Source: Paracoccaceae bacterium
Lineage (GTDB): Bacteria; Pseudomonadota; Alphaproteobacteria; Rhodobacterales; Rhodobacteraceae
Assembly (NCBI GenBank): GCA_016936395.1
Contig: JAFGXY010000001.1
Location: forward strand, 1-35,482
Length of the DNA stretch: 35,482 bases
Reading direction: 5' to 3'
Below are positions 1-35,482 of this stretch, one piece after another (positions within the stretch are counted from its first letter, which is position 1; each line of letters starts with the position of its first letter). The translations under genes and the position numbers were made by a program. The notes under the pieces were generated by a model. That model was given only the letters and a program-made list of their open reading frames with translations, did no database searches and had not been told where the DNA came from.

Positions 1-1
1 C

Positions 2-643
2 GATCTGGCCAACTGGTTCTGGCGCTGGAAGACATGGGCCGCGCTGTTGCTGGAAACGCTGCTGATTGCGTTCATGGCCACGGCGCTTGGCGTGGTTGGC
101 GGCTTCCTCTTGTCGCTTCCGGCCTCGCGCAATCTGACGCCGAACGCCACGGTGCTGTGGCTGTCGCGCCGGCTGCTGGAGCTGGCGCGCACGGTGCCGG
201 AACTGGTCTGGGCGCTGATGTTCGTCTTTGCCTTTTCGGTGGGGCCCATGGCGGGTGTGCTGGCAATCGCGGTGCATGCCACCGGCGCCTTGGGCAAGCT
301 TTACTCTGAGGCCAATGAAAACATAGACATGCGGCCGCTCGACGGGGTCAAGGCTTCGGGCGGGTCGTGGTTCGATCAGATCCGCTATGCGCTGGTGCCG
401 CAGGTTCTGCCGAACATCATCAGCTATACGCTTCTGCGGTTCGAGATCAACGTGCGCTCGTCCTCGATCATTGGCTATGTCGGCGCCGGTGGGCTTGGGC
501 AAGAGTTCCGCACCGCGATGAGCCTGCAGGAATACACCGACCTGTCGGCGCTGTTCGTCATCATCTTCGTGACCGTGATCGTGATCGACTTCGGATCGGA
601 ACGGCTGCGCCACGCTGTCATCGGGATGGGGGAACGGACATGA
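2..643 (+). CDS. phnE: Phosphonate-type ABC transporter permease PhnE, first copy (5' end outside window)
   Basis: Inner-membrane permease of a phosphonate/phosphate-ester importer. The frame is open from base 2 and begins inside a membrane segment (DLANWFWRWKTWAALLLETL), so the true start lies upstream of the window. It shows the binding-protein-dependent permease pattern: several hydrophobic helices, then the EAA-loop region SEANENIDMRPLDGVKASGG contacting the ATPase, then RSSSIIGYVGAGGLGQEF, typical of PhnE. The stop overlaps the start of a second PhnE-like gene by four bases (ATGA), so the two are probably translated together and pair as a heterodimer. The PhnC ATPase and PhnD binding protein are expected upstream but cannot be seen. 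Family assignment is strong; the actual substrate (phosphonate, phosphite or a phosphate ester) is unknown. Confidence 0.9.
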   Translation, partial: DLANWFWRWKTWAALLLETLLIAFMATALGVVGGFLLSLPASRNLTPNATVLWLSRRLLELARTVPELVWALMFVFAFSVGPMAGVLAIAVHATGALGKLYSEANENIDMRPLDGVKASGGSWFDQIRYALVPQVLPNIISYTLLRFEINVRSSSIIGYVGAGGLGQEFRTAMSLQEYTDLSALFVIIFVTVIVIDFGSERLRHAVIGMGERT

Positions 644-1497
644 ACCTGACCACCGCCGAGATTGCCGCCGCAAAGGCGCGTCATCCACTGGCCTTTCGCG
701 CCCCACTTGCCGTGCGTGCCCGAAGGGCGGCGCTCTGGGCCACCGGGATCGGGTTGTTTCTTTATTGCCTGTGGGCCTTCGATTTCTCGCCTGCGCGGAT
801 CTGGACCGGGCTGGGGCGCTTTGGCACTATCCTCAGCTTCATGTTCCCGCCGCATGTCTGGACCAGCTGGGCCGAGTTCCAGCCGATCCTCAAGGGCCTG
901 GGCGAGACGCTGTCGATGGCGTTTCTGGGCACGCTTCTGGGGGCCGTCGTGGCACTTCCGCTGTCGCTCTTGGGGGCCGCGAACATCCTTCCCGCCGTCT
1001 GGCTGCGTCTGACGGTGCGGCGCGGGTTCGACGTGATCCGGGCATTCGAGACGCTGATCCTTGCGCTGATCTTCATCCGGGCCTTCGGGCTGGGGCCGCT
1101 GCCAGGCGTGCTGGCGATTGCCGTCAGCGAGATCGGCACCTTTGCAAAACTGTTCTCGGAAGCCATCGAGAACACCTCGGCCAAGCCGGTCGAGGGCATC
1201 AAGGCGGCGGGCGGGTCGCGGTTTCAGCAAATCCGCTTTGCCATCACCCCGCAGGTCAGCCCGGTGATCCTGTCGATTTTGCTGTATAATTTCGAATCCA
1301 ACGTGCGGTCCGGCACCATTCTGGGCATCGTGGGCGCGGGCGGGATCGGCTTTCTGCTGTCCGACCGGATCAGCGCCTATCGCTGGGACGAGGCGTGGTC
1401 GATCATCTTCCTGATCATCGCCATGGTCTATGTCATCGACAGCCTGTCCGCCCGCATCCGCGCCCGGTTCATCGGAACATGGGAGGGCGCGCGATGA
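640..1497 (+). CDS. phnE: Phosphonate-type ABC transporter permease PhnE, second copy
   Basis: Second membrane permease of the same importer, 285 aa. The start ATG at 640 overlaps the previous stop. A cytoplasmic N-terminal stretch of about 35 residues precedes the first membrane helix ([19 protein letters not shown]). The EAA-loop region ([20 protein letters not shown]) and the C-terminal [16 protein letters not shown] segment closely parallel those of the first copy, so the pair probably arose by duplication. Tandem phnE genes are common in alphaproteobacterial phosphonate operons. The stop overlaps the start of the acyltransferase-like gene by four bases (ATGA), which argues for one polycistronic message. 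Confidence 0.92.
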
Positions 1498-2102
1498 AGC
1501 TTTTGACCGAAGCCCCAACGGTGCACGACACCGCCACTGTGGTGGAGTGCACGCTTGGAAAGTGGACCGAGATCTCTGCCCATGTCACGATGAAGGAGGT
1601 CTCGTTCGGGGATTATTCCTACATCGTCAAGGGCGGCAATGTGGTCTGGGCGACCATTGGCAAGTTCTGCTCGATCGCCGAAGGCGCGCGGATCAACCCC
1701 GGCAACCACGCCACATGGCGCGCAGCACAGCACCATTTCACCTATCGCGCGGCGCAATATGGCCTGGGCGAAGATGACGCGGCGTTCTTTCAGTGGCGCC
1801 GCGACCATTGGGTGACCATCGGTCATGATGTCTGGATTGGCCATGGTGTCACGGTTCTGGCAGGCGTCACCATTGGCACCGGGGCGGTGATCGGGGCCGG
1901 GGCGGTGGTGGCCAAGGAAGTGGCGCCTTATGAAATTGTCGGCGGCGTGCCTGCGCGCCACCTGAAATGGCGGTTCGCGCCGGATCAGGCCGAGGCCTTG
2001 CAGTCCATCGCCTGGTGGGACTGGGACCATGCCCGGCTGAAAGCGGCGCTGCCAGATATCCGCGCGCTGCCGATCGACGCTTTCATCGAGAAATACCGCT
2101 AA
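1494..2102 (+). CDS. Phosphonate-metabolism-associated hexapeptide transferase
   Basis: A 202-aa left-handed beta-helix protein of the xenobiotic acetyltransferase type, matching the family annotated as 'phosphonate metabolism protein, transferase hexapeptide repeat family'. Hexapeptide turns run through [29 protein letters not shown] and, after an inserted loop (about residues 75-105), through [33 protein letters not shown]. The [17 protein letters not shown] ending is typical of CatB/NodL-like acetyltransferases. The loop carries a histidine-rich [11 protein letters not shown] patch that may include the catalytic His. It overlaps the upstream permease gene by four bases. The family is known from C-P lyase and phosphonate uptake operons; the acyl acceptor is not known and I do not assign one. 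Confidence 0.85.
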
Positions 2103-2131
2103 CCCCCCGAATCATTCCCGGAGTGCCCCCC

Positions 2132-2947
2132 ATGTCCTTGCCCGTCCTTGGTGCCGCCCTGACCCTTGCCGATCTGCCCGCCCATGCCGATTGGCTGCGC
2201 GAAGCGCCGCGCGATCTGGAACTGCAATCCTTTGTCGATGCCGAGGTGCTGAACGGCGACTGGCAGCCCCGCGCCGAAGAAGCCAAGCGCCTGCTCGACG
2301 GCCATCAGGGCCGCTTGGGGATTCACGGGCCGTTCTGGGGCTGGACGATTTCCAGCTATGACCCCGAGGTGCGCGCCATCGTGCGCAAACGCATGTTGCA
2401 GGCGCTGGATGTCTGCGCGGCCATTGGCGGCACCCATGTGGTGATTCACTCGCCGTTCACCACCTGGGGCTATAACCACAAAGGTCTTTATCCGTCGGAT
2501 GCCGACCGGATGCTGTCGGCCACACAAGACACCATGATGGCCGCGCTGGAGCGCGCCGAGGACATGGGCGTGACCTTCATGCTGGAAAACATCGAAGACA
2601 TCGACCCGCGCGACCGTGCCGATCTGTGCGAGGCTTTGGGCTGGCGGGCCTTGGCACTGTCGGTCGATACCGGGCATGCGCATTACGCCCATGGGTCCAC
2701 CGGCGCGCCGCCGGTCGATTTTTATATCCGCGCGGCGGGCAACCGTCTGGGCCATGTCCACCTGCAAGACGCCGATGGCTATGCCGACCGGCACTGGCAG
2801 TTGGGGCAAGGCACGATCCTGTGGCCGTCGGTCTTTGCCGCATTGGCCGAGATCACGTCTAACCCGCGTCTCATCATCGAATTGCGCGACAAGGCGGGCG
2901 TGATCCCGTCGGCGCGCTATCTGGCCGGGTTGGGACTGGCGCAATGA
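2132..2947 (+). CDS. Sugar phosphate isomerase/epimerase-like TIM-barrel protein
   Basis: A 271-aa protein of the xylose isomerase-like TIM-barrel (AP endonuclease 2) superfamily. Visible features are the strand LGIHGPFWGW, THVVIHSPFTTWG, the metal-ligand Glu in TFMLENIEDIDPRD, SVDTGHAHYAHGS, LGHVHLQDADGYADRH with a metal-ligand His, and LIIELRD near the end. These are the positions where the family holds a divalent metal and isomerises or epimerises a sugar or cleaves a phosphodiester. ATG at 2132 was chosen because the frame further upstream runs through the preceding gene and the protein begins at the family's usual place. The stop overlaps the next gene by four bases. Its place in a phosphonate-type operon suggests it handles the carbon part of an imported phosphorus compound; that is inference. 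Confidence 0.8.
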   Translation: MSLPVLGAALTLADLPAHADWLREAPRDLELQSFVDAEVLNGDWQPRAEEAKRLLDGHQGRLGIHGPFWGWTISSYDPEVRAIVRKRMLQALDVCAAIGGTHVVIHSPFTTWGYNHKGLYPSDADRMLSATQDTMMAALERAEDMGVTFMLENIEDIDPRDRADLCEALGWRALALSVDTGHAHYAHGSTGAPPVDFYIRAAGNRLGHVHLQDADGYADRHWQLGQGTILWPSVFAALAEITSNPRLIIELRDKAGVIPSARYLAGLGLAQ

Positions 2948-3747
2948 CCGGGCTGAAGTTCATCGTGCTGTCGGACCTGCATCTTGGGGTGCCGGGGGTG
3001 CCGGTCAACGGGCTGGATACCGCCGCACGTCTGGCCGATGCGGTGACGGTTATCAACCGCGATCATGCCAATGCCGATTTCGTGCTGGTGGCGGGCGATC
3101 TGGCCGACCGGGGTGAGGTCGAGGCTTACCATGCCTTGCGCGACCTGCTGGCGCCTTTGACGATGCCGGTGCACCTGACCCTTGGCAACCATGATGACCG
3201 CGACAGTTTTCTGTCGGTCTGGGGCGCTGAACGTGATCACCCGCAGGGCCGGGTGTCCAAGGTGATTGACATGGGTGGCCACCGGGTCATTCTGCTGGAC
3301 ACTTCCGAGCCGGGGCTGGTGGGCGGGCGGCTGTGCGAAGGCAGGCAGGCTTGGCTTGCCGACCGTCTGGACGAGGCCGAGGACCGCCCGGTGATTGTGG
3401 TCATGCACCATCCTGCCAATCGCCTGTCGCTGCCGGTAGACGACATCGCGCTGGAGGACGCCGAACGGTTCGCTGCGATCCTGGCGACCCATCCCGAGGT
3501 GCGGATGGTGATCGCGGGCCACGTGCATCTGCCGACGGCGGGGGTCTGGTGCGGTTTGCCGATGGTCACGCTGGCGGGCAGCCATTATTCGGTCAGCCCG
3601 CATGTGCCGGGGGTGCCGGGCGATCAGCGCCGGTTGGAGGGGCCTGCGCAATTCGCGGTGGTTCTGGCCGCCGATGACGGGGTGACGGTGCATTTCCACG
3701 ACTACCTTGATCGCCATGTGACCATGGCGCGCGGCCTGTTCCGCTGA
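2944..3747 (+). CDS. Calcineurin-like metallophosphoesterase (CpdA/Icc-type phosphodiesterase)
   Basis: A 267-aa cytoplasmic dinuclear-metal phosphoesterase. All family motifs are in order: D11-L-H13 (SDLHLG), GDLADRGE, GNHDDRD, the MHHP histidine pair, and GHVHLPTAG. It resembles class III nucleotide phosphodiesterases such as CpdA and glycerophosphodiesterases such as GpdQ, which hydrolyse cyclic nucleotides or alkyl phosphodiesters. It is the last gene of the phn-type run, joined to the isomerase by an ATGA overlap and followed within 25 bp by a hairpin terminator. In this setting hydrolysis of an imported phosphodiester or phosphonate ester is more likely than cAMP turnover, but the sequence does not settle this. 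Confidence 0.87.
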   Translation: MTGLKFIVLSDLHLGVPGVPVNGLDTAARLADAVTVINRDHANADFVLVAGDLADRGEVEAYHALRDLLAPLTMPVHLTLGNHDDRDSFLSVWGAERDHPQGRVSKVIDMGGHRVILLDTSEPGLVGGRLCEGRQAWLADRLDEAEDRPVIVVMHHPANRLSLPVDDIALEDAERFAAILATHPEVRMVIAGHVHLPTAGVWCGLPMVTLAGSHYSVSPHVPGVPGDQRRLEGPAQFAVVLAADDGVTVHFHDYLDRHVTMARGLFR

Positions 3748-3769
3748 CGCCTGCCGGCAGATCACCACA

Positions 3770-3807
3770 ACAACCGGGATGACCAATGTCATCGCGGTTG
3801 TTTTCGT
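3770..3807 (+). terminator. Hairpin terminator closing the phn-type operon
   Basis: Two 14-base arms (acaaccgggatgac and gtcatcgcggttgt) pair with one mismatch around a CAAT loop. The second arm runs into a short T stretch (tgttttcg). It lies 22 bp after the phosphodiesterase stop and about 130 bp before ugpB, so it probably separates the two transcription units. The T tract is short, so termination may be partial. Confidence 0.65.
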
Positions 3808-3938
3808 ATATACCCGTCAAGCAATTGAAATTGTTACAAAAATTTATGATTACCTTTGTCGGCCTGACACCAAGGTGCGTCATGGTGCGACAATGCCGCC
3901 GTCCCGCGCGGCTGCCATCCAACTCGGAGACAGCGACG
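3808..3938 (+). promoter_or_regulatory. Probable ugp promoter/operator region
   Basis: This gap is clearly AT-rich against its surroundings at 3810-3857. It contains TATGAT at 3845-3850 as a possible -10 element, but no well-spaced -35 (TTGAAA at 3825-3830 is only 14 bp away). Downstream is a 10-bp direct repeat, caaggtgcgt then catggtgcga at 3871-3890, in which GGTGCG recurs exactly one helical turn apart. A TGTC-N5-GACA dyad sits at 3857-3869. ugp operons are classically controlled by PhoB, but I find no convincing pair of Pho-box half sites here. A ribosome site (ggaga) at 3926-3930 serves ugpB. Confidence 0.5.
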
Positions 3939-5264
3939 ATGAAAACCAAACTCGCAACCGCCGCTCTTGCGGTTCTGGCCACGGCAGGCGCCGCCTCGGC
4001 CGAAAAGACCAAGTTCGAATACTGGTATGGCCTGACCGGCGATCTGGGCAATGTGGTGCTGGAAACCTGCAACCGCTTCAACGCCAGCCAGGATCAGTAT
4101 GAGGCCGTTTGCGTGGGTCAGGACGGCTATGACAAGGCCGTGCAGAACACCATCGCCGCCTTCCGCGCCGGCAAGCACCCGACCCTGCTGCAGTCCTTCG
4201 ACGCAGGCACCGCTGACCTGATGCTGTCGGGCCAGTTCTACCCGGTTCACCAGATGATGAAGGACTTCAACATCGAGATCGACTGGGCCAACTACTTCCC
4301 CGGCATCGCCAACTACTATTCGTCGTCCAAGGGCGATTTCGTGTCGATGCCGTTCAACTCGTCGACCCCGGTGTATTACTATAACAAAGAGCAGTTCGAA
4401 AAGGCCGGCATCACCGAGGCTCCGCTGACCTGGGAAGGCATGGAAGCCGCGTTCAAGGCACTGAAGGCGTCCGGTCAGGCGTGCAGCCTTGCCTATGCCC
4501 CGTCCACCTGGGTTGACCTCGAACAGTTCTCGATGGCCCACAACGTGCCGGTTGCCAGCAAGAACAACGGCTATGACGGGCTGGACTCGGAGTTGGTGTT
4601 CAACACCACGAAGCACGTCGAGCACATGGAAAACATCCAGCGCTGGATCAACGAAGGCTATGCCTTGGTCCGCACCCCGGTGTCGGGCAAATCGGCGCGC
4701 GACAGCTTTGTCGAAGGCGAATGCTCGGTGTTCTTCTCGTCGATCGCCGACCACAACACCGTTGGCAAGCTGAAGCCGACCTTCGCCTGGGACGTGCAGA
4801 TGATCCCGGTTTACGAGGGCACCGAGCGGCACAACACCGTCGTCGGCGGCGCGTCGCTCTGGGTTCTGGCGGGCAAGTCGGATGACGAATACAAGGCCGC
4901 CGCTGCCTATCTGGCCTTCCTCGCCACCCCGGAGTCGGAAGAGTTCTGGTCCACCAACACCGGCTATATTCCGGTCACCAAGGCTGGCTTCAATGCTCTG
5001 GTCGAAAAGGGCTTCTACAACAACGCCCCCTACAAGGGCCGCGAAGTTGCCCTGAAGTCGCTGACCTACACCGAGCCGGGCCCGCTGACCCGCGGTATCC
5101 GTCTGGGCAGCTTCATCCAGATCCGCGCCGAATGGCAGGCCGAGGTTGAAGCCGCTCTGGCCGGTCAGAAGACCATGAAAGAGGCGCTGGATACCGCTGT
5201 TGCCCGTGGCAACGACCATCTCAAGCGCTTTGCCCAGACCTACAAGGGCAAGTCCTTCCCGTAA
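3939..5264 (+). CDS. ugpB: sn-Glycerol-3-phosphate ABC transporter substrate-binding protein UgpB
   Basis: A 441-aa periplasmic solute-binding protein of family 1, close to the roughly 438 aa of E. coli UgpB. ATG at 3939 follows a good ribosome site and gives a clear Sec signal peptide (KTKLATAALAVLATAGAASA, cleaved near residue 21). The mature start KTKFEYWYGLTG, the segment ALLQSF-like TLLQSFDAGTADLM, the PFNSSTPVYYYNKEQFEKAG block, and ECSVFFSSIADHN fit the UgpB family, which binds glycerol-3-phosphate and glycerophosphodiesters outside the inner membrane. It is the first gene of ugpBAEC. A 12-bp GC hairpin follows its stop, probably letting it be made in excess over the membrane parts. 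Confidence 0.93.
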   Translation: MKTKLATAALAVLATAGAASAEKTKFEYWYGLTGDLGNVVLETCNRFNASQDQYEAVCVGQDGYDKAVQNTIAAFRAGKHPTLLQSFDAGTADLMLSGQFYPVHQMMKDFNIEIDWANYFPGIANYYSSSKGDFVSMPFNSSTPVYYYNKEQFEKAGITEAPLTWEGMEAAFKALKASGQACSLAYAPSTWVDLEQFSMAHNVPVASKNNGYDGLDSELVFNTTKHVEHMENIQRWINEGYALVRTPVSGKSARDSFVEGECSVFFSSIADHNTVGKLKPTFAWDVQMIPVYEGTERHNTVVGGASLWVLAGKSDDEYKAAAAYLAFLATPESEEFWSTNTGYIPVTKAGFNALVEKGFYNNAPYKGREVALKSLTYTEPGPLTRGIRLGSFIQIRAEWQAEVEAALAGQKTMKEALDTAVARGNDHLKRFAQTYKGKSFP

Positions 5265-5272
5265 CCATCATC

Positions 5273-5302
5273 CGGCGCGGCGGCCCCATCGCCGCCGCGC
5301 CG
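5273..5302 (+). other. Strong intercistronic hairpin between ugpB and ugpA
   Basis: A perfect 12-bp all-G/C stem (cggcgcggcggc with gccgccgcgccg) around the loop cccatc, starting eight bases after the ugpB stop. No T run follows, so it is not a classical terminator. Hairpins after binding-protein genes are known to protect the upstream mRNA or thin out downstream expression; that role here is inferred from position. Confidence 0.75.
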
Positions 5303-5327
5303 ACCCTTCTGCATGACCGGAGGCATG

Positions 5328-6209
5328 ATGCGCCGCGCCTATTTCAAGACAAGCTGGATTGCTGCGCTGCTGCTGGCGCCGCAGCTTTTGATCATTTTCG
5401 TGTTCTTCTACTGGCCATCGGCGCAGGCGGTCTATTGGGCCTTTACGCTGGAACAGCCCTGGGGCGGCGGCAACACCTGGGTCGGGTTTGACAACTTCCG
5501 TAATATTCTGTCCGACCCCTATTATTGGTCATCGGTGCGGGTCTCGCTGATCTATGCGGTGGCGGCCACGGCCCTTGCGATGGGCATGTCGCTGATTCTG
5601 GCGATGTTCGTTGACCGGCAACTGGCGGGCTACAAGGCCTATCGGGTGGCGCTGATCTGGCCCTATGCGATTGCAGCCCCGGCGGTGGGTCTGGCGTTTC
5701 GCTTCATATTCAACCCCAACGCGGGGATATTCTCTTATGTCAACACGGTGATCCCCGGTCTTTGGGACCCGACGCAGATCGGCTGGCAGGCGGTGGTCAC
5801 CATCATTCTGGCCGGTGCATGGAAGCATGTCGCCTACAGCTTCATCTTCTTTCTGGCGGCGCTGCAATCCATTCCGCGCAGCCTGACCGAGGCGGCAGCA
5901 ATGGACGGCGCACGACCCTTGCGCCGGATGGTGGACCTGCAACTGCCGCTGCTGACGCCGACGGTGTTTTTCCTGTTCGTCATCAACATCACCGACAGTT
6001 TCACCGACAGTTTCGGCATCGTCGATACCCTGACCGGCGGCGGGCCGTTCCGGGCGACCGATCTGATGGTCTACAAGATCTATTCCGACGGCTTTCGCGG
6101 CTTTGACTATTCGGGGGCAGCGGCGCAGTCGATCATCCTGATGGTGCTGGTGATGGCGCTGACCTTCGTGCAGTTCCGCTATGTCGAACGCCGCGTCCAT
6201 TATACCTGA
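5328..6209 (+). CDS. ugpA: sn-Glycerol-3-phosphate ABC transporter permease UgpA
   Basis: A 293-aa inner-membrane permease with six predicted helices, similar in length to E. coli UgpA (295 aa). The N terminus (KTSWIAALLLAPQLLIIFVFFYWPSAQAVYWAF) aligns naturally with the family start. The EAA loop is SIPRSLTEAAAMDGARPLRR, and DTLTGGGPFRATDLMVYKIY is typical of the UgpA/MalF class. Possible starts are ATG at 5313, 5325 and 5328. GGAGG at 5319-5323 lies downstream of the first and immediately before the others, so I favour 5328, although the spacing is short. Forms the channel with UgpE. Confidence 0.92.
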   Translation: MRRAYFKTSWIAALLLAPQLLIIFVFFYWPSAQAVYWAFTLEQPWGGGNTWVGFDNFRNILSDPYYWSSVRVSLIYAVAATALAMGMSLILAMFVDRQLAGYKAYRVALIWPYAIAAPAVGLAFRFIFNPNAGIFSYVNTVIPGLWDPTQIGWQAVVTIILAGAWKHVAYSFIFFLAALQSIPRSLTEAAAMDGARPLRRMVDLQLPLLTPTVFFLFVINITDSFTDSFGIVDTLTGGGPFRATDLMVYKIYSDGFRGFDYSGAAAQSIILMVLVMALTFVQFRYVERRVHYT

Positions 6210-6218
6210 GGGCCGAAG

Positions 6219-7148
6219 ATGATCGAGCGCACCCCGATTTTGAACTTTTTGACCCATGTCATCCTTCTGATCGGGCTGGCGCTGGTGATCTTCCCGATCT
6301 GGTTGGCCTTTGTGGCCGCCACGCATGATCTGCGCGCCGTCAACACGGCCCCGGTCGAGCTGCTGCCCGGCCCGCATCTGTGGGCCAACATGAAGGAAGC
6401 CTGGGCCTTGTCCGACTTCGGCCCGAAGTTCGTGAACACGCTGATCGTGGCCATCGGGGTTGTGGTGGGCAAGGTCACACTGGCCTGCATCACAGCGTTT
6501 TCGCTGGTGTTTTTCAACTATCGCGGGCGGATGCTGATTTTCTGGCTGATCTTCATCACCCTGATGCTGCCACTGGAGGTGCGGATCGTTCCAACCTATG
6601 CCGTTGCCGCCAACGCGCTGTCGCCATTTCAGGTGATGCTGGATGCCTCGGGTCTGAACGGGTTGATCGAGACGCTTTCTGGCATCCGGGTGGCGCTGGA
6701 ATGGAACCTGCTCAACTCTTACACCGGCATGATCCTGCCGCTGGTGGCCACGGCCACCGGCACCTTCCTGTATCGCCAGTTCTTCCTGACCGTCCCGGAT
6801 GAGCTGGTCGAGGCCGCCCGGATGGATGGGGCAGGGCCCTTGCGGTTCTTGTGGGACACGCTGATCCCGCTGTCGAAGACCAATATCGCGGCACTGGCGA
6901 CCATCATGTTTGTCTATGCCTGGAACCAGTATCTCTGGCCTTTGCTGATCATAACCGACCGCGCCAACTACGGCATGGTTGTGGTGCAATTGTCCGACCT
7001 TGTGCCGGACCAGTTTTCCACCGGCGGCGGCACGCCCACCTGGCATCTGGCGATGGCGGCGACGCTGATGGTGATGCTGCCGCCGATTGCCATCGTCATC
7101 TTCATGCAGCGCTGGTTCGTGCGCGGCCTGATCAACACCGACAAGTAA
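6219..7148 (+). CDS. ugpE: sn-Glycerol-3-phosphate ABC transporter permease UgpE
   Basis: A 309-aa inner-membrane permease, the partner of UgpA, starting 9 bp after it. It has an N-terminal helix ([21 protein letters not shown]), the VAATHDL stretch typical of UgpE, a central helix block, and the EAA loop [19 protein letters not shown] that docks on the ATPase. It ends in LINTDK-type sequence as UgpE proteins do. The segment from about residue 130 to 165 is somewhat longer than in E. coli UgpE (281 aa), giving an extended periplasmic loop. Located between ugpA and ugpC in the standard order. Confidence 0.92.
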
Positions 7149-7161
7149 CAGGAGCGCCGCC

Positions 7162-8268
7162 ATGGCCGAAATCGCGATCCGCAACGCCGGCAAGACCTAT
7201 GGCAAGACCCGGATCATGCAGGACGTCAGCCTTGTGATCAACAACGGCGAGTTTGTGGTGATCCTCGGCCCGTCGGGCTGCGGCAAGTCCACACTTCTGC
7301 GGATGATTGCGGGGTTGGAGGACATCACCGACGGCGAAATCGCGATTGGCGGGCAAGTGGTGAACCGGCTAGAGCCTCGAGAACGCGGCTGTGCCATGGT
7401 GTTCCAGAACTATGCACTTTACCCGCATATGACGGTGGCCGAAAACATCGGCTATGCGCTGAAGGTGGCGGGCATGCCAAAGGCTGACCGGCTGGCAAAG
7501 GTGGCCGCCACCGCGCAATCGGTGGGGTTGACCGAGTTTCTGGACCGCAAGCCGGGGCAATTGTCGGGCGGGCAGCGCCAGCGGGTTGCGATGGCCCGCG
7601 CCATCATCCGCGAACCCAAGGTGTTTCTGTTCGACGAGCCGCTGTCGAACCTTGACGCCAAGCTGCGGGTGCAGATGCGCCATGAAATCCGCCGCATCCA
7701 CAACCAGATCAGCGCCACCAGCGTGTTCGTGACCCATGACCAGCACGAAGGCATGACGCTGGCCGACCGCCTGGTGGTGATGAACAAGGGCACCATCGAA
7801 CAGATCGGCACCCCGGAAGAGGTCTATGACCGCCCGGCCTCGGTCTATGTGGCGGGCTTCATCGGCAGCCCGGCGATGAACTTTCTGCCCGGCCGGGTGA
7901 CCGACAGCCGCTCGGCGGTGGTGCTGGACGATGGCCAGACCATCCCGCTGGTATCGGCGATCAAACCGGCCGCCGGGCAGATGGTGCAGATCGGTCTGCG
8001 GCCGGAAAAGCTGACGCTGGCCCCGCTGGGTGGCGGCGCCTTGGCCGCGCGCTTTGAATTTGCCGAAGAACTGGGGTCGGGTCGTCTGTATCATCTGAAG
8101 ATCGAGGATGTTCCGGTCAGCGTGATGGCGGCCGAAAAGCACAGCTTTGTCGAGGGCCAGACCATTGGTCTTCGGTTCCCGAATGATGCGGTGCATGTGT
8201 TTGACGGGGCCTCGGGCCTGCGGCTTGACCTGCATCATGCCCCGGCGGCCGCGCTGGTATCGGCGTGA
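7162..8268 (+). CDS. ugpC: sn-Glycerol-3-phosphate ABC transporter ATP-binding protein UgpC
   Basis: A 368-aa ATPase that powers the importer. Walker A is GPSGCGKST at residues 36-44, followed by a Q-loop ([13 protein letters not shown]), the signature [15 protein letters not shown], Walker B with catalytic Glu ([16 protein letters not shown]) and the H-loop THDQHE. The C-terminal part (about residues 235-355) is the TOBE/MalK-like regulatory domain, with [10 protein letters not shown] ribosome site (caggag) lies just before the start. Its stop shares GTGA with the next gene, so the 2H phosphoesterase is translationally coupled to it. Confidence 0.95.
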
Positions 8269-8990
8269 TCCGGCAAGGCGAGGCTTTGCGCGCGGCGGGC
8301 AGGGAATACCTGGCCGGGGCGCAGCAACAGGGCGCGCGCCCGGTTGCGGTGGGGCAGAAGTTCGATCCGGCGGGGGGCGTGCTGCGGTTTGCGGGCAATA
8401 CCTTTCTGTGCCATATCGACCCTGAAAGCCCGGCCCATGCCGCGCTGACCGAGGCCAGCCTTGCCCTGCAACAGGGGCCGCTTGCGCAGGCCTTCACCTT
8501 CCTGCCGCCGTCCAGCTTTCACATGACGGTGTTTGAAGGCGTATGCGACGCGCACCGCAGCGGTGACCGCTGGCCCGAGGGCCTTGGCCCCGATACGCCG
8601 CTGGATCAGGTGACGGATGCGTTCAGCGCGGCGACGGCGCGGCTTGCGCTGCCGCAAACCCATGCCATCCGGCCCACGGGTATTTTCGCCGGCTTTTCGG
8701 TCGCGGTCAGTGGCGCGGATGCGGGGGCCGAGGCCAGCCTGCGGCAGACCCGTCAGGCGTTGCGCGCCGCCACAGGCATCCGCCGCGCCGATTTCGACAG
8801 CTATGATTTTCACATCACGCTTGGCTATCTGCTGCACTGGCTGACCCCCGATCAGGCCGAGGCGGTGCTGGACCTGTCGCAGACGGTGTTTGCGCGGCTG
8901 CTTTCCCGCGCCCCGGTGATCCCCCTTGGTCCGGTCGAATTCTGCCGCTTTGACGACATGCACGCCTTTCGCCTGATCCGGCACCTTTGA
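8265..8990 (+). CDS. DUF1868 / 2H-type phosphoesterase domain protein
   Basis: A 241-aa cytoplasmic protein with no signal peptide, starting at GTG inside the ugpC stop (GTGA overlap). Two H-x-T motifs, H86-M-T88 (SFHMTVFEG) and H183-I-T185 (FHITLGYL), are about 97 residues apart, as in the 2H phosphoesterase superfamily, whose members act on 2',3'- or 1,2-cyclic phosphates and related phosphodiesters. [19 protein letters not shown] near the N terminus fits DUF1868. Tight coupling to ugpC suggests it acts on an imported glycerophosphate compound, perhaps a cyclic glycerophosphate; this is inference. The family has no settled biochemical role that I can name. Confidence 0.8.
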
Positions 8991-9174
8991 CCCCCGCCAA
9001 GCCGCCACGGACCGGATCGAAGCATCTGCATGCTCAACCGCCCCCCCCTTAGGCGCCGCCTTGCCGGGATAACTTTTCGCACTGGAAATCTTGGCTTTTT
9101 TCGACAGGTTGTCATGGGAAAAGCGTTGAATGCCTATGCGTCACCGCAGATCCGAACATGAATGGAGTAGACCC
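8991..9174. other. Intergenic gap upstream of cytochrome c'
   Basis: This 184-bp stretch separates the ugp run from the cytochrome pair. It probably carries the promoter of the cytochrome c' gene; a TTGGCT at 9091-9096 is the best -35-like element, but I cannot place a convincing -10. No FNR-type TTGAT-N4-ATCAA dyad is seen. A ribosome site (ggag) is at 9164-9167. Confidence 0.4.
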
Positions 9175-9621
9175 ATGCGAAAAATTGCTTTCCTGTCCGT
9201 TGTGGCAGGCATTCTGGGCACGGCAGTGCTGGCCGACCCGCTTGCAACCGCCGTCGCACGGCAGGAATACTACAAGGCGCTTGGCGGCGTCATGAAGCCG
9301 ATGGGCGAACTTGCCAAAGGCTTTGATGCCGAAAAGGCCAAGGTCCAGACCGCGCTTCTGGTTGCGGCCCTGTCAAAGGACGTGTTGCCGCTTTATGAAC
9401 CCGGCACTTCGGACGCCGACCTGCCCGGCAAATCGCGGGCGATGGCAAAGATCTGGGACAATCTGGAGGACGTGACCGCCAAGAACCAGGCGATGCAAGA
9501 GGCCGCGAAAGTGGTGGTTGCTGCCGCCGAAGCAGGCGATGCCGCGGCGTTCGCGGCGGCCTTTGGCCAGTTGGGCGGCACCTGCAAATCCTGCCACGAC
9601 ACGTACCGCGTGCCGGAATGA
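9175..9621 (+). CDS. Cytochrome c' (class II c-type cytochrome)
   Basis: A 148-aa periplasmic haem protein. Signal peptide residues 1-20 (RKIAFLSVVAGILGTAVLA) are followed by a mature four-helix-bundle domain. The haem-binding C137-K-S-C140-H141 lies next to the C terminus, the hallmark of class II cytochromes such as cytochrome c'. ATG at 9175 was chosen because it follows a ribosome site and begins the signal peptide; an in-frame upstream ATG at 9130 would put a charged 15-residue tail before it. Cytochromes c' bind NO and protect against nitrosative stress in related phototrophs. A cytochrome b561 gene follows, the usual pairing in Rhodobacterales. Confidence 0.9.
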   Translation: MRKIAFLSVVAGILGTAVLADPLATAVARQEYYKALGGVMKPMGELAKGFDAEKAKVQTALLVAALSKDVLPLYEPGTSDADLPGKSRAMAKIWDNLEDVTAKNQAMQEAAKVVVAAAEAGDAAAFAAAFGQLGGTCKSCHDTYRVPE

Positions 9622-9626
9622 CACTG

Positions 9627-9652
9627 TCCGGCCGGGGTCACCCCCGGCCGGA
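9627..9652 (+). other. Intercistronic hairpin between cytochrome c' and cytochrome b561
   Basis: A perfect 11-bp GC stem (tccggccgggg with ccccggccgga) around a TCAC loop, six bases after the cytochrome c' stop and before the ribosome site (aaggagg) of the next gene. There is no T run. It probably stabilises the upstream message or reduces read-through; inferred from position. Confidence 0.7.
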
Positions 9653-9676
9653 ACCCGTCTGACAAGGAGGATCGAC

Positions 9677-10246
9677 ATGGGTGAACCCGCCACGGGCAAC
9701 AAGGTCTGGGATCCGGCCATACGGGTTTTTCACTGGGCGCTGGTCGTGGCCGTTTTCGCGGGTTGGCTGCTGGGGCATTACGGTCCCTTGCAGATGACGT
9801 GGCATTTCTGGGCGGGCTATGCCGTGGCCGGACTTGTTGGCTTTCGCCTTGTCTGGGGGATCATCGGGCCGAAGAATGCGCGGTTTGCGTCTTTCCTGCG
9901 CTCGCCCCGCACGGTCGGGGCCTATGTGCAGACCTTGCCAGACCGGCGGCCCACGGCTGCGGCCGGGCACAATCCCTTGGGTGGCTGGTCAATCGCTGCC
10001 ATGCTGATCGTGCTGGCCGGGCAAGTGGCGACGGGGCTGATCCTTGACCCCGAGGATTATATCAACACCGGCCCGCTGGCCGGCCTTGTGTCTTCGGACT
10101 GGAACCGCTGGGCGCTTGGCATGCACCACCGGCTTGGCGTGGTGATGGCGGTTCTGGTCGGGCTGCATGTGGCGGCGATTATCTTCTACCGCGTCTGGAA
10201 GCGCGAGGATCTGGTCACGCCGATGATCACCGGACGCCGCCGCTGA
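9677..10246 (+). CDS. Cytochrome b561 family protein
   Basis: A 189-aa di-haem membrane cytochrome with four transmembrane segments. Candidate haem-ligand histidines are H19 (AIRVFHWALVV), H43 (TWHFWAGY), H150/H151 (GMHHRLGVV) and H164 (VGLHVAAII). ATG at 9677 sits seven bases after a strong AAGGAGG. The family passes electrons between the quinone pool and periplasmic c-type cytochromes, so it may reduce the cytochrome c' encoded just upstream; the partnership is inferred from gene pairing. A bidirectional terminator follows 29 bp downstream. Confidence 0.88.
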   Translation: MGEPATGNKVWDPAIRVFHWALVVAVFAGWLLGHYGPLQMTWHFWAGYAVAGLVGFRLVWGIIGPKNARFASFLRSPRTVGAYVQTLPDRRPTAAAGHNPLGGWSIAAMLIVLAGQVATGLILDPEDYINTGPLAGLVSSDWNRWALGMHHRLGVVMAVLVGLHVAAIIFYRVWKREDLVTPMITGRRR

Positions 10247-10275
10247 CGCTGTATGGTCGACAAACGGAAAAGGAA

Positions 10276-10306
10276 AAAGGGTGCCACGTGGCACCCTTTC
10301 GTTTTT
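10276..10306. terminator. Bidirectional rho-independent terminator
   Basis: Perfect 12-bp self-complementary arms (aaagggtgccac and gtggcacccttt), followed by cgttttt on the plus strand and by tttttcc on the minus strand. It sits between the convergent ends of cytochrome b561 (plus) and ilvC (minus) and serves both. Confidence 0.92.
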
Positions 10307-10326
10307 GCTGTCGCGCGATCAGTTGA

Positions 10327-11472
<1,146 letters not shown>

Positions 11473-11474
11473 TC

Positions 11475-11933
11475 ATGCAACTGGATGAGGCAGACCGCCG
11501 TATCCTGCGCCACTATCTGACCGAGCCGGGCAGTGACCGCGCGGCCTTGGCCGAGCGGGCAGGGGTGACGCCCGCAACCTTGTGGCGGCGGCTGGAGCGG
11601 TTGCGTGAAGCGGGCGTGATCCGCGCCGAAGTGGCGGTGATCGACTGGCGGGCCTTGGGCTATGCGGTCGAGGTCAGTTTGCGGTTCACGCTGGACAAGA
11701 CCAACAGCCGCGCCTTTGACGAATTCATCGCAGCGGCGCGCGAGGTGCCCGAAGTGGTGGCGATCGAGACCTTTCTGGGTCGCGTCGATGTGCGGCTGAA
11801 CGTGATCGCCCGCGATATGGTGCATTATCAAGAGGTTTACCGGCGGCGCATCCTGACCCTGCCGCATATCGCCGAGTTGGACGCTTTGATGCTGATCGCC
11901 ACCATCAAGGACGAAAGCGGGCTGCCGCTGTGA
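11475..11933 (+). CDS. Lrp/AsnC family transcriptional regulator (first of a tandem pair)
   Basis: A 152-aa regulator. A winged helix-turn-helix spans about residues 4-50 (DEADRRILRHYL, then DRAALAERAGVTPATLWRRLERLREAGVIR). The C-terminal RAM/AsnC effector domain follows, with VPEVVAIETFLGRVDVRLNVIARDM. The family senses amino acids and forms octameric rings on DNA. The start is an ATG 125 bp from the ilvC start. Its stop shares GTGA with a second Lrp-like gene, so the two are made together and may form mixed oligomers. Regulation of ilvC is inferred from the divergent arrangement. Confidence 0.9.
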   Translation: MQLDEADRRILRHYLTEPGSDRAALAERAGVTPATLWRRLERLREAGVIRAEVAVIDWRALGYAVEVSLRFTLDKTNSRAFDEFIAAAREVPEVVAIETFLGRVDVRLNVIARDMVHYQEVYRRRILTLPHIAELDALMLIATIKDESGLPL

Positions 11934-12388
11934 TCGACCTTGACGATCTGGACCGGGCACTGCTGCGGGCGCTGTCGCTGGATGCGGGCGTGTCGGGCGG
12001 CGCATTGGGGCGGCGGTTCGGCATCAGCCAGCCAGCCGCCTGGCGGCGGATCAAACGGCTGGAAGAGGCTGGCGTGCTGTCGGGCAGGCGTATCGAGGTG
12101 GATCGGGCCGCGCTTGGCTTTGGCGTGACGGTGTTTCTGGGGGTGAAACTGGCCACGCGCGGGCGGGTGTCGCTGGAGGATTTCGAGCGCGCGGTGACCG
12201 CAATCCCCGAGGTGCAGGTGGTGCAGCATGTGTTGGGGTTGTTCGATTACCGCCTGCGGGTGGTGGCGCGCGACATTGCCGATTTTGAGCGCGTGTTGCG
12301 GCGCCGGATCATGACGCTGCCGGGGGTGGGCACGGTCGAGGCCAATGTGCTGCTGACCGAAGAGCGCAGGCCGGGGCCGTTGGGATAG
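11930..12388 (+). CDS. Lrp/AsnC family transcriptional regulator (second of a tandem pair)
   Basis: A 152-aa protein, the same length as its upstream neighbour and overlapping it by four bases (GTG start). The helix-turn-helix is in SGGALGRRFGISQPAAWRRIKRLEEAGVLSG, and the effector domain holds IPEVQVVQHVLGLFDYRLRVVARDI, parallel to the first copy. The two are clearly paralogous but well diverged, so the duplication is old or the genes have separate tasks. The recognition helices differ (TPATLWRRLERL against QPAAWRRIKRL), so their DNA targets may differ. Confidence 0.9.
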   Translation: MIDLDDLDRALLRALSLDAGVSGGALGRRFGISQPAAWRRIKRLEEAGVLSGRRIEVDRAALGFGVTVFLGVKLATRGRVSLEDFERAVTAIPEVQVVQHVLGLFDYRLRVVARDIADFERVLRRRIMTLPGVGTVEANVLLTEERRPGPLG

Positions 12389-12535
12389 CACCGGCAGGAT
12401 GCAGAAGGGGACGGCTCTGCCCCCCGAGGCGCAAAGCACCTCTCCCCCCGGGATATTTGTGGAAAGAGAAAGCGGGGTGGGTGGCATTGGGCGTGGCTTG
12501 GGCTATGGTCTGGCAAAACGAAAGGAGACCCGCGC
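12389..12535. other. Intergenic region with a Rhodobacterales-type hairpin motif
   Basis: Behind the second Lrp gene is an imperfect hairpin at 12426-12442 (gaggcgc, loop aaa, gcacctc, one mismatch), then a C run and ccgggatatttgtggaaag. From memory, a GC hairpin followed by GGGATATTTG-like sequence is a recurrent intergenic motif in Rhodobacterales genomes; its role is not known to me. A ribosome site (aaaggaga) at 12520-12527 belongs to the aminotransferase. Confidence 0.5.
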
Positions 12536-13660
12536 ATGCCCGGATTGCACGCAGATATCGACCCCGATGGCCTTGAAGAGTTTTCGGTGGTGTTCACCGA
12601 CCGCAGCCTGAACCACATGTCGGCGCGGTTTCAGGGCGTAATGCGCGATGTGTCGGGGATGCTGAAGGAGGTCTACCACGGCTCGGCGGTGGCCTTGGTT
12701 CCCGGCGGCGGCACCTATGCGATGGAGGCGGTGGCGCGGCAGTTCGGCCAGGGCCGGGTGCTGATCGTGCGCAACGGCTGGTTTTCCTATCGCTGGAGCC
12801 AGATTTTCGACGCGGGCGGCTTTGCGGGCGACGCATCGGTGGTGATGGCGCGGCAGACCGGCAACGATGCGCGCGCGCCCTATGCGCCGCCGCCGGTCGA
12901 GGAGGTCGTGGCGCGCATCCGGGCCGACCGGCCGGACGCGGTGTTTGCCCCCCATGTGGAAACCAGCGCAGGCATCATCCTGCCCGATGACTATATTGCG
13001 CAGGTGGCGGCGGCGGCGCATGAGGTGGGGGCGTTGATGGTGCTGGATTGCATCGCCTCGGGCTGCATCTGGGTGGATATGGCCGCCAGCGGGGTGGATG
13101 TGCTGATCTCGGCACCGCAAAAGGGCTGGTCGGCCTCGCCTTCGGCCGGAGTGGTGGTGATGAGCCCCCTGGCCGAGGCACGGCTGGCCGAGACCACGTC
13201 AAGCAGCTTTGCGCTGGATCTGAAGAAATGGCGGGCGATGATGGCGGCCTATGAGGGCGGTGGCCACGCCTATCATGCCACCATGCCGACCGATGCGATT
13301 GTTGGCTTTCGCGACGCCATGCTGGAGACCAAGGCGATGGGGTTTGCGGCGGCCAAGGCGGCGCAATGGGAATTGGGCACGGTGGTCCGGGCGCTGCTGG
13401 CGGCCAGGGGCGTGCGGTCGGTGGCGGCCGAGGGCTTTCAGGCGCCCGGCGTGGTGGTCAGCTATACCGATGACCCCGGCGTGCAGACCGGCGCGAAGTT
13501 CCGTCAGCAGGGGTTGCAGATCGCCGCAGGCGTGCCGTTGCAGGTCGGCGAGGGCGCGGCGTTCAAGACCTTCCGCATCGGGTTGTTCGGTTTGGACAAG
13601 CTGGCCGATGTGCCGGGCACCGTGGCGCGGCTGGAGCGGGCGGTCGAGGCGGTGCTTTAA
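12536..13660 (+). CDS. Class V (pyridoxal phosphate) aminotransferase family protein
   Basis: A 374-aa fold-type I PLP enzyme of the alanine-glyoxylate / serine-pyruvate aminotransferase group. Visible landmarks are the phosphate-binding PGGGTYAMEAVARQF (about residues 57-70), the pocket segment HVETSAGIILPDDY, the PLP-pairing Asp171 (LMVLDCIASG), and the internal aldimine Lys196 in SAPQKGWSASP. ATG at 12536 lies nine bases after AAAGGAGA. Members of this group include glyoxylate and 2-aminoethylphosphonate transaminases; I cannot choose a substrate from the sequence. It sits alone on its strand between the Lrp pair and a convergent UbiH-like gene. Confidence 0.85.
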   Translation: MPGLHADIDPDGLEEFSVVFTDRSLNHMSARFQGVMRDVSGMLKEVYHGSAVALVPGGGTYAMEAVARQFGQGRVLIVRNGWFSYRWSQIFDAGGFAGDASVVMARQTGNDARAPYAPPPVEEVVARIRADRPDAVFAPHVETSAGIILPDDYIAQVAAAAHEVGALMVLDCIASGCIWVDMAASGVDVLISAPQKGWSASPSAGVVVMSPLAEARLAETTSSSFALDLKKWRAMMAAYEGGGHAYHATMPTDAIVGFRDAMLETKAMGFAAAKAAQWELGTVVRALLAARGVRSVAAEGFQAPGVVVSYTDDPGVQTGAKFRQQGLQIAAGVPLQVGEGAAFKTFRIGLFGLDKLADVPGTVARLERAVEAVL

Positions 13661-13677
13661 CGCGCACCGCCCGCCCC

Positions 13678-13707
13678 GACTGTGCCCGCCGTGACTGTGC
13701 CCGCCCC
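13678..13707 (+). repeat. Two-copy 15-bp tandem repeat between convergent genes
   Basis: Copies gactgtgcccgccgt (13678-13692) and gactgtgcccgcccc (13693-13707) match at 13 of 15 positions. They lie in the 65-bp gap between the aminotransferase and the UbiH-like gene, which end facing each other. No terminator hairpin with a T run is seen in this gap. Confidence 0.7.
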
Positions 13708-13725
13708 GGATCACCACACCCCAAA

Positions 13726-14925
13726 TCAGCGCACCCCAAGTCCGGCGCGCATCAGCGTCTTGCGCACCGGACCCGCCGAGTAAAGCACGTTCAGCGCCGC
13801 GGCGCGCAGGTCGCGCAAGGGCTGGGCGTGGATCATCGAGGCCCGGTTCAGCAGATCAATTCCGGCCACGCGGGCCTGCACCTCAAGGTGGCGCTTGCGG
13901 TGATAGGCGTCAAGCATTTTGGCCGAGCCGATGTCTTCGGGGGCGGCATTGGCCAGATCCAGCAGCACGCGCAGATCGGCCAGTGACATGTTCAGCCCTT
14001 GCGCTCCGATGGGTGGCACGACATGCGCGGCTTCGGCGATCAGGGCGCAGCGTTCGCCCGACATCCGTGCGGCGATCTGGCTGATGATCGGCCAGACCGT
14101 CAGGCGGCTGGCCAGTGTCAGCGGGCCAAGGATCTGGCATGAGCGCGCGGTCATCTCGGCCTCGAAGCTGTCGGTCGGCAGGGCGCGCAGGCGGGCGACC
14201 TCGGGGCCGGATTCCATCCAGACCACTGCCGAGGCCGGTTGTCCGTTGCGGTCGGGCAGCGGCACCAGCGTGAACGGCCCGCCCGAGCGGTGAATCTCGG
14301 TCGAGACGTTGTGGTGCGGCAGCGGATGCGTCACCGCGAAGGCCAAGGCCTTCTGGCCATAGCGCGTGGTGCGGACGGGGATGTTCAGGGCCTCGCGCAC
14401 CACCGAATTGCGCCCATCCGCCGCCACCACCATGCGGGCGTGGATCTGGCTGCCATCGGACAGCGTCACCAAAGCCTCATCCGCGCGCGTGGTCAGACGC
14501 TGGGTGGCGACGCCGGGGCGAAAATCGACATTGGGCAATTCGGCCAGTCGCGCCAACATTTCGCGGCGCAACAGCCAGTTCGGCAGGTTCCAGCCAAACG
14601 GCTGATCCGAGACGTCGGCGGCGTTGAAATCCTTGGTCAGGCGCGGTTTTGCCTCGCGCCCGCCGGCATCGACGATGCGCATGATCTGCAGGGCTGCGGC
14701 AAAGGGCTCAAGCCGCGACCACAGCCCGGCCGCCTGAAACACCGGAACCGACGGGTGCAGAAAGGCGGTGGTGCGCAGATCGGCACCGTCATCGCCTTCC
14801 GACAGCACCGGGGGCGAAGGGTCAACGCAGATCACGCTGAACCCGGCCGAGCCAAAAGCCGCCGCGGCGGACAGCCCGGCGACGCCGCCGCCGGAAACCA
14901 GAATATCGGTGCTGATGCGTGTCAT
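13726..14925 (-). CDS. UbiH/UbiF/COQ6-family FAD-dependent monooxygenase
   Basis: A 399-aa flavoprotein hydroxylase, probably acting in ubiquinone ring hydroxylation. The FAD-binding GxGxxG is VSGGGVAGLSAA (residues 10-21). The DG motif is VVAADGRNSVVR. The second FAD motif reads CALIAEAAHVVPPIGAQGLNMSLAD, where the usual GD is replaced by AE while GAQGLN is intact. This AEAAH/GEAAH version is, from memory, seen in alphaproteobacterial members. The length is normal for the family. Whether it hydroxylates C5, C6 or another ring position cannot be told. It runs opposite to the aminotransferase. Confidence 0.85.
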   Translation of the reverse strand: MTRISTDILVSGGGVAGLSAAAAFGSAGFSVICVDPSPPVLSEGDDGADLRTTAFLHPSVPVFQAAGLWSRLEPFAAALQIMRIVDAGGREAKPRLTKDFNAADVSDQPFGWNLPNWLLRREMLARLAELPNVDFRPGVATQRLTTRADEALVTLSDGSQIHARMVVAADGRNSVVREALNIPVRTTRYGQKALAFAVTHPLPHHNVSTEIHRSGGPFTLVPLPDRNGQPASAVVWMESGPEVARLRALPTDSFEAEMTARSCQILGPLTLASRLTVWPIISQIAARMSGERCALIAEAAHVVPPIGAQGLNMSLADLRVLLDLANAAPEDIGSAKMLDAYHRKRHLEVQARVAGIDLLNRASMIHAQPLRDLRAAALNVLYSAGPVRKTLMRAGLGVR

Positions 14926-14998
14926 CTCACTCTCCGTGCATGGTCCGAAGATAGGTCCGGTGACCGGGAAAACGAAGCGACAAAGCGCCCCGGTCGGA

Positions 14999-15244
14999 TC
15001 AATCCTCGCGACGCGATTTGCCCGGCCAGGAGATGGTGACGAAGAAGATGAACATCAGGGGCACCAGGATCAGCCCTGTGATCGTCAAGGCAACCGGTCC
15101 CCAGACCATGAATGCCAGTCCTGCTGCAACCACCAATGAGGCCAGCACGGCAAGGGCGATTGCCCCGCTTTTGCTGGTGTCATCGCCATGCGTCAGATCG
15201 TGTGACGCCGCTTGCGGGAAGGTTGCTGCGGGATTCATGGCCAT
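14999..15244 (-). CDS. Small two-helix membrane protein of unknown function
   Basis: An 81-aa protein with a polar N terminus (about residues 1-28), two transmembrane helices (GAIALAVLASLVVAAGLAFMVW and VALTITGLILVPLMFIFFVTI) and a basic tail (PGKSRRED). The ribosome site AGGAGG lies only two bases before ATG at 15250 but eight before the in-frame ATG at 15244, so I prefer the latter. I recognise no family. It lies between the UbiH-like gene and the HAD nucleotidase, with its own likely promoter in the 83-bp gap upstream. Confidence 0.7.
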   Translation of the reverse strand: MAMNPAATFPQAASHDLTHGDDTSKSGAIALAVLASLVVAAGLAFMVWGPVALTITGLILVPLMFIFFVTISWPGKSRRED

Positions 15245-15333
15245 ATTCATATCCTCCTATATGTATGGATTTTCGTCGTATACACATGAATGCCGTCTGG
15301 CGAAAGATAAAATGATGCGGCCCGGAATCAGAG

Positions 15334-15978
15334 TTAAACCAGCTTCGCCAAAAAGGCGGACAGGTCGGTGTCATGATGGTCGATGTGCTGCGCGGGGGCG
15401 GCGACCGGGGCGATGTGAACCGTGCGCAGACCCATGGCATGCGGGGCCGCCAGATTGCGGGCATCGTCTTCGAACATCGTGGCGCGGTCGGGGTCAAACC
15501 CGTCCAGCGCGAAGACGCGGGCAAAGGCGGCCGGCTCTGGCTTTGGCAAAAACCCTGCGTGTTCAACGCCGTAAACCGCATTGAACAGGCCAGACAGGCC
15601 GCGCGCCGCCAATACTTTGTGGGCATAGGGCGCATCGGCATTGGTATAGACAATGCGCCGACCCGGCAGGGCGGCGATCTGCGCTGCAAGGATGGGGTCC
15701 GGGTCCAGCACCGAAAAGTCGATGTCGTGGACATCGGCCAGATAGGCCATCGGGTCGATGTCATGTTCGCGCATCAGCCCCGCAAGGGTGGTGCCGTGAC
15801 GCTGCCAATAGTCGGCCCGCAGGCGATTGGCGCGGTCGTGGTCTAGCCCAAGCTTGGCCATCACCCAGCGGGTCATGCGCTGCTCGATCTGGTCGAACAG
15901 CCGCATCCGGGGCGGATACAGCGTGTTGTCCAGATCAAACACCCAGGTCGTTACGTGCGAAAAATTCTTGGCGATCAT
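15334..15978 (-). CDS. HAD-superfamily pyrimidine 5'-nucleotidase
   Basis: A 214-aa hydrolase of the pyrimidine 5'-nucleotidase (Sdt1-like) group, which dephosphorylates UMP/CMP-type nucleotides. Motif I is FDLDNTLYP with nucleophile D15 and acid/base D17. The small four-helix cap follows (about residues 22-90). Motif II is IVYTNADAPYAHKVL, motif III contains the Lys in GFLPKPEPAAF, and motif IV is MFEDDARNL. The TLYP sequence and cap size favour this group over phosphoglycolate phosphatases. ATG at 15978 is the first in frame. Confidence 0.88.
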   Translation of the reverse strand: MIAKNFSHVTTWVFDLDNTLYPPRMRLFDQIEQRMTRWVMAKLGLDHDRANRLRADYWQRHGTTLAGLMREHDIDPMAYLADVHDIDFSVLDPDPILAAQIAALPGRRIVYTNADAPYAHKVLAARGLSGLFNAVYGVEHAGFLPKPEPAAFARVFALDGFDPDRATMFEDDARNLAAPHAMGLRTVHIAPVAAPAQHIDHHDTDLSAFLAKLV

Positions 15979-16092
15979 GGGGCTAAGCTAGCGTGGCCGC
16001 CCGGTCGCAGCAAGCCTGCGGCGCGGCAATGGCTTGCCAAGACCGGGGGGCGGGTTGTAGCGTAGCACGCTGTAACGCAGATGTGACAGGAC

Positions 16093-16737
16093 GTGCCGGT
16101 GCAGAAAGATGCCTATACGCTGATTCTCGACGCGATCGAGGCGGGACTCTACCAACCGGGCGACCGGCTGGTGGAATCAGAGCTGGCGGAACGGCTTGGG
16201 GTCAGCCGCACCCCGGTGCGCGAGGCGCTGCAACGGCTGGAAACTCAGGCCATGCTGACGCGCGACGGGCGCAGCCTGATTGTGGCCAGTCTGGACCACA
16301 ATCAACTGGCCGAGCTTTATGCGGTGCGGACCGAGTTGGAAGGCTTGGCCTCGCGGCTGGCCGCCCGCCACGCAACCGATGAGGAAATCCGCGTGCTGCG
16401 CGGAATGGTCGAGGATGACCGCGCCTTGCTGACCGGCGATCCGCGCGCCATGAGCCGGGCCAACAAGCGGTTCCACCGGCAGATCCATCTGGCCAGCCAC
16501 AACCGCTTTCTGGTGCAGCAGCTTGATCTTGTGCACCGGTCGATGGCGCTGATGGCCACCACGTCGCTGGCGGCAGAAGGCCGTGGCGAGGGGGCCTTGG
16601 CCGAGCATGAGGAGATTGTCGGCGCCATCGAGGCGCGCGACGGTGACGCCGCCTACAAGGCGCTGCGCACCCATATCAGCCGCGCCTTCGAGACCCGGTT
16701 GCGCGTGGATGCGGGCGAGTTGAAGCTGAAGTTCTGA
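16093..16737 (+). CDS. GntR family transcriptional regulator, FadR/FCD type
   Basis: A 214-aa DNA-binding regulator. The N-terminal winged helix-turn-helix spans about residues 5-70, with PGDRLVESELAERLGVSRTPVREALQRLE. The all-helical FCD ligand-binding domain (about residues 75-205) carries the metal-ligand pattern of the family, including NKRFHRQIHLASHN and LAEHEEIVGAIEARDG. Such proteins respond to carboxylic acids or related metabolites. The start is GTG at 16093, with another GTG six bases later as an alternative. It stands alone, divergent from the HAD gene and convergent with the glycosyltransferase gene, so its target is not evident. Confidence 0.9.
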   Translation: MPVQKDAYTLILDAIEAGLYQPGDRLVESELAERLGVSRTPVREALQRLETQAMLTRDGRSLIVASLDHNQLAELYAVRTELEGLASRLAARHATDEEIRVLRGMVEDDRALLTGDPRAMSRANKRFHRQIHLASHNRFLVQQLDLVHRSMALMATTSLAAEGRGEGALAEHEEIVGAIEARDGDAAYKALRTHISRAFETRLRVDAGELKLKF

Positions 16738-16766
16738 CGCGTGCTGCGCCGGGGTTACCCAAGGCG

Positions 16767-18638
16767 TCAGTCCAGCGGATCAAACTGCCCATGCGCGGTC
16801 TTGTCCCAAAAGAACGGGCGGCAGACCAATTCCCACGCCGCCTTGTAAGAGGCCAGCGCGCCCAGCGGAAAATAGACGTGCATCGAGACCACCCACCACC
16901 GGCTGAGCCTGTGGCCAGACAGGTGCAGGGCGGTGATCCCCAGCGCGATATTGGTGATCTCGGACAGCGCGAACAGCGCGATCAGCGCCAGAAAGGCCAT
17001 GGGCGGCAGGGCATCGGCCAACGGATGCGGCACATCAAGCCAGGTCAGCCAGAAGGACCAGAGCAGCGGGGCCAGCAGGAATTGCGACAGCGTGCCCAGA
17101 AACAGCACCTGAAACCCCGCAAACCGCCACCAGCCCAGCTGCCGCAGCAATTGGCGCGGGTCGCGCATGTGGGTGGCCCAGGTCATCATGTAGCCCTTGA
17201 GCCAGCGCGAGCGTTGCCTGACCCAAGGCAGCGTGCGGCAGTTGGCCTCTTCGCCGGTCACAGTGTCGATCACTTCGGTGCGATAGCCGTAGCGATACAG
17301 TCGCATTCCCAGATCGGCGTCTTCGGTCACGTTATGGGCATCCCATCCACCGACCTTTTCCAGCGCGTCGCGGCGGAAAAACACCGTGGTGCCGCCCAGC
17401 GGCACCGGCAGGCCAAGGCGTTGCAGCCCCGGCAGGATCAGGCGGAACCAACTGGCGTATTCGATGGTAAAGCAGCGCGACAGCCAGTTTGTTGTGGGGT
17501 TGTAGAAATCCAGCACGCCTTGCAGGCAGGCCACCTCGGGCCCGCGCTGGTAAAAGCGCTGCACGATCCGGGTGATCTGGTCGGGCTCGGGCGCATCTTC
17601 GGCATCATAGACCCCGATGATTGACCCGCGGCAATGGTCCAGCGCAAAGTTCAGCGCCCGCGGCTTGGTCTTGACGCGACCGCCCGGCACCACGACCTGC
17701 CGCATCCACGAGGGCAGGTTGGCGGCGGTCAGCGCGGTGCGGGTGGTTGCATCCTCTTCTTCCACCACCAGAACGATGTCCAGCAGTTCGCGCGGGTAGT
17801 CCAGCCGTGACAGACGGCGGATCAGGCGCGGCGCGATATCGCTTTCATGAAACAGCGCCACCATGACCGATACCGTGGGCAGGCGCGCGATCAGCGGCGG
17901 TGGGGCGATCTGACGGGGCCGTGCCCGGGCGGCAAGTGCCGCCGCAATCTTCAGCAAGGTGGTCAGGATCAGGGTTGCGACCGCCCATCCCAGCAGCAGC
18001 CAGCCAAGGGCCAAAGGCCAGATCAGCATCACCGCAAGGGCCAGCAGCGCCACAACGACCAGCGGGCGCAGCACGGTGTCGCCCCCCAGATGCCGGCAAC
18101 TGTCTGCCGCCCTGACACGGGTTTCGGCGCTGCGGGCAAGGCGATTGCCGCGCATCGCCAACAGGGTGGCGTCGATGGCCGCCGCCGGGGCGATGGCCAT
18201 GGCGACCGGGCCGAACAGCGCCGTCAGGTGATCGTGGTGGCGCAGGAAGTCTTCCGGTTGGGCCGTGGCCACGATGGTGACGCTGCCGGCGCTGTGCCAT
18301 GGCAAGACACTGTGGCGCAGGCAGTAATCGGCACCAAGCCGATCAATCAGCCGCACATCCGGCGGGCTGGTCTGCGGGTCGATGACATTGGTGCCCCATT
18401 GGCGGGCCAGACCTGCGTAAAGCTGGTCCGGCGCGATCAGGCCGCGCGACAGCAAGATGTCGGTCAGCCGCCCGCGCCCAAGCGCCTGTTGGGCCAGCGC
18501 CTGCACCATGCCATCGCCCGATACCAGACCCTCACGCAGCAGCGCCATGCCAAGCGTCGCCGCGCGTGGGTTCGGCTGCGCCGGCAGGGGGCGCGCTTGC
18601 GCCACATCGGGCGACAGCAGGAATGGCAGTGCGGACAT
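16767..18638 (-). CDS. Membrane glycosyltransferase family 2 protein with N-terminal MshEN-like c-di-GMP-binding module
   Basis: A 623-aa polytopic inner-membrane enzyme. Residues 28-51 and 57-80 form two 24-residue repeats, each with L-x-x-x-L-L-x-x-G-L and a final L-A-x-Q, separated by exactly five residues: the layout of the MshEN domain, which binds c-di-GMP in type II secretion/pilus ATPases. Two membrane helices follow (about 190-236). The GT-A catalytic domain (about 255-480) has DAED at 345-348, TED at 438-440 and QxxRW at 475-479, as in processive polysaccharide synthases such as BcsA. About four more helices fill residues 505-600. No PilZ domain is present. A CtrA-type box lies upstream. 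The product is unknown; a surface polysaccharide is inferred. Confidence 0.87.
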   Translation of the reverse strand: MSALPFLLSPDVAQARPLPAQPNPRAATLGMALLREGLVSGDGMVQALAQQALGRGRLTDILLSRGLIAPDQLYAGLARQWGTNVIDPQTSPPDVRLIDRLGADYCLRHSVLPWHSAGSVTIVATAQPEDFLRHHDHLTALFGPVAMAIAPAAAIDATLLAMRGNRLARSAETRVRAADSCRHLGGDTVLRPLVVVALLALAVMLIWPLALGWLLLGWAVATLILTTLLKIAAALAARARPRQIAPPPLIARLPTVSVMVALFHESDIAPRLIRRLSRLDYPRELLDIVLVVEEEDATTRTALTAANLPSWMRQVVVPGGRVKTKPRALNFALDHCRGSIIGVYDAEDAPEPDQITRIVQRFYQRGPEVACLQGVLDFYNPTTNWLSRCFTIEYASWFRLILPGLQRLGLPVPLGGTTVFFRRDALEKVGGWDAHNVTEDADLGMRLYRYGYRTEVIDTVTGEEANCRTLPWVRQRSRWLKGYMMTWATHMRDPRQLLRQLGWWRFAGFQVLFLGTLSQFLLAPLLWSFWLTWLDVPHPLADALPPMAFLALIALFALSEITNIALGITALHLSGHRLSRWWVVSMHVYFPLGALASYKAAWELVCRPFFWDKTAHGQFDPLD

Positions 18639-18680
18639 GGACCCTCGGATAGATTTCTCGGAAGGGTCGCACGGCAGTGG

Positions 18681-18695
18681 TTAACAGTTGGTTAA
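18681..18695 (-). promoter_or_regulatory. Perfect CtrA-type binding box (TTAA-N7-TTAA)
   Basis: On the minus strand it reads TTAACCAACTGTTAA followed by CC, the full consensus for the alphaproteobacterial response regulator CtrA. It lies 43-57 bp upstream of the glycosyltransferase start, a normal activator position, and overlaps the last codon of carA. I found no second perfect copy in the other intergenic regions I read. Function is inferred from match and position. Confidence 0.65.
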
Positions 18696-19870
18696 ACGGA
18701 AACAATATCCCCGGCGTCCGGGCCGCGACGGTGCTGCATCGCCTTGGCAAACCGCTCGAACAGATAATAGCTGTCTTGCGGGCCGGGGCTGGCCTCGGGG
18801 TGGTATTGCACCGAAAACACGGGCTTTCCGGTGACGGCGATGCCGCAATTCGACCCGTCAAAAAGCGAGACATGGGTCTCGGTCACGTCTTCAGGCAGGG
18901 TCTGGCTGTCCACCGTGAAGCCATGGTTCATCGAAGTGATTTCCACCTTGCCCGTGGTCAAATCCTTGACCGGGTGGTTGGCGCCATGGTGGCCGTGGTT
19001 CATCTTCACCGTCTGCGCCCCAAGGGCCAGCGCCAGCATCTGATGGCCAAGGCAGATGCCGAACACCGGCAGATCGCGCGCCAGCACGCCTTGGATCATC
19101 GGCACGGCATAGGTCCCTGTGGCCGCCGGATCGCCCGGACCATTGGACAGGAACACGCCTTCGGGGTTAAGGGCCAGCACGTCTTCGGCGGTGGCGGTGG
19201 CGGGCAGAACGGTCACGTCACAGCCGGCACTGGCAAGGCAGCGCAGGATGTTGCGCTTGGCACCATAGTCGATCGCGACAACGCGCAGGCCCGGCCCTGT
19301 CCGTTTGGTATAGCCTTCCGGCCAGGCCCACCGCATTTCATCCCAACGATAGGATTGGGCGCAAGACACGTCCTTGGCCAGATCAAGCCCGACCAGGCCT
19401 TTCCAGGCGCGGGCCTTTGCCACCAAAGCCCCGATGTCGAACACCCCATCGGGGTTGTGCGCCAGCGCGACATGCGGGGCGCCTTGCTGGCGGATGGCGC
19501 GGGTGAGGCGGCGGGTGTCGATGCCCCCCATGCCGATGCGGCCCTTTTTCACCAGCCAGTCGCCAAGTTCACCCGTAGCGCGCCAGTTTGACGGCTCGGT
19601 CACGTCCCATTTCACCACCATGCCGGCAGCGACGGGTGCGGCGGTCTCGTCGTCTTCAACCGTGACGCCGGTGTTGCCGATATGCGGGAAGGTAAAGGTG
19701 ACCACCTGACCGGCATAGCTGGGGTCGGTCATGATTTCCTGATAGCCGGTCATCGCGGTGTTGAACACCAGCTCGGCCACGGTTTCTCCCACTGCGCCAA
19801 AGCCCTGACCGTAAAACAGCGTGCCATCGGCAAGCGCAAGGCAGGCGGTAGGCTTCTGCAAGGCAGGCAT
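18692..19870 (-). CDS. carA: Carbamoyl-phosphate synthase small (glutaminase) subunit
   Basis: A 392-aa subunit that hydrolyses glutamine and passes ammonia to CarB, for pyrimidine and arginine synthesis. The N-terminal CPSase-sm domain starts with CLALADGTLFYGQGFGAVGETVAELVFNT and contains MTGYQEIMTDPSYAGQ. The class I glutamine amidotransferase domain has the nucleophile Cys in FGICLGHQMLALALG and the catalytic His-Glu in VQYHPEASPGP. The SNGPGDPAATG oxyanion-loop segment is intact. carB is not in the window. The gap to the divergent YqeY gene should carry its promoter, but I cannot pick one with confidence. Confidence 0.97.
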   Translation of the reverse strand: MPALQKPTACLALADGTLFYGQGFGAVGETVAELVFNTAMTGYQEIMTDPSYAGQVVTFTFPHIGNTGVTVEDDETAAPVAAGMVVKWDVTEPSNWRATGELGDWLVKKGRIGMGGIDTRRLTRAIRQQGAPHVALAHNPDGVFDIGALVAKARAWKGLVGLDLAKDVSCAQSYRWDEMRWAWPEGYTKRTGPGLRVVAIDYGAKRNILRCLASAGCDVTVLPATATAEDVLALNPEGVFLSNGPGDPAATGTYAVPMIQGVLARDLPVFGICLGHQMLALALGAQTVKMNHGHHGANHPVKDLTTGKVEITSMNHGFTVDSQTLPEDVTETHVSLFDGSNCGIAVTGKPVFSVQYHPEASPGPQDSYYLFERFAKAMQHRRGPDAGDIVSV

Positions 19871-20061
19871 GGCGCGACTCCCAATCGGTGAATTTGCCGG
19901 AACTTACGGGGGAAGGGGGGCGGGGTCAAGGCTTTGCCCTAAAAGGAATATGGACTTAAATCAATGGGTTGAAGAAATGGCGTGGAGTTGCCCTTTGGCA
20001 TGAAGCCCTGTAATGTGACGGCCGTTCCCCGATGGAACGATGCTTGATGGAAGGCAACCCG

Positions 20062-20520
20062 ATGTTTTTGCGTGACCGTTTGCAATTTGCCCTGAAGGAC
20101 GCGATGAAGGCAAAGGAGGTGGCGCGCCTGTCCACCCTGCGCCTGATCAACGCTGCCATCAAGGACCGTGAGATTGCCGCGCGCGGCGAAGCGACCCCGG
20201 TTGCGGTGAACGAGACGGATATCATGGCCATCCTTGGCAAGATGGTGAAGCAGCGTCAGGAATCCGCGCGCGCCTATGAAGAGGGCGGTCGGCTGGAGCT
20301 GGCCCAAAAGGAACTTTCCGAGATCAAGGTGATCGAGGAATTCCTGCCGCGCCAATTGTCAGCGGCAGAGGTCGAGGCGGCGATTGCCGAGGCGATAACC
20401 GAGGCAGGTGCAACCGGCATCCGTGACATGGGCAAGGTGATCGCCGTGCTGAAGGCCAAGCACACCGGCCAGATGGATTTCGGCGCCGTGGGGCCCATGG
20501 TCAAGGCGCGGCTGGGCTGA
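20062..20520 (+). CDS. GatB/YqeY domain-containing protein
   Basis: A 152-aa helical protein of the YqeY family, related to the C-terminal tRNA-binding domain of GatB, the amidotransferase subunit. The family pattern is clear: FLRDRLQFALKDAMKAKEVARLSTLRLINAAIKD, then EGGRLELAQKELSEIKVIEEFLPRQLS and DMGKVIAVLKAKHTGQMDF. ATG at 20062 lies about eight bases after AAGG and gives the usual family length; ATG codons at 20032 and 20047 are further in-frame alternatives. The cellular role of free-standing YqeY is not established. It is divergent from carA, a neighbour pairing I recall from other Rhodobacterales. Confidence 0.92.
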   Translation: MFLRDRLQFALKDAMKAKEVARLSTLRLINAAIKDREIAARGEATPVAVNETDIMAILGKMVKQRQESARAYEEGGRLELAQKELSEIKVIEEFLPRQLSAAEVEAAIAEAITEAGATGIRDMGKVIAVLKAKHTGQMDFGAVGPMVKARLG

Positions 20521-20578
20521 ACCGCCCCTGCGCCCTTGCTCCGTCGCTGGCGCGGGAAGCGGCGGGGTGCGGAGGGCC

Positions 20579-20893
20579 CTATCGGGTGCAGGTGATCTGC
20601 ACCTCGTAGAGGCGATACAGGAAATCATCGCGCACCTCTTCGACCCCGATGGGGCGCGACGAATACAGGCTGAAACCGCCAAAGCCGCACACGTCGCGCG
20701 CGGCGGCAGCGATCTGGTCACGAAACGCCAGTTCGCGCGGGTCGGTCAGGCTGTAGGCGCGGTCGATGGTAAAGCTGTGCAGGGCACCTGAACCCGGATC
20801 AGGCGTTTCGCCGGGCATGTCGGGGCCTTCAGCTGGCGGCTGGGTGCAAGCGGCAAGGGCGAGGGTCAGGACAAAAGGCAGGGGCAGGCGCAT
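20579..20893 (-). CDS. Small predicted lipoprotein
   Basis: A 104-aa protein with a type II signal peptide: RLPLPFVLTLALAAC, lipobox L13-A-A-C16. A proline-rich linker (residues 17-36) leads to a small domain (about 37-104) with two Cys residues (DVCGFGG and the C-terminal ITCTR) that could form a disulfide outside the inner membrane. I recognise no named family. It lies convergent to the YqeY gene and downstream of lipB on the same strand, 139 bp away, with an 8-bp inverted repeat between, so it may have its own promoter. Confidence 0.75.
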   Translation of the reverse strand: MRLPLPFVLTLALAACTQPPAEGPDMPGETPDPGSGALHSFTIDRAYSLTDPRELAFRDQIAAAARDVCGFGGFSLYSSRPIGVEEVRDDFLYRLYEVQITCTR

Positions 20894-20983
20894 CCGGGGC
20901 TTTCTGGATCATCTGTATTTCCGGCGGCACGGTATCCGCCAAGCTTCTGGCCCGAAAGTCTCGCCCAGATTACTTGCGACGTC

Positions 20984-21005
20984 AAAGTCGGGAAAAGCCG
21001 ACTTT
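20984..21005. repeat. 8-bp inverted repeat between lipB and the lipoprotein gene
   Basis: Arms aaagtcgg and ccgacttt are exact complements around gaaaag. It lies just past the lipB stop. There is no T run on the minus strand, so it could be a weak terminator or an operator for the lipoprotein gene. Confidence 0.5.
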
Positions 21006-21031
21006 GGGACGGTGCCGGGTAAACGTGCACG

Positions 21032-21724
21032 TTACTCTGCGCAAGCCGGCGGCGTCACGCCATCGGGGTGCATCCGGCCCTCGGGGAAAAAACGCCCGAA
21101 GGTGGTGACAAGTGCTGCGTCCAGATCGGCCATTGTCACCGGCAGGCCAAGGTCCACAAGGCTGGTGACGCCATGGTCGCGGATACCGCAAGGGACAATG
21201 CCCGAGAAATGCGCAAGGTCAGGTTCGACGTTGATCGACAGCCCGTGAAAGCTGACCCAACGCCGGAGCTTTACGCCGATGGCGGCGATCTTGTCTTCGC
21301 GCGGCTGGCCATCCGCACCACACCGGTCCGGCCGCGCCACCCAGACCCCGACGCGGCCGGCGCGCACCCCGGCCTGCACATTGAACTCGGCCAGCGCCGC
21401 GATCACCCAGTTTTCCAGCGCGCGCACAAAGCAGCGCACATCGCGCCCGCGCGCGCCGACATCCAGCATCACATACACCACGCGCTGACCCGGACCGTGA
21501 TAGGTATACTGCCCGCCGCGCCCGACCTGATGCACCTCAAACCGATCGGGTTCGATCAGGTCTGCGCGCCTGGCCGAGGTGCCCGCGGTGTAAAGCGCCG
21601 GATGTTCCAGCAGCCAGATCGCCTCGGGTGCCGTGCCTTGGGCGATGGCTTCGGCGCGGGATTCCATTGCTACAAGCGTGGCCTGATAATCCGACAATCC
21701 GGAAAAGGTGCGCCATTCGGGCAT
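21032..21724 (-). CDS. lipB: Lipoyl(octanoyl) transferase LipB
   Basis: A 230-aa enzyme that moves the octanoyl group from acyl carrier protein to lipoyl domains of 2-oxoacid dehydrogenases and the glycine cleavage system. The family core is present: [26 protein letters not shown], then the catalytic Lys145 ([24 protein letters not shown]) and thioester Cys179 ([17 protein letters not shown]). The region [15 protein letters not shown] (about 130-143) is a short insertion found in alphaproteobacterial LipB. ATG at 21724 is divergent from the peptidoglycan-binding protein gene, sharing a 99-bp promoter region. Confidence 0.96.
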
Positions 21725-21753
21725 TTTTTGCCTTATGATAGGGAAAACAGGAC

Positions 21754-21772
21754 TGGTCAGATTGTCAGACCA
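21754..21772. promoter_or_regulatory. Dyad in the lipB / peptidoglycan-binding-protein divergent promoter region
   Basis: tggtc and gacca arms flank agattgtca, giving a 19-bp dyad in the 99-bp gap between divergent starts. It could be an operator or form a short hairpin in either 5' leader. No regulator is suggested by the sequence. Confidence 0.35.
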
Positions 21773-21823
21773 TGGTAGCCTTTACCCAATTTGGATTGAG
21801 TCCATCATTTCAGGAGACGTGGC

Positions 21824-23383
21824 ATGAAATTGAAGGCAATTGCAACAGCGGGCATCATCGCGGGCCTGTCAATGGTTCCGGCAGAGCCGGTTCAGGCGGA
21901 TGCAGGCGACGCGATCGCCGGGGCGCTGATCGGCGGGATCATCGGCCACGCTATCGCCAACGATCAGCGAAATCGGCGGGCCACCACCCAGCGCAAGTCG
22001 ACCAAATCGACCAAGTCCGGCATTTCGAGCGCCCAGCGGGACCAAAACCGCGAAGTGCAACGGGCGCTGAACCATTTCGGCTATCCGGTGGGCACGCCAG
22101 ATGGGGCAATCGGGCCGAAAAGCCGGGCGGCGATCTCCAGCTATCAGGCCACGCTGGGCTATCCGCCCTCGGGTCAACTGACCGAGTATGAGCGCACCGT
22201 GCTGGTCAGCGCCTATCACCGCGCCATTGCTGGCGGGCCGATGGTGGCGCAAGCGGCGGCAACCCACCCGATGGGGATGAAGGGGCTGCTGCTGATGCAG
22301 CGCGACGAGATGGCCGGACTGCCGCCGTCGATGCCGGGCGCGCAGCAATATCCCCCGATGCAGCGATTCACCCCGGTCGTCCCGGTGGCACCGCTGCCAA
22401 TGGAACCCGGCGTGCCGGCAGGCACCATGGCGGCGGCGGCCTTGCCCAGTCTGATGCCGGAAGCCGACACCAAAAGCGAGCCCGTCGCGGCGGCCTCCAG
22501 CCTGCCCAGTTTCATGGGGTCGGGTGCCACGCAGGTGTCGCTGGCCAGCCACTGCAACAAGGTCAGCCTGATGACCAACACCAACGGTGGCTATGTGACC
22601 GCCGCCGGTATGACCGACCCGGCGTTTGCGCTGAGCGAGCAGTTCTGTCTGGCCCGGACATATGCCATGGCCACGGGCGAAGACTTGGCGGGCAAGGTGG
22701 CCGGCTTCACGCCGCAGCAGATTGCCGAGCAATGCGCCGGCTTTGGCCCGGTTCTGGCCGAACACGTTGCCGGTCTGTCGCTGAAAACCCGCGATGAGGT
22801 GCTGACCGGAATCAAGGGCTTCATCCTTGCCTCGGGCATGTCGCCTGCGCAGCTTTCGGGCACGGCCAAGGTTTGCCTGGGCGTGGGCTATACCACCGAT
22901 GCGATGGATGTGGCGGTGGGGTCGGCGCTGCTGCTGACCGCGATGGGCGAGGCGGGCTATGCCGAATTGCTGGGCCACCACCTGAGCCAGGGCTTCGGCG
23001 CGACCGTGCGGCCGGAATTGGCGCTGGAATGGTATGACATGGGTCTTGGGGCCATCGGTGCGGGGCAGGCGGTGTTCGCGCCGGGTCTGGGCGACCGGGG
23101 TGAGGTCATTCGCAAGGCGGCCTATTCGGTTGCCGGTCGCGCGGGGGCGGGGGCGCTGCCAGAGACGGTGCCCGCCGCCGCTTTGCCGCAGTTTGCGATG
23201 GTGCCCGAGGCCGCGCCTGTGGCAGCACCTTCGCCTGTGATCGCCCCACCGGCGACCCCGGCAGCGTCGGTAATGGCGCAAACCGCGGTGCCGCCGACCT
23301 CGCCCGAGGGTCAGATCGACCCGGCAGGCGCGCGGGTGGTGACATCTGCCGCCCGGTTGCCATTCCTGCTTTTGGGCAACTGA
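21824..23383 (+). CDS. Secreted peptidoglycan-binding domain protein
   Basis: A 519-aa exported protein. A signal peptide (residues 1-25, ending PAEPVQA) is followed by a glycine-zipper-like hydrophobic stretch (DAIAGALIGGIIGHAIAND, about 27-46) and a Lys/Thr-rich linker. A PG_binding_1 domain spans about residues 70-128 (REVQRALNHFGYPVGTPDGAIGPKSRAAISSYQ). Next is a Pro/Ala-rich linker (about 145-235), then a helical region of about 200 residues (about 240-440) with three spaced Cys (SHCNKVSL, EQFCLART, EQCAGFG), then a second Pro/Ala-rich tail. I recognise only the PGBD; the helical region has no family known to me. It probably acts at the cell wall. Confidence 0.8.
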   Translation: MKLKAIATAGIIAGLSMVPAEPVQADAGDAIAGALIGGIIGHAIANDQRNRRATTQRKSTKSTKSGISSAQRDQNREVQRALNHFGYPVGTPDGAIGPKSRAAISSYQATLGYPPSGQLTEYERTVLVSAYHRAIAGGPMVAQAAATHPMGMKGLLLMQRDEMAGLPPSMPGAQQYPPMQRFTPVVPVAPLPMEPGVPAGTMAAAALPSLMPEADTKSEPVAAASSLPSFMGSGATQVSLASHCNKVSLMTNTNGGYVTAAGMTDPAFALSEQFCLARTYAMATGEDLAGKVAGFTPQQIAEQCAGFGPVLAEHVAGLSLKTRDEVLTGIKGFILASGMSPAQLSGTAKVCLGVGYTTDAMDVAVGSALLLTAMGEAGYAELLGHHLSQGFGATVRPELALEWYDMGLGAIGAGQAVFAPGLGDRGEVIRKAAYSVAGRAGAGALPETVPAAALPQFAMVPEAAPVAAPSPVIAPPATPAASVMAQTAVPPTSPEGQIDPAGARVVTSAARLPFLLLGN

Positions 23384-23457
23384 CGACAGGGGCGATGAAA
23401 ATCCCCCTTTCCTTCGCCGCGGCGCTTCGCTAAAAGCCCGCCATCCAAGTCGTGTCT

Positions 23458-23544
23458 GCGGATGTGGCGGAATTGGTAGACGCGCAGCGTTGAGGTCGCT
23501 GTTCCTTAACCGGAGTGAAAGTTCGAGTCTTTTCATCCGCACCA
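23458..23544 (+). tRNA. tRNA-Leu (anticodon GAG)
   Basis: An 87-base cloverleaf including an encoded CCA. Acceptor arms gcggatg and catccgc pair fully. D-loop aattggtagacgc, anticodon arm cagcg-ttgaggt-cgctg with GAG at 23492-23494, a long variable arm as in class II tRNAs, and T-arm with gttcgagtc. Reads CUC/CUU leucine codons. A terminator follows 18 bp later. Confidence 0.96.
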
Positions 23545-23561
23545 CGACTTGGAGAATTGCC

Positions 23562-23594
23562 AAAAGCGCCCGCTGTTCCGGGCGCTTTTTGTTT
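23562..23594 (+). terminator. Rho-independent terminator after tRNA-Leu
   Basis: An 11-bp stem (aaaagcgcccg with cgggcgctttt), loop ctgttc, followed by a run of T's (tttttgttt). Ends the tRNA-Leu transcript. Confidence 0.92.
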
Positions 23595-23935
23595 GTCGGT
23601 GATTTCCGTTTGAACGGCTCTGCTGCAGTGCTGCCTGGACCTCCACCATCCCGCAGCCCTGTGCTGCCGGGCTTGCCGTCATTGCCGCGCTGCTTCAAAC
23701 AGCCGTCCAGTCTTTGTTTCGCGAGATCTATCATCGTCACGGTCCAGAAACAGGGCGTCAAGGCTGTGCGGGCGCGCAAGGGCTGCTAAATGCGGCGCAA
23801 GATGGTTGATCCCTCCATATCCTGCCCGCAAAAGCCGAAATTGTGACAAGCCGGTTGCAATGCAGGACCGCATTGGTTTTAGTTGCCCAAAGCGAGTGCA
23901 GGAAACCTGCCGGACCACATGGGGAGACCAGCGCA
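23595..23935. other. Non-coding region upstream of the polyamine-type ABC operon
   Basis: About 340 bp with no gene I can support. The half nearest the operon holds possible control signals: a caatgc-N6-gcattg inverted repeat at 23858-23875, a small gcagg-aaa-cctgc hairpin at 23898-23910 in the probable leader, and ttgtgaca at 23841-23848 as a -35-like element. A minus-strand reading frame at 23679-23918 lacks a ribosome site and any domain I know, so it is not called. Confidence 0.45.
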
Positions 23936-25036
23936 GTGAGCGTAAGCCACGCCGACGCCTTCGTTGCTTTCGAGCATGTCCAGAAAAGCTATGACGGGGT
24001 CAGCCTTGTTGTCAAAGACCTGAACCTGTCCATCGCCAAGGGTGAGTTTCTGACGATGCTTGGCCCGTCAGGGTCGGGCAAGACCACCTGCCTGATGATG
24101 CTGGCCGGGTTCGAAACCGCGACAAATGGCGAGATCAAGCTGGACGGCACCAACATCAACCGGGTGCCGCCGCATAAGCGCGGCATTGGCATGGTGTTTC
24201 AGAATTACGCGCTGTTCCCGCATATGACGGTGGGCGAAAACCTGTCGTTTCCGCTGGAAGTGCGCGGCATGGGCAAGGCCGACCGCGAGGCCAAGGTCAC
24301 GCGTGCGCTTGACATGGTGCAGATGGGGGCCTTTGCCAACCGACGCCCGGCGCAACTGTCGGGCGGGCAACAGCAGCGCATCGCCCTTGCACGGGCCTTG
24401 GTGTTCGATCCCAAGCTGGTGTTGATGGACGAACCCTTGGGCGCGCTGGACAAGCAGTTGCGCGAACACATGCAGTTTGAAATCAAGCATCTGCACGAAA
24501 GTCTTGGGATCACGGTGGTTTACGTCACCCATGATCAGGGCGAGGCGCTGACGATGTCAGACCGGATTGCCGTGTTCAACGATGGCCGCATCCAGCAACT
24601 TGCACCCCCGGCTGATCTGTATGAACGCCCCGACAACAGCTTTGTTGCGGGCTTCATCGGCGAGAACAACAAGCTGCCCGGCACAATTGAGGAGCTTTCG
24701 GGCGACAAGGCGCTGGTGCGGCTGGCCAATGGCGAGCTGATTGATGCAACCCCCGTGAATGTCACGCAAAAAGGCCAGAAAACGCTGGTGTCGATCCGCC
24801 CCGAACGGGTGGAGTTCAAGCCCGAGATGATGCCCGACGGGGCCCATATGATCGGCGCCGAGGTGCTTGAGGTGATCTACATGGGTGACATTCTGCGGGC
24901 CGTGCTGCGCGTTGCAGGGTCGAATGATTTCGTGATGAAGATGCGCAACACGCTTGGTCAGACCAAGCTGGAGCCGGGGCAGAAGATCCGCGTCGGCTGG
25001 GATCCGCTTGATGCCCGCGCGCTTGACCCGATCTGA
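23936..25036 (+). CDS. Spermidine/putrescine-type ABC transporter ATP-binding protein (PotA-like)
   Basis: A 366-aa importer ATPase. Walker A is GPSGSGKTT at residues 43-51, then Q-loop VFQNYALFPHMTV, signature LSGGQQQRIALARAL, Walker B LVLMDEPLGALDKQLR, H-loop THDQGEALTMSDR, and a C-terminal TOBE domain (about 280-360, with SIRPERVEF). GTG at 23936 was chosen because GGGGAGA lies eight bases before it and the protein then starts at the family's usual place; an upstream in-frame start at 23843 would add 31 residues resembling no family. It heads an ATPase, binding protein, permease, permease operon. The substrate class (polyamine or similar cation) is from family resemblance only. Confidence 0.9.
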   Translation: MSVSHADAFVAFEHVQKSYDGVSLVVKDLNLSIAKGEFLTMLGPSGSGKTTCLMMLAGFETATNGEIKLDGTNINRVPPHKRGIGMVFQNYALFPHMTVGENLSFPLEVRGMGKADREAKVTRALDMVQMGAFANRRPAQLSGGQQQRIALARALVFDPKLVLMDEPLGALDKQLREHMQFEIKHLHESLGITVVYVTHDQGEALTMSDRIAVFNDGRIQQLAPPADLYERPDNSFVAGFIGENNKLPGTIEELSGDKALVRLANGELIDATPVNVTQKGQKTLVSIRPERVEFKPEMMPDGAHMIGAEVLEVIYMGDILRAVLRVAGSNDFVMKMRNTLGQTKLEPGQKIRVGWDPLDARALDPI

Positions 25037-25111
25037 CGAAACCCCCGACACCACGGGGCGGCCGCCCGGCGCGGCCAGTATAACGCCGAACATCAACATG
25101 GGAGACTGCCA

Positions 25112-26188
25112 ATGAAAAAACTTCTCGTCCTGACCACCGCCCTTTCGGGCTTTGCCCTTGCCGCTTCGGCGCAGGAAATCGCCGTCATGTCCTGGGGCGG
25201 TGCCTATGCGACCAGCCAGATCGAAGCCTATCACAAGCCTTTTACCGCCAAGACCGGCATCACGGTCGTCGACGTTGTGGCAGACAATCCGGCCGCCCCG
25301 ATCAAGGCGCAAGTCGAGGCGGGCAACGTCACGGTCGACGTGGTTGACCTTGAATATGCCGATGCCGTGCGGCTGTGTGACGAAGGCCTGCTGGAGCCGA
25401 TTGATCCGGCGATCCTTGAACCCGGCGCAGACGGCACGGCGGCGCTGGACGATTTCCTGCCCGGCGCGGTGACCGAATGCTATGTGGCAACCATCGTGTT
25501 CTCGACGCTTTATGCGTTTGACGAAAGCAAGTTCCCCGAAAACCCGCCGTCCACGATTGCCGATTTCTTTGACACCACAAAGTATCCGGGCAAGCGCGGC
25601 ATGCGCAAGGGTGCCAAGGTCAACCTTGAAATGGCGCTGATGGCCGATGGCGTGCCTGCCGCCGATGTCTATGCTACGCTGGAAACCCCGGAAGGCGTTG
25701 ATCGGGCCTTTGCCAAGCTGGGCACCATCAAGGGCGATGTCGTCTGGTGGGAAGCCGGCGCGCAGCCGCCGCAACTGCTTGCCGATGGCGAAGTGGTGAT
25801 GTCCACCGGCTATAACGGCCGCTTCTTTGCGGCTGCGGTCACGGAAGGCAAACCGTTCAAGCAGGTGTTTGACGGACAGGTCTATGAATATGACGGCTAT
25901 GCCATTCCGAAGGGCGCGCCGAACCTTGAACTGGCCAAGCAGTTTTTGACGTTCTCGACCACGACGCAGGCGCTGGCCGATCAGGCCAAGTGGATCTCTT
26001 ACGGTCCGGCCCGCAAGTCGTCGGGTCCGCTGGTCGGGCTGTTCATGGATGGCAAGACCGAAATGGGGGCCTTCATGCCCACTTCGGCGGCCAACCTGAC
26101 CAATGCGCTGCCCTCGTCCTATGAGTTCTGGGTCGATCGCGACACCGAGTTGAACGAGCGTTTCAACGCCTGGCTGGCGTCGAACTAA
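25112..26188 (+). CDS. Extracellular solute-binding protein, polyamine (PotD)-type
   Basis: A 358-aa periplasmic binding protein with a Sec signal peptide (KKLLVLTTALSGFALAASA, cleaved near residue 20). The mature start EIAVMSWGGAYATSQIEAYHKPF is typical of the PotD/family 1 group, as are DVVDLEYADAVRLCDEGLLEPI and the late GYNGRFFAA block. Two Cys (LCDEG and TECYV) may form a disulfide. A GC hairpin follows the stop. It is the binding component for the permeases at 26246 and 27519. The exact ligand is not predictable. Confidence 0.9.
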   Translation: MKKLLVLTTALSGFALAASAQEIAVMSWGGAYATSQIEAYHKPFTAKTGITVVDVVADNPAAPIKAQVEAGNVTVDVVDLEYADAVRLCDEGLLEPIDPAILEPGADGTAALDDFLPGAVTECYVATIVFSTLYAFDESKFPENPPSTIADFFDTTKYPGKRGMRKGAKVNLEMALMADGVPAADVYATLETPEGVDRAFAKLGTIKGDVVWWEAGAQPPQLLADGEVVMSTGYNGRFFAAAVTEGKPFKQVFDGQVYEYDGYAIPKGAPNLELAKQFLTFSTTTQALADQAKWISYGPARKSSGPLVGLFMDGKTEMGAFMPTSAANLTNALPSSYEFWVDRDTELNERFNAWLASN

Positions 26189-26196
26189 GATCACAC

Positions 26197-26230
26197 GGGG
26201 CGGCGGGGTCAGCCTGCCGCCCCAATTTTG
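26197..26230 (+). other. Intercistronic hairpin after the binding-protein gene
   Basis: An 8-bp GC stem (ggggcggc with gccgcccc) around an 11-base partly paired loop, followed by aattttg. It looks like a weak terminator or attenuator between the binding-protein and permease genes, in the same position as the hairpin after ugpB. Confidence 0.65.
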
Positions 26231-26245
26231 ACCAAGGGGGCACCG

Positions 26246-27505
26246 ATGGCCGAACTTTCCGCATCCTCCGTCGGGTTGACCACCGCCGACGGTCGCCCGC
26301 TGAAAGCCGCGCTTGCCACGGCACAGCAACGTGCCAAGCGGCGGGCGTTTCTGCTGGTGCTGCCGCTTTTGGCTTTTATCGTGATCACCTTCATCGTGCC
26401 GATTGGCCAGATGATGCATCAGGCCGTCTATAATGACGGGTTTTCTGCCAACATGCCGCGCCTCGCGGCATGGTTTGCCGAACACCCCGTGGGCACCGAC
26501 CCAGACGAGTCCGCATGGCAGGCGCTGGCGCTGGACCTGCAAGATGCCTCGGCCGCCAAGACGGCGGGTCAGGTCGGCACACGGGTCAATTACGAGATGT
26601 CTGGCACACGGTCGCTGTTCACTTCAACAGCGCGCAAGGCCAAGGGTTTTGCCCCGCCATACCGCGACGCGGTGCTGGCAGCAGGTGCCAAGTGGGATGA
26701 TCCGGTATTGTGGGGCACCATGCGGCAGGTGTCGCGGGCCTATAGCGGCAATTTCTTTCTGGCTGCGCTGGACATGACGCATGATCCGCAAGGCAACATC
26801 GTGGCGATGCCCGAGGATCGGCAGATTTACGTCAACCTGTTCGTCAAGACCTTCCTGCTGGCCGGGCTGATCACCTTCACCTGTTTCCTTTTGGGCTTTC
26901 CTATCGCGCACCTGCTGGCCACATTGCCGCTGCGCTGGTCGAACCTGTTGATGATTTTGGTGCTGCTGCCGTTCTGGACCTCGCTTCTGGTGCGCACGAC
27001 AAGCTGGATCGTGCTTTTGCAACAACAAGGCGTGGTGAACAGTGCGCTGGTCGCCACCGGGGTGATCCCCGACGAAGGCCGGTTCCAGATGATCTACAAC
27101 CAGATGGGCACGATCATTGCGATGACGCATATCCTGCTGCCCTTCATGATCTTGCCGCTCTATTCGGTGATGCGGCCGATCCCGCCGTCTTATGTGCGCG
27201 CGGCGCGGTCGCTGGGCGCCACAAGCTGGACCGCGTTTCGCCGCATATATCTGCCGCAGACGCTGCCCGGCATTGGTGCGGGGTCGCTGTTGGTGTTCAT
27301 CCTTGCGGTGGGCTATTACATCACGCCGGCCCTGGTGGGGGGCGCATCGGGGCAATTGATTTCCAACCTGATCGCCTTTCACATGCAAGACAGCCTGAAC
27401 TGGTCGCTGGCCTCGGCTTTGGCGGCGCTGCTCTTGGGCGCGGTGCTGGTGCTCTATTGGCTCTATGACCGCCTTGTCGGCATCGACAATCTGAAACTGG
27501 GTTGA
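26246..27505 (+). CDS. Polyamine-type ABC transporter permease (PotB-like, with large periplasmic insertion)
   Basis: A 419-aa inner-membrane permease, well above the roughly 275 aa of E. coli PotB. After a cytoplasmic tail and first helix (FLLVLPLLAFIVITFIVPIGQ, about 35-55), a polar insertion of about 135 residues (about 60-195) precedes the conserved five-helix permease core. That core starts at LFVKTFLLAGLITFTCFLLGFPIA and includes the EAA loop PPSYVRAARSLGATSWTAFRR. ATG at 26246 lies five bases after AAGGGGG. Long PotB-like permeases of this kind are frequent in alphaproteobacteria. Pairs with the next gene. Confidence 0.88.
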   Translation: MAELSASSVGLTTADGRPLKAALATAQQRAKRRAFLLVLPLLAFIVITFIVPIGQMMHQAVYNDGFSANMPRLAAWFAEHPVGTDPDESAWQALALDLQDASAAKTAGQVGTRVNYEMSGTRSLFTSTARKAKGFAPPYRDAVLAAGAKWDDPVLWGTMRQVSRAYSGNFFLAALDMTHDPQGNIVAMPEDRQIYVNLFVKTFLLAGLITFTCFLLGFPIAHLLATLPLRWSNLLMILVLLPFWTSLLVRTTSWIVLLQQQGVVNSALVATGVIPDEGRFQMIYNQMGTIIAMTHILLPFMILPLYSVMRPIPPSYVRAARSLGATSWTAFRRIYLPQTLPGIGAGSLLVFILAVGYYITPALVGGASGQLISNLIAFHMQDSLNWSLASALAALLLGAVLVLYWLYDRLVGIDNLKLG

Positions 27506-27518
27506 AGGGGCAATCGGC

Positions 27519-28472
27519 ATGGCACTACCCGTCTACGCAACCCCGCTCGAACGCATCTGGCGTTACACCTATCTGGTGATCTGCGTGCTGATCTTTCTGT
27601 TCCTGATCGCGCCGATCCTGATCGTGATCCCGCTGTCGTTCAACGCCGAGCCGTATTTCACCTTCACAGAAAAGATGCTGTCGCTGGACCCGTCGGGGTA
27701 TTCCCTGCGCTGGTATGACCTGCTGCTGACACAGCCCTCGATGCCAACGGACGTGCCGCGCGACGCGGCATGGTGGGCGCAGGTCTGGCGCGAAAGCGTC
27801 TGGATCAGGGCCGCCAAGAACTCGGTCATCATCGGGGTGTTTTCCACCCTTGTGGCAACGGTTCTGGGCACGATTGCCGCCCTGGGCCTCAGCCGGCCAG
27901 AAATGCCCTATAGGCGGTTGGTGATGGCGATCCTGATTTCACCGATGATCGTGCCGATCATCATCACCGCGACGGGGCTGTTCTTTTTCTACTCGAACCC
28001 CTGCGCACTGCTGAACTGGACCGGGCTGGCCGACCAATGCGGGCGGCTGACCGGCAGCTATCTGGGTGTGGTGCTGGCGCATGCGACGCTGGGCATCCCG
28101 TTTGTGATCATCACAGTGACGGCCACGCTGGTGGGCTTTGACCAGTCGCTGAACCGGGCGGCGGCCAGCCTTGGCGCGCCGCCGACAACCACCTTCTTCA
28201 AGGTCACCATGCCGCTGATCCTGCCCGGCGTGATTTCGGGCGCGCTGTTTGCCTTTGTCACCAGCTTTGACGAGGTGGTGGTGGTGCTGTTTGTCGCCGC
28301 CCATGACCAGCAGACCATTCCGCGCCAGATGTGGAACGGTATCCGCGAACAGATCAGCCCGGCCATCCTTGCGGTGGCGACCATTCTGGTGATCATCTCG
28401 GTCGGCATGCTGGCCACGCTGGAGGTGCTGCGCCGCCGGTCGGAACGGTTGCGTGGCGTGTCCCCCACCTAA
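27519..28472 (+). CDS. Polyamine-type ABC transporter permease (PotC-like)
   Basis: A 317-aa permease, 13 bp after its partner. The first helix (LVICVLIFLFLIAPILIVIPLSF) is followed by a periplasmic insertion (about 42-98) and the core NSVIIGVFSTLVATVLGTIAALGLSR. The EAA loop is DQSLNRAAASLGAPPTTTFFK, then TMPLILPGVISGALFAFVTSFDEVVV, a PotC hallmark. Its stop TAA (28470-28472) overlaps the stop of the convergent AEC transporter gene, so no terminator separates the two operons. Confidence 0.9.
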   Translation: MALPVYATPLERIWRYTYLVICVLIFLFLIAPILIVIPLSFNAEPYFTFTEKMLSLDPSGYSLRWYDLLLTQPSMPTDVPRDAAWWAQVWRESVWIRAAKNSVIIGVFSTLVATVLGTIAALGLSRPEMPYRRLVMAILISPMIVPIIITATGLFFFYSNPCALLNWTGLADQCGRLTGSYLGVVLAHATLGIPFVIITVTATLVGFDQSLNRAAASLGAPPTTTFFKVTMPLILPGVISGALFAFVTSFDEVVVVLFVAAHDQQTIPRQMWNGIREQISPAILAVATILVIISVGMLATLEVLRRRSERLRGVSPT

Positions 28473-29407
28473 GGCAAGATTGCCAGCCACATCCAGATGG
28501 TGCCAATCGACAGCGCTGTGGCGATCAGCACCGCCGAGGCGCTGACCCGTTTGGCCACGCCGTAAAGATGCGCGAACAGATAGGCATTGATCCCCGGTGC
28601 CATCGACGCTGTCAGCACGGCCGAGCGCAAGGCAGAGGTGTCCAGTGCAAAGACCTGCGTCGCCAGCAGCCAGGTCACCGCCGGATGCAGGATCAGCGCG
28701 GCCGCGCAGACCATGGCGATGGTGGCACGGTCGCCCTCGGGGCGATAGCGCAACAATACCCCGCCCAAGCCAAACAGCGCCGCGGGAATCGCCGCGCGGG
28801 CGATCAGGTCAACCGCCGACCAGACGGCCCCCGGCAAAGGCAGGCCCGACAGGTTGACGACAAAGCCCAGCGTGATGCCGATCACCAAGGGCTGCGAAAA
28901 GATCGCCCGCAGCACCTGACGCGTCAGGGCCGGGGCCGACAGCCCTTGCCCCCGCGTCCGAGCCCATTCCATCAGGCTGATGCCAAAGCCATAAAGCAGC
29001 GGCGAATGGATCGAGATGATGGCGAAATTGCCCGACAGCGCCTCGATCCCATAGGCCCGCTCGGTGATCGGGATGCCCAGCAACAGCGAGTTGGAAAACA
29101 ACCCGGCAAAGCCGATGGCGACGCTATCGGTCAAGGGGCGATGAAACACATGGCGCGCGCCCAGAAAGCAGAAGGCAAATCCGCTGAATGCCCCAGCGTA
29201 GAACGATACCAGCAGTCCAGCGTCATAGCTGCCCCCCAGATCCAGCGTGGCGATGGATTTGAACAACAGGCAAGGCACGGCGAAGCTCTGCGCAAAGCGC
29301 ATCAGACCATCGACCGCGCTGTCGGCAAACAGCCCAAGGCGGGCTGCGCCATAGCCAAAGCCGATCACCAGAAACACCGGCAGGATCACGTCCAGCAGTG
29401 CGCTCAT
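28469..29407 (-). CDS. AEC (auxin efflux carrier) family transporter
   Basis: A 312-aa integral membrane protein with about ten predicted helices in two halves, as in the bile/arsenite/riboflavin transporter superfamily. Family features are the opening LLDVILPVFLVIGFGYGAARLGLF, the mid-helix GLFSNSLLLGIPIT with a conserved Asn, and the late APGINAYLFAHLYG with an unwound Pro-Gly. In bacteria such carriers are thought to move small carboxylates. The start overlaps the MBL hydrolase stop by four bases, making it the last gene of the minus-strand operon. Confidence 0.88.
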   Translation of the reverse strand: MSALLDVILPVFLVIGFGYGAARLGLFADSAVDGLMRFAQSFAVPCLLFKSIATLDLGGSYDAGLLVSFYAGAFSGFAFCFLGARHVFHRPLTDSVAIGFAGLFSNSLLLGIPITERAYGIEALSGNFAIISIHSPLLYGFGISLMEWARTRGQGLSAPALTRQVLRAIFSQPLVIGITLGFVVNLSGLPLPGAVWSAVDLIARAAIPAALFGLGGVLLRYRPEGDRATIAMVCAAALILHPAVTWLLATQVFALDTSALRSAVLTASMAPGINAYLFAHLYGVAKRVSASAVLIATALSIGTIWMWLAILP

Positions 29408-30210
29408 AGGCCAAGCGTCAGGGTCATGCCATCATGGGCCGGGCGGATATGGGCTGGCAATTCGGCCATCAGCGTGGCGTGATCCAGATCGTTGTGCATG
29501 TTGGTCAGCACCGCAAGGGCGGGCTGTGCGCGGGCGATCCACTCCAGCGTCAGTGCCAGATGTGCATGGGTGGGGTGCGGCTTGCGGCGCAGGGCATCGA
29601 CGATCCAGACCTCAAGACCTGCCAGCAAGGGCCAGTGCGCCTCGGGGATGGCAACCGCATCGGGCAGATAGGCAAGGTTGCCGATGCGAAAGCCAAGCGC
29701 ATCCATACTGCCATGTTCGCACAGGAACGGGGTCAGGGTCACGTCACCACCGGGGCCGGAAACGGTGACCGGGCCGCTGATGCCATGCAGGTCAAGGATC
29801 GGCGGATAGGGGCTGCCATGCGGCTGCACAAAGGCATAGGCAAAGCGCGACAACAGCGCGTCTTGCGTCGGGCCATCGGCCCAGACGGCCAAGCGGTGAC
29901 CGATGTTGAAGACGATCTGGCGCAGGTCATCAATGCCATGGGTGTGGTCGGCATGGGCGTGGGTATAGACCACGCCGTCCAGCACCCCCACGCCTGCGCC
30001 CAGAAGCTGCGCGTGCATGTCGGGTGTGGTGTCGATCAGCACCCGGGTGATGCCGGTCGGAGCGATCCGTTCCACCAGCAGCGAACAGCGGGTGCGGCGG
30101 TTTTTCGGGTTTGCCGGGTCACAGGCCCCCCAGTCTGGACCGTCAGACCCCAGTCGCGGCACCCCGCCCGAGGTGCCGCAGCCCAGAATGGTGAAACGCA
30201 ATTCCGACAT
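29404..30210 (-). CDS. MBL-fold metallo-hydrolase (PhnP-like phosphodiesterase)
   Basis: A 268-aa metallo-beta-lactamase-fold enzyme. It shows the N-terminal GCGTSGGVPRLG loop, the metal-binding YTHAHADHTHGIDDLRQ (H-x-H-x-D-H), a further His in FLCEHGSMDALGF, and NMHNDLDHA near the C terminus. Cys residues in GACDPANPKNRRTRCSLL fit the PhnP/RNase Z-like subgroup, whose known member cleaves a ribosyl 1,2-cyclic phosphate. Here it sits between tatD and the AEC carrier in a replication/cell-wall operon and overlaps both, so a housekeeping nucleotide role is as likely as a phosphonate one. Confidence 0.85.
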   Translation of the reverse strand: MSELRFTILGCGTSGGVPRLGSDGPDWGACDPANPKNRRTRCSLLVERIAPTGITRVLIDTTPDMHAQLLGAGVGVLDGVVYTHAHADHTHGIDDLRQIVFNIGHRLAVWADGPTQDALLSRFAYAFVQPHGSPYPPILDLHGISGPVTVSGPGGDVTLTPFLCEHGSMDALGFRIGNLAYLPDAVAIPEAHWPLLAGLEVWIVDALRRKPHPTHAHLALTLEWIARAQPALAVLTNMHNDLDHATLMAELPAHIRPAHDGMTLTLGL

Positions 30211-31025
30211 CAGGCACCTTTTGCCGCACGGGTGAACAGGCGGTCGAAGTTGGCGGTGGTCTGGGCGGCAAATTCTGCCTCGGTCAGGCCGAAAAGCTGC
30301 GCGCCGATCTTGGCGGTAAAGGCGGTATAGGCCGGTTCATTGCGCCGCCCCCGGTGGGGTGGCGGGGCAAGGTAAGGGCTGTCGGTTTCCAGCAAGATGC
30401 GGTCCACGGGCGCTGCGGCGAAGATGTCGCGCAGCTCTTGGCTTTTGGGGAAGGCCGCGATGCCCGACATCGACAGATAGAACCCCAGGTCCAGCGCCGC
30501 GCGTGCCAGTTCGGGACCGCTGGAAAAGCAATGCATCACACATGGATAGGGGCGTTCGTTAAAGCACTCTGTCAAGATCGCGGCCATGTCGTCATCCGCC
30601 GCACGGGCATGGATGATCAGGGGCAGGCCGGTTTCCTGCGCGGCCTGAACATGCACCCGCAGGCTGGTTTGCTGAATGGCCTTGCTGTCGGCGGTGTAAT
30701 GGTAATCGAGGCCCGTTTCACCGATGCCGACAAACTTGGGGTGTGCCGCAAGCGCGACAAGCTGATCGACCGTCACCAGCGGGTCTTCATGCGCCCGCAT
30801 CGGATGGGTGCCGGCGGCATAGAACACACCCGCATGCGCCTCGGCCAGCGCCCGGACCCGTGGTTCATTGTCCATCCGGGTGCAGATCGTCACCATCCGG
30901 CGCACACCTGCGGCATGGGCACGGGCGATGATCTGGTCAAGCTCGCCCTCAAAATCGGGAAAGTCGAGGTGGCAATGCGAGTCGACGATCTCGGGAAGGC
31001 TGGCGGCGGGTTCGGGGGGTATCAT
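30210..31025 (-). CDS. tatD: TatD family metal-dependent hydrolase (DNase)
   Basis: A 271-aa TIM-barrel hydrolase. Metal ligands are seen in VDSHCHLDFPDFEGELD, IGETGLDYHY, PLIIHARAADDDM, CVMHCFSSG and LLETDSPYLAPPPHRGRRNEP, the family signature sequences. TatD proteins have 3'-5' exonuclease activity on single-stranded DNA and damaged ends; they take no part in Tat export despite the name. Overlaps the MBL gene by one base and starts four bases after holB. The tmk-holB-tatD-MBL order is conserved in alphaproteobacteria. Confidence 0.94.
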   Translation of the reverse strand: MIPPEPAASLPEIVDSHCHLDFPDFEGELDQIIARAHAAGVRRMVTICTRMDNEPRVRALAEAHAGVFYAAGTHPMRAHEDPLVTVDQLVALAAHPKFVGIGETGLDYHYTADSKAIQQTSLRVHVQAAQETGLPLIIHARAADDDMAAILTECFNERPYPCVMHCFSSGPELARAALDLGFYLSMSGIAAFPKSQELRDIFAAAPVDRILLETDSPYLAPPPHRGRRNEPAYTAFTAKIGAQLFGLTEAEFAAQTTANFDRLFTRAAKGA

Positions 31026-31029
31026 CGGC

Positions 31030-32157
31030 TTACCTTAAGGCGAGCTGTGCCGCCGTCTCGTCAATTTTCAGCAAGCTATCCATCAGAAGCGCGGCAGGGT
31101 CAAGGTTGACCGCCTTGCCGCGCCGCGCCCGCAGCGAAAGCGTCTGTGCCAGATCGGCCCAGGCCCGGGCGGCGGCCTCATCCGGGGCAAGTCGGGTGAA
31201 CAGCGCGGCCTCGCCCTTGGCCGCTTCGGGCCGCAGCTGTCGTGATGCGCCGGCGCGGGCAAGCCGGGCCAGAAACAGATCGAGCAGCGTCACGATCAGA
31301 TCAAAGCGGTCTTCGGCCCCCTTGCCCGCGCCCATTTCCGCCAGCGAAAGCGCGCCCGGGCGGTCCAGCCGGGGCAGGGTGCCGAACAGCCGGATCAGCG
31401 CGGCATAGGTTTGCAACCCGTCCAGATTGCTCAGCCGGAACGCCTCACCGACCGAGCCGCCCGCCAACTCGCCAAGCGCCTGCACCTCATCCGGCTCTAC
31501 CCCGCCGCCCGCCTGTGCCAGCGCGCGGGCCAGCGGGTCCGGCGGCAGAGTGGTCAGCCGCAACTCGCGGCAGCGCGACCGGATGGTGGGCAAAAGACGA
31601 TGCGGTTGATGCGCGATGACCAGAAAGGTCACTTGGGCGGGTGGTTCCTCCAGCAGTTTCAGCAGGGCATTGGCGGCCCCGGTGTTCATGTCATCGGCCG
31701 CGTCGATGATCGCCACGCGCCGGCCGCCATCGGCCGCCGACAGGGCGAAAAACGATTTCATCTTGCGCACCTCATCCACACGGATATCGGCGGACAGGGC
31801 GGTTGCCTTGTCATTCGGCCCGCGCCGCAGCAAGAACAGGCGCGGCTCGGCCAATTGCAGCATGCGCCGTGCCACCGGCACATCGGGGGCGATGTCCAGC
31901 GAGGTGGGCGGCGGCGGGCTGAACATGCCGCCATCATCCGGCGGGGTGGCCAGCAAGAACCGCGCAATGCGCCAGGCAAGGGTGGCCTTGCCGACGCCCT
32001 TTTGCCCGGTGATCAGCCAGCCATGGTGCTGCCGCCCCGAGGTATAGGCCTGCAAGAAGGTATCCTCTGCCGCCTCATGGCCAAACAGACGCAGGGTCTG
32101 GCGCGGGTGCGGCGCGCCTTCGATCCGGTCGGGTTCGGGCAGGTCGGCGCTTGCCAT
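31030..32157 (-). CDS. holB: DNA polymerase III subunit delta'
   Basis: A 375-aa clamp-loader subunit. Residues 45-63 hold WLITGQKGVGKATLAWRIA, a P-loop-like segment. An insertion with DGGMFSPPPPTSLDI follows, then DEVRKMKSFFALSAADGGRRVAIIDAADDMN and NALLKLLEEPPAQVTFLVIAH, with the TIRSRCR (SRC) motif typical of delta'/gamma subunits. No zinc-ligand cysteine cluster is evident in the usual place, as in many alphaproteobacterial HolB. Its ATG shares one base with the tmk stop. Confidence 0.93.
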   Translation of the reverse strand: MASADLPEPDRIEGAPHPRQTLRLFGHEAAEDTFLQAYTSGRQHHGWLITGQKGVGKATLAWRIARFLLATPPDDGGMFSPPPPTSLDIAPDVPVARRMLQLAEPRLFLLRRGPNDKATALSADIRVDEVRKMKSFFALSAADGGRRVAIIDAADDMNTGAANALLKLLEEPPAQVTFLVIAHQPHRLLPTIRSRCRELRLTTLPPDPLARALAQAGGGVEPDEVQALGELAGGSVGEAFRLSNLDGLQTYAALIRLFGTLPRLDRPGALSLAEMGAGKGAEDRFDLIVTLLDLFLARLARAGASRQLRPEAAKGEAALFTRLAPDEAAARAWADLAQTLSLRARRGKAVNLDPAALLMDSLLKIDETAAQLALR

Positions 32158-32780
32158 CAGCGGGCCTGCAAGGCGGCCAGCGTCGCGCGCAGCACGTCGG
32201 CGGCCACCGCATCGGGCGCACGCGCGCCGTCGATCACGCGAAAGCGGGCATGGCGGGCGGCAAGCGCCAGAAACCCGGCGCGGGCAAGGGTCTGGAACGC
32301 CAGACCCATTTCCTCAAATCGCATTTCGCTGCCCGCGCGGGCGGCGGCACGGGCCAGCCCTGCGGCCGGGTCCAGATCGATCAGCAGTGTCAGGTCAGGC
32401 TCGACCCCGATCATCAGGGCGTGCAGGGTATCGACCGTAGCCGACAGATCGCCACGGGTGATACCCTGAAATATGCGTGTCGAATCGGCAAAGCGGTCGG
32501 TGATCACCACATCGCCGCGCGCAAGGGCCGGGCGGATGGTCTTTTCCAGATGGTCGCGGCGCGCGGCGGTGAACAACAGGATCTCGGTTTCGGCCGACCA
32601 GCGGTCGCCGGCGCCTTCCAGCACCAGACGGCGAATGTCTTCGGCCCCGGCGCTGCCACCGGGTTCGCGCGTCAGGGTCACACCATGGCCAAGCCTGCGC
32701 AATTCATCGGCCAGCCGCCGGGCTTGGGTTGATTTCCCCGACCCGTCGATGCCTTCGAAACTGATGAACACGCTCGCCAT
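32157..32780 (-). CDS. tmk: Thymidylate kinase
   Basis: A 207-aa dTMP kinase, essential for dTTP supply. The P-loop is EGIDGSGKST at residues 9-18. The LTREPGGSAGAEDIR segment binds dTMP, DRFADSTRIFQG is the DR(Y/F)-x-x-S motif, and the lid region carries RAAARAG. ATG at 32780 starts the conserved SVFISFEGIDG; a longer in-frame start would add 44 residues lying within the upstream dac gene. It is 13 bp after the carboxypeptidase stop and directly coupled to holB. Confidence 0.95.
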   Translation of the reverse strand: MASVFISFEGIDGSGKSTQARRLADELRRLGHGVTLTREPGGSAGAEDIRRLVLEGAGDRWSAETEILLFTAARRDHLEKTIRPALARGDVVITDRFADSTRIFQGITRGDLSATVDTLHALMIGVEPDLTLLIDLDPAAGLARAAARAGSEMRFEEMGLAFQTLARAGFLALAARHARFRVIDGARAPDAVAADVLRATLAALQAR

Positions 32781-32793
32781 TGCCCCCGGCCTA

Positions 32794-33939
32794 TCAGGAG
32801 GCGGCATCCCCGTCGAGATAGCGCGCGCGCAAGGCGTTGACCGCGGCACCAAGCCGTTTGCCAAAGCCACCGGCGCCCACGTCCGCCTCGGCCACCAAGG
32901 GCACGCGGGCATCGGGCAGGTCGGGGATATGGATAACCAATGTTCCCACTTCGGTGCCCGCCGTCAGGGGCGCGCGCAGCGGGCCGGTGTAGATCACCTC
33001 GGCGCTGGTTCCCTCTTGCACGAGGGCCGGGACCAGCAGTTTCACGTCCTGCGCTGTCACAAGGCCCACCGTGTCGGCGGCCCCGAGCCAGACCGGAGCC
33101 TCGGCGATGCGCTGACCAGCTCTGACCAGCGTCTTCTCGGCAAACTGGCGAAATGCCCACGAGACGATGCGTTCTGCCTCTTCGGCGCGGTCCTTTTCAC
33201 TGGCCAGCCCGGTGATGACGAAAATAACCCGGCGGTTGCCCTGCGCCGCCGACCCGACCAGACCATAGCCCGCCTCGGATGTGTGGCCGGTCTTCAACCC
33301 GTCAGCCCCAACCCCAAGCGCCAGCAGCGGGTTGCGGTTGTTGGCGTTGGCGGGGGCGCGGTCCTTGTAGTTGAAGGTGGTTTCCGCAAAAATCGGGTAA
33401 TAGTCGGGAAATTCGGTGATCAGCCGGTTCGCCAGAATGCCAAGGTCGCGCATCGACATCTCATGCCCCGGCGCGGGCCAGCCAGAGGCGTTCTTGTAGG
33501 TCGAATGCTGCATGCCAAGCGCCTTTGCGCGCTGGGTCATCTGCTGGGCAAAGGCCTCTTCGGTGCCGGCCAGTCCTTCGGCGACCACCACACAGGCATC
33601 GTTGCCCGAGTTGACGATCATACCATGGATCAGATCCTTCACCGTCGGCCGGTCGGATTCTTGCAAGAACATCGTCGATCCGCCCATCGCCTTGGCACGG
33701 CTGGAGACGGGAAATTCGGTGTCCATCGTCACCCGGCCATCGCGCAACGCCTCGAACAGCATGTTGATGGTCATCAGCTTTGACATGCTGGCCGGGGGCA
33801 GGGGGGTATCGGCGTTCTTGTCCATCAGCACGGTCTTGGTGGTGACATCATAGACCCATGCGGCACTGGCGCGCGTGTTGAAGGCCTGTGCCATAGATGC
33901 GGCCAATAGCAGGATCAGGGTCAGGATGGAGCGGAACAT
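32794..33939 (-). CDS. D-alanyl-D-alanine carboxypeptidase (PBP5/DacC-like)
   Basis: A 381-aa periplasmic penicillin-binding protein that trims the terminal D-Ala from peptidoglycan pentapeptides. It has a signal peptide (residues 1-19, ending MAQA). The active-site triads are S51-M-S-K54, S112-G-N114 and K217-T-G219. The C-terminal PBP5-associated beta domain (about 265-365) and a weak final amphipathic helix (GKRLGAAVNALRARYL) fit membrane attachment. It starts 15 bp after the SPOR lipoprotein stop, so both cell-wall genes share a message with tmk and holB. Confidence 0.94.
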   Translation of the reverse strand: MFRSILTLILLLAASMAQAFNTRASAAWVYDVTTKTVLMDKNADTPLPPASMSKLMTINMLFEALRDGRVTMDTEFPVSSRAKAMGGSTMFLQESDRPTVKDLIHGMIVNSGNDACVVVAEGLAGTEEAFAQQMTQRAKALGMQHSTYKNASGWPAPGHEMSMRDLGILANRLITEFPDYYPIFAETTFNYKDRAPANANNRNPLLALGVGADGLKTGHTSEAGYGLVGSAAQGNRRVIFVITGLASEKDRAEEAERIVSWAFRQFAEKTLVRAGQRIAEAPVWLGAADTVGLVTAQDVKLLVPALVQEGTSAEVIYTGPLRAPLTAGTEVGTLVIHIPDLPDARVPLVAEADVGAGGFGKRLGAAVNALRARYLDGDAAS

Positions 33940-33954
33940 CGGGCCTCCGGTGGA

Positions 33955-34839
33955 TCAGGGCTTCAGAACATAGGCATCGGGGAAACCAAGGCCAATGACC
34001 TTGGCCAGGGCCGCGGCGTCGCCACGGCTGGTGACGGACCAAAGCGCCTTGCCCTTGGCCTCTTCGCGGCGCACGTCTGCGGTCAGTCCCGCTTTTTTCA
34101 GTGTTTCTGCGGCACGGGTGGCGTTGGCCTCGACCGAGAAGATGCCGATCTGGATGGTTTGACCGCCGCCGCTGGACGCGGGCGCCTTTGGCGCAGCAGT
34201 GGCTGGCGGGCTGGTGACCGGCGCAAGCGGGGTGCCAACCGTGGGCGCGACGGTCGTGGGCGACACCGGCTTGTCCTTACCCTTGCCCTCGACGCGGTCA
34301 ATCGCGGCGGCGGCCCCGGCAATCGGGTCCAGCGTCTGGGTTTCCACCGCTTCGGATGTGTCAAGGATCGGCTTGGTCGCGTCGGGCGCGACCTTTTCTT
34401 CATCGCGGCGCAGCGCGATCACGCTGACATCGGCCGGCGCACCCGCAAGGATGCCAAGGGCAGCGGCCGCGTCAGACGATATTTGCAGCTTCGGCCCCGG
34501 ATTTTCGATCTCGCGCCGGAACAGCGCACCGATCACGAACTTGCCGTTGGCAGTGTTGCGGATGATCACACGCTCGGGGTCTTTTGCGTCGGGTGAGGCC
34601 ACCCAGACCCCGCCCAGAGACGGGCGGCCATCCCACAGCGCCTTGTCGGTGGTCTGGAACACTTCGGGTGCCTCGACATCGCGATCGACCAGTCGTGTCG
34701 ACGTCGCCGCCGGAGAGGCGGCCGCATCCGGGCTTGCCTCGTCCTTGCCCTTGAACAAACCCTCGCCTGCGACGCAGCCACCCAAGGCCACGCTTGCCAC
34801 CGTGATCAGGAGATACGCCCTGATTCCTGCCTTTGCCAT
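33955..34839 (-). CDS. SPOR domain lipoprotein
   Basis: A 294-aa predicted lipoprotein. A type II signal peptide with lipobox L19-G-G-C22 follows ATG at 34839; an upstream in-frame ATG at 34902 is possible but would bury the signal. Residues 24-60 are a low-complexity linker. A middle domain (about 60-155, with DGRPSLGGVWVASPDAKDPERVIIRN and FVIGALFRREIENPGP) resembles the lysine/arginine-poor beta domain seen before SPOR in alphaproteobacterial RlpA-like proteins, though no DPBB catalytic motif is clear. A Thr/Pro/Ala-rich linker leads to a C-terminal SPOR domain (about 225-294), which binds denuded septal glycans. It probably acts at the division site and heads the seven-gene operon. Confidence 0.82.
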   Translation of the reverse strand: MAKAGIRAYLLITVASVALGGCVAGEGLFKGKDEASPDAAASPAATSTRLVDRDVEAPEVFQTTDKALWDGRPSLGGVWVASPDAKDPERVIIRNTANGKFVIGALFRREIENPGPKLQISSDAAAALGILAGAPADVSVIALRRDEEKVAPDATKPILDTSEAVETQTLDPIAGAAAAIDRVEGKGKDKPVSPTTVAPTVGTPLAPVTSPPATAAPKAPASSGGGQTIQIGIFSVEANATRAAETLKKAGLTADVRREEAKGKALWSVTSRGDAAALAKVIGLGFPDAYVLKP

Positions 34840-35395
34840 TCCCAGCCCCCAATACGCGCGGGTTGGCCCCACGCTTTTTGATTTCGCCGTGTACCGCCGC
34901 ATGGCAGTGACCGTCCAAAGTTCACTCCACCTGCGCGAACAGCATACAGATGCCGGCGCGCTGTGGGAAGGCCACCTGCAACGATCGGCAAGGATCGACA
35001 CGCAGAGTTGACGGCAAAGGCCGCTTCGGTCCGGTGTGACGGGTCTGGCCCCGGGAAGTCCGCATTGCCAGCCTCAGCGATACGCGCAGGCGGCGCCACA
35101 GGCGGATCGGTCCTCGAAGGCGGCAAGACCTTGCTTCAAGCGACGTCCTGATCGTCTGCGACCGGTTTCATGGAGGCGCAGACCTGACTGCACCCAAAGC
35201 ACCAGAGAGGGGGATATGTCGGGTCTTGGCCCTGATTGCCCGGTTGGGTTCAGCGACACGGTCCTTGTCTGAACGGCGCTGGACTTAGCCGCGCGATATG
35301 GTTAGAGCAGACCCCGGCTGAAGTGCGCGCGCGACGTCCTGGGAGTTTTTCACACCACGGCAGGTCGAAAGCGGACACCCCAGCCCGGAACGTCT
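34840..35395. other. Non-coding region between the SPOR operon and tRNA-Ser
   Basis: About 556 bp without a gene I can support. The left part should carry the promoter of the minus-strand operon, and the right part that of tRNA-Ser, but I see no clear -35/-10 pair for either. A very short reading frame, 18 codons at 35216-35272 on the plus strand, follows a GAGAGGGGG ribosome-like site; it is recorded as a finding and not called as a gene. Confidence 0.4.
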
Positions 35396-35482
35396 GGAAG
35401 TGTGGCCGAGTGGTTTAAGGCTCTAGTCTTGAAAACTAGCGTGCGGGGAACCGTACCGTGGGTTCGAATCCCACCGCTTCCG
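35396..35482 (+). tRNA. tRNA-Ser (anticodon TGA)
   Basis: Acceptor arms ggaagtg and cgcttcc pair with one G-T, D-arm ggccgagtggtttaaggc, anticodon arm ctagt-cttgaaa-actag with TGA at 35430-35432, a long variable arm (gtgcggggaaccgtac) and T-arm gttcgaatc. The window ends exactly at the discriminator G, so any encoded CCA is outside. Reads UCA and related serine codons. Confidence 0.95.

Follow-up and report, generated by a model that had tools for sequence, protein, structure and literature searches.

A carA-linked MshEN-glycosyltransferase of Rhodobacteraceae with an altered c-di-GMP pocket

The window analysed here, a 35,482-nucleotide stretch of DNA from a Paracoccaceae bacterium, carries a gene (16767..18638, minus strand) for a glycosyltransferase (GT) of 623 aa in which an N-terminal MshEN module is joined to a GT2 synthase core. 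The reading that we favour, and that we consider evenly poised between right and wrong, is that this protein is a likely membrane-bound sugar polymerase whose MshEN gate was remodelled in the window's genus, with tight c-di-GMP binding likely lost. Analogy with NfrB suggests an ancestral synthase that was probably gated by c-di-GMP and would have responded as NfrB does; module and catalytic core would both face the cytoplasm, the module would dock onto the core and set GT activity, and the input in the window's genus may now be a weak c-di-GMP signal, a different ligand or a protein partner.

Protein architecture and the altered MshEN pocket

The gene was delimited from its open reading frame and translation, the sequence upstream and its relatives: the start codon is the ATG at 18638, preceded by GAGGGT, and 6665 of the 7995 candidates scored are relatives at E <= 0.001. 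The first-pass annotation had described N-terminal MshEN repeats and a GT2 core without PilZ, and had proposed a family-model search and a structure prediction as checks; its description was confirmed by both. PF05157 scores 48.1 bits against a cut-off of 23.1, the predicted fold matches MshEN, a family-model search of the protein found no PilZ, and the two 24-residue motifs (residues 28-51, 18486..18557, and residues 57-80, 18399..18470, on the minus strand like all parts of the gene) are separated by the 5-residue linker expected of MshEN. The module continues with a C-subdomain (residues 82-166, 18141..18395) recognised from the PF05157 match and the predicted fold. Two long helices in the predicted secondary structure (residues 187-237, 17928..18080) are probably an N-terminal membrane pair. 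They are followed by the GT2 catalytic core (residues 254-482, 17193..17879), with DAED, TED and QRSRW motifs and a predicted core fold of the cellulose/hyaluronan synthase type, and by C-terminal helices (residues 494-606, 16821..17159; predicted helices and fold), which are probably membrane and interface helices. BcsA-type cellulose synthases have a C-terminal PilZ, whereas the window protein has none, and with the CelA model it reaches 57.3 bits where the cut-off is 699.1.

The repeats sit at an offset of 19 residues to those of MshE, the phmmer match to MshE having equal-length spans at that offset, and T28 therefore replaces R9 in repeat I while T59 (codon 18462-18464) replaces G40 in repeat II. 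Ten of the 12 ligand-contact positions are kept, including both Gln and every Leu-type position, and the RLG...L...L..Q contacts are incomplete in both repeats through R9->T and G40->T. The c-di-GMP motif model NF053729 gives the window protein 32.3 and 37.3 bits, below its cut-off of 38. The T at position 1 of the first repeat had already been flagged as a reason for caution, but it is the lesser problem: the serious one is the glycine lost at position 3 of repeat II. This ranking of T28 alone as minor and T59 as major follows from published effects of Arg and Gly substitutions, the effect of T59 being read from Ile, Ala and Leu at the same glycine in other proteins. According to excerpts of PMC5013675, the ligand-induced shift is absent in V. 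cholerae MshE G40I and G11L, changes at Arg9, Asp12 or Gln32 bring a loss of at most fivefold, and the natural non-binder Xanthomonas GspE has G40L among its changes. Excerpts of PMC12002112 report that Ala at the repeat-II glycine of a rebuilt PilF GSPII-A causes a tenfold loss. For the Arg, the accessible parts of PMC11731258 describe a 6 nM c-di-GMP binder with K and L where two Arg are usual, and R at position 1 as dispensable in GSPII-B. PilF GSPII-C, considered as evidence that an RLxD repeat binds, was set aside: it has three motifs and, from the same parts of that paper, the binding pair is ambiguous.

The first-pass annotation had counted conserved loss of ligand-contact residues among homologues as one half of what would overturn it, and such loss is what we found throughout the sampled clade. 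Neither R9 nor G40 occurs in any of the 14 members of the window clade (0/14 each), and Q61 occurs in 2/14, being retained solely by the window and its nearest relative while the others have lost this Gln. Across the 120 top homologues, a set that includes the window, position 59 is T in 39, A in 23, C in 20, S in 15, V in 13 and G in 3; position 28 is T in 72, S in 26 and R in 2; and position 80 is H in 102 and Q in 5. With the glycine gone from the Gua2 half-site, and in most members the Gln as well, a tight c-di-GMP switch is unlikely in the window's clade. A tentative and, in our judgement, somewhat unlikely alternative is that the module is a working c-di-GMP gate of lower affinity and the synthase the cell's main c-di-GMP output, much as E. 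coli has NfrB for the polysaccharide that NfrB makes. The ten retained contacts argue for such a gate; however, G40->T resembles changes that abolish or weaken binding, and the loss of Q61 from the rest of the clade, the H of most top homologues and the NF053729 scores below cut-off all weigh against it.

Known systems are compared here through excerpts of the papers cited. NfrB had been put forward as the known GT2-MshEN precedent, which is not supported in that form: Sfz2 of stalk-forming Zetaproteobacteria has an N-terminal T2SS-E/MshEN-type domain followed by a GT2 (PMC8250860), and MshEN fused to glycosyltransferases was already mentioned in PMC5013675. Since the N-terminal MshEN-GT2 order is in print, the window protein is a variant rather than a new kind. 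With E. coli NfrB it shares a GT2 with DxD, TED and QxxRW plus MshEN (PMC8669469, PMC8669472), and the NCBIfam NfrB model matches its residues 23-166 (NF008411, 36.9 bits, below the cut-off of 1170). In NfrB, the GT is believed to be switched on when MshEN binds c-di-GMP (PMC8669469, PMC8669472); its MshEN is C-terminal and described as fully conserved, with a Kd of about 1 uM, whereas the window module is N-terminal and altered. NfrB is adjoined by nfrA and ybcH, the window gene by carA and gntR. Sfz2 and xag-like clusters (PMC8250860, PMC4643136) share the MshEN-then-GT2 order with TED and QxxRW, but they include a BcsB-like gene, whereas the gene studied here is flanked by carA and gntR, in a genome in which BcsB found no match. 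V. cholerae MshE is an ATPase with MshEN (PMC5013675), whereas the window protein is a glycosyltransferase with R9->T and G40->T. The GSPII-A domain of PilF from Thermus thermophilus is likewise a folded MshEN-type domain with altered contacts, among them the repeat-II glycine (to Ala) and a terminal Gln (to His) (PMC12002112), but that Gln belongs to repeat I and the window protein keeps both Gln; GSPII-A was shown to be non-binding (PMC12002112), whereas the window module is known from its sequence and predicted fold.

A conserved locus and its range of pocket states

The GT gene lies 53 bases from carA (carbamoyl-phosphate synthase small chain; 18692..19870, minus strand), its conserved upstream neighbour, and converges with a conserved gene for a GntR/FCD regulator (16093..16737, plus strand). 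Among relatives, carA was present in 29/29 fetched loci (L003-L031), and in a set of 29 loci (L117-L145) it lay beside the GT on the same strand in all, with GntR in 27. Over 80 named loci, counts for which some contigs end short and locus sets overlap in part, carA was found in 75 (distance threshold under 800), in 72 of them as the immediate upstream gene on the GT's strand, and a convergent GntR gene downstream in 73 of the 80. The gene is near-core in the family of the surveyed genomes, which we took, judging by names, as Rhodobacteraceae: at E <= 1e-60 it was found in 34/37 same-family genomes, the window's own included (two of these as partial matches, G011 and G030, and one split by an insertion, G002), and in 1/24 genomes outside the family, while a wider draw gave a relative at E <= 1e-30 in 94/397 genomes of the phylum. 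Given this conserved carA/GntR context, we regard the gene as an old resident of one locus and not as part of an exopolysaccharide cluster.

The gene can vanish from single strains, since IS1595-type transposase genes interrupt it in two contigs (L116 8814-9773, the same match as in L080, and L087 3991-4923), one of Pseudotabrizicola alkalilacus and one of an uncultured Roseovarius. A carA-GT-GntR block was also seen in a contig titled Anaerolineae bacterium (L060, JANQQD010000115.1), which falls in the Rhodobacteraceae clade of the tree and is probably mis-binned or mis-labelled. Elsewhere in the window, two separate ABC uptake systems (3786-8268 and 23843-28472), each made of a solute-binding protein, two permeases and an ATPase with a TOBE domain, have no visible link to the GT.

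A literature search by titles and abstracts found no description of an MshEN-GT2 of Rhodobacteraceae, and at this listing level both the near-core gene beside carA and the range of pocket states that it shows are new. The idea of a gene-transfer-agent receptor, with a connection to rcc01081, a capsule gene of R. capsulatus, was dropped: the excerpts of PMC10218006 make no such connection, and they describe the rcc01081 cluster as absent from strain 37b4.

Among 120 orthologues, both Gly and both Gln are present in 23, one Gly in 40 and no Gly in 24, and the N-subdomain is gone in 11, which keep the GT and, by eye, a stretch matching the C-subdomain; another 22 have both Gly without both Gln, a class too large by up to ten because ten of its rows, of the Leisingera type, have no repeat I that can be made out by eye. 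All 12 contacts occur in three orthologues (L090, L129 and L133), each with carA beside the GT. L129 and L133 also have a longer stretch between MshEN and the GT core, with frames of 724 and 757 aa. The catalytic motifs hardly vary (DAED and QRSRW in 120/120, TED in 119/120), while at this single locus the pocket spans everything between the full set of contacts and the absence of the binding half. Excluded from this alignment were 25 of 40 distant loci (L157-L196), whose best windows had no repeat pair, 7 GT frames of less than 560 aa and 13 duplicates. When a tree was built from the GT-core columns only, the Gly-pair state changed on it at least 9 times, and the subdomain's presence or absence at least 6 times; the tree was made by a quick method, 42 of its 126 inner branches having support below 80, and these counts are minimal and do not distinguish gain from loss. 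Since orthologues with full contacts exist and both Gly and both Gln also occur in more distant relatives or outgroup rows (L113, L114, L177), the sequences point to an intact pocket as the likely ancestral state.

Selection on the module and c-di-GMP machinery of the carriers

Over 53 codons, repeats I-II of the window protein and of its nearest relative, which is 94% identical, differ by 12 synonymous and 0 replacement changes at a dS of 0.32, a result that comes from this one close pair; the C-subdomain of the same pair has 13 synonymous and 10 replacement differences, and the GT core 39 and 6. The omega of the repeats was 0.15-0.23 in four other pairs of the clade versus 0.17-0.40 in three canonical pairs, and the ratio (1-N)/(1-GT) was 2.02 in canonical versus 2.25 in altered orthologues and 2.70 in the window clade, with no clean separation. 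The altered repeats of the window lineage appear, from the substitution counts, to be maintained and the module to be preserved by selection, the single pair and the poorly separated group ratios counting against this. Since the module would have been retained despite the change in its pocket, it probably still sets GT activity. Relaxed constraint across the family was considered and is not claimed, since the lower N-subdomain identity of non-canonical groups became less marked when the contact columns were excluded.

These data bear on two alternatives. The lack of replacements in the repeats at such a dS fits the lower-affinity c-di-GMP gate. That the module now takes no small-molecule input and serves just as a folded scaffold or a surface for interactions strikes us as very unlikely: the 11 orthologues that lost the N-subdomain and kept the C-subdomain and GT would suit it, as would the unrecognisable repeat I of the ten Leisingera-type rows, but a passive scaffold is hard to sustain because the repeats of the window lineage carry fewer replacements than its C-subdomain, with similar synonymous counts.

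In the window's genome (91.5%-complete), there are 2 EAL matches and 3 GGDEF matches, of which two show a GGDEF or GGEEF signature. One GGDEF match (G000:C38:45542-46042) contains one in-frame TAG by search count, with its GGEEF signature present. Neither a PilZ match nor a second MshEN was found in this 91.5%-complete genome, so that the GT would be its only receptor of the PilZ/MshEN classes, a point against the favoured reading of lost binding. More widely, 64 carriers of the family were found (34 plus 30 more), of which 52 were tested and 12 excluded, mostly as incomplete or partial-match. GGDEF was found in 52/52 of them, PilZ in 11/52 and BcsB in 5/52, absences in these draft genomes not being proof. 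NF053729 matched 33/52 carrier genomes, above its cut-off in 20, and all 34 matches listed in the 52 lie inside a GT of the MshEN-GT2 kind. Both the presence of GGDEF in all carriers tested, with PilZ in few, and this confinement of the motif to GTs of one kind favour the lower-affinity gate; against it, the motif state is associated neither with GGDEF number (p 0.41) nor with PilZ (p 0.17). A trade-off in which many GGDEF, or PilZ, would lead to loss of the motif was likewise unsupported by these tests (Mann-Whitney and Fisher, respectively), in a comparison with only 3 independent pairs on supported branches. In three genomes that additionally have the carA-linked GT, a PilZ match and a BcsB match are no more than about 2 kilobases apart (G006:C5, G284:C8, G313:C22), probably marking cellulose synthase operons.

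Export and significance of the locus

That no export gene stands beside the GT, as the first-pass annotation had claimed, was borne out, none being recognised among its neighbours. A search for BcsB (PF03170) in the 91.5%-complete genome, which covered the window as well, gave no match, and 2 Poly_export matches lie elsewhere in that genome. In more distant relatives (L157 and L165), BcsB adjoins MshEN-GT2s of the same domain order. We think it unlikely that the GT, instead of polymerizing, adds single sugars to a lipid or outer-envelope acceptor. Such a transfer would fit any reading of the module and would account for the missing accompanying export gene; however, the processive GT2 signatures QRSRW and TED are retained, the relatives of the same order adjoin BcsB, and the Poly_export matches also speak for a polymer. 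One genome of the same family (G028) has a second MshEN-GT2 (L112 6516-10384), which is about 35% identical and immediately adjoins a BcsB gene; genes for a response regulator and a histidine kinase follow downstream.

Since all tested carriers have GGDEF and so few have PilZ, the carA-linked GT is an obvious candidate for a c-di-GMP target. A further proposal, which we rate as decidedly unlikely, is that Rhodobacteraceae use this core MshEN-GT2 as their default c-di-GMP output and that selection rebuilt its receptor in the window's genus for a different ligand. If so, the module of the window's genus would be an MshEN domain with changed specificity, and in most of these genomes the one MshEN motif found would be that of a core synthase. 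On our preferred reading of a remodelled gate, the locus also serves as a warning that an MshEN annotation alone is no proof of c-di-GMP binding. Altogether, this syntenic locus is a natural series that leads from 12 contacts through a rebuilt pocket to a lost binding half with the catalytic motifs constant, and the gain or loss of second-messenger control by a synthase therefore becomes testable at one place in the genome.
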